From positions 1 to 64,000 of the forward strand of contig JAHFRW010000007.1 in assembly GCA_023266055.1 (NCBI GenBank): a stretch of DNA of 64,000 nucleotides, in the 5' to 3' direction. The notes under the pieces are model-generated. The model searched no databases. It was not told where the DNA came from and worked only from the letters and a program-made list of their open reading frames with translations. This document shows positions 1 to 64,000 of the stretch, one piece after another. How positions within the stretch are numbered: the first letter of the stretch is position 1; the number at the start of each line of letters is the position of its first letter. The translations under genes and the position numbers were made by a program. The DNA is from Gammaproteobacteria bacterium. GTDB lineage: Bacteria; Pseudomonadota; Gammaproteobacteria; Ga0077554; Ga007554.

Positions 1-121
1 ACAAAAACGTGCCTGTGGGTTCAGGAATAGAGACCATTTCAAGATTGCCATCTACTTCCATTGTGGCGGACTTGATCTGTATCCGGCATCAACGACCCAC
101 AGGAAACCCGGATGAACCATT

Positions 122-298
122 AATATAGACAAGGCTAATCTTGCAACGCAAAGGGCATTGTATAACTCTTACTGTAATGGCCCACCACCGCCACCTATTC
201 CTATATCTAAACCGGAACTGCCGAGTAGTAATTCTTCAAGCACGCCACCAATATTGCCGTTGTTGGCTATCCCATTGATCTGGCTACTGAGCTATTAA
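122..298 (+). pseudogene. C-terminal fragment of a proline-rich protein (NIDKANLATQRALYNSYCNGPPPPPIP...LLSY*), possibly a displaced Rhs/YD-type tail
   Basis: Open frame ending in TAA near 298; TGA in the same frame at 113; no start or SD seen. Followed by a small orphan gene. Confidence 0.25.
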
Positions 299-349
299 TT
301 ATGTGACTTCCATTACAGATAGGGGACTTGCGTAATAGCAAATAACTGC

Positions 350-916
350 ATGAGTGAGGAATTAGAACTTAGTGTAAAACTCAAGGCCGCGATAAATGCG
401 GGCGACGGGACAGAGATTGCTAAAATTGGAGCGGAAATAGACGATTATATATTTACTTGTGCCTTTGTTTCGTCATCGTTGTTCGATGATTTGATCGCAA
501 TGCTAAAAAGCAGTAAATTTCGTTGTTTGAGCGAAAGCATCGGAGGCATAAAGCTCTTTGAATACAACATTCAGTTTTTATCAGATGATCAAAAATGGCA
601 ACTATTGTCAGTGCTGACAGAATCGGTTTCAGAGCTAGAAGATTCCGTAAGCGCCTTTTTAGCCGTGGAACTTATCGCAGAAATTTGGGTAGATAACCGA
701 TCTCTTGAAGCGCTGTTACAGCTAGGTAAGGCAACGTCAGGGCGTACATTGGCGTTAGCTGCCCACGGATTCGATTGGCTTGCCAAGAAGACAAATCAAA
801 TTGATATCAAAGAGAAGTGCCTTGAGGAGCTTCGATGCTTAAGCAAAAATCCATCAAATCTGGTGCGATCAGAGGCAATTGTCGCATTACGTAGACGCGA
901 AGGCACAGTGCGATAG
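350..916 (+). CDS. hypothetical protein, helical/HEAT-like, immunity-protein-like
   Basis: 188 aa ORF, compositionally coherent, alpha-helical pattern; position after a toxin-tail-like fragment. Confidence 0.55.
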   Translation: MSEELELSVKLKAAINAGDGTEIAKIGAEIDDYIFTCAFVSSSLFDDLIAMLKSSKFRCLSESIGGIKLFEYNIQFLSDDQKWQLLSVLTESVSELEDSVSAFLAVELIAEIWVDNRSLEALLQLGKATSGRTLALAAHGFDWLAKKTNQIDIKEKCLEELRCLSKNPSNLVRSEAIVALRRREGTVR

Positions 917-969
917 CCCAACACTGTTGAATAGGAATATTATTGGTTATTGCGTGCATGAGCAAGGGG

Positions 970-1125
970 TCAGATACCGTCTTGAAAAGCAAGCTCTGAA
1001 TGCTGGAAATTTACATCAAATGGCTGTCCTGATTTAATCACCCCGTAGATCAGATGCGTCAACTTGCGCATCACAGCACCCACGACGGCCTTGGGAGCTA
1101 AGCGCGATAGGCTGGGTTGAGGCAC
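970..1125 (-). pseudogene. IS110-family transposase C-terminal remnant
   Basis: Minus-strand peptide LSRLAPKAVVGAVMRKLTHLIYGVIKSGQPFD resembles the conserved IS110 Transposase_20 C-terminus; upstream part absent. Confidence 0.55.
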
Positions 1126-1350
1126 GAAGACCAACTGTACAGTGGCAATAACAAGGGCGATTTTTGTTTTAGCAGATGGGAGCAGGAGGATCCTGCTTGT
1201 TGGCAATGGAAAAGCTTGGGTATAAGGAGAGTTGTAGGTGCGTGTAACACAAGAGCTGCTACTAGGCGTAATCTCTGTGTGAGTAATGGTGGCAAGCCCA
1301 ATCCAAGTGAGCCACCAGAATATAACCCATTTCGTGATTATTCTCGTTAA
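1117..1350 (+). pseudogene. Rhs-type polymorphic toxin C-terminal tip fragment
   Basis: Peptide ...FSRWEQEDPACWQWKSLGIRRVVGACNTRAATRRNLCVSNGGKPNPSEPPEYNPFRDYSR* resembles Rhs/polymorphic toxin C-termini ending in NGG.P.P.EP..Y.PF.DYSR; lacks a toxin N-terminus. Confidence 0.45.
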
Positions 1351-1362
1351 TAGGGGCGAGTT

Positions 1363-1734
1363 ATGGTAAGCCAACCCGTTTCTTCTGCAGTGAAGCGGAG
1401 CGTAGATGATGATGGCAACTTCATAGAAGAATGTCATTACGTTAATGGCGTTCTTCATGGAAAGAGAACGCTTTGGTCTAGTGATGGTGCAAAGCTAGGC
1501 GAGTCAGAATACCAAGGCGGAAAGGTTCACGGCAGAAGTGTTCTCTGGAATGCTCGGGGGATTAAAACGCTTGACGCCTACTATCAAAATGGTGAATATC
1601 ACGGTACCTATACTACTTGGTGGGACAATGGTAAAAAAAAAGAAGAGGGACATTACGAGCATGGGAAAAAGGTTGGAAAATATGTTTGGTATTCGGAAGC
1701 TGGAGAAATAATATCAGAACATGATTACATGTAG
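1363..1734 (+). CDS. MORN-repeat / YwqK-family antitoxin-like protein
   Basis: Repeated G.Y.NG..HG....W...G.. motifs (LHGKRTLWSSDGAKLGESEYQGGKVHGRSVLWN...). Confidence 0.75.
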   Translation: MVSQPVSSAVKRSVDDDGNFIEECHYVNGVLHGKRTLWSSDGAKLGESEYQGGKVHGRSVLWNARGIKTLDAYYQNGEYHGTYTTWWDNGKKKEEGHYEHGKKVGKYVWYSEAGEIISEHDYM

Positions 1735-1791
1735 GCATTGTCATGTTGACGAGCATTTGGCGATCCTGGACATAATCATAATAGCCCGGTA

Positions 1792-1917
1792 GGGCGGGCA
1801 CGTTTTTTGTACCCATGCGAATATAATGATCGAAATGTTGGAATGGAATAAAAACGGATGGTGGATCGCTATCGTGCTATTGTGGAAATTGCGGTGGGCA
1901 CAAACAACGTGCCCACC
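1792..1917. repeat. pair of inverted REP-like hairpins (BIME-like)
   Basis: GGGCGGGCACGTTTTTTGTACCCA (1792-1815) and GGTGGGCACAAACAACGTGCCCACC (1893-1917) are inverted copies; each folds as a hairpin. Confidence 0.6.
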
Positions 1918-1999
1918 TTGGCTGCGAAAGGCAAGCCACGTTGCGATATTCAGATTGCCTAAGTGGTCGAAATAAGGGTATCGATGCCCCCCTTCCTCC

Positions 2000-2275
2000 A
2001 TGGGGTACAAAATGAGTGGACCGAAAACCATGAAACGTAGACAAGCAGTGCTTGTATCTATTACCAAGGAGGGTGACGAATTTATTTTGCGCCTAGATGA
2101 CGTAGAACACCAGGGAGGACAGCCAATGACTTGGCTTCAAATGGAGCATTTTACTTCGAAGTTGATTCCGGGACGATTCTTTGAGGAACTTGAATTCGAT
2201 GAGAAAGACTTAGCCGATTTCGGTTATTCCATTCTCGCTAGGCTCCATGCTTTCAAGAGTTGTGGTGAACTTTGA
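2000..2275 (+). CDS. hypothetical protein
   Basis: 91 aa ORF in a cluster of small orphan genes. Confidence 0.45.
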   Translation: MGYKMSGPKTMKRRQAVLVSITKEGDEFILRLDDVEHQGGQPMTWLQMEHFTSKLIPGRFFEELEFDEKDLADFGYSILARLHAFKSCGEL

Positions 2276-2300
2276 CTGAAGCCTTGGGGGAAACTAATTT

Positions 2301-2801
2301 ATGGATGTGGAAGATATCACGGATTTAATGCTGAAATTCAAAGATGCGATTCGACACTCGTGGAATACATACTTTGCTGAGAACGATTCACCAATGTCAC
2401 CAGAGATTCAAGAGGCGTTTGGTTATGTTGAGCTTGGGCTATTTCAAGCGATAGTGCTTTCGCCATTGGACGCTGATAAAAGAGCAAAAGAATATCGAAA
2501 GCATCCACTCTCGTTCATTCTCGTTAGGCCTATTGAGCACTTGCTTGAATTGCCTATCCAGTTTGGCGAACGCGAAAGCTCAGGAAACGTGAAGTGGACA
2601 ATGCCCATTTCTGTTGTAGTGGATAATCAGGCGCGTATCGAGTTTTTTGATTTTTTTGACTGGCGTCCGTATGGGCATGTGGATTTGCCGCTCGTTAGAG
2701 CCCGCATCGCTGCATTGCCCAGTAAGCCAAGCGAACAAGGTGCGTTAGCTTTGATAGAGCAGCACAATTGTCGGTTTCTTTTTGTTAAGCATGGCACTTA
2801 A
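2301..2801 (+). CDS. hypothetical protein, immunity-like
   Basis: 166 aa coherent ORF with SD-like upstream sequence (gggggaaac). Confidence 0.5.
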   Translation: MDVEDITDLMLKFKDAIRHSWNTYFAENDSPMSPEIQEAFGYVELGLFQAIVLSPLDADKRAKEYRKHPLSFILVRPIEHLLELPIQFGERESSGNVKWTMPISVVVDNQARIEFFDFFDWRPYGHVDLPLVRARIAALPSKPSEQGALALIEQHNCRFLFVKHGT

Positions 2802-2889
2802 TAACGCGGTAAGGAGGAACTCGCGTAAAGTGTAATAGTAGGACATCAATAAGTAGTCAGGGGTAAATTTGGCAAACCAGACCGTCTCG

Positions 2890-3196
2890 AAAATAATCTG
2901 CGTGGTGGGCGCCCGCCCCAACTTCATGAAAATCGCCCCGATTACATGGAGGCGTTGGCGCTCGGGCGTTGCAGGCGCGTCTGGTGCATACTGGCCAGCA
3001 TTACGATGAGGCCATGAAGCACCAATGCTTCACCCAGTTGGGCATTCCCCGTCCCGATGTGGATCTGGGGGTGGGCGATGTCAATTCGACCATCGCCTGC
3101 GCGCTGGTCGCCACCAAGAAGGGGGGCGCCACTCCATTGTCCTTGCCAAAGACAGCGCCGATGCGTTCACGCTTCGCTAGTTACACGCACGGTTGA
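2890..3196 (+). pseudogene. wecB: UDP-N-acetylglucosamine 2-epimerase (WecB-like) remnant
   Basis: Frame-shifted peptides CVVGARPNFMKIAPI then LVHTGQHYDEAMKHQCFTQLGIPRPDVDLGVGDVNSTIACALVATKK match the WecB N-terminus with internal deletions. Confidence 0.7.
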
Positions 3197-3311
3197 ATTT
3201 TTTCAGGCCACAGAAGTGAGCGTTATAGGTGGTTACATGGTTTTCCGTAGTATAGAATGTTGGTGTGGATCCGGTAGTCCCGGATGTTTTTAACTTAAGG
3301 AGTTTGGACTG

Positions 3312-3995
3312 ATGAAAAAATATTTAGTGATGGCCTCGGTTGTTTCCCTTGCAAGCTTGTGGACAGCCCAGGCGCTGGCACTTGATCTTGATACTGACAA
3401 AAAACGCTTTAGCTATTTTATTGGCACGCAGGTAGGTCAACAACTCAAGAGTGATCATATTGATCTGGATGAGGCAGCATTCATGGCAGCCATTCGGGAT
3501 TCGACGACCGGCGCCAAATCACAGCTTAGCCCGGAAGATGGCCAGGCAACCCTGCAGCGCATGCAGCAGCAGCGTGAAGTCGAAATGAGGAAGCTTGCCG
3601 AGGCTAACCGTCTTGAAGGGCAGGAATTTCTTGCCGCCAACAAAGGCAAGGCGGATGTAAAAACCTTGCCCAGTGGTCTGCAATACAAGGTGATTAAACC
3701 GGGTGTGGGCGCGTCACCCAAAGCGACGGATACAGTTGAGGTCAATTATCGGGGTACCTTGATCAATGGCACAGAATTCGATAGTTCCTACAGCCGTGGT
3801 CAGCCTGCAAGCTTTCCGGTAAATGGCGTGATTCAGGGCTGGCAGGAAGCGCTGCAAGTCATGAAGCCGGGTGCAAAATGGCAGATCTTTGTTCCCTCGG
3901 AGCTCGCCTATGGTGAACGCGGTGCGGGTGGCGCCATTGGGCCGAATGCCACCTTGATTTTCGACGTCGAATTGCTGAAGATCAAAGCCGAATAA
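3312..3995 (+). CDS. FKBP-type peptidyl-prolyl cis-trans isomerase (Mip/FklB-like)
   Basis: Signal peptide, FKBP_N helix region, and VEVNYRGTLINGTEFDSSY...GWQEALQVMKPGAKWQIFVPSELAYGERG. Confidence 0.95.
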   Translation: MKKYLVMASVVSLASLWTAQALALDLDTDKKRFSYFIGTQVGQQLKSDHIDLDEAAFMAAIRDSTTGAKSQLSPEDGQATLQRMQQQREVEMRKLAEANRLEGQEFLAANKGKADVKTLPSGLQYKVIKPGVGASPKATDTVEVNYRGTLINGTEFDSSYSRGQPASFPVNGVIQGWQEALQVMKPGAKWQIFVPSELAYGERGAGGAIGPNATLIFDVELLKIKAE

Positions 3996-4138
3996 TTGGG
4001 TGTTACACAGCTGGCTTATGGGGCGTCACGTTGAGCCTTGAGTGGCGAGACCCCGTGGCGGGCTGGTATTTGCAGAGAGTGGCGCCCTGTCATGGGCGCC
4101 ACCTTGCATGTCTGGTTGGAGTCTTCTGCCGTTTATCG

Positions 4139-5110
4139 CTACTTGCCCCTGACGCAATTCCTCCCGTCCTCCTTTGCCAGATACAGCGCCTTATCGGCGT
4201 TAATCAATAAGTGTCTGAACGATGTACATGAGGGTGTTAGTGTGGCTATACCAATGCTGATGGTGCAGGATAGTATGGCAGTGTCGTCGATAGGAATTTG
4301 TAATGCGGCCACGGCCTGGCGCAGACGTTCAGCAAGGCCATTGGCAATGGCGTAATCAGCTTGTGGCAGGATAATCGCAAACTCTTCACCGCCAATACGT
4401 CCAACAATATCGACGTTGCTGCGGACGCATTGCACGCAGGCGTCTGCGACGGCGCAAATGACGGTGTCGCCATTGATATGCCCCCAGGCATCATTTACCC
4501 GTTTGAATAAGTCAATATCCACAATCAGCAGCGACAGGGGGTGACCAAGTCGGATGGCGCGTTGGACTTCACTGGCGCCCACTTCCATCAGTTTGCGCCG
4601 GTTGGCAAGTCCGGTGAGAGAGTCACTGGTGGCCAATGATTGCAGCATGACATTCATCTGTTCCAGCAGTGCATTCTGTTCGGCGAGTTTGCGGTTGATG
4701 CGCGCAAGTTCATCTTCCTTGGATTTTCTGTCATTAATGTTGAAGGTCACACCAATAAAGCGCTGACCACGATTATGGTTGCCTCGATCCATAATCTTGC
4801 CGTAATTGGCATACCAGATCCACTCGCCGGGTTTGGTGCGTATTCTGAATTCACAGCGGTATTGTGCAGTAACGCCGGTTAAGTGGTCATTGATGGCCGT
4901 TTTGATTTCGGGAATGTCGTCGGGATGGATAATTGCGAACATATCGTCAATATAACAGGCGGTTTCTTCTTCATTATAGCCAAGCTCGGCAAAGATCTTT
5001 GTGGCTTTACGCGTAACATCACCGGCTATCAGATCATTTTCCCACAAATCAAGGCCGGCTGCCTCAAGTGCAAGTTCCAGGCGTTCTTTGTTGATATCGA
5101 TGCCATTCAT
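4139..5110 (-). CDS. PAS-domain diguanylate cyclase
   Basis: PAS/PAC region then GGEEF motif in RIGGEEFAIILPQ, and DLFKRVNDAWGHINGD. Confidence 0.93.
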   Translation of the reverse strand: MNGIDINKERLELALEAAGLDLWENDLIAGDVTRKATKIFAELGYNEEETACYIDDMFAIIHPDDIPEIKTAINDHLTGVTAQYRCEFRIRTKPGEWIWYANYGKIMDRGNHNRGQRFIGVTFNINDRKSKEDELARINRKLAEQNALLEQMNVMLQSLATSDSLTGLANRRKLMEVGASEVQRAIRLGHPLSLLIVDIDLFKRVNDAWGHINGDTVICAVADACVQCVRSNVDIVGRIGGEEFAIILPQADYAIANGLAERLRQAVAALQIPIDDTAILSCTISIGIATLTPSCTSFRHLLINADKALYLAKEDGRNCVRGK

Positions 5111-5119
5111 TTCAATATC

Positions 5120-6307
5120 TCAGGTGGGATAAGGCAACGCACCAGCATAACCGATGTTGCGCAGCAGCGTGGCGAACGATGTGACTACGCCTGGGGTCTG
5201 GTAGAGTTTTGCGACTGCATCGACCTTGATGATGCTGATGGCAAGACCGGTGCTACTGCCAGCATCCGCATCAAAATATACCGCCAGATCGTTACTGGCG
5301 TTGGAGAAGCCAAGGCCGGTACTTTCAGAATAATAGCAAATTGAATCCGGCGCTATAGCGTCGGGTATGTTACTCAGGCTTGAATACATGATCAGATTTT
5401 CGTTCAGATTATAAATATAATGTGTTTCCGTGCTACTGGCCTGATCGCGCGCGTTATCGAGTCGGATGATACCGGTGTCGAGCGAGGCACTGGTGGTTGA
5501 CTGGGTAACGGCGGTAATGTAAAAGTTGGTCAGTATAGGTGTAGTCACGCGCCCGGTTAGAACGGTGATTTGTGCTGCAACCTCAGCCGTGGTGGGCGGG
5601 TTGGAGGCAAGTAACAGATATTGTCCTAATGCCCATGTTTGTCCCAGTGTGCCGGCAATGTAGTTATCTGTCAGTGCATAGCCATTACTTGCTGTGGAGG
5701 GCCACAGTGCAATGCCTGAGAAACTGCCGAAGGCGGACACAATGCCGCCCGCCAGTGTTTCAATCCGGGCGGCGGTTGCAGCAGTGAGTACGGCGGACTC
5801 GACGCCTTCGGTCTGCGGAGCATCGTTGGCCAGTACGCACGGACTTGCCGTCAGCAGGGCAGCACCACTGTATGTGGTTTGTGGCAGTTCCGGTATGGCG
5901 CGTCCGGCACCATCACCATCGACCACATATTGAATGGCATTATTATTTAATGCGGCTGCGATAAGTGGCACGATGGAGTTAATGGGACCAATTTCGACAG
6001 GGATCACGCAGCCCAGCGTCGTGCCCGTGGTACTCTGATACTGGTTCACCGTATTGGTAATGGAGTATTCGATATCTGTCAGCGTCAGGCTGTCGGCGAC
6101 ATCGGGCGAACCCATTAATGCCAGCACGCAGCTATTGGTCGTGCCATCATAATCCTTTACCTGTACAACACCCTCCCAACCGCTGTTGACCAATTCGAAA
6201 AGTACGTTGACGGCATCATTATAGCTACCGCCACCACCACTGCCAAGCACGGCGGCCCCTGCTGCAATATATTGAAAGTCGATAATGCTGTATTCGCTGG
6301 TAGCCAT
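5120..6307 (-). CDS. DUF917-family protein (S-methyl thiohydantoin desulfurase-like)
   Basis: AAGAAVLGSGGGGSY, CVIPVEIGPINSIVPLIAAA and VVDGDGAGRAIPELPQTTY match conserved DUF917 blocks. Confidence 0.75.
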   Translation of the reverse strand: MATSEYSIIDFQYIAAGAAVLGSGGGGSYNDAVNVLFELVNSGWEGVVQVKDYDGTTNSCVLALMGSPDVADSLTLTDIEYSITNTVNQYQSTTGTTLGCVIPVEIGPINSIVPLIAAALNNNAIQYVVDGDGAGRAIPELPQTTYSGAALLTASPCVLANDAPQTEGVESAVLTAATAARIETLAGGIVSAFGSFSGIALWPSTASNGYALTDNYIAGTLGQTWALGQYLLLASNPPTTAEVAAQITVLTGRVTTPILTNFYITAVTQSTTSASLDTGIIRLDNARDQASSTETHYIYNLNENLIMYSSLSNIPDAIAPDSICYYSESTGLGFSNASNDLAVYFDADAGSSTGLAISIIKVDAVAKLYQTPGVVTSFATLLRNIGYAGALPYPT

Positions 6308-6764
6308 AAGTATCTTTTGTGCCTTCAGATCGATAAGGTAATGTTGCTTTCTTTGCTCGGTTTAATGCTGATCTGGTCGTGATGGCTGATTGATTATATT
6401 TTTGGCGGCATCTAACATCACCTGTTTGTATGCGTAATGTGGTCAGGCCACCAATAATCCAAGCTATTGTACTGGAGTTTTCTTTGGGGTGATGATGATT
6501 GTGTCTTATATTTGCTGTTCAGTATATATGCTATGATTTTCCGGTGCGTATGCTCTATTCGTGCGTATCATCCAACTGTTGTATTTTGATCACCCCATGG
6601 GTTTCTGATGCCGTGATGGTGGGAGTTAGAACAGGCTTTGTGGGTGAATGACGCGCCCGAAAAAATATTCGCGAGCATCGATTGCATGAGTAGCGATAGC
6701 CCAACCTGCTTATTAGTTTAAATATTTTCTCTATAAGTATGGTTTTTTAGGCACGGTATAAAAC

Positions 6765-7290
6765 ATGAATACTATAGGATATGCTATGGAAACAGCTGAT
6801 TGCTGTTTACCATCAGGTTGGCATGCGGAGCTTGTGTTGGGTTTTAGTGAGCGTAACGGGCGCACCACATTGTCACGACGTGCACATAGCGGCCCGCTGC
6901 GTGTTCAATGGCCATTTTACCCTGAGCAACAAGTATGCCATGTGTATATATTGCACCCGCCGGGCGGAATTGTCGGGGGTGATACATTGCATATACAAGT
7001 GCTGGTCGAAACCGGCGCACAAGTCTTGCTCACTACGCCAGCGGCGAATAAATTTTATCGCAGTAATAAGGGTGCAACGGCACGGCTGCGGCAATCACTC
7101 ACTGTAGGAGAGGGTGCCGCGCTGGAATGGTTTCCACAGGAAGCGATTGTTTTCGACGGTGCATATACAGACAGTCGCGCCCAGGCGCTGTTGTGCATCA
7201 TGCATACCGCCGAAGGCTACCAGCAAGAGAGGCTGGACGCCGTGAGCTTTGTGCCGCTAATCTCGGGCAGGGATTGCTCACGCGTTGGCG
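6765..7290 (+). pseudogene. ureD: truncated urease accessory protein UreD (N-terminal part only)
   Basis: HPPGGIVGGDTL, LTTPAANKFYRS, ALEWFPQEAIVFDGA are UreD signatures; the ORF then runs into a dispersed repeat; no ureABC follows. Confidence 0.85.
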
Positions 7291-7570
7291 CCCTCCAGGG
7301 AGAGCGAGGCGAAAGCGAGCGGTGGCGGGCAACCCCCGGATAGCCGAGGTTTCCCTGTGTTGTCGAAATGTGTGCGGGAGCACACGTGTAGACAACATGG
7401 GGAAACAACGAAAGGCGTAGCGGCATTGTGGTAGCGATGGCGTCCCGCGCAGTGGGGCGTCGTGGCGGACGCAGGCCTGTCCGGGCGCCGAAGGCATCCT
7501 TGTCGCCGAGCGCAGTCATTTTGGGGACTGGGATGTCCCAAAATGGTTCGCGAGCACGGCGACACACTTT
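7287..7570. repeat. dispersed structured repeat, copy 1 (~284 bp)
   Basis: Shares blocks with 30009-30213 (CCAGGGAGAGCGA, CCGGATAGCCGAGGTTTCCCTG, ATTTTGGGGAC..GGGATGTCCCAAAAT, TTCGCGAGCACGG.GA.ACACTTT); contains GTTTCCCTGTGTTGTC/GACAACATGGGGAAAC inverted repeat. Confidence 0.85.
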
Positions 7571-7857
7571 AATCAACCGTGGATAGGAGCGGCGGATTCA
7601 AAAACCAACCGCAACAGTTAATGTTTATCACTGCTGTCCGGTTAAACGAATGGTCAAATCGCTGGAAGCCATGACTGACGGGGCTTCCAGGGTAGAAAAT
7701 TGTGGTGTCGATTTGAATGAAGGCATCATCGGCCAGCATTTGGCGGTGTGAAATGGGTGTACGGCGATTCTTCTGCGGATAAATCATCCATATCGCTGCA
7801 GTATCTTTTTGTAAACAATGATAGTCAGAATACCCCTTAAGCCAATATAATGGCGCA

Positions 7858-8826
7858 ATGAAGGCTCAAGTGCTGGTTAGTGTGGAACATCTTTACCGTT
7901 ACTACGGGGGCGCCTGCGCGTTGAATGACGTTAGCTTTGACGTCAATCGTGGTGAGGTGCTGGGGTTTCTGGGCCCTAATGGTGCTGGAAAATCCACGAC
8001 CATGCAAATCCTGAGTGGTAATTTGGCGCCCAGCACCGGCCGGGTATTAATTAATGGTATGGATATTGTAAAGCAACCCCGACAGGCCAAGGCGGCATTG
8101 GGTTATTTGCCGGATCAGCCACCCCTTTATCGGGAATTGACCGTCAATGAATATCTGCAATATTGCGCACGTCTGCATCGTCTTCCACGCGGTGAACATC
8201 GTGTCGCCATCGACCGGGCCAAGCAGCGTTGTGGTCTCACAGAGGTAGGTAAACGTCTGATTGGTAATCTTTCCAAGGGGTATCAGCAGCGTGTCGGGAT
8301 TGCCCAGGCGATTGTGCACATGCCCGCACTGGTGATTCTGGATGAACCAACAGTGGGGCTGGATCCGATTCAAATGCGGGAAATTCGTGCCCTGATCCGG
8401 GAATTAAGCAGTGAGCATGGTGTGATTCTTTCCACCCATATTCTGCCAGAAATACAGGCCACCTGTGACCGTGTGCAAATTATCAATAAAGGTCGGTTGG
8501 TGCTGAGTGACACCCTCGCTGGTTTACAGGCGCGCATGCATTCGTCCAGCATGGTGGTTGCGTTACATAAGATGCCGCCCATGGCGGAGCTTGCTGCCTT
8601 ACCCGGTGTCGGTTCGGTTGAACTCTTGGCGGAGGGTCATCGTGTCCGTCTGCATCATACATCAGAACAAAATCCCGCAGAGGCACTGGTGGAGCGTGCC
8701 GTTCAGCAAGGTTGGGGATTGCATGAATTAATTCCGGAGTGCGTATCTCTTGAGCAGATTTTCGTGGATATCACACGCACTGAACCGCACGAAGTGACGG
8801 ACGTTACCAGGGACGAAGCAGCGTGA
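7858..8826 (+). CDS. ABC transporter ATP-binding protein (GldA/CcmA-like)
   Basis: Walker A GPNGAGKST, LSKGYQQRVGIAQA signature, VILDEPTVGLDP Walker B. Confidence 0.93.
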   Translation: MKAQVLVSVEHLYRYYGGACALNDVSFDVNRGEVLGFLGPNGAGKSTTMQILSGNLAPSTGRVLINGMDIVKQPRQAKAALGYLPDQPPLYRELTVNEYLQYCARLHRLPRGEHRVAIDRAKQRCGLTEVGKRLIGNLSKGYQQRVGIAQAIVHMPALVILDEPTVGLDPIQMREIRALIRELSSEHGVILSTHILPEIQATCDRVQIINKGRLVLSDTLAGLQARMHSSSMVVALHKMPPMAELAALPGVGSVELLAEGHRVRLHHTSEQNPAEALVERAVQQGWGLHELIPECVSLEQIFVDITRTEPHEVTDVTRDEAA

Positions 8827-9581
8827 TCATTTTTTCCATCGCCGCGCGTGAACTGCGCAGCCTGTTTCTCTCCCCGCTGGCATGGACTATCCTGGCCGTT
8901 GTGCAGTTCATTCTGGCGTATCTGTTTCTTGCGCAGATTGATGTTTTTCTGCAGGTGCAGCCACGTCTGGCGGCGCTGGAAGGCGCGCCGGGTATGACAG
9001 AGCTGGTGGTGGTGCCGTTATTTGGTAGCGCTGCCATTTTGTTGTTGCTGGTGGTGCCTTTGGTGACAATGCGCTTGGTCAGTGAAGAGCGCAAGGCGCA
9101 AACCATGAGCCTGCTGTTTTCGGCGCCGATCTCCATGACAGAGATTATTATTGGCAAATACCTCGGCATTATGGGTTTTCTATTGATCACACTGGCATTG
9201 ATTGCCCTGATGCCATTGACCTTGCTGCTGGGGGGCGCGCTGGATGGCGGCATGTTGTTTTCAGGGCTGTTGGGGCTGGCATTGTTACTCGGTAGTTTTG
9301 CTGCGGTGGGGTTGTTCATGTCAACCTTGAGTGCGCAACCTGCCGTGGCCGCCATCAGCACCTTTGGTGTGCTCCTGCTGTTATGGATACTGGACTGGGT
9401 CGGTAATAATAGCTCAGGGGAAATCAAAGGTATATTTGGTTACCTGTCCATGTTGCGGCATTATGAATTATTGCTCAAGGGCATGTTTGATAGTAGCGAT
9501 GTGATTTATTATCTATTGCTGATCATGGTGTTTCTGGTGCTGAGCGTGCATCGTCTTGATGCTGACCGTATACAACGCTAA
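8823..9581 (+). CDS. ABC transporter permease (GldF/NosY-like)
   Basis: Multi-TM; overlaps the ATPase gene by 4 bp; LVSEERKAQTMSLLFSAPIS motif. Confidence 0.9.
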   Translation: MIIFSIAARELRSLFLSPLAWTILAVVQFILAYLFLAQIDVFLQVQPRLAALEGAPGMTELVVVPLFGSAAILLLLVVPLVTMRLVSEERKAQTMSLLFSAPISMTEIIIGKYLGIMGFLLITLALIALMPLTLLLGGALDGGMLFSGLLGLALLLGSFAAVGLFMSTLSAQPAVAAISTFGVLLLLWILDWVGNNSSGEIKGIFGYLSMLRHYELLLKGMFDSSDVIYYLLLIMVFLVLSVHRLDADRIQR

Positions 9582-9607
9582 AGTAAGGTCAGGATAGTCC
9601 CAGCACC

Positions 9608-10966
9608 ATGAAAACAACCGGCAAAACCCGTCACCTGCGACGATTGAAAAATACCTTGTTCATCATCATGCTGGTCAGCATTGCCGGCCTGCTGGCATGG
9701 CTCAGTACGCGTTATGATTATCAGTCAGACTGGACGGCGAGCGGACGTCATACACTGTCCCAGGCCAGCACTACATTGCTTGATCAGCTCAAGGGCCCGG
9801 TCACTGTGATTGCCTTTGTCCGCTCAGTGGATGCCAGCCGTAAATCCATTACGGAAATAATGGGCCGTTATCAGCGCCACAAGGCTGATATTTCCCTGAC
9901 CTTTGTGGATCCCAATACCGCGCTGGATCAGGTGCGTGATCACGGGATCAGTGCTGATGGTGAGTTGCTGCTGCAATATGCGGATCGCAAGGAAATAATA
10001 CACGATACCAGTGAGCAAAGTATTACCAACGCCATGCAACGCCTGTTGCGTGGCGGTGAGCGCTGGATAGTATTTCTGGAGGGCCACGGCGAGCGCAACC
10101 CACAGGGTCGTGCCAACCATGATATCAGTGATTGGATGCGTCAACTGGAGGCGAAAGGATTCAAGGCGCAGACGCTTAATCTGGCCACTCACGGCCAAAT
10201 TCCTGACAATACTACAGCATTGGTGATCGCAGGCCCGCAACTTGACCTGTTACCCGGTGAAGTGACGCAGATTCAACATTATCTCGCGCAGGGCGGTAAC
10301 TTGTTGTGGTTGGGTGATCCCGGCTCATTGCATGGTTTGGCACCTGTTGCGAAATTCATGGGCGTGAAATTTTTACCTGGCGTTGTTGTTGATCCCAGTG
10401 TGCAGGTTTATTCCATTGATAATCCTGCCTTTGCCCTGGCGGCCGATTATGGTAACCATGCCATTACCCGGGGCTTTAATGTCATCACATTATTTCCTTT
10501 TGCGAGTGCCCTGGAAATCACTGCCCCCGCAGGCTGGCAAAGCCAGTCATTCCTGATGACCGGCGAGCGCAGCTGGGCAGAAACCGGCCCGCTTGCGGGT
10601 GAGATACGCTATACTGAAAAAGAAGATATTGCGGGGCCATTGGTGCTGGGAGCCAGCATTAGTCGCGAAATAAAGCGTGATGATGGAACACACACGCAGC
10701 AGCGAGTCGTGGTGCTGGGGGATGGTGATTTTCTGTCGAATGCCTATCTGGGCAATGGTGGCAACCTCAATCTGGGGATGAATATCCTGAACTGGCTGAG
10801 CCATGACGACACATTGATCGCGATTCCCATTAAAACCGCCCCTGACCTGAATCTGATGTTATCGCCGCTACAGTCGGGGATTATTGCCGTGGCACTTCTG
10901 TTGGGCATTCCATTGCTACTGGCCGGCAGTGGCATGTTAATCTGGGTACGCCGTCGCAGGCGATAA
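9608..10966 (+). CDS. GldG-type substrate-binding/accessory protein
   Basis: N-terminal TM, GldG-like domain (SQASTTLLDQLKGPVTVIAF..), C-terminal TM; operon with ABC genes. Confidence 0.85.
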   Translation: MKTTGKTRHLRRLKNTLFIIMLVSIAGLLAWLSTRYDYQSDWTASGRHTLSQASTTLLDQLKGPVTVIAFVRSVDASRKSITEIMGRYQRHKADISLTFVDPNTALDQVRDHGISADGELLLQYADRKEIIHDTSEQSITNAMQRLLRGGERWIVFLEGHGERNPQGRANHDISDWMRQLEAKGFKAQTLNLATHGQIPDNTTALVIAGPQLDLLPGEVTQIQHYLAQGGNLLWLGDPGSLHGLAPVAKFMGVKFLPGVVVDPSVQVYSIDNPAFALAADYGNHAITRGFNVITLFPFASALEITAPAGWQSQSFLMTGERSWAETGPLAGEIRYTEKEDIAGPLVLGASISREIKRDDGTHTQQRVVVLGDGDFLSNAYLGNGGNLNLGMNILNWLSHDDTLIAIPIKTAPDLNLMLSPLQSGIIAVALLLGIPLLLAGSGMLIWVRRRRR

Positions 10967-10991
10967 CACTGACAGGGTTTCAATAAAGACG

Positions 10992-11807
10992 ATGCCCGAA
11001 CTACCTGAAGTTGAAACGACCCGGCGTGGCATCGCGCCATACGCACTGGGGCAGCGCGTAACACAGGTGATTGTGCGCAATCCCCACTTGCGCCAGTTAG
11101 TGTCCCCGCAATTGGCGGGTGCGCTGGCCGGGCATGTCATTCATGCCATAGACCGGCGTGGAAAATATTTATTGCTGCGTAGTACCCCCGGCACAGTCAT
11201 CATCCATTTGGGCATGTCGGGAAATTTACGGGTATTACCCGCGAGTGTTGCTGCAGAAAAACACGATCATGTCGATATTGTATTAGCCAGTGGCCGGTGT
11301 TTGCGACTGCGTGACCCGCGCCGTTTTGGCACTGTGGTGTGGACGGATGAGGATCCGTTACAACATATTCTGTTGCGGAGTCTGGGGCCGGAGCCTTTGG
11401 ATGACGACTTTACCGCGTTTCATTTGTACCAGTCTTCCCGTGGCCGCAAAATCCCCGTAAAGCAATTCATCATGGATGGCCATATCGTCACAGGCGTAGG
11501 TAATATTTACGCGAGCGAAAGCCTGTTCCTGGCAGGCATTCATCCCGGTAGCGGCGCCGGGCGCGTTTCGTTGAAGCGCTACGAGCGACTCACGGTTGCC
11601 ATCAGGCAGGTATTGAATGCGGCCATCCAGCAGGGTGGCACTACCCTGCGTGACTTTCATGATGGTGAAGGAAAACCGGGATATTTTCAGCAACAGCTTA
11701 ATGTATATGGCCGCGCTGGCGAGCCTTGCCCTACCTGCCAGCGCCCGATTGCACAATTACGGCAAGGGCAACGCTCAACTTTTTACTGCGTTGATTGTCA
11801 AACCTGA
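10992..11807 (+). CDS. mutM: formamidopyrimidine-DNA glycosylase
   Basis: MPELPEVETTRRGI start, C-terminal zinc finger CPTCQRPIAQLRQGQRSTFYCVDCQT. Confidence 0.97.
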   Translation: MPELPEVETTRRGIAPYALGQRVTQVIVRNPHLRQLVSPQLAGALAGHVIHAIDRRGKYLLLRSTPGTVIIHLGMSGNLRVLPASVAAEKHDHVDIVLASGRCLRLRDPRRFGTVVWTDEDPLQHILLRSLGPEPLDDDFTAFHLYQSSRGRKIPVKQFIMDGHIVTGVGNIYASESLFLAGIHPGSGAGRVSLKRYERLTVAIRQVLNAAIQQGGTTLRDFHDGEGKPGYFQQQLNVYGRAGEPCPTCQRPIAQLRQGQRSTFYCVDCQT

Positions 11808-11825
11808 TTTGGAAATAAAGTAGCC

Positions 11826-12278
11826 ATGAATATAGATTTTATGAAGTTGTTTAACAAAGTCGTTGGCGTCGTGTTTGGCTTCATGTTGTTGTTTCTTACC
11901 CTGGGCATCATCATCGGCGTGATACGTCTTTTTATGTATACCGGCGATCTGATCATGGAGAAAGAGCTCACCCTGCAATATTCCAAAATCATCTCGGATG
12001 TGCTGACGTTGTTTATTCTGGTTGAGCTGTCGCGCTCGCTGGTGGAGTATTTCAACACCCAGCGGCTGCGTATGACATTCATTGTCGACGCCGCGATTGT
12101 GTTTGTGTTGCGTGAAATCATGATCAAACTGTTTGAGCATAAGGTTACGCCCGAAGAAATCTATGCGCTCAGCGCATTGTTGCTGGTATTGACCGTGCTG
12201 CGTATTGGCTCGGTACTCATGTACCAGCGTGAAAAGACACTTGGTAAACCGGCGCCCACGGGTTCAGTCGAACCTTGA
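11826..12278 (+). CDS. PsiE-like (phosphate-starvation-inducible) membrane protein
   Basis: Four hydrophobic segments, PsiE-like LVELSRSLVEYF and FVLREIMIKLFE. Confidence 0.7.
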   Translation: MNIDFMKLFNKVVGVVFGFMLLFLTLGIIIGVIRLFMYTGDLIMEKELTLQYSKIISDVLTLFILVELSRSLVEYFNTQRLRMTFIVDAAIVFVLREIMIKLFEHKVTPEEIYALSALLLVLTVLRIGSVLMYQREKTLGKPAPTGSVEP

Positions 12279-12330
12279 ATCAAGGAACCTCTGATGTGTC
12301 AGAGTTTCTGCGGCACAAGGAGGTGCTAGC

Positions 12331-12384
12331 ATGTTTCAATCATTGAAACATGGGGAAAGCAAAAAATCATTATGGTTGCCTTGA
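12331..12384 (+). CDS. candidate small ORF MFQSLKHGESKKSLWLP
   Basis: Near-consensus SD AAGGAGGT 7 nt upstream of ATG; ends just before a strong terminator; start overlaps palindrome ATGTTTCAATCATTGAAACAT. Confidence 0.3.
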   Translation: MFQSLKHGESKKSLWLP

Positions 12385-12402
12385 GAAAGGTAACGCATGT
12401 AC

Positions 12403-12443
12403 CCGGTCACCCGGAAATTTTTTCGGGGTGACCGGATTTTTTA
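12403..12443. terminator. rho-independent terminator
   Basis: CCGGTCACCC...GGGTGACCGG stem followed by ATTTTTTATT. Confidence 0.85.
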
Positions 12444-14006
12444 TTATTTGGGTGGTATTTCCTGCGGGGCGGGAGATGGCCGGGAAACGGCGCCAGCGTT
12501 TTCGCCATCCCTGGCGGGCGCATGCGGTAATGTTCCCGATGATGCTGTCGCTAGATCACGTATTTTTACAATCACCCCGCCTTGTTGAAGCGCCAGCGTT
12601 TGCGCCGCACCACCCAATTGCGCGATGGTACGACCCAGTTCGCGGTATGTGGGTTGATAAGGATTGAACATTAAATGAGTAACACCCTTGATGGTCTTTA
12701 AGAAATCCTCGTTCTCTTTTGCAGGTGGAGGGAGTGGCAGCACATCTCGCTTGCAGGCGATCATGGTGCGACCAGGCCATTGGCTGGCGGCCTGGAAAGG
12801 TTGGGTGGTATCTGCCGCTTCCTGGCTGAGAAGTTGAATTAATTTATCCTCGGCATTGAGTACCTCGTCCTGGATCACCTGCCGGTAATCCCTGATATTC
12901 AGCATAAATACTGTAGCAGTAACCATCATCACGATCATCACCAGGCCACGTTGCCCCATCAGGCTATTTCTATTGAGTGCCTGATTCATTACGATCAGGC
13001 GCGGAATGCCAAAGTATAGTATCAGCGTCAGTGCCACCATTGCCCAAGTTGCATCAGCCGTTGTCAGCCCAATGAATGCCCCCAGCAGCAACGTACTGCC
13101 CATCAGGCTGCCCAGGAGCGCGCGTCTTTCCAGAAATATTACTGCCAGCAGAAGCGAGGCGAAAATAATACCGCCCGCCAGTCCCGGCGCGTCGAGAGGA
13201 TCGACTGTCGTAATCATGCCCAGCGCAGTGAACGGGTTAGACCACCAATGCATCAAATTCCAGCCTTCACGCATGACCAACGGTACCAGGGCGGCAATAG
13301 GCACACCGATCAGAATATGTTTTCTGTGATTGGCGTCGGGCGAATCTTTGGCCGGTGTGTTATACCAGTGCCATAACAGGGCGAAAGGGTATGCCAACCC
13401 CATCGGGTGTAATGTTACACAAATGCCCGTCAGCAACAGCTGCATGAATAGCCACCCGCCTGATGCGCGGGGTGATGCGCGATAGGTCTTGTCCAGCCAG
13501 ACCCCCAGGCCAAACACCAGCAAAAGATAGGGGCCGACGCCAATGGCATCCGCCTGGGTTAACGTAATGGGTGCGATGGCCAGCAAGGCGCTTGCGATCA
13601 GGGCGGACTCATTGCTGACGGTTCGGCGACTCCAGTTATAAAAGAGCAAAATAGCCGAAAACATCACAATTAATGTGTACACCTTGGCCGCTATGATACT
13701 ACCGGACCAATACAGGCCCAGTGGCACAAAAAATAACGCCCGAAAGTCAGGGAGTCCAGAAATAACAATGGGGTTGGCGATGGCGTCAACGATGGACCAA
13801 TTTAACAGTAATCCGCGGGCAGCGCCCTCGTCCAGTCCATAAGGACTGAATCTTACGAGGTCCAGCGCCAGAATTGTCCCGCCCCACATAATCATGGCCA
13901 GGAGCCCCCAAGAAGAGTTGGGAATTCTGGATATCATTGATTTTCCTTTATAATCTTCGTTTTGCATGATAAGTTTTATATAACGGGCTGACTTTTGCGA
14001 GAACAT
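12444..14006 (-). CDS. multi-TM glycosyltransferase-like membrane protein (GT39/ArnT-like)
   Basis: About 10 hydrophobic segments with DLVRFSPYGLDEGAARGLLLNW N-terminal loop; distant to dolichyl-mannosyltransferase-type proteins. Confidence 0.55.
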   Translation of the reverse strand: MFSQKSARYIKLIMQNEDYKGKSMISRIPNSSWGLLAMIMWGGTILALDLVRFSPYGLDEGAARGLLLNWSIVDAIANPIVISGLPDFRALFFVPLGLYWSGSIIAAKVYTLIVMFSAILLFYNWSRRTVSNESALIASALLAIAPITLTQADAIGVGPYLLLVFGLGVWLDKTYRASPRASGGWLFMQLLLTGICVTLHPMGLAYPFALLWHWYNTPAKDSPDANHRKHILIGVPIAALVPLVMREGWNLMHWWSNPFTALGMITTVDPLDAPGLAGGIIFASLLLAVIFLERRALLGSLMGSTLLLGAFIGLTTADATWAMVALTLILYFGIPRLIVMNQALNRNSLMGQRGLVMIVMMVTATVFMLNIRDYRQVIQDEVLNAEDKLIQLLSQEAADTTQPFQAASQWPGRTMIACKRDVLPLPPPAKENEDFLKTIKGVTHLMFNPYQPTYRELGRTIAQLGGAAQTLALQQGGVIVKIRDLATASSGTLPHAPARDGENAGAVSRPSPAPQEIPPK

Positions 14007-14373
14007 CTTATACTATGATACAGACCCTGCGGGAAAGGGATAGTTTAGGAGTAGCCTAAAACTTGTTGGCCTGATTGTACAACAGGTGCGTCAATGGATG
14101 TGTGTATCACGGTGATTTTGTGAGGAAATGCCGGGTCATAGCGGTGATGAGCCGGGCCAGATTGATTTGGTAATCATAAGCGCAGAGGGGGATACAGACG
14201 TTTTATGAATCACCCCGATGAAGTCGCTTCACGGAATTATAGAGGCGGGCACTTGCATTACTAAAATTGTCATGTTATATATCTCCAAGCTCGGTTGAAA
14301 CCAGCTTTAAGAATAATATCTGTTATTAGACCTGTGGTATTGGGTGGCTACAAATAAAGTGGAGGTGGTTCGT

Positions 14374-14466
14374 ATGATGTACACAGCAGATGTTTTTACA
14401 ATTTACGCAATTTGGTTTCCGGCCGCCTTTGGTTTTGCTGCACTTTTAGTTAAGCTCAATTCCTGA
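14374..14466 (+). CDS. candidate 30-aa single-TM small protein MMYTADVFTIYAIWFPAAFGFAALLVKLNS
   Basis: SD-like GTGGAGGTGG upstream; single hydrophobic segment; upstream of the cytochrome genes. Confidence 0.4.
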   Translation: MMYTADVFTIYAIWFPAAFGFAALLVKLNS

Positions 14467-14634
14467 TTTTTCGTATTGAATCAGGCGCATTATTTGGGCA
14501 AGCGCACAAGTGTGTCTTAGGGATTCCGTGAAAGCTGCCCGGGTAGTATTGTTCCGGGGCTGGGTTTCACAAGTAAGGCTTGTTGGTGGGCAGACTATAT
14601 AATTAAGGTCACCGACAAGAAGAATGGTTAAAAA

Positions 14635-15399
14635 TTGGGAGGGTGTCTTCAAATGAGACGTATAATAATTTCGACTGCAGCAGTACTTATGATGGCAATC
14701 GTGCCGTCGGTTGTCATGGCAAGTGCTGCGGCATATCCGAAGGGTGATGGTGATTTGGCGAATGGTAAAAAAATCTTTACCGAAGGTAAAGGTACTGTTC
14801 CGGCCTGTAACTCATGCCATGGCCCGGAAGGTCTGGGTGATGACAATATGGGCACACCGCGTATCGCGGGTCAGTTTTACACCTTTTTACACAAACAGTT
14901 GGAAGATTTTGCTTCTGACAAGCGCACAGACACCACCATGTTCATCATGAACGCCAATGCCAAGGGCTTGACGGAACAGGATCGCAAGGATGTTGCTACT
15001 TATCTGGCAAGTCTGCGCAAGAAAGGCGATACCAAAACCTCAAATCTTGAAGAATTGAAGGCCGCAGGTATCACTGTGGGTGAGACCCACAAAGGCAAGT
15101 CCCTAGTTTATTGGGGTGGAAATGATAAAGGTATTCCCGCCTGCTATTCCTGCCATGGTTTTAACGGCATGGGCGCGCCACCTATTTTCCCCATGATTGG
15201 TCAGCAGCGCTACGTCTATCTGGTTAACCAGTTGAAGAAATGGCGTGATGGTAGCCGTGCCAATGATCCTAAGGGTGCAATGCAGGCCGTGGCAAGAAAA
15301 ATGTCTGATGAAGATATCAATAATGCCGCTGCTTATTTGACAACGACTTCATTTTACTCCGATGGAAATCTGCATACTGCGTATGACCCCGCGCACTAA
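14635..15399 (+). CDS. dihaem cytochrome c4
   Basis: Two CXXCH motifs (CNSCH, CYSCH), signal peptide, c4-type tandem domain; true start probably MRRIII at 14653. Confidence 0.92.
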   Translation: MGGCLQMRRIIISTAAVLMMAIVPSVVMASAAAYPKGDGDLANGKKIFTEGKGTVPACNSCHGPEGLGDDNMGTPRIAGQFYTFLHKQLEDFASDKRTDTTMFIMNANAKGLTEQDRKDVATYLASLRKKGDTKTSNLEELKAAGITVGETHKGKSLVYWGGNDKGIPACYSCHGFNGMGAPPIFPMIGQQRYVYLVNQLKKWRDGSRANDPKGAMQAVARKMSDEDINNAAAYLTTTSFYSDGNLHTAYDPAH

Positions 15400-15441
15400 G
15401 CCAGCACTCGCTGGTTTATAAAAAATAATAGTCAGGTCCTT

Positions 15442-15473
15442 AGGCGGGGAAGCTTTTCCCCGCCTTGTTTTTT
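15442..15473 (+). terminator. rho-independent terminator after cytochrome c4
   Basis: AGGCGGGGAAGCTTTTCCCCGCCT + TGTTTTTT. Confidence 0.9.
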
Positions 15474-15615
15474 AGGGGCAGACAAATTGAACTTCCCGTA
15501 TTCTGTGTTGTCAAACTTCTGTATGGTTTGTATTCCCCTTGCATACTTATTCTCTTATAGGCTATTCCTATAGCCTTCCTATGTTTGATCATTTTCATAT
15601 ATAAGGCGCTATTTC

Positions 15616-16236
15616 ATGGGGAAGCAACGTCTAAAGTCTGGTGAGAAAATACTTTTTAGTATTTTTGGCGCGTTTTTGGTGTTGGGGATCATCGCTTTTA
15701 TTGCGCTTGAAGTGGTGCGTTCGCGTGCTTCAACGCCAATGTTTGTCAGCACTACCCACTTTAATTTCTCACCTGTGGGTCTGGAAGGTTCAAAAATTTA
15801 TCGTGAGGCGCGCTGTAACTCGTGCCATCGCGCCTTGCGTATGGGCACCAACATGGGGCTGAACCTCGATGGCATCGGCTCACGCCGTTCGCTGCAATGG
15901 ATAGAGGGATTTTTAAATGACCCGGAAAAAGTATATGGTGCTACTACCATTGATCACGGCAGCAGTTTATCGGCACCCAAAGAGGCAAACTATGTCGCTA
16001 AATTGCCCAAGGAAGATCTGCGTAAAATCGCCATATTTTTATCAGAGTTAACCGCAGATTCCGGTTCGGCAGTGGCCAAGGCGCCGCCACAGGAGCGTTC
16101 TGGATTTATCGACGAAATGGTAAGCACATTTGCTCCGGAGAGCTGGAAGGAAAAATACAAGGATGTGCGTACTAAATCTTCTCAGGAAAGCTCACCTGAA
16201 GGTGGTATGGGCGTCAAGGATAGTGAGCAACAGTGA
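15616..16236 (+). CDS. membrane-anchored monohaem cytochrome c (NorC-like)
   Basis: N-terminal TM, GSKIYREARCNSCHRAL haem motif. Confidence 0.85.
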   Translation: MGKQRLKSGEKILFSIFGAFLVLGIIAFIALEVVRSRASTPMFVSTTHFNFSPVGLEGSKIYREARCNSCHRALRMGTNMGLNLDGIGSRRSLQWIEGFLNDPEKVYGATTIDHGSSLSAPKEANYVAKLPKEDLRKIAIFLSELTADSGSAVAKAPPQERSGFIDEMVSTFAPESWKEKYKDVRTKSSQESSPEGGMGVKDSEQQ

Positions 16237-16760
16237 ATAATAATGAGCCGTGGATCCATGCCCATGAGATGGATTATAAACGTTATACCTTATGGTTTTT
16301 TTATGCGTGTGTCATTTATAGTTTGATAGGGTTTTCCTGGGGGGTAATTGTTGGCATGTTACCTGACTTGAGGGAATTCATTAACCACCGTCCACATGGC
16401 AATCTTATTATGCTGGGTCATGGGCATATCAACCTGTTGGGTTGGGTGGAGATGGCTATTTTTGGTTCGGTGTACTATATCATTCCGCGCATTGTGAAGC
16501 GGCCCATTTATAGCTTGGGGTTGGTGAAGCTGCATTTCTGGACACATAATTTTGGTTTGTTGGGTATGGTCATTTCATTTGTGGCGGCGGGTACTCTGGG
16601 AGGCATGGCCAGCATGAGCATGACCCCTGATGAAGTGAAGGCCGTGGTGCGTCCGTTTATGATTATGGTGGGGTTGTTTGGTTCCATGGTGCTTGCCGCG
16701 AACTGTATCTGGGCGTATAACATTTTCAAAACCTGCGCGGGTTGGAAGGAGCGTCAGTGA
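16233..16760 (+). CDS. short CcoN/NorB-like haem-copper-oxidase subunit I homologue
   Basis: GTG start overlapping upstream stop; 4 TM with HRPHGNLIMLGHGHINLLGWVEMAIFGSVYYIIPRI and LHFWTHNFGLLGM; only 175 aa. Confidence 0.8.
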   Translation: MNNNEPWIHAHEMDYKRYTLWFFYACVIYSLIGFSWGVIVGMLPDLREFINHRPHGNLIMLGHGHINLLGWVEMAIFGSVYYIIPRIVKRPIYSLGLVKLHFWTHNFGLLGMVISFVAAGTLGGMASMSMTPDEVKAVVRPFMIMVGLFGSMVLAANCIWAYNIFKTCAGWKERQ

Positions 16761-17317
16761 TGATGGCCCAGGCTGATAACGGCGCTGCATCCAGAGGCAA
16801 ATTGTGGCCGATAGGGATCGCCGTGGGAATGGTTCTGATCGTAGGTCTGATACTGTTGGGATATGACTATGATGGGGGCAGTAATAAAGCCACGTTGTTG
16901 GTAGGCCAGAAAGCACCGGCGTTGCGTACTAAAACATTGGCCGATGTTGGGGGAGATTTTAGCAGAATCACCAGCTACCGTTACCCTGATGAGCGCATGT
17001 ATCAATATTCTCTGGATGATGCACTGAAGACGGGGAAGCCGATTTTGCTGGAATTTGCCACTCCAGGCCATTGTACGGTGTGTGACGTGCAACTACAGCA
17101 GTTGAAATCACTGGCGGTCAAATATGAGTCCAAAGTCATTTTCATGCATATGGATCAATACCAGAACCCTGAAGCTTTTATTGCTTACAAGGTCAAGGGT
17201 GATCCATGGACATTCATGATTGATAGTGCCGGTATCGTGAGTGGCAAGCAGCCGGGTCGCATGCTGTATGGTGAGCTGGAATTGATGATTGGTCGCGCGT
17301 TAGGGGAAAGAAGCTAA
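16760..17317 (+). CDS. membrane-anchored thioredoxin-fold protein (TlpA-like)
   Basis: PILLEFATPGHCTVCDVQLQQLKSLAVKYESKVIFMHMD; start overlaps upstream stop (TGATG). Confidence 0.8.
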   Translation: MMAQADNGAASRGKLWPIGIAVGMVLIVGLILLGYDYDGGSNKATLLVGQKAPALRTKTLADVGGDFSRITSYRYPDERMYQYSLDDALKTGKPILLEFATPGHCTVCDVQLQQLKSLAVKYESKVIFMHMDQYQNPEAFIAYKVKGDPWTFMIDSAGIVSGKQPGRMLYGELELMIGRALGERS

Positions 17318-17321
17318 AGAT

Positions 17322-17780
17322 ATGGCCGAATCAGGCAAGTGTTATCAGTTGGTACAGGATCGCAAGGGGTTGATGTGGGATTTATGGTTGTATGTGCCCA
17401 CGGTCGTGTTCCTGATATTGATTGCCATCAAGGTGTGGTATGGACCATATCAGGATTGGACGTATGTGTTGGTGTTCATGGCGACATTTTTCGCCTTTGC
17501 CGGGGCTAATCGTATCCTAAAAACACGCTTGATGATATTGCCAGGCGCGCCCACCGCGATTGATGTCAACAAGCAGCGTGTGCGCTTTGAGCTGCGCAAT
17601 GGTACGCAGGTGGACTTGGTGAAGGGCGTGCGTTTTTTTGGTGACTTTGTCGGTAAGAGTTTTGCCGTGACAGGCGTGGATATGTCTGGAAAGAAGCAGC
17701 AATATGTATTTCATCGTGGCCAGTTCGTGGATGAAGGCCAGTTCAAGGATGTGAAATCTTTTCTGCAGGTTTATAAATAG
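17322..17780 (+). CDS. hypothetical membrane protein with C-terminal PH-like beta domain
   Basis: Two TM segments then beta-rich region; 5 nt after upstream gene. Confidence 0.65.
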   Translation: MAESGKCYQLVQDRKGLMWDLWLYVPTVVFLILIAIKVWYGPYQDWTYVLVFMATFFAFAGANRILKTRLMILPGAPTAIDVNKQRVRFELRNGTQVDLVKGVRFFGDFVGKSFAVTGVDMSGKKQQYVFHRGQFVDEGQFKDVKSFLQVYK

Positions 17781-17871
17781 CCGTGTTGATGGGTTGAGAG
17801 TCCGTGAGTACAAGCCATGCTTGTACCGAAATACCGCCAGATTGAGTGCCCAGTTCCTGGAGTAAGTCGGT

Positions 17872-19200
17872 TTACAGTGTGTCTGTGACCCGCACACCCC
17901 ACAGATCGTGTTCTTCCGTATCAATAATTTTTACTTCCACGAATTCTCCAACATTTAATCCGCTGGCATCTTCAATGAACACCTGTCCGTCGATGCCTGG
18001 GGCGTCTGCGGCTGAACGTGCCACGGCACCTTCGCTGTCGATTTCATCAATCAGTACGGTCATGCTTTTGCCAATTTTGCGTAGCAGTTTGGCGGTGCTG
18101 ATATCTTCCTGTACGGCCATGAAGCGTGACATGCGTTCTTGCTTGACGTCTTCAGGCACGGGATTTGGCAGGGCGTTGGCGGCGGCGCCCGTCACTGGTG
18201 AATAGGTGAAGCAGCCGACACGATCCAGTTGTGCTTCCTGTAGAAAGTCCAGCAGGTATTCGAAGTCCTCATCGGTTTCGCCGGGGAAGCCGACGATAAA
18301 CGTGCTGCGTACCGTAATGTCAGGGCACAGGGTACGCCAGTGATGCAGGCGTGCGAGCGTGTTTTCGCTATTGGCGGGACGTTTCATGGCTTTCAGGATG
18401 CGTGGCTGGGCGTGTTGTAAGGGTACGTCCAGATACGGCAGAATTTTGCCTTCCGCCATCAACGGAATAAGCTCATCGACATGCGGATAGGGGTATACGT
18501 AATGCATGCGTACCCATACACCCAGATCACCCAGCGCCTGTGCAAGATCAGTCAAGCGGGTCTTGATGGGCCGGCCTTGCCAGAAGCCCGTTCGGTATTT
18601 AACATCGACGCCATAGGCGCTGGTATCCTGTGAGATCACCAGCAGTTCACGTACGCCCGCTGTTACCAGGTTTTCGGCCTCCTGCATTACATCGCCAATC
18701 GGACGGCTGACCAGGTCACCGCGCATGGAGGGGATGATGCAAAAGCTGCAACGGTGATTACAGCCTTCCGAAATTTTCAAGTAGGCGTAATGTTTGGGTG
18801 TCAGCTTGATGCCTTGCGGCGGAATCAGGCTGGTGTACGGGTCGTGTGCGGGTGGCAGGTGATGGTGCACGGCATGCATGACTTCCTGCAGGGCGTGAGG
18901 GCCGGTGACGGCCAGTACCTGTGGGTGTGCCGCGCGAATCACGTCTTCACGTGCGCCCAGACAGCCGGTGACGATCACCTTGCCATTTTCTGCCAGGGCT
19001 TCACCGATGGTATCCAGTGATTCTTCCACAGCGCTGTCAATGAAGCCGCAGGTATTAACGACGACGAGGTCGGCATCTTGATAGGTGGGTGAGAGCGTGT
19101 ACCCTTCGGCGCGTAACTGCGTGAGGATCTGCTCGGAATCGACGAGTGCCTTGGGGCAGCCGAGACTGATGAAGCCAACTTTAGGTGTGGAAGGTGTCAT
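17872..19200 (-). CDS. rimO: ribosomal protein S12 methylthiotransferase
   Basis: [17 protein letters not shown] start, radical [22 protein letters not shown] domain. Confidence 0.97.
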
Positions 19201-19278
19201 GGACTATTATGTGTGATCCTGGATGCGACGCAAAAAAACAACGCGTTATTGTAGCGTAATTTTTCGGGCGAGAGTGGG

Positions 19279-20607
19279 TTAACTGCTGATGTGCTGGATG
19301 TCGTCGATGGTATCTGTTTCGAGGCGATTGCGTCCCAGGTTTTTGGCGCGATACAGTGCGGTATCGGCGCGTTCGATCAGTGAGGTGAATGTTTCTCCGG
19401 GGCTGTAGAGTGCTATGCCTGCCGAGAAGGTGGGCATGGGCATGGCGATGTCATTGCATAAATAATGGCTGTCGAGCGTGCGTCGTTGCACTTTTCTCAG
19501 GGCGTGCATCACACCTTCAATATTGGTGTTGGGTAGCAGAACGGCGAACTCTTCGCCACCATAACGCGCCACCATGTCATGATGACGGAAGGTGGAGAGA
19601 ATATTGGCCGCAAAGCAGCGCAACACTTCATCGCCTATTGTATGGCCATGCTTGTCATTGATGGCCTTGAATTCGTCGAGATCAAGTATCGCCAGCGCGA
19701 GAGGGCTGCCATAGCGCTGTACCCGGCCTACTTCATCTTCGAGTCGACGCATGAAAGCCCGCCGATTGGGCAGGTTGGTCAGATCATCGGTGAGACTGAG
19801 CAGGTGCACGCGGGTTAATTCTTCATTTAACTGTCGGGTGTCTGTTTTGACGGCCTGCAAGTGGGCATGTGTGCTTTCAAGCTGGGCGCTAAGTGCCCGA
19901 TTGGTTTCCAGTAGTCCCTGGGTTGCCTTGACGAGTACCAGTCTGGCGGCATCCAGGCTTTGCATTTTGGCGGCCAGATAAAGTCTGTTTAACTCAATTT
20001 CCAGGTGTAATCTGAACTCTTCGCTCTGGCGTATGGCCTGTGTTATTTCTTCATCAAGCATTTCCTGAATGCTTTGCATGTTTTTGTGTTTTTCATCGAG
20101 ATGCTGGCGATAAGCCAGGTCTACGCGATGTTCAACCTGTGGTGCAGCGGGTTGCTGACCCATGCTGGAGGATGTGTTGGTTGCGGCATGGGCGGTGATG
20201 GGCGTGCCAAAGTTTTCCAGCAAAGGGATAAGCGCATCCCCGAGAATATTGTTTTTATCGGAATCTGCCTGCTCATGGTTATGAATATGGGTTGTGATAT
20301 GTTGACGTAACCCGTCGATCTCATCCGCAGATAAGGGGGGGGTGAGGCGCAACTGAATAAGTTTTAGATGTGTACGTAACGGTGAATGCGCAGGGAGCTG
20401 CTGTTCGTAAGCGCTTAACGCGACATCCAGCAAGTTGATATACGATTGTTCCGTGTCGCTGTGAAGGGTGTCATTGTCGTTGAGGATGTGCGTGACATGT
20501 TGATGAATAATTGTGCCGGTTTCGGTCTGCTTGAGGGTTTCCAGCAGACGTAATACCTTGAGCGAAGCACTTCTTTCGTATGAAACTTTCCTGGATTCCG
20601 CTGCCAT
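19279..20607 (-). CDS. GGDEF diguanylate cyclase with coiled-coil N-terminus
   Basis: ARYGGEEFAVLLPNT, DLDEFKAINDKHGHTIGD. Confidence 0.93.
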   Translation of the reverse strand: MAAESRKVSYERSASLKVLRLLETLKQTETGTIIHQHVTHILNDNDTLHSDTEQSYINLLDVALSAYEQQLPAHSPLRTHLKLIQLRLTPPLSADEIDGLRQHITTHIHNHEQADSDKNNILGDALIPLLENFGTPITAHAATNTSSSMGQQPAAPQVEHRVDLAYRQHLDEKHKNMQSIQEMLDEEITQAIRQSEEFRLHLEIELNRLYLAAKMQSLDAARLVLVKATQGLLETNRALSAQLESTHAHLQAVKTDTRQLNEELTRVHLLSLTDDLTNLPNRRAFMRRLEDEVGRVQRYGSPLALAILDLDEFKAINDKHGHTIGDEVLRCFAANILSTFRHHDMVARYGGEEFAVLLPNTNIEGVMHALRKVQRRTLDSHYLCNDIAMPMPTFSAGIALYSPGETFTSLIERADTALYRAKNLGRNRLETDTIDDIQHISS

Positions 20608-20883
20608 AAATTACTCTGCGTAGACTGGGTATTGCTGTTGCGAGTGTTGCTGATATCCCCCCCTTCCGTAGCCATGGGTTTTACTCAATGGCTGTAGAAA
20701 ATTATAGCATAAGTCGGGGTTTTCGCTACGTAAGTGGCTATTATTTCGCTGAAATTGTTATGAAGAGAGGGTAAATTAATGATAGCTTGGCATTTTTTTA
20801 TTCATTTGCCGGGAATGTTGAGATATTTTGCAGTGTGTCAGCGGCAGTCAGTTCATGCATATTCACCTTGAATCGGTTATTCT

Positions 20884-22182
20884 ATGGGTTTTTATCAAAG
20901 CAGATTTACGGGGAGCACAGGGTTGATGTTTTCGCAAAAGATGACAATTGCCGGGTTTGATGACGAACTATGGACGGCGATGCAGGAAGAAGTAGTGCGT
21001 CAGGAAGAGCATATTGAACTGATCGCGTCCGAGAATTATGCCAGCCCGCGTGTAATGCAGGCACAAGGCTCTGTTTTGACTAATAAATATGCCGAAGGTT
21101 ATCCCGGTAAGCGTTATTATGGTGGCTGTGAGTATGTGGATAAGGCTGAGCAATTGGCCATTGATCGCGTCAAGCAGTTGTTTAGTGCTGATTATGCCAA
21201 TGTGCAGCCACACTCCGGGTCGCAGGCCAATGCGGCGGTGTATATGGCGTTGCTCAGTCCTGGCGATACCATTCTGGGCATGAGCCTGGCTCATGGGGGT
21301 CATTTGACACATGGCGCCAAGGTGAATTTCTCGGGCAAGATTTATAACGCCGTGCAATATGGCATTGATGCGGTGACCGGTGAGATTGACTATGCGCAGG
21401 TGGAGGCGCTGGCGCTGGCGCATAAGCCGAAAATGGTCGTGGCCGGGTTCAGTGCCTATTCTCGGGTGGTGGACTGGCAGCGTTTTCGCGCGATTGCCGA
21501 CAGGATTGGGGCGTATCTGTTTGTCGATATGGCGCATGTCGCGGGTCTGGTGGCGGCGGGTGTGTACCCCAGCCCGGTGCAGATTGCTGATGTGACGACT
21601 TCGACGACGCATAAGACGCTGCGTGGCCCACGTGGCGGTATTATTTTGGCCAAGGCGAATCCCGAGATCGAGAAGAAGCTTAATTCCATGATCTTCCCTG
21701 GCATTCAGGGTGGCCCGTTGATGCATGTTATTGCTGCCAAGGCAGTGGCGTTCAAGGAAGCACTGCAACCCGAGTTCAAGACCTATCAGCAGCAAGTGGT
21801 GGTGAATGCCCGTGCCATGGCGCAGGTGTTCATGGAGCGTGGTTATAAAGTGCTTTCCGGAGGCACCGACAATCATTTGTTTCTGCTTGATCTGATCAAT
21901 CGGGATGTCAGTGGTAAAGAGGCCGAAGAAGCATTGGGTGCCGCGTATATTACCGTGAACAAGAACAGTGTGCCGAATGATCCACGCTCCCCGTTTGTGA
22001 CCAGCGGTATTCGTATTGGCACGCCGGCGGTGACCACGCGGGGTTTCAGGGAGACGGAAGTACGTGCGCTGGCAGGCTGGATTTGCGATGTGCTGGATAA
22101 TGTACGGGATGCGGGCAATATTGAGCGTGTGAAGCGCCAGGTGCTGGACATTTGCGGGCGGTTCCCTGTCTATGCTGAATAG
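20884..22182 (+). CDS. glyA: serine hydroxymethyltransferase
   Basis: [45 protein letters not shown]; likely start [16 protein letters not shown] at 20926. Confidence 0.98.
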
Positions 22183-22204
22183 CGGCGTGTCTCCAGGGTA
22201 AAGA

Positions 22205-22741
22205 ATGCGTTGTCCCTTTTGCAGTGCCGAAGATACCAAGGTCATTGATTCGCGTTTGGCGAATGAGGGTGATGCGGTACGTCGGCGCCGTGAATGTTTG
22301 ACGTGTGCGGAGCGCTTTACCACGTTTGAAATGGCTGAGCTGGTCATGCCGCGTCTGGTGAAGCGTGACGGTAGTCGTGTGCCGTTTGATGAAGACAAGT
22401 TACGTTCAGGCATGTTGCGCGCTCTGGAAAAACGTCCGGTGCCTACCGAGCAGGTTGATGCGGCAATTAATCACATCAAGCACCGTCTGGCGACCACCGG
22501 CGATCGCGAAGTAAAATCGCGCGTGCTGGGCGAGTGGGTCATGGGTGAGTTGCGACAGCTTGATCAGGTTGCCTATGTGCGATTTGCTTCGGTCTACCGC
22601 AGCTTTCAGGATGTGAATGCCTTCCGTGAAGAAATTGATCGATTGGAGCAGGGGCAGATGTTATCTGTCCCGCTGGAGCCGGTGTCGGCGGTACCTGCCA
22701 CGGTTGTTTCGCCGGACAAGCAGGTGTCTCCCGGCGAGTAA
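22205..22741 (+). CDS. nrdR: transcriptional repressor NrdR
   Basis: [18 protein letters not shown]...[16 protein letters not shown]. Confidence 0.97.
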
Positions 22742-22763
22742 TCGTATGGCGTAGCAGGGTTTC

Positions 22764-23990
22764 TTGCATCCCGGATTGATTCAGGCAGTACTTTCAGGCG
22801 CTTTTCATATCATGTCCAGTGTGGTCATCGATCATCAATTCATGGCACGTGCACTGCAACTTGCAGCACAGGGTCTTTACACTACGCATCCCAATCCGCG
22901 CGTGGGTTGTGTGATCGTGCGTGCCGGCGAGATTGTCGGTGAGGGCTGGCATGTGCGTGCCGGTGAACCGCATGCCGAGGTTCACGCCCTGGCGCAGGCG
23001 GGCACACGTGCGCGCGGTGCGACGGTGTATGTCACGCTGGAGCCGTGTTGTCATTATGGTCGTACCGCACCGTGTGTTGATGCCTTGATTGAAGCGGGTG
23101 TGGCGCGTGTGGTGGTGGCGATGATTGATCCTGACCCCAGAGTGGCTGGACAAGGTCTGGCACGACTGGTTGCCGCGGGCATTGCCACGGAAAGCAGTGT
23201 GCTACAGACACAGGCGGAAGCCTTGAATGCAGGGTTCATTACGCGTATGCGTGAGCGGCGTCCATGGGTGCGCTGCAAATTGGCGATGAGTATGGATGGT
23301 CGTACGGCGTTGCCAAGCGGTGAGAGTAAATGGGTTACCTCGGAAGCAGCGCGCCAGGATGTGCAGCATCTGCGTGCCAGCAGCGCGGCAATTTTGACGG
23401 GTATTGGCACGGTATTGGCTGATGATCCGGCGCTGACGGTACGCTCTGTGGCACCACAGGGCGTACCGTCAAGTGATCATGCTGTGCGACAGCCATTGCG
23501 CGTCGTGGTAGATAGCTGGTTGCGTACCCCGCCGCAGGCCCGGTTGCTGAAAGAACCGGGCCATACGCTGATTGTTACCACCACACAGGATCGGGTGAGC
23601 AGTGAAAAACTGGTGTGTGACAAGGTGACGGTCAACGTGCAACCTGATCGGCACGACCGCATGGCCGCAGGAAATAGGGCAACGCCGGGAGCCGTGGCCC
23701 ACGGCGGTGTTGACCTGGTGGCGCTAATGCAAACATTGGCGATGGATTACGAAATCAATGATGTGCTGGTGGAAGCCGGCCCTATTCTGAATGGTGCGTT
23801 GCTGAGTGCCGGATTGATGGACGAGGTGATTATTTATATGGCGCCGCATTTGATGGGTGATGCAGCGCGTGGTTTGTTTCATTTGCCAGGATTACAGCAG
23901 ATGAGTCAGCGTGTTGCACTGGATGTACAGGACATCCGCGCGGTGGGTCGTGACTGGCGGATCTCTGCGAAAGTTATGAGAAACAATTAG
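22764..23990 (+). CDS. ribD: bifunctional deaminase/reductase RibD
   Basis: HAEVHAL, TLEPCCHYGRTAPC, reductase domain; likely start MSSVVIDHQFMARAL at 22812. Confidence 0.96.
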   Translation: MHPGLIQAVLSGAFHIMSSVVIDHQFMARALQLAAQGLYTTHPNPRVGCVIVRAGEIVGEGWHVRAGEPHAEVHALAQAGTRARGATVYVTLEPCCHYGRTAPCVDALIEAGVARVVVAMIDPDPRVAGQGLARLVAAGIATESSVLQTQAEALNAGFITRMRERRPWVRCKLAMSMDGRTALPSGESKWVTSEAARQDVQHLRASSAAILTGIGTVLADDPALTVRSVAPQGVPSSDHAVRQPLRVVVDSWLRTPPQARLLKEPGHTLIVTTTQDRVSSEKLVCDKVTVNVQPDRHDRMAAGNRATPGAVAHGGVDLVALMQTLAMDYEINDVLVEAGPILNGALLSAGLMDEVIIYMAPHLMGDAARGLFHLPGLQQMSQRVALDVQDIRAVGRDWRISAKVMRNN

Positions 23991-23991
23991 C

Positions 23992-24825
23992 ATGTTTACA
24001 GGCATCATACAAGCCATCGGTAATATTACGGCGATTGAATCATCGGGTAGCGACGCGCGCGTGCATATTGCCGCCGACACGCTTGACCTGACACAAGCGG
24101 CCGCTCCTGCGCATTCCTGCGACGCGCAGGGATGCACTAGTGTCGCGGGGGGCAGGATGCACCCGCAAGGGGTACGCCGTGGTTGTAAGGGGCTAAAGCC
24201 CCAACAACACACGCAGCCGGGAGCGCCCACCCACGGCACTTGGGCCTCCTGCCCGGCGCAGGTGGGTGACAGCATTGCGGTTAATGGTGTATGTCTGACG
24301 GTGACTTCGTTTGCTGACCATGGATTCTGGGTGGATGTGTCAGGCGAGACACTCGCACGTACGACATTCGGTGAGATTAACGTGGGCAGCAAGGTCAATC
24401 TGGAGCAGGCGCTCACGCCGACGACCCGTTTGGGCGGACATCTGGTGAGCGGGCATGTGGACGGTATCGGCACGGTGACAAGCTGTTGGGAACAAGGCCG
24501 TTCCGTGCGCTTTGTGATTCAGGCGCCACCACCGCTTGCCAGATACATTGCCGAAAAAGGGTCGATTTGTGTGGATGGTGTGAGCCTGACGGTGAACGGG
24601 GTGAGCGGCGTATCGTTTGATGTCAACCTGGTGCCACACACCCTGCAGGAAACCACGCTGGGCGCGTTTGCAGCAGGCCAGCGGGTGAATCTTGAGGTGG
24701 ATATTCTGGCGCGTTACCTGGAGCGTTTATTATTGGGTGAGGGTGCGGCACAACCCCAGGCTCCCCTGCAGAGCGCGGGTATTACGCAGGCCTTTCTGGT
24801 GGAACATGGATTTATTAAAAGCTGA
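23992..24825 (+). CDS. ribE: riboflavin synthase alpha subunit with in-frame insert
   Basis: MFTGIIQAIGNI, VGDSIAVNGVCLTV, GHVDGIG, EKGSICVDGVSLTVN; 55-aa Cys/Pro-rich insert absent from canonical RibE. Confidence 0.95.
   Translation: MFTGIIQAIGNITAIESSGSDARVHIAADTLDLTQAAAPAHSCDAQGCTSVAGGRMHPQGVRRGCKGLKPQQHTQPGAPTHGTWASCPAQVGDSIAVNGVCLTVTSFADHGFWVDVSGETLARTTFGEINVGSKVNLEQALTPTTRLGGHLVSGHVDGIGTVTSCWEQGRSVRFVIQAPPPLARYIAEKGSICVDGVSLTVNGVSGVSFDVNLVPHTLQETTLGAFAAGQRVNLEVDILARYLERLLLGEGAAQPQAPLQSAGITQAFLVEHGFIKS
24097..24261. repeat. 165 bp in-frame repeat insertion inside ribE
   Basis: Inner block 24119-24160 is nearly identical to the reverse complement of 46905-46945; begins GGCCGCTCCTGCGCAT as at 46893. 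Confidence 0.75.
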
Positions 24826-24830
24826 CCGGT

Positions 24831-25973
24831 ATGCTACTTAGTTCGATTCCTGACATTCTTGAAGATCTTCGCCAGGGTAAAATGGTTATCATTGTTGATG
24901 ATGAAGATCGTGAAAATGAAGGTGACCTGCTGATGGCGGCACAATGTGTGCGTGCCGAAGACATTAACTTTATGGCGCGCTACGGGCGTGGTCTGGTCTG
25001 CCTGACGCTCACGCGTGAACGCTGCGAGCAATTGCGCCTGCCGCTCATGGTCAGCAGCACCAATGACAAGCACCTGACCAATTTTACGGTTTCCATCGAA
25101 GCGGCCGAGGGCGTGACGACCGGTATCTCGGCCGCCGATCGTGCCGTCACTGTACAGGCAGCGGTTGCCGCAGATGCCAGACCGGAAGATATCGTACAGC
25201 CGGGCCATATTTTTCCTATTATGGCGCAACCCGGTGGCGTATTGGCGCGTGCGGGGCATACCGAAGCGGGATGTGATCTGGCGCGCCTGGCGGGCATGGC
25301 GCCGGCCAGCGTGATTGTGGAAATTCTTAACGATGATGGCAGCATGGCGCGCCGCCCTGATCTGGATACGTTTGCACAGCAGCATGGTTTAAGGATTGGT
25401 GCAATTGCTGATCTGATTCGTTACCGCCGCGAGAACGAAAAAACAGTGGAGCGTGTTGCCGAATGTAATTTTCCATCAGAATACGGAAACTTTCGCCTCA
25501 TGGCCTACCAGGACAGTCTTGATCATGGTCTGCATCTGGCATTGGTCATGGGCGACATCACGCCCGAGCAGCCGACACTGGTGCGCGTGCATTTGCAGGA
25601 TACCCTGTGTGACGTGCTGGGATCGCAGCGTGAAGATGCAGGCTGGCCGCTCCGCGATACCTTGCGACGTATTGCGGCGGCGGGCATCGGTGTGGCGGTG
25701 GTGTTGCACAAGAGTGAAGAGGCCAGTGATCTGGTGCGGCGCATCAGAGATTATCAATTAAAAGATAAGGGTATAAACTTGCCCAGGCCAGACGTGAATA
25801 TTGATTTGCGAACCTATGGTGCGGGCGCGCAGATTCTGGCCGATATAGGCGTAGGCAGGATGCGGGTTCTGGGCGCACCTAAAAAAGTACATGGTTTGGC
25901 GGGATTCGGTCTGGAAGTGGTCGAGTACGTGGATTTCAGAAGCGATGCCCATTCGGCACATACAGGCAAGTGA
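24831..25973 (+). CDS. ribB: 3,4-dihydroxy-2-butanone 4-phosphate synthase with degenerate GTP cyclohydrolase II-like domain (RibBX-type)
   Basis: [13 protein letters not shown] RibB core; C-terminal RibA-like fold lacking the zinc-ligand cysteines. Confidence 0.95.
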
Positions 25974-26467
25974 GTAATATCGAGATGAGTGACATTAAAA
26001 AAATTGAAGGTGACCTGGTAGTGCGTGGTGCACAGTTCGCTATCGTGGCGAGCCGCTTTAACAGCTTTATTGTAGATCATCTGGTCAGTGGTGCAGTAGA
26101 TGTCCTGCTGCGTCATGGCGCAACAGCGCCAGACATCAGTGTTATCTATGCGCCCGGCGCCTATGAGTTACCGCTGGTGGCGCAACGGGTTGCCGCCAGC
26201 AAGCGTTATGCTGCAATTATTGCCGTAGGCGCAGTGATTCGCGGCAGCACCCCGCATTTTGACTATGTGGCGGGCGAATGCAGCAAGGGTTTGGCCAGTG
26301 TTGCCTTGCAGCATGATGTGCCGGTTGCGTTTGGCGTACTTACAGTAGACACCATCGAGCAGGCCATTGAACGTGCCGGCACCAAGGCGGGTAACAAGGG
26401 TGTTGATGCGGCCCTGTCTGCGATTGAAATGGTAAATCTGCTGCGACAGTTATCAGGCAAGCCATGA
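25970..26467 (+). CDS. ribH: 6,7-dimethyl-8-ribityllumazine synthase
   Basis: [38 protein letters not shown]. Confidence 0.97.
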
Positions 26468-26492
26468 GCTTGCTGTCCACAGGAAAACAGCC

Positions 26493-27023
26493 ATGACCCT
26501 TCCGCCTGCCATGAAAAATAATGAGCCATCCTCGCCATCAGCCACACACGCGCCCAATAAATCCAGAGGCTCAACCAGCTTGAGCAAAGGCCGTAATCTG
26601 GCACGGCGTTGCGCCGTGCAAGCCTTGTATCAATGGCAGCTTACCCAGCAAAATGTGAGTGATATTGATGTGCAGTTTGTAACTGAGCATGATATTAAAA
26701 AAGTGGATATCCCTTATTTTCAGGAGTTGCTGCACCAGATACCTGCACATATTACTGAGCTGGATGCACACTATGCGGTGTTTCTTGATCGTCCGGTGCA
26801 TGCGCTTGATCCGGTGGAATGCGCCATTTTACGCATCAGCGTTTATGAGCTTGTGCATCGTCTGGATATTCCGTATCGTGTCGTCATTAATGAGGGCGTG
26901 GATATGGCCAAAGTATTTGGTGCAGAGCAAAGTCACAAATATATCAACGGCGTCCTAGATAAAGCAGCGCGCAAGCTGCGTACCACTGAAATACAGATGA
27001 GATCCAGAAAGCCCACCGTATGA
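26493..27023 (+). CDS. nusB: transcription antitermination factor NusB
   Basis: ARRCAVQALYQWQ ... VINEGVDMAKVFGAEQSHKYINGVLDK. Confidence 0.96.
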   Translation: MTLPPAMKNNEPSSPSATHAPNKSRGSTSLSKGRNLARRCAVQALYQWQLTQQNVSDIDVQFVTEHDIKKVDIPYFQELLHQIPAHITELDAHYAVFLDRPVHALDPVECAILRISVYELVHRLDIPYRVVINEGVDMAKVFGAEQSHKYINGVLDKAARKLRTTEIQMRSRKPTV

Positions 27024-27065
27024 AACGTTCCCTCAGTATAGAATAATAGAAAGGGTAAGGAAGCC

Positions 27066-28046
27066 ATGCCGTCGTCGGAGTTCGATATCATCCAGCGCTA
27101 CTTTACATCGGCAGTCTCTGAGCGTGATGATGTCGTGCACGGTATTGGTGATGATGGTGCAGTGCTGCATGTGCCGATTGGTATGGATCTGGTGGTCTCT
27201 ATCGACACCTTGGTCTCGGGCGTGCATTTTTTTGCCGATGTTGATCCCGCCGCGCTGGGCTACAAGGCACTGGCGGTTAATCTCAGTGATATGGCGGCCA
27301 TGGGCGCTGAACCTGCCTGGGCCACGCTCGCATTAACATTGCCAACGGTTGATGCCTCCTGGCTGGAGGCGTTTAGTCGGGGTTTTTTTGAATTGGCAGA
27401 GCGTTATGGCGTGCAGTTGGTCGGCGGTGATACCTGTCGTGGTCCCCTTGCGGTGTCAGTGCAAATGCACGGATTTGTTCCCCAGCATGCGGCGTTGCGA
27501 CGCACGGGCGCCATGCCGGGCGATTTGATTTATGTCACAGGCACGCTCGGTGATGCAGGTCTGGCGTTACACGCTGTGCAGAATCATCGGCGCCTGCCCG
27601 AAGCGCATGCCCATTATCTGACAGGCCGTCTTGAGCGTCCGTCTCCCCGTGTTTTCGAAGGACTGGCATTGCATGGCATCGCTTCTGCGGCCATTGATAT
27701 TTCTGATGGGTTGGCCGCAGACCTGGGGCACATCCTCACCGCCAGCGGAGTGGGCGCCACACTCAACGTTGAACGCCTGCCTGTGTCACGTGCCTTTATT
27801 GCAACAGCACAGGGCGATGATTGCTGGCAACTCCCCCTGTCAGCGGGTGATGATTATGAGCTATGTTTTACCGTGCCTGAGGAAAAGCAGGCCAAGGCCG
27901 AACAGGTTTTTGCACGCTTTGGATGTGGTGCCATGTGCATTGGTATCATCGAGCCACAACCGGGGTTACGCTGCAAACGTGCCAGCGGTGAACTATTGGT
28001 ACCCTCTACCAGCGGTTATCAGCATTTCGAACCCGTATCTACATGA
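27066..28046 (+). CDS. thiL: thiamine-monophosphate kinase
   Basis: SEFDIIQRYF, GIGDDGAVL, VSIDTLVSGVHFF, VGGDTCRGP. Confidence 0.97.
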   Translation: MPSSEFDIIQRYFTSAVSERDDVVHGIGDDGAVLHVPIGMDLVVSIDTLVSGVHFFADVDPAALGYKALAVNLSDMAAMGAEPAWATLALTLPTVDASWLEAFSRGFFELAERYGVQLVGGDTCRGPLAVSVQMHGFVPQHAALRRTGAMPGDLIYVTGTLGDAGLALHAVQNHRRLPEAHAHYLTGRLERPSPRVFEGLALHGIASAAIDISDGLAADLGHILTASGVGATLNVERLPVSRAFIATAQGDDCWQLPLSAGDDYELCFTVPEEKQAKAEQVFARFGCGAMCIGIIEPQPGLRCKRASGELLVPSTSGYQHFEPVST

Positions 28047-28537
28047 AGCCTGCCGTCCGCACCCCCTCCAGCGTGTGGCGTAACCCGATCCATTTTCTCG
28101 CTTTCGGAGGTGGTGCAGGCGCCAGCAAAATTGCCCCCGGCACCTGCGGCACGCTGGTTGCCATTCCCCTGTATATACTCTTGCAGGACTTGCCGGTGTT
28201 GATGTATATATTCGTTACCGTTGCATTGTTCCTGCTGGGGATCTGGCTGTGCCGGATCACAACGCGCGATCTGGGCGTGCATGATCACCCGGGCATCGTA
28301 TGGGACGAAATTGTCGGCTACCTGATCACCATGACGGCGGCACCCGCAGGTGCGGAGTCAGCCTGGCTATGGATCGTGTTGGGTTTCGCCCTGTTCCGGC
28401 TGTTTGATATCTGGAAACCATGGCCCATTAACCTGCTGGACCGGCAGGTGAAGGGCGGGTTTGGCATCATGATTGACGATGTCGTGGCGGGACTCTATGC
28501 GTGGCTATTAATGCAGGGCATTGCCATGAGCGTATGA
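28043..28537 (+). CDS. pgpA: phosphatidylglycerophosphatase A
   Basis: FGGGAGASKIAPGTCGTL, HDHPGIVWDEIVGYLITM, FRLFDIWKPWPI. Confidence 0.96.
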   Translation: MKPAVRTPSSVWRNPIHFLAFGGGAGASKIAPGTCGTLVAIPLYILLQDLPVLMYIFVTVALFLLGIWLCRITTRDLGVHDHPGIVWDEIVGYLITMTAAPAGAESAWLWIVLGFALFRLFDIWKPWPINLLDRQVKGGFGIMIDDVVAGLYAWLLMQGIAMSV

Positions 28538-28606
28538 TACAGGCATGCTTTGGCCCACGCGGAACAACGGTAAATATTAGTCAAACCAAATCACAGGAGA
28601 GCAGCA

Positions 28607-28708
28607 ATGAGCAAAGGCATCGAGAGCAAGAAAGAAAGTAAAAAGGCACCTGCCAAGACCATGAAGGAAAAGCGAGCCGCCAAAAAAGCCAAGAAAGATA
28701 CCCGATAA
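28607..28708 (+). CDS. small Lys/Ala-rich basic protein MSKGIESKKESKKAPAKTMKEKRAAKKAKKDTR
   Basis: SD CAGGAGAG upstream; 33 aa, ~40% lysine; absent from the ORF track because of length. Confidence 0.55.
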   Translation: MSKGIESKKESKKAPAKTMKEKRAAKKAKKDTR

Positions 28709-29177
28709 CAGGTTTGCATAAACCTCGCCTGCCTGTGAGGTCGGGGTACTCCTTCGACAAAGATTCCGCACAAAAAAAAGCCCAGGCGCTTGGAGCGGCC
28801 CGGGCCAAAGGTTGGATCATGGCTGACGGCTGGGAGGGAGGGGGGATGCCGTCAACCATTACCCTGGAGCCTATTATCCCTAGTTTCAGCATTAATTCTG
28901 TGCGTTGCATCACACAATGAGAATTTTCTTGTGACGGTCATTCTTTACCCCGCAATCAGATGAGTTGAATGTTACTTTGAAGCAGTCGGTTAGGGTTTTT
29001 TGTGGCAGGCATATGACAGTTATTGGCCAGGATCGCGCCCCCAGTCAGCCCTTGATCATGGCGGTGCTACTGGGGTCCGGCTCCAACGAAATTGCAGCTA
29101 CCAGGATGAAATCCCTGTAATTCCATAGTAAAATAGTCAGGTATTATCCCGTATTTTTATTATGGTAACATGATCCC

Positions 29178-29954
29178 ATGTTTAATCGACTTCGTGAAGA
29201 TATCCACTGCGTGTTTGACCGTGACCCGGCGGCACGCACCACCCTGGAAGTGCTCACCACCTACGCGGGAGTGCATGCGCTATTACTGCATCGCGTCAGT
29301 CATGCGCTCTGGAACGCCAACCTGAAGTGGCTGGCGCGCTTTCTCGCGGCCCTGGCGCGCTGGTTTACCGGTGTTGAAATCCACCCCGGCGCCCGGATTG
29401 GCCGCCGTTTTTTCATTGACCATGGCATGGGCGTTGTTATCGGAGAAACGGCGGAGATCGGCGATGATTGCACGCTTTACCACGGCGTTACCCTCGGAGG
29501 CACCACTTGGCAGGCTGGCAAACGTCACCCTACACTGGCAAACAACGTTGTCGTTGGTGCAGGTGCCAAAGTGCTGGGGCCCATCACCATTGGTGAGGGT
29601 GGCCGCGTGGGTTCCAATGCCGTGGTCGTTAAAGATGTGCCCCCTGGCGCCACCGTGGTGGGTATCCCCGGCCGCATCGTCGTGCGTAGCCGTGAAAAAA
29701 CGGCCCCTGATGACCAGCGGCGCCGCGCCTTTGCCGAAAAGATTGGTTTTGACGCCTATGGTACCAGTCAGGACATGCCTGACCCGGTCGTGAATGCCGT
29801 CAACGCCATGCTCGACCACATCCACGCCCTGGATAATCGCGTCGAAGAAATGACCCGCGAAATCGTAAAACTGGGTGGCAAGGTGGAGGGTGCGGCCTTG
29901 CCCGATTTAAAGCAGTGTGAAATGGATGCTGATAAGCCAGGTAGAGCGGATTGA
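29178..29954 (+). CDS. cysE: serine O-acetyltransferase
   Basis: [44 protein letters not shown] hexapeptide repeats. Confidence 0.97.
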
Positions 29955-30008
29955 AAATATGCAGAATTTTGTCTGAGGATCAATGAGGTCATAACACTAT
30001 GTCCACCA

Positions 30009-30213
30009 CGGTGCCCGCCAGGGAGAGCGACGCGGAGGCGAGCGTTGGTGGGCAAGCCCCGGATAGCCGAGGTTTCCCTGTTTTGTCGGAATGTGTGCGA
30101 GAGCCGCCGTGTAGATAACATAGGGAAACAACGACAGGCGTAGTGGTCGCCGAGGCGGTCATTTTGGGGACGGGGATGTCCCAAAATAGTTCGCGAGCAC
30201 GGTGATACACTTT
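30009..30213. repeat. dispersed structured repeat, copy 2 (~205 bp, internally deleted)
   Basis: Colinear with 7287-7570 except for an ~80 nt shorter middle segment. Confidence 0.85.
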
Positions 30214-30263
30214 TTGTTTTTCAACAGTCGGCTAATCCGGATCAGGTTTGACAGGAGGCGCGA

Positions 30264-30730
30264 ATGGAATTACAAGACGCCATCGTGAGTGTTCCGAAAA
30301 CGATGGAGAAGTATTTTGGTTACGCGGGAAAAATGTTTAAACCGTCATCTGATACGGTCACCTCGTTAATAAACAAGATTCCAGTCCGTGCATTAATTCT
30401 GGCGTCTGATGATTTACTGATAGCCAGTCCGGAGTATGCGCATGCGGTGACGGGTGCGATCAAAAACGCACTGGACTGGAGGGTGGGTAATGAGTCATTT
30501 GTTAACAAGCCTGTGGCTTTTCTGATCTGAACGCGTTGCCACGCGCAATACATGCGTAAGGCTCATTGCGGAAAACGGTATATACCATGTCCGTGCGTAT
30601 TGTCGATGAAGCGTGTATCACGACTCCTTTGTTAGGTTTCTATTTTGACGAAGATAGCATCGTCAAGCACCCCGTAATTATGCCTGCTTTGCTGACTGTG
30701 CTGGATTCACTCAAGAGATCTGTTCATAAA
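30264..30730 (+). pseudogene. NADPH-dependent FMN reductase remnant
   Basis: DDLLIASPEYAHAVTGAIKNALDWRVGNESFVNKPVAFLI then stop; frame-shifted tail MSVRIVDEACITTP...DEDSIVKHPV downstream. Confidence 0.7.
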
Positions 30731-31156
30731 ACGTAACACATGCTGGAAGCGGGCGCCAAGGTACCCATTATCTGCAAAGATAATGCGGGAAGCGTCGCTG
30801 GGTAGTTCATGCACATTTTACTTAATAGTCATCATGTCTATGACTTGTGCACCGTTCCTCTGCGCTTGCTAAGATTCGATGGGTGCGCGTATATTGAGGC
30901 TGAGTATCAAAACTAATGTGATGGATGCTGTCTTTACTCACTCGAGATTCAGCAGGTAAGCGTGAGCACTGGAACATTTAAAAGTTTGCATTCACGAAAT
31001 ATTCCCATTGATGTTGTGACTTGTATCCATTCACAAAGGTGAAGCATGTGTATCCGGGTTTGGAGAAAGTGGAGTCTGGAGAACCACTATAAAAAACGGG
31101 GCGGTACTCGAAAAGCCATATGAGTAGGGATGAAGCTGCATTGAAGGAGATCTGAT

Positions 31157-31561
31157 ATGTCTGGAATTGCAAATACAAGCGGTGAATTGATATTAGGCAA
31201 AGGTGCTCAGTTCTGGGTGTATCTCTCGCCACAACATGATACTGCCAAGGTCGTCAAGGATTGGTCAGTCACTATTTCCCAGGGTAGCTGGAGTGACACG
31301 ATTACGTCTAAAAATCCCACCCGGCAGATTCGAACGCCCAACCTGTCGGGTTTGTTTGACATTAAAATAACGACCATGAATAACTCTACGAATCCACCTT
31401 CTGAAATACCTATTCCTCCTCTGCCACCCAGCACCAATCAAATTGGCTGTAATTCAAATTGTGCCTCCATGGTGGGAATCGTGGCAAACGAAAAACCCCT
31501 GCTGGGTGGCGCGAATGCACAATTCTGGACGACCTGGGATGCGTTGTGTAAAACGGGCTGA
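31157..31561 (+). CDS. hypothetical protein
   Basis: 134 aa ORF, SD AGGAGATC upstream; no family recognised. Confidence 0.55.
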   Translation: MSGIANTSGELILGKGAQFWVYLSPQHDTAKVVKDWSVTISQGSWSDTITSKNPTRQIRTPNLSGLFDIKITTMNNSTNPPSEIPIPPLPPSTNQIGCNSNCASMVGIVANEKPLLGGANAQFWTTWDALCKTG

Positions 31562-31696
31562 TAAATAAATGCAACGGATTCGGGAGGCATGGGTACACCC
31601 ACTTTCCGCGCCGATTGATGTTTACGTGATACGTGCCAGTGATAGGGTTGTGAAAAATCCGGCAGGTTGTTGGCCTGCCGGAGAGTAATAGCCGTG

Positions 31697-32359
31697 TTAT
31701 GGTACGCGTTTGATGGTGATCTGTGCAGCCGGGTTGCGCCAGTCACGGTCGGCGGGGATCAGATTGCCGATGCCGTGAATGCCGGCATGAATATGCACAA
31801 AGCCTTCACCACCTGCGTTGGGTGAAGCGCCTTCACCCCCGCACACCGGGCCGGGAATATTGGCGCACAACTCATCATTGGGTTCGCTGCCGGCATCGTA
31901 GGCAGGTGACTCAAGTGATAATGTCTGTCTTCCTTTCGGGCCGTGTATACCGTTGAGCGCAAAGAAGCCATCGTTGGTGGGTATTAACATCGAGGCTACG
32001 CTAATGTGATCGAATTTGCTCTGAGTTCTGATTTTAACCGTAACGGATTTGCCAGGTGCCAATAGCCCAGGGATTGTGGTGACATTAAGCACGTCGGGGT
32101 TGGCACTCAGCATTGCCATCAAGGGCGCGGTATTGCCGCCCTCCGCCAGAGTGGCAAGTTCCGGACTGGCGGGTGTGCCTTCGGTAAAAAGTTTAATGCC
32201 CTCTTTGTGTGTTGCCACCATGATGGGGGTGAATGACTGTCCACGCGTTACATTGGTGACAGTGACTTCGTAATGGTTGCCGGCAGCACTATCTTCCTTG
32301 TCGGCGTATGCGCTTGCAGTGAACATGAGGCTTAATGCCAAGAGCGGTGCAAATTTTTT
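31697..32359 (-). CDS. secreted spondin-domain protein
   Basis: Signal peptide MKKFAPLLALSLMFTASAYA, YEVTVTNVTRGQSFTPIMVATH, ADRDWRNPAAQITIKRV; start at 32359 preferred over the 32416 ORF start. Confidence 0.85.
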   Translation of the reverse strand, partial: KKFAPLLALSLMFTASAYADKEDSAAGNHYEVTVTNVTRGQSFTPIMVATHKEGIKLFTEGTPASPELATLAEGGNTAPLMAMLSANPDVLNVTTIPGLLAPGKSVTVKIRTQSKFDHISVASMLIPTNDGFFALNGIHGPKGRQTLSLESPAYDAGSEPNDELCANIPGPVCGGEGASPNAGGEGFVHIHAGIHGIGNLIPADRDWRNPAAQITIKRVP

Positions 32360-32471
32360 CATGGATGTTTTCTCCTGTGACGTGATGGTTTTTGCAAGGA
32401 CCAAGGGATACCTCACATTTCCTTGTCCATCGCCGTAGCATTCTGCTGCGGTAATATCACGCCATCATCAC

Positions 32472-32499
32472 GAACCTGTGACATTTATGTCACAGGTTC
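32472..32499. terminator. perfect 13 bp inverted repeat (terminator of psd or operator of the spondin gene)
   Basis: GAACCTGTGACAT-TT-ATGTCACAGGTTC. Confidence 0.55.
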
Positions 32500-32588
32500 G
32501 CCGAAAACCTCTGATTATTTTGCGAGCGCGATGCTCTGGTGGCTCAGGGTTATTTCGGGTCAGTAATGCGTACGCAAGTCCGTGCGCG

Positions 32589-33485
32589 TTACTGGCGGTG
32601 AGTGCCTAATAATTGCCCCATCTGCACAGGTGCAGCGGGTTGAATTGACGCCGCCAGATCCATTTGGTTTGCGCCAAATAATACAATGGCGGTAGATCCC
32701 ATGTTAAACCGCCCCATTTCCGCACCGTGTTGCAGTGTGACGTTATCTGCACGGTTATCCCAGGCTTTCAGTGTGTTGAGAGTGTGCTGGTGAATGGGGC
32801 CTGTCCATACCGTTTCGATACCTGCGACAAACATGGCGCCGACCAGAACCAATGCCATGGGCCCCGCCGCCGTCTCGAAAATGGCCACCAGTCGTTCATT
32901 GCGTGCAAATAAACCCGGTACGCAACGTGTAGTGCGTGGGTTAACGCTGAACAGCCGTCCGGGAATGTAGATGGTTTCGATCAGGCGGCCCGTCAACGGC
33001 ATGTGAATGCGGTGATAGTCGCGCGGTGAAAGGTACAGCGTGGCATAAGTGCCGCCCATGAATGCTGCTGCGCGTTCGGTAGATCCACCCAGCAGGGTTT
33101 CCAGGCTGTAGTCCTGTCCCTTGGCCTGAAAGATGCGTCCGTCACGAATCACTCCGGCCTGACTCACCGCACCGTCAACCGGGCAGGCAATATCATGATC
33201 ACCGTGCACCACGGGCCGCGCACCCGGTTTGAGTGCGCGGGTGAAAAAGGTGTTGAAGTTCGGGTGGACGAATGCGTCAGCCTCCAGCGCAATGCTCATA
33301 TCCACCTGATAGCGTTTGATAAACCAGCGGATTTGCCAGTTTTTCCAGCGTGCGTACCGGGCACGGGTGAGAATATACATCAGCCGTGTCAGCGCATGGT
33401 GTGGCGAGATATGCTGTGTCAGGAATGTAGATATGTAATCAGAAAGTGAAGCGGTCACATTTGCCGGGTGTTGCGGATGTTCCAT
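32589..33485 (-). CDS. psd: phosphatidylserine decarboxylase proenzyme
   Basis: Catalytic/processing site FNMGSTAIVLF; LYLSPRDYHRIHMPL. Confidence 0.95.
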   Translation of the reverse strand: MEHPQHPANVTASLSDYISTFLTQHISPHHALTRLMYILTRARYARWKNWQIRWFIKRYQVDMSIALEADAFVHPNFNTFFTRALKPGARPVVHGDHDIACPVDGAVSQAGVIRDGRIFQAKGQDYSLETLLGGSTERAAAFMGGTYATLYLSPRDYHRIHMPLTGRLIETIYIPGRLFSVNPRTTRCVPGLFARNERLVAIFETAAGPMALVLVGAMFVAGIETVWTGPIHQHTLNTLKAWDNRADNVTLQHGAEMGRFNMGSTAIVLFGANQMDLAASIQPAAPVQMGQLLGTHRQ

Positions 33486-33658
33486 GCGAATATTAAATCC
33501 TGGTTTTTGAAGGGCGGGAGGGCAAGCGTAAACTGTTACACTTTATCAAAAATGTCCGGTTTTGGACAGGCCGCAAGCAAAATCAGACGCTTGGGGTGTT
33601 GGTCGGGTGTTGAGCAGTGGTAGAATATCAGGTGTTTGCGGGTTGCAAGGAGGTGAAA

Positions 33659-34150
33659 ATGGACGCAGAACTCGAATCGCTGGCGTATCAGATGGGCGAG
33701 GCATTACAGCGTCAGGGTTTGATGCTGGCAACGGCGGAATCATGCACAGGTGGATGGATTGCCCATGCTGTGACGGCCATTGCGGGGAGTTCGCAGTGGT
33801 TTGAACGTGGTTTTATTACCTACTCCAATATCGCCAAACAGGAAATGCTCGGGGTGCAGGCTGATACCCTGCAACGCTGCGGTGCCGTCAGCGAACCCAT
33901 AGCCTGTGAAATGGCCGAGGGTGTGCTCAAGCATAGCCTTGCCCAGATCAGCGTCGCGGTGAGTGGCATTGCCGGGCCGGGAGGGGCAACCGCCGATAAG
34001 CCGGTGGGCACCGTGTGCCTGGCATGGGCGAGACTTGATCAGCATCGTGCCGTGATGCGCAGCAACACCCTACATTTCCCGGGTGATCGCGAAGCAGTAC
34101 GCCGCGCGGCGGTGATGGCCGCCATGCGCGGTGTACTCGAAATAATATAA
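33659..34150 (+). CDS. pncC: nicotinamide-nucleotide amidohydrolase (CinA C-terminal family)
   Basis: MLATAESCTGGWIAHAVTAIAGSSQWFERGFITYSN; GIAGPGGAT. Confidence 0.93.
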   Translation: MDAELESLAYQMGEALQRQGLMLATAESCTGGWIAHAVTAIAGSSQWFERGFITYSNIAKQEMLGVQADTLQRCGAVSEPIACEMAEGVLKHSLAQISVAVSGIAGPGGATADKPVGTVCLAWARLDQHRAVMRSNTLHFPGDREAVRRAAVMAAMRGVLEII

Positions 34151-34168
34151 GACATTGACTACAGGATT

Positions 34169-37100
34169 ATGAAAAAGAATCACACCAGCCTCATCGAGCA
34201 GCAGCTTAAGCAACGTATTTTAATACTGGATGGTGCCATGGGCACCATGATCCAGACATACAAATTGAGTGAAGCAGACTATCGTGGTACGCGCTTTGCC
34301 GATTTTGCACATGATGTAAAAGGTAACAATGATTTGCTGACGCTTACCCAACCGCAGATTATTTACGCCATCCATAGCGCTTATCTGGACGCGGGCGCGG
34401 ATATTCTCGAAACCAATACGTTTAACTCCACGGCGATTTCCATGGCCGATTATCACATGGAAGAACTGGTGTATGAACTGAATTTCGCGGCTGCAAAACT
34501 GGCGCGTGCGGCGGCTGATGCAGCCCAGGCCAAGACGCCGGATAAGCCCCGCTTTGTCGCGGGCGTGTTGGGGCCGACTAGCCGCACGGCGTCAATCTCG
34601 CCCTCTGTAAATGATCCGGGCTTCAGAAATGTGACGTTTGATCAGTTGGTAGCGACGTATGTTGAGGCGATCCACGGCCTGGTGGAAGGGGGCTCGGATA
34701 TTTTGATGGTGGAGACAATCTTTGACACGCTCAATGCCAAGGCCGCGTTGTTTGCGATTGAGCAATATTTTGAAGATCACCATGTACGGCTACCGATCAT
34801 GATCTCTGGCACCATCACCGACGCCAGTGGCCGCACCTTGTCGGGCCAGGTGACAGAGGCGTTCTGGAATTCGGTATCGCATGTGCGGCCGTTAAGCGTA
34901 GGCTTGAACTGTGCGCTGGGGGCCAAGGAATTACGCCCCTATATTCAGGAGCTGTCGAAGGTTGCGGATACCTATGTCAGCGCCCATCCTAATGCGGGTC
35001 TGCCTAATGAGTTTGGCGAATATGATGAAAGCCCAGAGTCGATGGCAGAGCTGATTAAAGAGTTTGCCGCGAGTGGCTTTCTGAATATTGTGGGTGGATG
35101 CTGCGGTACTACACCTGCGCATATTAAAGCGATTGCTGAAGTGGTGCGTTCCCTGCCGCCGCGCGCAATCCCAGAAATTGAAAAAAAATGCCGTTTGTCA
35201 GGGCTGGAGCCGTTTAATATTGGCGCGGACTCGCTGTTTGTGAATGTTGGTGAACGTACTAATGTCACTGGCTCAAAAATGTTTTCGCGTCTGATTCTCG
35301 GTGGCGAGTACGACAAGGCGCTTGATGTGGCGCGTCAGCAGGTAGAAAACGGCGCGCAGATTATTGACATCAACGTGGATGAAGGCATGTTGGATTCGGA
35401 AAAGGCGATGGTCACTTTTTTGCATTTGATTGCCTCTGAGCCGGATATTTCACGTGTGCCGATTATGATCGACTCGTCAAAGTGGTCAGTGATTGAGGCG
35501 GGCTTGAAGTGTGTGCAAGGCAAGTCTATCGTCAACTCAATCAGCATGAAAGAAGGCAAGGCCGAGTTTGTGGAAAGAGCCAAGCTGGTGCGCCGTTATG
35601 GCGCAGCAGTGATTGTGATGGCGTTTGATGAGAAAGGCCAGGCCGATACGCAACAGCGCAAGGTTGAAATCTGCACCGAGTCTTATAATATTCTCGTCAA
35701 TGAAGTGGGATTTCCGCCCGAAGATATTATCTTTGATCCGAATATATTTGCCGTGGCGACGGGCATTGAAGAACATAATAACTATGGCGTGGATTTTATC
35801 GAGGCCACGCGGATTATCACGCAAACCTTGCCCTATGCGAAGGTCAGCGGCGGCGTGAGCAATGTCTCGTTCTCGTTTCGTGGCAACGAGCCGGTGCGCG
35901 AAGCGATACATACGGCTTTTTTATATCACGCCATCAAAGCTGGCATGACAATGGGCATTGTCAATGCCGGACAGTTGGGTGTGTATGAACAGATTCCGCC
36001 CGACGTGCTGGAGCGCGTTGAAGACGTGCTGCTTAACCGCCGCCCGGATTCAACCGAGCGGCTGGTGGAATTTGCCGAGTCGGTAAAAGGCGGCGACAAA
36101 GTTAAGGTCGAAGATCTGGCATGGCGTAATGGCACGGTGACTGAGCGGCTCACCCATGCGCTGGTACGTGGCATTACCACTTACGTGATTGAAGATACTG
36201 AGGAGGCGCGCAGCCAGTCAGAGCGCCCTATCCATGTGATTGAAGGGCCGCTGATGACGGGCATGAACGTGGTAGGTGATTTGTTTGGTGAGGGCAAGAT
36301 GTTTTTGCCGCAGGTGGTTAAAAGTGCACGCGTAATGAAACAGGCGGTAGCGCATCTTATTCCGTACATCGAAGCGGAGAAAGGTGCAGGCGGTGAACAA
36401 AAGGCCAAAGGCAAAATTCTGATGGCCACCGTAAAAGGTGATGTTCACGATATTGGCAAGAATATCGTTGGCGTGGTGTTGCAATGCAATAATTTTGATG
36501 TGGTTGACCTGGGTGTGATGGTGCCCTGTGCCAGAATATTGCAGGTTGCGCGCGATGAAAAAGTGGATATCATTGGGCTGTCCGGGTTGATCACGCCCTC
36601 ACTGGAAGAAATGGCGTATGTCGCCAAGGAAATGGAGCGTGAAGGTTTCACCATTCCGCTATTGATTGGCGGTGCCACGACATCACGCGTGCATACCGCC
36701 GTCAAGATTGAACCGGGGTATCACGGGCCTACCGTGTATGTGCAGGATGCGTCGCGCAGCGTTGGGGTTTGTTCCAGCCTGTTAAGCGATGATTTGAAGA
36801 CCGGGTTTGTTAATGATGTAAAAATTGAATATGAAAAAATACGCGTAGATCGTAAAGGCAGAAAATCTGAAAGCAAGCGCCACACATTGGTGGATGCACG
36901 CCAGCACGGCCTGAAAACCGATTGGCAGGCCTATGTTCCACCCACGCCGCATCTGGTGGGTTTGCGGGCTTTTGAAAGTTATCCGCTGGCGGAGATCAGC
37001 GCGTATATCGACTGGACGCCTTTTTTTCAAACCTGGGAGCTTGCCGGACGTTACCCAAAAATTTTGGGTGACGCTGTGGTAGGTGAAGCCGCGACGAACG

Positions 37101-37858
37101 TATTTAATGATGCGCAGCATATGCTCAAGCGCATCATTGATGAAAAGTGGTTACAGGCCAATGTGGTGATTGGTATTTTCCCTGCCAATAGCGTTAATGA
37201 AGATATCGAAATTTATAGCGATGAATCCCGCACGAAAATAGCCATGACCTTCCACACGTTACGCCAGCAGGTGATGAAACCACCGGGCCGGCCCAATCTG
37301 TGCCTGGCGGATTTTATTGCGCCTAAAAACAGCAGCGTTAAGGATTACATCGGCGCGTTTGCGGTGACCACCGGCATCGGCATTGATCCGCGGGTTGCTG
37401 AATATGAAAAAAATCATGATGACTACAACAGCATCATGCTCAAGGCGCTGGCGGATCGTCTGGCGGAAGCCTGTGCCGAAATGATGCACCAACGGATACG
37501 CAAAGAGTTCTGGGGCTATGCGCCTGATGAACACCTGAGTAACGAAGACTTCATAGAAGAAAAATACCGTGGTGTGCGTCCCGCGCCGGGTTATGCGGCG
37601 TGTCCTGATCATACCGAAAAGGGGCCGCTGTTTGATCTGCTGGATGCGCCGAAAAAAGCGGAAATTACACTCACAGAAAGTTTCGCCATGTTGCCCACGG
37701 CGGCAGTGAGTGGTTTTTATTTCTCTCATCCTGAGTCATCTTATTTTTCGGTGGGAAAAATAGAAAAAGACCAGGTGGAAGATTATGCGCGGCGCAAAGG
37801 CATGGATGTGGCGACCATGGAGCGGTGGCTGGCGCCAGTCCTGGCTTATGATGAATGA
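34169..37858 (+). CDS. metH: cobalamin-dependent methionine synthase
   Basis: 1229 aa; [37 protein letters not shown] (B12 site), C-terminal activation domain. Confidence 0.98.
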
Positions 37859-37873
37859 CAAAGAGGCATTGCA

Positions 37874-38749
37874 ATGACACACTATACGTTACGTTCCGAC
37901 ATGCTATCAGTAAGAATTTCCAGCCAGGGCGCTGAAATGCAATCTATCAAAACAGCGGCAGGGCTGGAGTTACTCTGGCAGGCTGACCCCGCCGTATGGG
38001 CGCGTCATGCGCCGCATTTGTTCCCGATTGTCGGCCGGTTGAAAAACGACACATTGCATCATGAGGGTAAGGGTTATCAGCTCAGCCAGCACGGCTTTGC
38101 GCGTGACTTGCCCTTTGTATGTGAATCCTCAAGCGATAGCAGTTGCACGATGTTGCTGACAGATAGCGAGCAGACACGCGAACGTTATCCCTTTGCGTTT
38201 GAGTTACGTATTACCCATCGTTTGAAAAATAATACGTTGGAAATTATTTATGCGGTGCGTAACCCGGCTGCCAGTGATTTGTTATGCAGCGTGGGCACCC
38301 ACCCCGCCTTCGCCTGGCCGCTATCTTCCGGCATAGACAGGGCACAGCACAAACTTGTATTTGATCACGCGGAACCCGCGCCGATACGCCGTTTACAGGG
38401 CGGTCTGGTGAAAAGCGAAACGTATCCCACGCCTGTACAGGGTCGTGCCATGCCATTGAGTGACGCGCTGTTTGTGGATGACGTAATATTTTTTGATAAC
38501 CTCAAAAGCCGTTCACTGAAATATACGGCTCCTGATGTCCCTGGTACGCCGGTGATCCGTGTTGATTTTGCTGACTTCCCGCATTTGGGCATCTGGACTA
38601 AGCCTGGCGCGCCTTTTGTGTGTATAGAGCCTTGGCAGGGCCATGCCAGCCCGCAGGAATTTGACGGTGAATTTCGTGATAAGCCGGGCGTGGTGAGCAT
38701 CGCTGCCGGGCAGGAGCGCGCGTGGCGCTATACAATTTCGGTGGGATAA
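37874..38749 (+). CDS. aldose 1-epimerase family protein
   Basis: GAEMQSIKTAAGLELLWQADPAVWARHAPHLFPIVGRL; GTHPAFAWPL. Confidence 0.88.
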   Translation: MTHYTLRSDMLSVRISSQGAEMQSIKTAAGLELLWQADPAVWARHAPHLFPIVGRLKNDTLHHEGKGYQLSQHGFARDLPFVCESSSDSSCTMLLTDSEQTRERYPFAFELRITHRLKNNTLEIIYAVRNPAASDLLCSVGTHPAFAWPLSSGIDRAQHKLVFDHAEPAPIRRLQGGLVKSETYPTPVQGRAMPLSDALFVDDVIFFDNLKSRSLKYTAPDVPGTPVIRVDFADFPHLGIWTKPGAPFVCIEPWQGHASPQEFDGEFRDKPGVVSIAAGQERAWRYTISVG

Positions 38750-38946
38750 CGCTATTTCCAATTCAATAACTGATGTTACGCAAAGCTCATAGGGTACAGC
38801 CACGCAAGGAAACGCAAAAGATAGGCGAGGGACAATTCTCCAGCCGCCTGCCGCACGGGATTCAACGCAAAGCAAAACAGCGCCTTGACGCGGTACATGC
38901 CGCTGATACTCTGGAGGATTTGCGTCTGCCTCCCTCCAACTGGCTA

Positions 38947-39075
38947 GTAGTGCGTTTCACTAAAACACTGTCATTTCGACCGAAGGGAGAAATCTTGTCT
39001 ACATTGAGCCTGTATAGATTTCTCCCTTCGGTCGAAATGACAGAATTTTGTAAGTGTTTTACTGAAACGCACTAC
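38947..39075. repeat. MITE-like long inverted repeat
   Basis: GTAGTGCGTTTCACTAAAACAC..TGTCATTTCGACCGAAGGGAGAAATCT / AGATTTCTCCCTTCGGTCGAAATGACA..GTGTTTTACTGAAACGCACTAC. Confidence 0.85.
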
Positions 39076-39089
39076 CAGGAGTGTAGTGG

Positions 39090-40300
<1,211 letters not shown>

Positions 40301-40342
40301 TCACTCAAAAGTCGGTGGCCAGTTCTACTATGCCACTACACT

Positions 40343-41449
40343 AGACGATTAAATGCGTGTGTTGCGCCGACCGATATGTTGGCGCGGCTTGGCGGCGATG
40401 AATTCGTTGTGGTGGTCCATGATGTCAATCTGGAACAAGAGGTGGAACCGTTGGCGAAAACAATCGCTCACGCATTGTCTCAACCTTATAAGGTCTCAGG
40501 GTACGAATTGCATACCAGCCCAAGCATGGGCATTAGTTTTTATCCTGCTAATGGAGAAAACGCTGACACGTTGATGAGAAATGCCGATGCCGCGATGTAC
40601 CATGTAAAATCTCAGGGCCGCAACAACTACCAGTTTTTTACCTCTGAAATGAACCATGTCGCGATTGAAAGATTGGAATTGGAAAATAGCCTGCACTCGG
40701 CGCTCGAACGCAACGAGATGTTCCTGAACTACCAGCCGCAGATTGATATCAAGACCGGCAATGTGGTGGGAATGGAAGCATTGATGCGTTGGATGCATCC
40801 GACCAGGGGCTTGGTGATGCCTGATCAATTCATCCCCATCGCAGAAGAAACCGGCCTGATATTGCCTTTGGGAGAATGGGCGCTACGCACAGCCTGTCAG
40901 CAATTTCGGTCTTGGCAGAAAGCGGGGTTGACACATATCAAACTAATGGCGGTCAACATCTCGGTGCTCCAACTTCAACGCGGGGATTTGCCGGCCTTGG
41001 TGGCCTCGGTTTTAAGTGAAACGCGTATGAGTGCCGAAAATCTTGAATTGGAAATTACGGAATCTGCGGCCATGAAAAATCCCCAGCAAACCATTGAGGT
41101 GCTCAACACCTTGTCCAAAATGGGTGTGCGCCTGGCGATTGATGACTTCGGTACCGGACATTCATCGCTCAATTATCTTAAACTATTTCCGATCCACTGC
41201 CTTAAGCTTGATGGTTCATTCGTCAGGGGCATTGAGAGTGACAGCAATGATGCCGCCATCTGTGATGCCTCAATCACGCTCGCGCACAATCTGGGTCTGG
41301 ACGTTGTGGCCGAGGGCGTGGAAACAGCAAGGCAGTATGAGTACCTTAAGGAGCATAAGTGCGGAAAAATTCAAGGCTATTTTTTTAGTAAGGCCTTATC
41401 GCCTGACGATGCGGGTGCATTCGCAACGCTGCATAGTTTTGCCCGATGA
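40343..41449 (+). pseudogene. 5'-truncated GGDEF-EAL protein
   Basis: Frame starts at the IS3 right end: LNACVAPTDMLARLGGDEFVVVV... EAL domain MEALMRWMHPTRG, DDFGTGHSS, KLDGSFV. Confidence 0.88.
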
Positions 41450-41478
41450 ATAATGCCTAAGGCCGCAATCCATCCCAA

Positions 41479-41853
41479 TCACGTTTCGACAAATTCCAAG
41501 GTATTGCCATCGGGGTCGCGGCAAAATAATGCGCGCCTACCGGATTTGCTGAGCGTATAGGCGGCATTCGCATTCGCCAAAAGTTCAGCTAATGCAAAAA
41601 TATCGTTGACCGAAAAAGCAGTGTGTCGGTCACGGCCGCCGTGTTGTGGGCGCCCCTCGCGCGGGTCAGGGTTTGGCAACTGCATCAGATGAAATTGCTG
41701 TTTGCCTAACTCTAACCACGCACCCGGATAACCTAGATCCGGACGCGCAGCGCTGACTTTGAAACCGAGTACGCCAGAATAAAATTCTAATGCAACGTCT
41801 ATATTGTTCACTAGAACGCTACTATGCAAAAGACCATTAACTTTGAAAGTCAT
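41479..41853 (-). CDS. glyoxalase/bleomycin-resistance (VOC) family protein
   Basis: NGLLHSSVLVNNIDVALEFYSGVLGFK...FCRDPDGNTLEFVE. Confidence 0.88.
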   Translation of the reverse strand: MTFKVNGLLHSSVLVNNIDVALEFYSGVLGFKVSAARPDLGYPGAWLELGKQQFHLMQLPNPDPREGRPQHGGRDRHTAFSVNDIFALAELLANANAAYTLSKSGRRALFCRDPDGNTLEFVET

Positions 41854-42104
41854 CGACACTATCCTAAAAACGGCGTTACGTGTCCTGCTTAGAACGCGCA
41901 ATATGGACGAGTTTAATTTACACCTCAATAAGGTGGAGAAAACTCGCACTAGCCGCTTGCATTATTCAAATATTAAACGTAACTACTCGCCCCCTAGCCG
42001 ATAAAAATATTTCTCAGATCGGTCAAAAATCTCTTGACACGTTTTTTGTATATAAATTGCGCAACTCTTTGTTCCGGTCAACGGATAATCAATAGAGTCA
42101 GCCC

Positions 42105-43662
42105 CGAATGGCACTAAGTTAAGCTGCTTTACCATTGCACCTGCCTCTATGTTTTGTCTCTTGCATTTCATGCCTTGGAGCGGTTAACAACTGATACGGC
42201 TTGGGCCTTCGTTTCACTGCTCTGGGTTCACTTCTACCCGGTCGTTCTGGCACGATATAATCGGCGATAGATTCATACAGCAATTGGATTAAACGGCGCT
42301 GCTCTTGAGGGCTGATTTTGTTCTGATTGAGATGCGGTTCCCACTGCCGAAGCGCTTGGACACTGCCCTTAAAACTGAGTCGGCGTACCTGTTCACCGGC
42401 CTGTTCTGCCGCCTCAACCATGAGATAACGAATGCAATTATAGGCGATCATGTGCATCACGATTTCCTTGCATACCATGTCGGGTGTTTTGCAACGCAAA
42501 ATATCCATGCCCATTGTCGTTTTTATATCCCGAAAGAACAGCTCAACATCCCAGCGTTGGAAATAAAGATCGGCCAGGTTATCGGCGGTATACGCTTTTG
42601 CATCCAACAATGGGGTGATGATATAGAAGCGCTGGGTTCTGAATCCAGGCTGATTAACGCTTACTTTTATTTGCCGCAAAAGAAGAGTTTCTGGTAACGC
42701 TTCCCAATCGGCTTGGGAATAACTCGACGCTTTACTTCTGACCGGCTTTTTCCAGTGGATTAACAAATCATCATTGCCAAGCACCTCGACGGCGTCGACT
42801 TCGGTAACAGGAATACGCCTGGCCAGTGTAATGACCGAATCAACGCCCCTGTCTTTAAAGCTCGATAGATCAAAATAACTACAAAATCCCTTATCTCCCA
42901 AGAATATATCACCGGGTTTGAAGGTGTCCCATTGCTTGCGCAGCATGGGCAGTTCATGGCTTTTCTTGTTGCCAACCTCGTGGCTCAGCAAAGCGCCGGT
43001 TTGCAGGCAAAAGCAAGCGCAGATTGATGCTTGCGGAAAACCACAGCCTGCCTTTTGATGTCGCTGCTGTGGCCACATTAGCTGATTTGCTATCGTGTCG
43101 GGCATGCTTACGCCCGTGCCATCAACCACGACAACCCGACGACCATTCCTGCGCTCAGGATCAGGGATATTCTGCAGCTGATTAGCGGTATGCTGAAGTA
43201 TTGTCTCAAGGCCAGGAAGATCCAGTTTGCTGCGTGCCTGGCAGTAGGCCGCCGTTGACGACGAGGGCAAGGGTTTTGATTTCATCGCGGCAAAGGCCTG
43301 GAGTTTGCGTATCACTTCCTGACATCCGCCATCATCGCCTAACACCTGAGAAAAAAAGGCCCAGAAAGTGTTTTCTTTGCTGAAGAAACGACGACGACTG
43401 AGAGCCCCAGATTCTGAGGGACGCAGATACTGACTGGGAATGAAATTCCGAAAACATTCCCCTAATTGACTAAACGATTTTTGCTTTAACTTTACGACCT
43501 CATCGGAAAGTTTCTGACTGGCTGAGCGTGGTTTTCTACGGAGTGTCTGGAGGTGGAAACCAGGGAATAAAGGCGTTGTATTTTGCATAGCGAATTATGC
43601 CATTTCGCTCACCATTTTTCAGCTTATTCACTTGCTAAAATGGCTTAACTTAGTGCCATTCG
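42105..43662 (-). mobile_element. IS4-family insertion sequence
   Basis: Terminal inverted repeats CGAATGGCACTAAGTTAAGC / GCTTAACTTAGTGCCATTCG. Confidence 0.92.
42119..43588 (-). CDS. IS4-family DDE transposase
   Basis: VVVDGTGVSMPDT, GDIFLGDKGFCSY, YFQRWDVELFFRDIKTTMGMDILRCKTPDMVCKEI (YREK-like). Confidence 0.93.
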   Translation of the reverse strand: MQNTTPLFPGFHLQTLRRKPRSASQKLSDEVVKLKQKSFSQLGECFRNFIPSQYLRPSESGALSRRRFFSKENTFWAFFSQVLGDDGGCQEVIRKLQAFAAMKSKPLPSSSTAAYCQARSKLDLPGLETILQHTANQLQNIPDPERRNGRRVVVVDGTGVSMPDTIANQLMWPQQRHQKAGCGFPQASICACFCLQTGALLSHEVGNKKSHELPMLRKQWDTFKPGDIFLGDKGFCSYFDLSSFKDRGVDSVITLARRIPVTEVDAVEVLGNDDLLIHWKKPVRSKASSYSQADWEALPETLLLRQIKVSVNQPGFRTQRFYIITPLLDAKAYTADNLADLYFQRWDVELFFRDIKTTMGMDILRCKTPDMVCKEIVMHMIAYNCIRYLMVEAAEQAGEQVRRLSFKGSVQALRQWEPHLNQNKISPQEQRRLIQLLYESIADYIVPERPGRSEPRAVKRRPKPYQLLTAPRHEMQETKHRGRCNGKAA

Positions 43663-43692
43663 AGTCTGACCCCATTGATCTTTAGGGCGAAG

Positions 43693-44817
43693 TCAGATTG
43701 AACGGCGAATGTGTCGGACGCAATTCTTGTTTGCAGCGATATTCATCTCACCACCATGTGAAACTCGGACCTGAATGTGCCCCATTTTTTCATTAATACC
43801 GATTCTTTCTTTCGTAACAGCCTTCATTTCTCTGTCAACCATATTGTCTCTTTTGATTGTCTTTGCTGATGCGGGATCACGAGTGATAATAAACTCAGAA
43901 GAGATGGCCGTTACTCTTTCAATATTGGCTGGAGTAGGCAATCCGCAACGTCTAAACGGAGTCGTAATTGATAATGGATTATCAATCATGAGATCAGTCC
44001 ATATTTTGTCATGATGCCCAGTTTCACTGCCGTGGTGAGATACTTTATATAGTGAAGAGGCAGGCAGGCTTAGCTCACTGATTATGTTGCTGTTAAATAT
44101 GGCTGACCAACCAGTCTGCATATTGCCAGTTTCTTCTAGGTCAGAGCCAAGTACCGTGGAAAATCTTCCGAACGTAAAATGTATGGCTACTGAGTTCAGG
44201 TTTTCACTTTCAGGTATAACATTTCTTAAACGATCCGAATTGTTTTTTGGGATTAGCTCAACCAATTTAGATATGGATTGTGTTACTGCGGTGCTGCTAG
44301 GAGATAGTGCGATCATTCGTGTTTGAATGTCGTCTCTGTAATCAAAGAAGGTGAGTCGCGCCTTGATCGGGTCGAGTCGAGACTTATCTTTGGCGTCAAA
44401 GAGGAATTGAACTATATTGCTGAATTCACGTATTTCACGATCAATATTGGAAAAAATATCTTTTTTATATATGGCGGCAAGATGGAAAGCTTCTCTCGAG
44501 GAAAGGGCGCCGGAGTGATACAGCTTAGCATTTCGGCATGTTTTGAGAAGTGCAAATGCGCCTTCGATATGATCGGAATGCCAATGAGTAATGAGAATTC
44601 CTGTCACCTGAGTTGATGCATCAACCCCAATAGAATTTAAATACGCTAAAGCTATAGGTTGTTTTGTCTCTGGGCACAGGCAGCTATCTATAATAAACCA
44701 GCGTCCATTGCCGTAGTGGAGAACGATGCACTCCCCTATTCCAGGGCCAAATAAGGATATTTCAGCGTGATCAGGATTAGGTGGAGTGAGTTGTATCAGA
44801 GAGGAAGAAATCAGCAT
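43693..44817 (-). CDS. ComEC-like metallo-beta-lactamase-fold hydrolase
   Basis: GIGECIVLHYGNGRWFIIDSC, ITHWHSDHIEG (HXHXDH), VLGSDLEE, YKVSHHGSETG. Confidence 0.88.
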   Translation of the reverse strand: MLISSSLIQLTPPNPDHAEISLFGPGIGECIVLHYGNGRWFIIDSCLCPETKQPIALAYLNSIGVDASTQVTGILITHWHSDHIEGAFALLKTCRNAKLYHSGALSSREAFHLAAIYKKDIFSNIDREIREFSNIVQFLFDAKDKSRLDPIKARLTFFDYRDDIQTRMIALSPSSTAVTQSISKLVELIPKNNSDRLRNVIPESENLNSVAIHFTFGRFSTVLGSDLEETGNMQTGWSAIFNSNIISELSLPASSLYKVSHHGSETGHHDKIWTDLMIDNPLSITTPFRRCGLPTPANIERVTAISSEFIITRDPASAKTIKRDNMVDREMKAVTKERIGINEKMGHIQVRVSHGGEMNIAANKNCVRHIRRSI

Positions 44818-45298
44818 ACTCCTTAGCTATGTTTTCTGCGCTTATTATTTCAGACTTTGTCCATTTCGGAAGTCTACGGAAGCTTATTTTTGAAAACCGT
44901 TCTCTAGGATACTTGTAGCCAAGCCGATAACCTATATGCCACAAAAACATCGCGCCAGCCTGAATGAGCTCTCTATCTCGGCCTTCGATTTCTTCAAGTG
45001 ATAAAACAATAAATTCGCCTGGATTATCTGGATTCGTTAAATCCTCCAATTTGGCAGTTAGTTCTTCGTTGTTGAACTCTACGACTACTCCACTCCATTT
45101 TTGTTTAATAATTTCTATTTTTTTGTCAGCGACAAGATCAGAAGTGGCTTTCTTTGTGGTGCGCTGCTTGGGCACAGTTTTTTCTTCTGTATAGACCATG
45201 TCTGTACCAGGCTGGCCATACCTGTATGCATCATCAGTATTATATTGATCTACGTTGGCAGTGTTTTGCTGCGGCGCATAACTAAGGGCTGTGCTCAC
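44777..45298 (-). CDS. hypothetical protein, middle gene of the MBL operon
   Basis: 173 aa; overlaps both neighbours; no family recognised. Confidence 0.75.
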   Translation of the reverse strand: MSTALSYAPQQNTANVDQYNTDDAYRYGQPGTDMVYTEEKTVPKQRTTKKATSDLVADKKIEIIKQKWSGVVVEFNNEELTAKLEDLTNPDNPGEFIVLSLEEIEGRDRELIQAGAMFLWHIGYRLGYKYPRERFSKISFRRLPKWTKSEIISAENIAKEYADFFLSDTTHST

Positions 45299-45987
45299 TT
45301 TTTACCCCTTAATTGAGAGTCCATTATTTTAGAGGTAATGTCCTTGGCTAAATCTAAGGACTTTTCCCAATTATCTTCTAGAAAACTAACCATTGCAATG
45401 GCGGATGATTGATCAATTTCCACGTGATTATTAATGCCAAAAGAAACGGTGTACTCATGCTGAGAGGCCACAGCTATTTTGGGGCGAATATAACCACGAA
45501 AGCCGTCTGGTCGAGGTAAGTTCATTGTCAATTCCCAAAGCCCTATCTCTTCCTGTCTTGGCTTGTCAAGGTTCGTAAAATAATCTAGTGAATCTTCCCA
45601 GTGTTTTTTTGGTGCTAATTCGCTGCCGAATTGTCTCCATTCATCCTTGTTTGCGATTTTAATGATAGAGCTATAATTCATGCCCATTTGATTAATTGGT
45701 GTTTCTCTCAAAATTGAAAAGGTGCTGGCTATAAAATCCTTGAGAGCCAAGAAATCACTGGCTAAGAATGACCGTATTGAAAACTGGTTGAGCAGGGCAA
45801 CCACTTTGCGATTTCCAGGAAGCGTTATCTGGGAAACATCCTGTAAATTAATAACTTCATCGTTGCTGTAGTCCCACTCTCCAACAATCCCTTTCCTAAT
45901 AAACCACTCGGGATGGAATATTTTTGGATTGAAATTACCAGCAAGAACAATGTTGGCTTCTTCACTAATAGTTTCCCATGCGCTCAT
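45295..45987 (-). CDS. hypothetical protein (possibly TIGR04255-like), first gene of the MBL operon
   Basis: 230 aa; 4 bp ATGA overlap with next gene; ETPINQMGMNYSSIIKI segment suggestive only. Confidence 0.75.
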   Translation of the reverse strand: MSAWETISEEANIVLAGNFNPKIFHPEWFIRKGIVGEWDYSNDEVINLQDVSQITLPGNRKVVALLNQFSIRSFLASDFLALKDFIASTFSILRETPINQMGMNYSSIIKIANKDEWRQFGSELAPKKHWEDSLDYFTNLDKPRQEEIGLWELTMNLPRPDGFRGYIRPKIAVASQHEYTVSFGINNHVEIDQSSAIAMVSFLEDNWEKSLDLAKDITSKIMDSQLRGKK

Positions 45988-46285
45988 AGTACTTTTAATA
46001 TCCCGAATATATTGTTAATTCTACATTTCAAATATGAATGTACTTTTGCATCTTAATGCGATGTGGCTATCGCTAATTAAAGGTATATCACATCATGGCT
46101 ATTGAGATATGACCCTCTTGGTATTAGCAGCCAATGTCGATGAAATCACATAAGAGCTATATGATAGTGTATCATAGTTTGAGTGCCTTGTGAAAAAATA
46201 GTCTATTATCAATGCGTTATCATGATTCCATCTTTTTTGTGCGGCTTGTGATATTTAATTTACTTTTTTTCGCACAGCCCGGTAA

Positions 46286-46312
46286 GTTGGGCTGAATGAA
46301 ATGAAGCCCAAC
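46286..46312. repeat. REP-like hairpin upstream of RAYT
   Basis: GTTGGGCT gaatgaaatga AGCCCAAC. Confidence 0.6.
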
Positions 46313-46850
46313 AACATGAGGGAAGAGCGAAGCGAAGGGTGTAGAGAAAGGATACGTTACCGGCGAGCCGATGCGGCGGGTGGAACGTATTTTTTCACGG
46401 TAAATCTGGCCGAGCGGAGTTCCGATAAGCTGGTGCGGCATATGGAAGAACTGCGTGCGGTGATGAAAAATGTGAAAGAGACGCATCCCTTTGCCATTGT
46501 GGCAATGGTGGTGTTACCTGAACACCCGCACGCGGTATGGCGCTTGCCGCCGGGTGATGCCGATTACCCCCTACGCTGGTCGTTGATTAAGGCCAGGTTC
46601 TCGCGGCAATGGGTAAAAGACGAACGTATCCGCAAAAGCCGCCAAGCCAAGCGTGAGCGTGGTATTTGGCAGCGGCGGTATTGGGAGCATCAAATCCAGT
46701 ATTAAACCGATCTGGCGCGGCATGTGGATTACATCCGCTATAATCCCGTGAAACATGGCTGGGTCAGCCGTCCTGTGGATTGGCCTCATTCAATACTGCA
46801 CGACCACATCGAGCGCGGCAGGGTAACGCCGAATTGGGGTGGGCAAGCGA
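46301..46850 (+). pseudogene. REP-associated tyrosine transposase (RAYT), interrupted by TAA
   Basis: YRRADAAGGTYFFTVNLAER, VLPEHPHAVWRLPPGDADYPLRW, then stop at 46703-46705, then TDLARHVDYIRYNPVKHGWV in the same frame. Confidence 0.88.
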
Positions 46851-46889
46851 GGAATCTTAAGATCCCTCACTGCGTTTGCCGTACAAGGA

Positions 46890-47015
46890 TGTGGCCGCTC
46901 CTGCGCATCCTCCACTCGCGGCACTAGTGCATCCCTGCACGTCGCAAATGCTGTGGAGCACAGGCGACCGCCAGGAGCAATTGCCGGATGTGCGGGAGCA
47001 GCCGGGATGACAACA
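46890..47015. repeat. palindromic repeat beside RAYT, related to ribE insert
   Basis: GGCCGCTCCTGCGCATCC...GCACTAGTGCATCCCTGCACGTCGC block shared (inverted core) with 24097-24160. Confidence 0.7.
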
Positions 47016-47069
47016 GCGCCGCGAGCGGCGGGGAATTTACCCGAAAGCGATCGAATTGGAGAAAGGCTG

Positions 47070-47888
47070 TCATCGTAGCGGTAGTGAATATGTGAAAGTT
47101 TCCAGAGTTTTCAACTCTTCTGCGCTAAAGCCTGCGGCTAACCGCGCTTCGGTATGAAAGGGTGGGCGGAGTTGTGCATTGTACTCTTGCAATAAGGTGC
47201 GAAACATTGCCACAGGTTCGATGCTGCGTTGCTCGCACAGGTAGGTATACCAGCGATTACCAATGCGCACATGGCCTACTTCATCACGCAAAATAATCTC
47301 GAGGATCTTTACTGCCTGTTGATCGCCCCCTGATGCCAGTTTATGTATCAGAGTGGGCGTGACATCCAGTCCGCGTGCTTCCAGCACGCGGGGTACCAGC
47401 GCCATGCGCACCAGCGGATCATGCGCGGTTCTAACCGCCATTTCCCACAGGCCGTTATGCGCGGTAAAGCTGCCGTAATCGTATTCCATGCTGCGCAGAT
47501 GATCGCGTAACAGCGTGAAATGATACGCTTCCTCGGCGGCAACCTTCAGCCAGTCACCATAATATTCTCGAGGCAGATCACGAAAGCGGTACGCGGCATC
47601 CAGCGCCAGATTGATGGCATTAAATTCGATATGTGCAATCGAGTGAATGAGCGCGGCCCGGCCTTCGGGTGACGAGACCTTACGTTGCGCCACCGCCAGC
47701 GCAGACACTAGTGTGGGTTGCGCAGGGCGGCCGGGTTCAGCAATCGGCATGACAGGGGCATGGCCGCCCTGCAATGTAAGCTGGCCGTGTTCCCAGTCTG
47801 CTGCCAATGCCGTGGTCAGGGCGAGCTTGCGGTCTACGTCGCAGACGTGCAGGCAGGTATAGATACGATGAAACAGATCCTGGGACAT
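47070..47888 (-). CDS. DUF455 / ferritin-like family protein
   Basis: IHSIAHIEFNAINLALDAAYRF, EEAYHFTLLRDHL, RDEVGHVRIGNRWY. Confidence 0.9.
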   Translation of the reverse strand: MSQDLFHRIYTCLHVCDVDRKLALTTALAADWEHGQLTLQGGHAPVMPIAEPGRPAQPTLVSALAVAQRKVSSPEGRAALIHSIAHIEFNAINLALDAAYRFRDLPREYYGDWLKVAAEEAYHFTLLRDHLRSMEYDYGSFTAHNGLWEMAVRTAHDPLVRMALVPRVLEARGLDVTPTLIHKLASGGDQQAVKILEIILRDEVGHVRIGNRWYTYLCEQRSIEPVAMFRTLLQEYNAQLRPPFHTEARLAAGFSAEELKTLETFTYSLPLR

Positions 47889-48053
47889 GGATGACGCTAT
47901 TAAATGCTGAGTTCAATGATTCTATCAAAAAACCCCATGCCGGGTTTGTTTTATACAGTGGCTGGCTAAGTTAATGAAATCACAGGATATAAAAATTCAC
48001 GGCAATTCTTGCTAAAATAGGCATCAATTTTTCAGATTAAGGATTCGCAGCGC

Positions 48054-50381
48054 ATGATCATGAGCATTACCCAACGTATCGCCAACGAACTTGCAGTACG
48101 TGAACATCAGATTGAAACCGCTGTGGGATTGCTGGATGAAGGTGCAACCGTGCCATTCATTGCGCGTTACCGCAAGGAAGCCACGGGTGGACTGGATGAC
48201 ATACAACTGCGATTCCTGGAAGAACGTGTGCGATATTTGCGCGAACTGGAAGATCGTCGTGCTGCGATTTTAAAAAGCATCAGTGACCAGGACAAGCTCA
48301 CGCCCGAGTTGAACAAGGAAGTTATTGAGGCGGAGACCAAGACCCGTCTCGAAGATTTGTATTTGCCCTACAAGCCCAAGCGCCGCACCAAGGCCCAGAT
48401 TGCCCGTGAGGCGGGGCTAGCGCCGCTGGCACAGGCGCTGTTGCTGGATCCCGCACTCACGCCTGAAGAAACGGCAATGATGTATGTGGATGCCGACAAG
48501 AGCGTGGCGGATGTAAAGGGGGCACTGGAAGGCGCGCGTCACATCCTGATTGAACAATTTGCGGAAGATGCCGAACTGCTGGGTCGTTTGCGCGAATTTG
48601 TGTGGGGTAACGCCATCATTCTTTCGCGCGTGAAAGAAGGCAAACAGGATGAAGGCGCCAAATTCCGTGACTATTTTGAGTACCGCGAACCGCTCAAGGC
48701 CGTGCCCTCGCACCGTACCCTGGCGCTGTTGCGGGGCAGGAATGAAGGATTTCTGCAAGTGTCGATGGTGCTGTCTGAAGAAGAAGGGGTTGAACACACC
48801 CGTCAGGCACAGCACAACACCTGTGAGCGCATGATTGCGCAGCGTTTCAATATTGCCGATCAGGGTCGTCCGGCCGATGCCTGGCTAAATGAAACCGTGC
48901 GCTGGTCATGGCGCGTGAAAATTTTCATGCACCTTGATCTTGAATTGATGATGCACCTGCGTGACAACGCCGAAGCCGAGGCGATGAAGGTGTTTGCGCG
49001 TAATATGCATGACCTGCTGCTGGCCGCCCCGGCCGGGCCGCGTGTTGTGATGGGCCTGGATCCCGGCTTGCGCACGGGCGTCAAGGTTGCGGTAGTGGAT
49101 ATCAACGGAAAACTGCTTGATACCGCCACCATCTATCCCCATGTACCACGTAACCAGTGGGATGCTGCATTGCACACTCTGGCCGAATTATCGCGTAAAC
49201 ACAATGTTGATCTTGTCAGCATCGGCAATGGCACGGCGTCGCGTGAAACTGAGCGTCTGGCGGCCGATCTGGCCAAGCGCCATCCTGAGCTCGCGCTGCA
49301 AAAGCTGGTGGTTTCCGAAGCCGGCGCATCGGTATACTCAGCCTCGGAATTTGCATCACAGGAATTTCCCGATCTGGATGTCAGCCTGCGTGGTGCGGTA
49401 TCCATTGCGCGACGCTTGCAGGACCCGCTGGCAGAACTGGTGAAAATTGACCCCAAGGCGATTGGTGTGGGGCAGTATCAGCACGATGTCAATCAGGTAG
49501 AGCTGGCGCGCACGCTGGATGCCGTGGTGGAAGATTGCGTGAATGCGGTGGGCGTGGATGTGAATACCGCGTCGGTGCCATTGCTGGCGCGTATTTCCGG
49601 CTTGAATCAGACGCTGGCGAAAAACATTGTGGAATTCCGTGACAGTAATGGCTCTTTCAAAAACCGCGAGCAACTCAAAAAAGTGCCACGTATGGGTGAA
49701 AAAACCTTTGAACAGGCCGCAGGTTTTCTGCGCATCATGAATGGTGAAAATCCGGTTGATTCATCGGCGGTGCATCCGGAAAGTTACCCGGTGGTGCAGC
49801 GCATCATCGGCAAGCTCGACGTAGACATTCGCACCCTGATCGGGAACAGCACCCTGCTGAAAACGCTGTCACCCCGTGACTTTACCGATGAACGCTTTGG
49901 CTTGCCCACCGTGCAGGACATTCTTGCCGAGCTGGAAAAACCGGGGCGTGATCCTCGTCCCGAATTCAAGGCGGCCGTGTTCAAGGAAGGTGTGGAAGAA
50001 CTGAAGGATCTGCAAGTGGGCATGATCCTGGAAGGCACGGTGACCAACGTCACTAACTTCGGTGCGTTTGTGGATATTGGCGTGCATCAGGACGGACTGG
50101 TGCATGTCTCGGCGCTGGCAAATAAATTTGTCAAGGACGTGCACAGCGTCGTCAAAACCGGTGATATCGTGCGTGTACGTGTGCTGGAGGTGGATGAAAA
50201 GCGTCGCCGCATTGCACTGACCATGCGACTGGAAGACCCTGCCGTGGCAGTGACCCCTGCAAGGTCTGATGCGCCACGCAACCAGGCCAAATCCCAGCCA
50301 AAAGCCCGGCCCAAACAGGAGGCTCGGCCAGCCATGGAAAACGCCATGTCTGCTGCGTTTTCAAAATTGCTGCAAAAGTAA
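48054..50381 (+). CDS. tex: Tex-family RNA-binding transcription accessory protein
   Basis: [34 protein letters not shown]-terminal S1 domain. Confidence 0.97.
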
Positions 50382-50395
50382 CGGCGCGTGTCATC

Positions 50396-50605
50396 ATGAA
50401 TCACGAGGCGCATATCATTGATCTGGAAACGCGGCTGACGTATCAGGAAGCCGCGTTGCAGGAATTGAACGATGTGATTGTGCGCCAGCAAAAAATGCTG
50501 GACAATCTGGACGCCCAGCTTGAAGTGTTACGGCAGCAGTTACGCGCCCAGGCGCAGTTTGATGTGCTGCCTGCTTCACAGGAGCCACCGCCGCCACATT
50601 ATTAA
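50396..50605 (+). CDS. slyX: SlyX family protein
   Basis: [24 protein letters not shown] coiled coil, C-terminal PPPHY. Confidence 0.9.
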
Positions 50606-50645
50606 CGGGTGGCTGTCATTTCGACGTTCACAGGGGAATTCAATC

Positions 50646-51305
50646 ATGGCATCGAGCACACTCTTACCGCTACCCACAGCCAGCCAGGCCCTGCCGGGAC
50701 GCGCCGAACCGATGCAGGTGGTGAATCGCCATCACGTTACTGGACATGTTATCAGGCCACCGTTCCCGTCAGGCATGGAATCAGCGGTGTTTGCGCTGGG
50801 CTGTTTCTGGGGTGCGGAACGCAAGTTCTGGCAGACACCGGGCGTGTACAGCACCGCCGTGGGTTATGCCGGAGGCGTGACACCCAACCCCACCTATCGT
50901 GAAGTGTGCAGTGGCATGACCGGCCACACCGAAGTTGTGCTGGTAGTGTACGACCCGCGCGTCGTAAGCTATGAGGAATTGCTGAAAATATTCTGGGAAG
51001 CACACAACCCGACACAAGGCATGCGGCAGGGTAATGATGTTGGCACACAATACCGCTCTGCAATTTTCACGCTGAATGATGCGCAACGCGCCGCCACACT
51101 GGCCAGCCGCGATGCTTATCAGGTGCAGTTGCGTGAAGCAGGTTATGGTGACATCACCACCGAAATACAATCCACCCCGGCGTTTTTCTATGCCGAAGAT
51201 GATCACCAGCAATACCTCGCCAAAAATCCGGGTGGTTATTGTGGCCTGGGAGGGACGGGCGTAACGTGCCCTGCGGGGATTCAGGGCGCGTTTATCGCCT
51301 CCTGA
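50646..51305 (+). CDS. msrA: peptide-methionine (S)-S-oxide reductase
   Basis: [31 protein letters not shown] at 50646 rather than the ORF start at 50478. Confidence 0.95.
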
Positions 51306-51326
51306 TAAATTTCAGGCAAGGGGAAC

Positions 51327-51545
51327 TTAAATCCACGCCTCAAATCGCAGTGTGTCACCCTCACTGTCACGCTCGATCCCCCAGCCATCCTCAATGCGTC
51401 GGCGCACTTCTGCCTGTATCCTGTCCTGTGCGATCAAACCTGTGGGGAGCCGATAGGCTAAACGCCTCTCCAGTCGATCCTGCCGCCCTGTGGTCGGTGA
51501 CAGCATCTCCACAATGAGCGCCGCAAACAGAGTACCCGCCAGCAA
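51327..51545 (-). pseudogene. Uma2/DUF820-family endonuclease fragment
   Basis: ALIVEMLSPTTGRQDRLERRLAYRLPTGLIAQDRIQAEVRRR resembles the Uma2 C-terminal half; N-terminus missing. Confidence 0.5.
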
Positions 51546-51889
51546 AAGAACTGTAGCATTGGCAATTTGGTTAGCTTGAATTAACGGCGGTTATTGTGAA
51601 ACAGTGGCTGGAAAACACGACGTTTGACAACGTATCCATGGCTATGGTGGGTTGTTCTGAGGACAATTAAGCGAGAGGGCATATTAATTAAAAGGGCGTT
51701 GCCGAACCCGCTCGCTTGCGCACTGCTTTCCCCGAGGGGAGTCGGTGTAATCCCTAAAATCAGTTAGGCCGCGTAAGAAAATACTCATGCGGTAAGCCAT
51801 TGAGCCATATTGACAGTGAAATAATTATACACCAGACTGGTGTAAAGAAAGACACCCATTAGGGGGTCTAATTAACGTTAGTGATCATC

Positions 51890-52363
51890 ATGCGATTCCA
51901 AGTCACCGCCGAGCACGTCAAAAAACAAAACCGGAAGTCGATGCTCTTTGCCCTATTCCTTATTGTGCTATCTATCGCATGTGTAGGAGCCCTGTTGAGC
52001 GCGAAGTCTCTGTCGAACATGATCTTTCCTGTAATTGGCCTCTTGCTGTTCGCGCCACCAATACTCAGGGCATACAGAATCATCAAAGAAGGGGCGGGGT
52101 CCTACCCCGTTCTCGAATTGAACGAAAGCGCAGGAAAGATTGCTGTGAGCTACAAGGATGTCGTTGTTACTGTCGACATCACTCAAATAAGAAATCTAAG
52201 ACCTCAATACAAATCTAGGGCATTGGCATCGGTGATCGTCACAACCAGTTCCGGCGAAGTAATGCGCTTTGAGGGGTATGAAAATCTAGAGGTATTGGTA
52301 ACCGCCTTAGTGCGCCTCACCCCTGCTGACCGGATTACCCGTGCGAAGCTCTATCATCGCTAA
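51890..52363 (+). CDS. cassette 1: hypothetical membrane protein
   Basis: Two hydrophobic segments; stop codon lies within attC1 R'' box. Confidence 0.7.
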   Translation: MRFQVTAEHVKKQNRKSMLFALFLIVLSIACVGALLSAKSLSNMIFPVIGLLLFAPPILRAYRIIKEGAGSYPVLELNESAGKIAVSYKDVVVTVDITQIRNLRPQYKSRALASVIVTTSSGEVMRFEGYENLEVLVTALVRLTPADRITRAKLYHR

Positions 52364-52422
52364 CCTTGCATTCGAGCGGGACTCGCCCAGAAGCGGGCGA
52401 GCCCCTCAATTTTACGTTGGGC
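52358..52422 (+). other. attC site 1
   Basis: CGCTAAC...GTTGGGC, inner GACTCGCCCAGAAGCGGGCGAGCCC hairpin. Confidence 0.75.
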
Positions 52423-52430
52423 GTCTTGAC

Positions 52431-52880
52431 ATGGCCTACCAATCTCGCATTCCCGCTGACCCGACATACATTCATTCCGTTGGCACAGCGTTCTACAACT
52501 TCACGTACCTTGAGTGGGTCGTGGTTTGGACAATCGTCAAACTCAGCACCGATGGCTTTGCCAGCGTTCCTCGTGGAGAAACAGCCAAAGTCATCGCTAC
52601 GGCTCTTCGCAAAGCAATTGAAAACACCTCGCCGCCATTACCCGCTCCACTGCGTAAGCGTCTCATCAAGTTTCACGAGTCGTATCTTGTTGCTATTCGA
52701 AGCAGAAACAAGCTACTCCATGCGCACCCCTATACCACCCAGGATGGACAGCAACAGCTTGGGGGTGGTGGCATCGAGTGGCCAATTTCCGAAGTCGATC
52801 AGGCCGCGCAATTGTTCGAAAATGCGGCTATCGAGGGTAACGCAATTTTTCATGGTGAGCTTGCGCAGGTGCGCCCGTGA
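52431..52880 (+). CDS. cassette 2: hypothetical protein
   Basis: ATG shortly after cassette boundary; stop 6 nt before attC2. Confidence 0.72.
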   Translation: MAYQSRIPADPTYIHSVGTAFYNFTYLEWVVVWTIVKLSTDGFASVPRGETAKVIATALRKAIENTSPPLPAPLRKRLIKFHESYLVAIRSRNKLLHAHPYTTQDGQQQLGGGGIEWPISEVDQAAQLFENAAIEGNAIFHGELAQVRP

Positions 52881-52886
52881 ACAGAC

Positions 52887-52953
52887 GCCCAACCCATCAT
52901 TCCACCGGACCTGCGCGAAAAGCCGCGCAGTCCGGTGAATTCAAACGTTGGGC
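52887..52953 (+). other. attC site 2
   Basis: GCCCAAC...CCACCGGACCTGCGCG/CCGCGCAGTCCGGTG...GTTGGGC. Confidence 0.9.
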
Positions 52954-53009
52954 GTCATAAACAATGAACCAATATATTTTCACCGATTAATAGCGAGCGA
53001 GTAATAATC

Positions 53010-53432
53010 ATGCTGATTGGCGAACTTTCAAAGCGTTCACAATTTTCACGCGACACGATCCGCTACTACGAAAAGCTGGGGCTGATCCACATAGGCACAG
53101 AGCGAAGGAATGACAGCAATTATAAAAATTACCCGCCAGAGGTGCTCAATCGTTTGCGACACATTCACATTCTCAAAGAATGTGGCTTCACATTACGAGA
53201 GATTCAAAGGCTATTAGTAAATGATGGCAAATACCACGTATGCGATAGCTTGCCAAGTCAGTTAGCTGGAAAAATCTCGGCTATTGAAAAAAAAGTGGCT
53301 GAACTCTTGGAGTTCAAAGAGTCACTTTTCAAAATTCAACAAGCGTGCAACAGCAGGTGCGATACGAGCAATGGCATGCCCGATTGCGTTGATACTGGCC
53401 ATGGGAAGAAGAAAACCTCTCCATGTTGTTGA
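53010..53432 (+). CDS. cassette 3: MerR-family transcriptional regulator
   Basis: MLIGELSKRSQFSRDTIRYYEKLGLI HTH; LKECGFTLREIQRLL; Cys-containing C-terminus (CNSRCD..PCC). Confidence 0.93.
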   Translation: MLIGELSKRSQFSRDTIRYYEKLGLIHIGTERRNDSNYKNYPPEVLNRLRHIHILKECGFTLREIQRLLVNDGKYHVCDSLPSQLAGKISAIEKKVAELLEFKESLFKIQQACNSRCDTSNGMPDCVDTGHGKKKTSPCC

Positions 53433-53437
53433 GCTAT

Positions 53438-53722
53438 TCAATCTTTCGAGGTTTGGCTCGTTTTATCTGGCTCAGGTCGACAGCTACAATCGAGATCACA
53501 GGAAGGTGGTATTTTCCGAGGGAAGCGCCTGTAGGCCAGCAGTGCAATACCAACCGCCAACAGGACGACCGCCACTTTTTCAGAGTACACCGCAAATGCA
53601 GCAAGTGTTGCCGAGCCAACTGCCACGCCAATAAAAGGAATAGCGCAACAAGAGACGCAAAGAATACCTGTGGTCCACGCGATGCGCTTCGGGTTGGACT
53701 TACCAGTGGGCACATTTGTCAT
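53438..53722 (-). CDS. cassette 3: MerT/MerF-like small membrane protein
   Basis: GILCVSCCAIPFIGVAVGSATLAAF..., vicinal CC in first TM; SD ATGGAG upstream of ATG at 53722. Confidence 0.65.
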   Translation of the reverse strand: MTNVPTGKSNPKRIAWTTGILCVSCCAIPFIGVAVGSATLAAFAVYSEKVAVVLLAVGIALLAYRRFPRKIPPSCDLDCSCRPEPDKTSQTSKD

Positions 53723-53753
53723 CAGAAACTCCATTACAGTGAAAGTAATGGGT

Positions 53754-53786
53754 ATCGTAATGCATGGAGTACACTCCATGGTCAAG
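53754..53786 (-). promoter_or_regulatory. MerR-type promoter/operator
   Basis: Minus strand TTGACC-ATGGAGTGTACTCCATGCAT(T)-TACGAT: ~20-21 nt spacer holding CATGGAGT-GT-ACTCCATG. Confidence 0.75.
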
Positions 53787-53794
53787 GCCTGCCG

Positions 53795-53857
53795 CCCAAC
53801 ATTGCGTTCGAGAGGGACGCGCCAGAAGCGGCGTGCCTCCCAACTTTACGTTGGGCC
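53795..53857 (+). other. attC site 3
   Basis: GCCCAAC...GGGACGCGCCAGAAGCGGCGTGCC...GTTGGGC. Confidence 0.88.
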
Positions 53858-54018
53858 TGTAGAAAAACCCATTGCTGAGGATATATAACGTGAGAGTCAA
53901 AAAACCGGCTTCACTAGATGCTCCAGGATCGATGACCTCAGTGGTGGGAGGGGTTTTAGTATCCCCTATTGTTGAGATTTTTTCGCCGGAAGTGGTTTTT
54001 CTACAGGCTCGTTAGGCA

Positions 54019-55902
54019 TTATTCCTCCAGATAGGTATACCCCTCCAACCCTGCCGCAAGTTCTTCCAGATAGGTGTTGCGTTGCTCAGGGGTGAGTGAG
54101 GCATTGCTGATTTTGGTGCGATATGCGGTCAGCAGGTCGGCGGTGTTGAAGTTTACGTAGCGTAATACGGTTTCAACGGTGTCACCACGTTGCGCCTGTG
54201 TGAGTTTATAGTCGCCTTGTGCCGTGAGTTCGACGTTGATGGAGTCCGTGTCGCCAAACAGGTTGTGCATGTCTCCAAGAATTTCCTGGTAGGCGCCAAT
54301 GAGGAAGATGCCCAGCAGGTAGGTGTCTCCCGGTTGGTAATGGTGCACGGGCAGGGTGCTTTCCACGCCTTCGCGGTCGACGTAGTTGTCTATGCAGCCA
54401 TCGGAATCGCAGGTGAGGTCCTGGATCAATGCGCGCCGTGTGGGTTGTTTGTCGAGGTGATGGAGGGGGATGACCGGAAAAATCTGGTCGATGGCCCACA
54501 CGTCAGGCATGGATTGGAACAGTGAAAAATTACAGAAATATTTGTCCGCCAGTTTTTCATTGAGTTCGTCCAGCGCTTCACGGTGGGATTTGGCGCTGGG
54601 CTGCAACAGGGTGCGTACTTTGTGGCAGGTGGCGAAGTAGATTTGCTCGGCGTGCGAGCGTTGTTCCAATGTCAGTACGCCGTGTGTGTACATGGCTTGT
54701 GCTTCAGCCAGCCAGTGTTGGGCATCGTGGTAGGCTTCAAGCGCGGAGCGTGCGGAGAGGTTGCCGAGGCTGAACCATAAGTCCTGGATGATCTGGGGTG
54801 CCTCTGCCTCGGGGGCGCGCAGTGTTGCGCCATCCGGAACGCGGTCAATGTCGGTGACGTTGGTGATGAGGACGGCATGATGCGCGGTCATGGCGCGCCC
54901 CGATTCGGTGATGATGTCGGGGTGTGGCAGGTTTTGTGCGGCGCATGTTTCCCACAGGGCGTGTACGACGTTGTTGGCGTATTCTTCCACGCTGTAATTC
55001 ATGGAGCAGAAGCTGCGCGAACGGGTGCCTTCGTAATCCACACCCAGGCCACCGCCCACGTCCACGCATTTGATGTGCGCGCCGAGACGATGCAGCTCTG
55101 CATAGTAGCGTGCTGCTTCGCGCATGCCGTTTTGAATGTCACGAATGTTGGCGATTTGTGAGCCGAGGTGAAAGTGCAGCAGTTGCAGTGCGTCGAGCAT
55201 GTCTGCGGCACGCAGGCGCTCCACTACTTCGAGTACCTGGGTGGCGGACAGGCCGAATTTGGATTTTTCGCCGCCGGTGTTTTGCCATTTGCCTGCGCCA
55301 ATCGAGGCCAGACGCACGCGTACACCGAGCAGGGGTTTGATGTTGAGGGTGCGTGCTTCCTGTAATATCAGTTCCAGTTCCGAGAGTTTTTCCACGACGA
55401 TGTAAACGCGCTGGCCAATCTGTTTTCCTATCAGTGCCAGACGAATGTATTCACGGTCTTTATAGCCGTTGCATACGACGGTGCCGCCATTGGGTGTGAC
55501 CAGTGCCAGTACGGCCAGCAATTCGGGTTTGCTGCCTGCTTCCAGGCCGACACGTTCGCCGCCACTGGCAAGAATCTGTTCTACTACGCTGCGTTGCTGG
55601 TTGACCTTGATGGGGTAGACGGCGGTAAAGTGTGCCTGATAATTATCGGTCGCCATGGCCTGGGTGAAGGCGTTGCACAGTGTATCCACCCGGTCATGAA
55701 GAATGTCGGTGAAGCGCACCAGAGTGGGCAAGGAGAGGCCCGCCTGACGAATTTCCTGGGTCAGTTGGTACATGTCCACGCCGGGGTGTTTGCGATCGGG
55801 TCGGGCGATGACATGGCCTTGTTGATTCACGTCAAAGTAGCCGCCGCTCCAGTGGGCAATGTTGTAGGTGTCGCGTGCCTGTTCTGTAGTCCAAGTTGTC
55901 AT
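54019..55902 (-). CDS. speA: biosynthetic arginine decarboxylase
   Basis: YPIKVNQQRSVVEQIL PLP-Lys motif, GLEAGSKPELLAVLAL, VDVGGGLGVDYEG. Confidence 0.97.
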   Translation of the reverse strand: MTTWTTEQARDTYNIAHWSGGYFDVNQQGHVIARPDRKHPGVDMYQLTQEIRQAGLSLPTLVRFTDILHDRVDTLCNAFTQAMATDNYQAHFTAVYPIKVNQQRSVVEQILASGGERVGLEAGSKPELLAVLALVTPNGGTVVCNGYKDREYIRLALIGKQIGQRVYIVVEKLSELELILQEARTLNIKPLLGVRVRLASIGAGKWQNTGGEKSKFGLSATQVLEVVERLRAADMLDALQLLHFHLGSQIANIRDIQNGMREAARYYAELHRLGAHIKCVDVGGGLGVDYEGTRSRSFCSMNYSVEEYANNVVHALWETCAAQNLPHPDIITESGRAMTAHHAVLITNVTDIDRVPDGATLRAPEAEAPQIIQDLWFSLGNLSARSALEAYHDAQHWLAEAQAMYTHGVLTLEQRSHAEQIYFATCHKVRTLLQPSAKSHREALDELNEKLADKYFCNFSLFQSMPDVWAIDQIFPVIPLHHLDKQPTRRALIQDLTCDSDGCIDNYVDREGVESTLPVHHYQPGDTYLLGIFLIGAYQEILGDMHNLFGDTDSINVELTAQGDYKLTQAQRGDTVETVLRYVNFNTADLLTAYRTKISNASLTPEQRNTYLEELAAGLEGYTYLEE

Positions 55903-56169
55903 GAGATTCCATCTTTAAGGTAAGGTGCGGCGTGTTCTGAAAGCGGCGCGCAAGGCCGGGGCAGATATCACTAATAGGTTGAATGTTGTTTGGTTTTTAA
56001 TGAAAATGTGCTCAGGGTCTAACGTTGTTGGTGCGCTATACAGGCGGCCAGTGTGCCATTTTCATTTGCCAATGTCAGGATTATGGAAGATTTGCGCCCG
56101 GAAGGAAACCAAAAGGGCTATAATTCAGGTTAATGTGAATATCCCGATTTTTAGTATGGACGGCATGGC

Positions 56170-57036
56170 ATGACACTGGACAAACACTGGTATACCGAGA
56201 TCTATCCCGCTGATGGCGCGGCTTTTTCATTGAAAGTAAAAGAAAAATTGCACGATGTGCAGACGCCGTATCAGCGTATAGAGGTGTATGAGACGGAAGG
56301 ATTTGGGACGTTGATGACCATTGACGGGTTGGTGATGGTGACGGACCGTGATAATTTTATTTATCACGAGATGATGTCGCATCCGGTATTGTTTACGCAT
56401 GCCGACCCCAAAAATGTGTTGATTATTGGCGGCGGGGATTGTGGTACCTTGCGGGAGGTGCTCAAGCACCCTGGGGTTGTCCAGGCGCAGCAGGTTGATA
56501 TTGATGAGGGTGTGACACGTGCGGCTGAGTTGTATTTCCCGGAACTGGTTGACGCCAACAGTGACCCGCGTGCCGAACTGTATTTTGATGATGGTATTAA
56601 ATGGGTCGCTGATGCGGCACCGGGCAGTTATGATGTGATTATCGTTGACAGTACGGATCCGGTTGGCCCGGCTGAAGGGTTATTTTCAGAAGCGTTTTTC
56701 CGCAGTTGCCACAGTGCATTGCGTGCGGGTGGGTTGATTGTGCAGCAAAGCGAATCGCCCCTGTTCCATCAGAAGATTATCAATGATATGCACAGTGCCA
56801 TGCAGCGCGCCGGGTTTGGCGGCACGCGCACGCTGAACTTTCCGCAATGCAGTTATCCTTCGGGCTGGTGGTCCGCCACGCTGTCCCGGCGTGTTACTCC
56901 CGAAGGCTCTGAGCAGGGTACGGCATTAACAGAATTTCGCGAGCGCGATGCGGCTGGCAAGTTATTTAAAACCCGCTACTATAACGCTGCAATTCATCGG
57001 GCGGCTCTGACGTTGCCCGAGTTTATGGTGCGTTAA
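56170..57036 (+). CDS. speE: polyamine aminopropyltransferase (spermidine synthase)
   Basis: [39 protein letters not shown]. Confidence 0.97.
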
Positions 57037-57068
57037 TCACCCCTTGGTATAGAGACGGAAACTTTTCC

Positions 57069-59747
57069 ATGCGTATCCCTTCGATCTGTTGCTTGCGTGT
57101 TTTTCGGCCGTTGCTGGGTATGGTGTTGAGCGTGATGGCCACTTCTGCCAGCGCCACTTACACCATTACCGATCTGGGTGCGAATATCCAGCCATATAAC
57201 ATCAGCAATAACGGCATTATCGTTGGAAGTAACGCCAACACGTCACCTATGGTGGGGATTGTCGGCACCGGTGGCGCACTTCAACCACTTTCAGCATCGA
57301 CGCTGGAGAGCAAGGGCAACGCCGTTAACAGCGGTGGTTTGGCGGTCGGCTATAACTATATTGATGGTGTGCAGCGGCGCGCCTTTCTGCGCGTGCCGGG
57401 CGCTGCATTAAGTAACTTTGAGGCCACGGCCCTTGGGGCGAGTGATGTCAGTGAGTTTGATCACGTTGCGGGTACGCTCGGGCCGGATGGGCAGCGGCGT
57501 GGTTTTGTTTATAATCTGAAAAACCAGAGCATTATTTCGTTGCCGACGTTTGGTGGGGCTGAAGGTTGGGCGAGCGGTATCAATAATCGTGGTGCGGTGG
57601 TGGGCGCTGCACGTGATACCAGTGGTGCACTCAGGGCCTTTTCGGCAGCCTATGGTAGCAACAGCATCACTAATCTGGGCACGCTGACCGGGTTTACCGA
57701 TAGCGAAGCCAGCGCGGTGAATGATTCCGGTCATGTCGTGGGATGGGTATCCAAAACACCGGCTTCAGCCGCCGCCAACAAGCGTGCGTTTGTGTGGGTG
57801 CCGGTCGTGGGCGCCACCGGCGTGCAGGATCTGGGTACCCGGGGAACGGACGTAGGCAGTGTGGCCAATGACATTAATAATGCCGGGTATGTGGTCGGTC
57901 ATTCGGTGGCGGCAGATGGCAGCACCCGTGCCTTCTTTCATGATCGCAAGGCCACCAATGTTAATGCCATTGCGGGCAATCCCACGTATCTTTATCTAGG
58001 CACTTCCAATGGAGTGTACCGTAGCAGTGACGGTGGCATCACCATTGCCGTGCGCAGCAACGGACTCAAGGAACTTAATGTGACGGCACTGGGGACAACA
58101 GCCAGTAATCCGCTGGTCGTCTATGCAGGCACTGCCAGGGGGATGTACAAATCGGTTGATGGAGGGGCGAACTGGGTTGCAATCAATACCGGATTGACGT
58201 TTATTGATGCTACCACCAGCCCTGCTGTGGAGGTGGCACGGGCTATCAGCACATTGGCTATTGTTGGGGACAACGTGGCAACGGTATTGGTCGGGACAAA
58301 TGTTGGAGTATACCGTACTACCAATGGCGGTGACAGTTGGAGTACCGTAACCAATCCGGGCAATTCAGCGGTGGTGGTCAATGAAATCAGGAATATTCCC
58401 GGTTCCCTGACAGTGTATGTCGCCACTAACAACGGTATTTTTGCCAGCACTGATGGCGGCGCAACCCTGGCGAGCATTCAGGGTTCTGGTTTGCCAACAG
58501 CGGCCGCTATTACTGCTGTCGATGCTGCATATACTGCTACCGTGATAACGGCTGTGTATGTCGGTACTTCGACAGGGATATTCAAGTCTACCAATTCCTT
58601 TGCCTCCAACCCGACATGGGCAGATGCCGGCGGTACGGGCGCGACTGGCTTGCCGGCGGCACGCAGTATCCGCCGCTTGAGGTTTCATAAAGGCACCACC
58701 ACAGATACCCTTTATGCGGCACTTGCCGGTGTTGGTGTACATAAAACCACGAATGGTGGGAGTGACTGGACAGCGGTGACCCAAACGGGGTTAACCAACC
58801 TTAGTGCTCTGGCGTTTGCTGTGACTTCGGCAGCATCGCCTGTACTGTATATGGGTACATTGAGTGGCATGTTCCGGTTTACCGATCCAACCAGTACCAG
58901 TTGGACGCTCACCAACAACATGCAGGATTTGAATGCCCTGATTCCCGGTGGTTCGGGCTGGGTGTTACGTAATGCAACGGCGATTAATAATGCAGGGCAG
59001 ATTGTCGGCTGGGGCGATGTCGGTGCAGAATCGCATGGCTTTCTCCTGACGCCGACGGAAGGTATTACCACCGCGCAACTGACACTGACCAAGAGTTTGC
59101 CTGCCGCCCCGTATCAGCAGTTTGTGCCTGTGAATTATACGCTCACCGTCACCAATAATGGCCCCGCTACGGCCACGTCTATTTTGCTGACGGACTGGTT
59201 GCCGGACAATGTAACCTTGCGCGCGACTCAAGGCGCCCCCTGCACCAATATTGACAGCATTACCCTGACCTGCCAGCTGGATAATCTGGAGGCAGGCAAA
59301 AGTCGTAAAATCACGGTTATCGTTTCACCGGATGGGCCGAATGTTTCACTGAATAATATTGCTCGGGTAGTGGCCAATGAATCTGATCTGGCGTTTTCTG
59401 ATAATACTTCTGCCGTGGAGGCCACAACAAATAAGTGTTTTATTGCCACGGCTGCCTATGGTTCATTTCTGGATCCGCATGTGCAGACATTGCGTGATTT
59501 CCGGGATGAATATTTGCTGCCGCATGCCGCAGGACGCGCATTTGTGGCATGGTATTACCGTACTTCGCCGCCACTTGCCGGATTTATCGCGCAGCATGAA
59601 AGTGCGCGCGTGGTGACCCGATTATTGTTGATGCCGGTAGTGTATGCGGTGAAATACCCGGTAGGTGCGGTGGTAGTGATATTGTTGATGGTGGGCGGTA
59701 TCAGCCGTTGGCGGTGTCAGCGGGTGGCGGGCATGGTGCGCGCCTAA
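57069..59747 (+). CDS. secreted multidomain protein: HAF repeats with embedded BNR/VPS10-type propeller, DUF11, CFI-box C-terminal domain
   Basis: HAF motifs ([17 protein letters not shown]), repeated [36 protein letters not shown]11, [10 protein letters not shown]. Confidence 0.88.
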
Positions 59748-59762
59748 CCGAAGTATCTGGAT

Positions 59763-60222
59763 TTACTGGCACCAGCGTTCTACTTCCTTACGCATGGTTT
59801 CAGTGGTTTTGCTGCGTTCTTCCAGAGGCAGCAGACGACGATTCCCATCCTTGTCGTTTTCAAACAGCAAGGCACCGGCACCTTCCAGTTGTGCCAGATT
59901 CTGTTTGGATGCAGCGCAGTGTTTTTCCATTTCTTCCTGGCTGGGGCCTGCATTAGCGGCGGCGGCCGCCGCCGCCATTTCCTTTTTCTGTTCGTTATCT
60001 TTTCCCTGTCTCTTTAATGCTTCAAGACGTTGTTGTGATGCCGTGTCGACAGGCGGTGCCGGTGGAACACGCAGGGTTTGCGCTGCGGGTGCCTCAGGAC
60101 GGTCGCCATAATGTACCTTGCCCTCGGCATCCACCCATTTATAGACACTTTCCGCGCTGGCGCTGGTAATTAAAGTTCCTGTAAAACAAATAATTATCGC
60201 TATTATGGGCGAATATTTCATG
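59763..60222 (-). CDS. DUF4124-domain periplasmic protein
   Basis: Signal peptide, VYKWVDAEGKVHYGDRPE; likely start 60222. Confidence 0.88.
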
Positions 60223-60239
60223 GTCGGGTATCTTGAGGG

Positions 60240-60600
60240 TGATGGTTCATTGATAACTAAATATCGGCCTGCTGCGGCGACACTTGAGATGGAGACAGGT
60301 TTAATCTCCACGGTAACCGTAAAAGCAGGTGATAGCCTCGACAAGATTGCCAGGGATCAGGGCAAGCACCATCGAGTTGCTGAAAAAGCTCAATCCAGCG
60401 GCGCAAATGTTGCGCCCCGGTCAGGCACTGAAATCTCAGAAAGCTACCATGAAAAAGGTGATTGTTGGCGGGAAACGGATCACGACATCAAACATCCCTA
60501 TATTTACTATAACGGTGGTGGCGACTCGTTGTATGTAAAAAAACTGGACGATGTACTTCCGTTGATACGGAAAGTAAAGGTGGGGATATGCGCACAATGA
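60240..60600 (+). pseudogene. LysM-domain protein remnant with frameshifts
   Basis: VTVKAGDSLDKIARDQG | STIELLKKLNPAAQMLRPGQALK (other frame) | YYNGGGDSLYVKKLDDVLPLI. Confidence 0.65.
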
Positions 60601-60740
60601 ATAATTGGTAACGCGCTTGAAATAATGCGGCTGGCCTGCGTATCTGAACCGAACGTCTGACGGACTGCCAGCCCAGGGATGTTATCGCTGATCTTCCCCT
60701 GAAGTGAGTGTGTCATGATGCCATGCACAGATACGGTCGG

Positions 60741-61244
60741 TTATTTAACAGTGATCCGCGCACGGTTTTTTTCTATGGTTTTCTCGCCGATGCCCTTGAC
60801 CTGACTCAGCGCATCGGCGGATTTGAAGGGCCCGTGTTTGGTGCGGTGCGCAACAATGGCGTTGGCCCGCTGTTCCCCGATGCCCTGCAGGGCTTTTGCC
60901 AGTGTTATCGCATCGGCGCTGTTGATGTTGATCTGCTGTGCTACGGTGGCAGCAGGCGGGGGGGTACTGGTGTTCCTGTCTTTTAAGGTCGTTGCAGGGT
61001 CTTGTGTGGGTGCCCTTTCCAGCGTGGGAGTTTGGGTTGCCCGGCGTTCCGTTGTCCAGGTGGTTACCTGCGTGGTGGGTGAGGTGAGATTGACCGGGCG
61101 TGCCTGGGTGCTGTAGGGCTTATCGGCGTAATGCACCCCTCCTGCGGCGTCTACCCATTTGTAAACGTCGGTTGTTGCCCATAATACGGGAGAACCCAGG
61201 CCCAGCAGGAGCCATAAAGCGGTTTTTAGCAGGTGTTTGAGCAT
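60741..61244 (-). CDS. DUF4124 plus ComEA-type helix-hairpin-helix protein
   Basis: VYKWVDAAGGVHYADKP and ININSADAITLAKALQGIGEQRANAIVAHR..VKGIGEKTIEKNRARI. Confidence 0.92.
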   Translation of the reverse strand: MLKHLLKTALWLLLGLGSPVLWATTDVYKWVDAAGGVHYADKPYSTQARPVNLTSPTTQVTTWTTERRATQTPTLERAPTQDPATTLKDRNTSTPPPAATVAQQININSADAITLAKALQGIGEQRANAIVAHRTKHGPFKSADALSQVKGIGEKTIEKNRARITVK

Positions 61245-61369
61245 GGTTTCAAGGTACGGTAGTAGTGAACGGGGTTAGTGGTAATGACTATAAGCCACAA
61301 TGGCTGTACAAACAATAACCCCGGCTTGATTTTTTATGGAAAAAACATGGCAAGGCATGTTTAAGGTCT

Positions 61370-62047
61370 TCAGGCGATTTTCTGCTTTTCAAACGCCCTG
61401 GAAATATTCATGTAATGGAAGTTGTTCTGGCTCTTGCCATAATCCATGCGCGAGAGTGAGGCATAGTCGATGGTGAGCTGGCGATGCAGTTCCAGCGGCA
61501 TTTTCAGGGCGTCTGCCAGGCAGGCGCGGATCGGGCCGACGTGGGACACCACGGCAATGGTCTTGCCGGCATGGGTTGCGATCAGTTCGTTGATGACGGC
61601 TTTAACGCGCGCCAGCAGATCGTAGACGGATTCGCCGTTCTGCGGTTTAAATGCGGTCGGGTTCTGTTTCCATTGCTGGTATTCGGTGGGGTAGCCGTTT
61701 TCGATGTCGTGAAAATAGAGGCCTTCCCAGATGCCAAAACGACGTTCCTTTAAGGCCGCATTTTCCTGCAGTGGGGCGCCGGTGCTGCGGGCGATGGCAT
61801 CGGCGGTCATGCGGGTTCTGGCGCTGGGGCTGGTGCAGATCACGTCTATTTTCAGGTTACGCAGAAGTTCGGCGGCATATTCGGCCTGGCTGATGCCTTC
61901 GGCATTCAGCGGTGGATCTTCGCTTTTATTACCAAGACCATTGCTTTCGGCCATGTCAGCATTATCACAATAAATGCGGTCGAGCGGGAAGTCGGTTTTG
62001 CCGTGGCGTACGTAGATAATGCGGGTGTTGGGTTCCTTGGAGCGCAT
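61370..62047 (-). CDS. histidine phosphatase family protein
   Basis: IIYVRHGKTDFPLD, SPSARTRMTADAIA, VVSHVGPIRACLA. Confidence 0.93.
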   Translation of the reverse strand: MRSKEPNTRIIYVRHGKTDFPLDRIYCDNADMAESNGLGNKSEDPPLNAEGISQAEYAAELLRNLKIDVICTSPSARTRMTADAIARSTGAPLQENAALKERRFGIWEGLYFHDIENGYPTEYQQWKQNPTAFKPQNGESVYDLLARVKAVINELIATHAGKTIAVVSHVGPIRACLADALKMPLELHRQLTIDYASLSRMDYGKSQNNFHYMNISRAFEKQKIA

Positions 62048-62058
62048 GAGGTGCCTTC

Positions 62059-62520
62059 TTAGGTGATGGGGTTGCTGTGCGTGTGTGGCACAGGTGAGGT
62101 GTCATGCTGTTGTTGCGTGATTTCGACGGGTACCATGTGCAGTTTGCCATGCCGTACCCCGCGTGCCGCCATGACCAGGTTGGCGAAGGTGCGTACGCTC
62201 TGTATGGAACCGCGCAAAATGACCACTTCCAGGCAGTTATCATGATCCATGTGTACATGCATGCTGGACAAGGTGAGATCATGGTGATCGTGCTGCACCG
62301 AGGTAATACGGCTGGCCAGTTCGCTTTCATGGTGGTTGTAGATATAGCTGAGCGTTGCGACGCAGTGGCCTTCAGCCCAGTTTTCCAGACGTTCACTTTC
62401 CAGTCGCTCGCGTATCAGGTCGCGTATTGCCTCTGAACGATTGGCATAACCACGCGCGTTCATGAAGTCGTTAAACTGTGCGGCGAGTTGATCTTCTATT
62501 GATATGGTGAGGCGTTCCAT
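62059..62520 (-). CDS. nikR: nickel-responsive regulator NikR
   Basis: RLTISIEDQLAAQFNDFMNARGYANRSEAIRDLIRERL ribbon-helix-helix; SVQHDHHDLTLSSMHVHMDHDNCLEVVILRG nickel-binding motif. Confidence 0.96.
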   Translation of the reverse strand: MERLTISIEDQLAAQFNDFMNARGYANRSEAIRDLIRERLESERLENWAEGHCVATLSYIYNHHESELASRITSVQHDHHDLTLSSMHVHMDHDNCLEVVILRGSIQSVRTFANLVMAARGVRHGKLHMVPVEITQQQHDTSPVPHTHSNPIT

Positions 62521-62742
62521 GAATATTCCCTTGTCAGCACAGCCTGCCGGAAGGAGGCCATGGCAAAATTATATCCTATTTTGGACGCTGAAATAGCCGT
62601 GCCACCTGTTTTTAGGGAGGAGCTGTGCCTGCGAGGAGTGGAGAGGGCGTTTTATGTGTGTGAGTGCTGAGAGCCGACTGTGTCGCCCGGATGTGGATGC
62701 TCGTGCTCGGCCAGTTCTTTTTCCGGATGCCGGTGTTCATGA

Positions 62743-62859
62743 TTATTGGGGTTGGGAGTGCTCGTGAGGGTATGCATGCGCATGTGGGTGGCTATGAACG
62801 GTATCGTCATGTTTGTGTGGATGTTCATGTGTGTGTTCGTGTTCTTTCTTGATGGTCAT
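62743..62859 (-). CDS. histidine-rich metal-binding small protein (possibly frame-shifted; open to 62652 in another frame)
   Basis: MTIKKEHEHTHEHPHKHDDTVHSHPHAHAYPHEH; SD AAGGAGAG; downstream frame gives PNPNNHEHRHPEKELAEHEHPHPGDTVGSQHSHT*. Confidence 0.7.
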   Translation of the reverse strand: MTIKKEHEHTHEHPHKHDDTVHSHPHAHAYPHEHSQPQ

Positions 62860-62929
62860 TGTCGTGCTCTCCTTGGTCGTGGTTGGGGTAAATGGTTTTT
62901 TCCCGGAATGCCCGGGTCATTTCATGGGT

Positions 62930-63169
62930 TTACTGATTTGATGCGGCACATGGGGCGTATGCGGGTGCTGGGTGATAATGCTGGGTATGAATCCTGTTTT
63001 TTTCAGCCGGTCTGGGACGAAAAGGTCCAAGATTTGTCAATGAATCCGGTTTGTTATGGGGCGCACGTGCAGTTTGCTCGGGGTCAGGAACCACCCGCCG
63101 TACGACGATTCCGGAAGATGTCCCGGTTTTTTGTGGGGGGTGCCGGAAATAGAATTGGTCACAGGCCAT
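62930..63169 (-). CDS. 79-aa hypothetical protein of the NikR locus
   Basis: SD AAGAGGTGG upstream of ATG at 63169; C-terminal HTQHYH; downstream of candidate NikR operator. Confidence 0.5.
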   Translation of the reverse strand: MACDQFYFRHPPQKTGTSSGIVVRRVVPDPEQTARAPHNKPDSLTNLGPFRPRPAEKNRIHTQHYHPAPAYAPCAASNQ

Positions 63170-63233
63170 TGCATCCACCTCTTGATCTGTCAATGTGTCG
63201 AGTAAAAATGCCTTGTCCGTCCGGAGTGGCGAC

Positions 63234-63262
63234 GGTATGATAAAATATAAAATATTCATACC
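63234..63262. promoter_or_regulatory. candidate NikR operator
   Basis: GGTATGA-N15-TCATACC, resembles E. coli GTATGA-N16-TCATAC. Confidence 0.6.
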
Positions 63263-63460
63263 TATGTCAATGGCTATTTTTTATTTTAAAAATTATAAAG
63301 ATACCGGCTTATGTATTGATTGGGGTTGGCGAAAGCAGGGTTTGAGATTAAGCGTGACTTGCCAGATTCCAGCGTTGCTTATGGCGTGACCGAGTAGAAT
63401 GTCGGCCAGGGTGAATGTCATATCCACCGACAGGGTGAGCCCTGTCGGTGGATGATGGTT

Positions 63461-64000
63461 TTAGAAGTGGCTGATCAGGTTCACCCGGAACGAGCGTGAT
63501 TCTATCGGGTGAAAGTGCTTGTCGGCCACGGGGGCGGATTCGCTGGCCAGCTGGGATTCGTAGTAATAGTCGATGGCGTTGGATTTGCTGTTCAGCAGAT
63601 TAAAGCCTTGCAATGCCAGGCGCATGTTTTTGTGGAATGCATAGCCGATCTGTCCATTTACGACAGTGGTGGCATTGGAGCGCACGCTATTGTCTTCCAG
63701 CAGGGGACGTGGGCCGAAGTAGCGTAACTGCATGCTGCCAAACCAGGGGCCGATGTTGTCCACGGCAGCACTCAACGAGCCCACACCTTCGACAGCACCA
63801 GGAATGCGGGTGCCGGCGGGATCGGAATCCCTGAAGCGTGCTTCGGCAAAGGCGATATCTGCATCGATGGTGAGCCACGGGGTGGGGGTATAGAAATTGG
63901 CGAACTCAAAGCCTGTGCGGCGGCTGGCGCGGCCTGCTTCGGTGGTGCCGGCATCGCCGAGGAAGATCAATTCGGAATCGACATCCAGTTGATAGACCGT
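63461..64000 (-). CDS. TonB-dependent receptor, C-terminal part (runs off window)
   Basis: Beta-barrel pattern; GQIGYAFHKNMRLALQGFNLLNSKSNAIDYYYESQL...SRSFRVNLISHF terminal Phe. Confidence 0.88.
   Translation of the reverse strand, partial: TVYQLDVDSELIFLGDAGTTEAGRASRRTGFEFANFYTPTPWLTIDADIAFAEARFRDSDPAGTRIPGAVEGVGSLSAAVDNIGPWFGSMQLRYFGPRPLLEDNSVRSNATTVVNGQIGYAFHKNMRLALQGFNLLNSKSNAIDYYYESQLASESAPVADKHFHPIESRSFRVNLISHF

Follow-up and report, generated by a model that had tools for sequence, protein, structure and literature searches.

Metallo-beta-lactamase (MBL) DNases are recent effectors common to several immune systems, and their control has always been explained via a partner protease. 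In the MBLs of Hachiman, AVAST, Lamassu and canu, which are pro-DNases, two insertions block the active site until the partner protease opens it (PMC12799240). Canu (CanABC) is a three-gene caspase-nuclease system, in which the two other genes are needed for activation of the pro-nuclease (PMC12799240). A further point of reference is the slot that separates the portal gene from replication gene A (gpA) in P2-like prophages, the gpA-gpQ hotspot, which, according to the main texts of two studies, is occupied by old and tin in P2 and has yielded numerous validated anti-phage systems (PMC9122126, PMC9519451). These main texts name no metallo-beta-lactamase system at the hotspot; that of PMC9122126 reports one validated three-gene hotspot system “with no clear predicted domain”.

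Against this background, we analysed a three-gene locus within a 64,000-nt stretch of gammaproteobacterial DNA (hereafter the window). The genes are referred to as P1, P2 and MBL, and together as the trio. Like the Avs1, Hachiman, Lamassu and DRT-type modules, the trio appears to be a mobile defence operon whose effector is an MBL of the ComEC type, and, as in the MBLs of Hachiman, AVAST and Lamassu, additional residues separate the HxHxDH motif from the LLGAD/HHGS block. Unlike the Avs1, Hachiman, Lamassu and DRT-type modules, it has neither a trypsin-like protease nor a STAND, HamAB, SMC or RT partner, and its MBL is the last gene, with P1 and an OB-fold protein as partners. P1 and P2 were indeed the partners at every evaluable locus and no protease domain was found in them, which separates the trio from the nuclease-protease modules (Hachiman, Lamassu, DRT type). 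Compared with AVAST type 1, the trio MBL reached 17.3 bits against the Avs1a cut-off of 420, and no STAND NTPase or trypsin-like protease gene adjoins the trio in the window. Canu shares with the trio the number of genes and the terminal position of the MBL; however, P1 and P2 showed no caspase or peptidase match and no conserved Cys/His, and the modelled fold of P1 is not that of a caspase. The 6A-MBL (NF058524) is also an MBL-fold effector, and the MBL of the E. coli trio was weakly similar to it over most of its length, but the score of 27.6 bits is far below the cut-off of 220 and the window MBL was not among the matches at E ≤ 1.

The closest structures to the trio MBL are those of ComEC/Rec2 (9ic4, 30bt), with common blocks at the metal site, at N..S and at HHGS. 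In contrast to ComEC/Rec2, the trio MBL is soluble and stand-alone, without the membrane channel (competence) domains, and the stretch from its metal motif to the third (N206) block is longer by about 45 residues. Finally, two homologous loci (L043 and L049) occupy the same slot as the cargo of the P2 gpA-gpQ hotspot, such as old and tin (PMC9122126, PMC9519451). By the defining features compared, the trio appears to lie outside AVAST type 1, the nuclease-protease modules, canu and 6A-MBL.

The locus and its setting in the window

A first-pass annotation of this DNA had proposed three minus-strand genes with overlapping ends, more AT-rich than their surroundings and lying between an IS4-type element and a RAYT pseudogene. 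The three open reading frames were confirmed at the proposed positions (Table 1) and are conserved as proteins elsewhere. The overlaps were also found, of 4 nt between P1 and P2 and of 41 nt between P2 and MBL, although the former reads GTGA and not ATGA as described, because P2 starts with GTG. The G+C content of the trio is 41.4%, compared to 51.6% for the window and 54.6% for positions 47070-50381, in agreement with the annotation. The flanks were likewise as described: the IS4-type element looks complete, with 47-nt inverted repeats at 42088-42134 and 43633-43679, and ends 13 nt from the MBL stop codon on the 3' side of that gene, while the RAYT-like open reading frame looks truncated.

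In two congeners, the aldose-epimerase-like gene that ends at 38749 in the window directly adjoins the gene found here at 47070-47888, indicating that the intervening DNA is an acquired insertion. In the window, the trio is part of this insertion of about 8.3 kb; its usual homes are prophages and plasmids, not classical defence islands. No known defence gene was identified among the neighbours scanned around the trio in the window, and no second copy of the trio was found in eight genomes of the same family as the window genome. Elsewhere in the window, nested near-perfect inverted repeats (34 nt at 94% and 26 nt at 92%) lie at 38944-39078 beside the end of the IS3 element, and may represent a MITE-like sequence or a long hairpin. 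The sole Rfam match in the window was a DUF805 RNA at 31064-31134 (RF03081, 68.1 bits).

Table 1. Coordinates of the trio, of motifs and regions within its products, and of neighbouring features in the window.
Feature	Position	Strand	Remarks
P1, first gene	45295..45987	-	230 aa; family without a name
P2, second gene	44777..45298	-	173 aa; GTG start
OB-fold part of P2	44879..45118	-	Residues 61-140; from structure prediction and Foldseek
MBL, third gene	43693..44817	-	374 aa; ComEC-type metallo-beta-lactamase fold hydrolase, predicted nuclease effector
HWHSDH metal-binding motif	44569..44586	-	MBL residues 78-83
MBL residues 84-205	44203..44568	-	Exceeds the corresponding part of the ComEC MBL domain by about 45 residues
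HHGS motif, core of SHHGSETG	44026..44037	-	MBL residues 261-264
Strain-specific insertion with the trio	38750..47069	.	About 8.3 kb; from comparison with two congeners
IS3	39080-40342		Inside the insertion
Truncated GGDEF-EAL gene	40376-41449		Inside the insertion
Glyoxalase-like gene	41479-41949		Inside the insertion
IS4-type element	42088..43679	.	Adjoins the MBL 3' end; outside the system
RAYT-like open reading frame	46301-46705		134 aa; upstream of the trio; remnant

Predicted features of the three proteins

The third protein belongs to Lactamase_B (Pfam, E 4e-9), and no domain besides the MBL was found in it. Its nearest solved structure is the ComEC MBL domain 9ic4 (E 2.5e-11), in accordance with the ComEC/Rec2-type assignment of the first-pass annotation, and the HWHSDH and SHHGSETG motifs cited in that annotation are present. 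Alignment of the family revealed that H78, D82 and H83 of the HWHSDH motif are invariant in 33/33 members and H80 in 32/33, while D226, H261 and H262 are also invariant in all 33; the predicted metal ligands and active site are thus shown to be intact. The annotation had cited AVAST type 1 as an example of an anti-phage system with an MBL effector; the trio MBL is distantly related to the Avs1, LmuA and RTasMBL effectors, with matches to the LmuA, RTasMBL and Avs1a models that were weak and far below the family cut-offs. In the PHROGs collection, MBL matched strongly an uncharacterised family (phrog_28593, E 7e-37). The extra sequence in residues 84-205 provides candidate gating insertions, and no conserved cleavage residue was seen in these loops. 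MBL-fold enzymes are also known to hydrolyse RNA, cyclic nucleotides and other substrates.

The start of the MBL gene varies among members. At the conserved start, where the window has ATG (44817), the closest relatives L002 and L008 (5975-6075) carry ACG; no ATG, GTG or TTG was found there, and close by are a Shine-Dalgarno-like segment rich in purines and a run of seven T. Many other members start with GTG or TTG. This pattern of start codons suggests weak or coupled translation of the putative effector. A programmed frameshift from P2 into MBL, considered in view of the T run and the missing start in L002 and L008, was rejected: the run is absent from the window, and most loci have an MBL start of their own.

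As the first-pass annotation had stated, the two partner proteins match no recognised family: P1 and P2 had no significant match in Pfam, NCBIfam or PADLOC, either alone or as sets of 11 homologues. Within PHROGs, each has a weak, uncharacterised relative (P1, phrog_36401, E 0.007; P2, phrog_32134, E 0.0018). The AlphaFold2 model of P1 (pLDDT 92.7, pTM 0.88) showed a duplicated beta-alpha architecture in two halves. The best PDB match of this model in Foldseek was AdoMetDC/prozyme, with a TM of 0.33, so that P1, as modelled, seems to have no close solved relative in the PDB. A true relationship to AdoMetDC/prozyme was rejected despite the Foldseek E of 1e-4, given this TM and an rmsd of 19 A, and at most a duplicated beta-alpha layout is shared. 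In a viral structure library, the model matched A0A515MGR4 (TM 0.61/0.68), which carries no annotation. The conserved residues of P1 are W28, G102, P21, P26, D84, N104, G121, P126, W130 and N186; no catalytic-looking Cys, His or Ser and no Cys/His/Ser triad was seen among the conserved positions. Membership of P1 in a TIGR04255-type or protease family was also discarded, as the three libraries gave no such match.

The predicted structure of P2 comprises a disordered segment (residues 1-60), then a confident beta-barrel and a C-terminal helix. Nearly all its top Foldseek matches were OB-folds, all of them weak (best E 0.014), and many are proteins that bind ssDNA or RNA (Rim1, RPA, exosome, LysRS). 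OB-folds also serve in protein binding.

Co-occurrence, inheritance and location of the trio

Homologous trios in the same gene order were found in other genomes and replicons. These included a Methylovulum genome (63% MBL identity), a plasmid of Adhaeribacter swui (Bacteroidota; about 30%) and a conjugative Pantoea plasmid, where the trio lies between two tyrosine recombinases. Across 399 evenly sampled Pseudomonadota genomes, surveyed with separate P1, P2 and MBL profiles, the P1 profile matched the window genome and four others (5/399), and the P2 and MBL profiles matched these five genomes and one more, with no others. The trio was complete in each of the four other P1-positive genomes. 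In the sixth genome (G089), a primosomal (PriA-like) gene is followed by a P2 that appears joined to the initial residues of P1 (L026, G089:C420, 1366-2069), the P1 profile had no match and MBL lies on a separate contig, which reads as a decayed or badly assembled copy. A close relative of this locus (L016) has an intact trio beside its PriA-like gene. The prevalence of the trio is about 1% of the sampled Pseudomonadota genomes, and the linkage of its three unrelated families was essentially complete, also when P1 or P2 served as the start of the search.

The same arrangement was observed in viral contigs. In IMG/VR, the order P1-P2-MBL was found in 30/30 loci having upstream sequence and a family-level MBL, counting one whose MBL runs off the contig; two further loci end before the P1/P2 region and stand outside the 30. 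Another IMG/VR locus (L055) has a distant MBL without P1/P2 partners, and a single-protein search of viral contigs with the MBL of L018 gave no match. The trees of P1, P2 and MBL, built from 33 loci after removal of near-duplicates, agreed with each other (Mantel r 0.86-0.88, 0/2000 shuffles), indicating that the trio moves as a whole. Synonymous change was saturated or nearly so, and for the pairs of relatives with estimable dS, dN/dS was 0.05-0.17 in all three genes, which points to purifying selection on each of them. Since all three open reading frames are conserved as proteins elsewhere with these ratios, the trio is beyond a chance assembly. Lack of co-conservation had been named beforehand as one refuting condition of the proposal; co-occurrence was found essentially without exception in unrelated genomes, plasmids and prophages. 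On these sequence comparisons, the three genes are shown to form one inherited unit on temperate phages, plasmids and islands.

Several sites recurred among the loci. In lambdoid prophages, the holin/endolysin cassette and the Q antiterminator flank the trio, which is encoded on the strand opposite the late genes (L006, L037, L039-L042, L044, L046, L050 and L051; L006 confirmed by Pfam, the E. coli loci annotated by RefSeq), an orientation that by analogy would suit cargo expressed during lysogeny. P2-like prophages carry it in the portal-gpA slot, where some non-defence cargo is found as well; Pfam confirmed this placement for L043 and L049, L047 and L048 show the same arrangement, and L036 shows the portal side only. 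The recurrent sites at defence hotspots of mobile elements comprise the P2-like portal-gpA slot, other prophage cargo positions, plasmids and an island. In addition, the trio adjoins a P2-type gpD and a repressor-like gene in L029, stands beside an integrase near mutS in L028 and L030, and lies near terminase genes in L008. In L017 (1920-10570), it follows zot and one small gene of an inovirus-like prophage (Rep_trans, Zot); this cargo of 2.4 kb is unusual for a filamentous phage. In E. coli, the trio is rare: a DNA-similarity search with one copy found it in 17 of 5,426 complete genomes, and strain ECOR29 carries it. Searches of 50,697 isolated-phage records with six different MBL queries did not find the trio.

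Candidate function and alternative explanations

The P1 homologue WP_000143147.1 is named “anti-phage protein” by RefSeq in two recently annotated E. coli genomes, NZ_CM149554.1 and NZ_CP104526.1 (L056 and L057), while in other E. coli genomes with the same locus the product is a “hypothetical protein”. No NCBIfam model accounts for the name, and literature searches by accession and by topic found no source for it. The DefensePredictor study, which assayed 94 units taken from 69 diverse E. coli strains, names no MBL system in its main text (PMC13092281). We treat the name as an annotation without a traceable source, supportive but not a proof; validation of an E. coli member under another name may have preceded this analysis. 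The label of a candidate undescribed system, given in the first-pass annotation, may not hold wholly, since one E. coli component already bears a RefSeq name.

The location in known prophage defence hotspots, together with the RefSeq name of one E. coli P1 homologue, supports the defence-like reading of the first-pass annotation, and the trio is probably an anti-phage or anti-MGE defence operon with a nuclease effector. The evidence fits a bacterial anti-virus system that has not been properly described so far. We infer a DNase activity, its gating, a sensing step and a protective outcome. MBL would be a DNase effector, inactive in the resting cell, probably held off by the long loops between HxHxDH and the N206/D226 block and probably also by association with P1 and P2. 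P1 and the OB-fold protein P2 would form the sensing or regulatory part; as a guess at their division of labour, P2 would most likely contact single-stranded nucleic acid or an SSB-like surface, and P1 would hold or release the effector. The trigger would be a competing phage that infects the cell or another mobile element that enters it: once P2 or P1 encounters an infection product, MBL would be released and degrade DNA. This would stop the infection, probably at the cell's expense, and the prophage or plasmid carrying the trio would gain protection of its host cell. Control by binding is proposed because the partners are not recognisable proteases and the loops have no conserved cleavage residue; the HamM/CanC mode of activation is not supported as such for the trio MBL. 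A narrower version, which we advance tentatively and with less than even confidence, is a protease-independent MBL-nuclease immunity in which P1, with no close fold in the PDB, and the OB-fold sensor P2 directly hold and license a ComEC-type DNase, a set widely employed by temperate phages in inter-phage warfare.

The trio could also be a toxin-antitoxin or addiction module, in which MBL as toxin and P1/P2 as antitoxin serve to stabilise the carrier prophage or plasmid, with phage defence at most a secondary effect. A nuclease-like enzyme in an operon with two small partners on plasmids and prophages is consistent with such a module, as are the weak MBL starts (many GTG or TTG, none in L002 and L008), which are expected of a toxic product. 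This explanation is nevertheless unlikely, considering that three components are each under purifying selection, that the library search revealed no DNA-binding repressor domain in P1 or P2, and that the trio is placed in defence hotspots and bears the RefSeq anti-phage name. Counter-defence, with MBL destroying a host immune nucleotide signal in aid of the carrier phage (as in Apyc1-type MBL sponges/hydrolases), is quite improbable: it would agree with the MBL fold, with carriage by phages and with a very weak Pfam match of MBL to Anti-Pycsar Apyc1 (E 0.11), but the closest MBL structures are ComEC DNases and not Apyc1, the trio occurs also on plasmids and in a chromosomal island, its transcription in lambdoid prophages runs opposite to the lytic late operon, and the six MBL queries did not find it in the isolated-phage records.

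A module for the phage life cycle or lysis timing would suit the observation that the trio often stands next to the holin/endolysin cassette and the Q antiterminator. Such a role, or that of fitness genes unrelated to immunity, is hardly to be expected of a unit whose other sites include gpA/portal of P2-like prophages, an inovirus-like prophage, plasmids and an island devoid of phage genes. Very improbable, too, is a ComEC-derived nuclease serving the host in DNA uptake or DNA repair, to which a ComEC-type MBL with an OB-fold partner might point; the unit has no transmembrane channel or competence gene, and its distribution is sporadic, in about 1% of Pseudomonadota genomes and on mobile elements.

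If the trio is indeed a defence operon, a system with an MBL nuclease effector but no protease would add a second gating route for MBL nucleases, and would offer a readily testable case of temperate phages that carry defence genes. P1 and P2 represent two families absent from Pfam, NCBIfam and PADLOC, and the three profiles are now supplied for finding the system in any genome.
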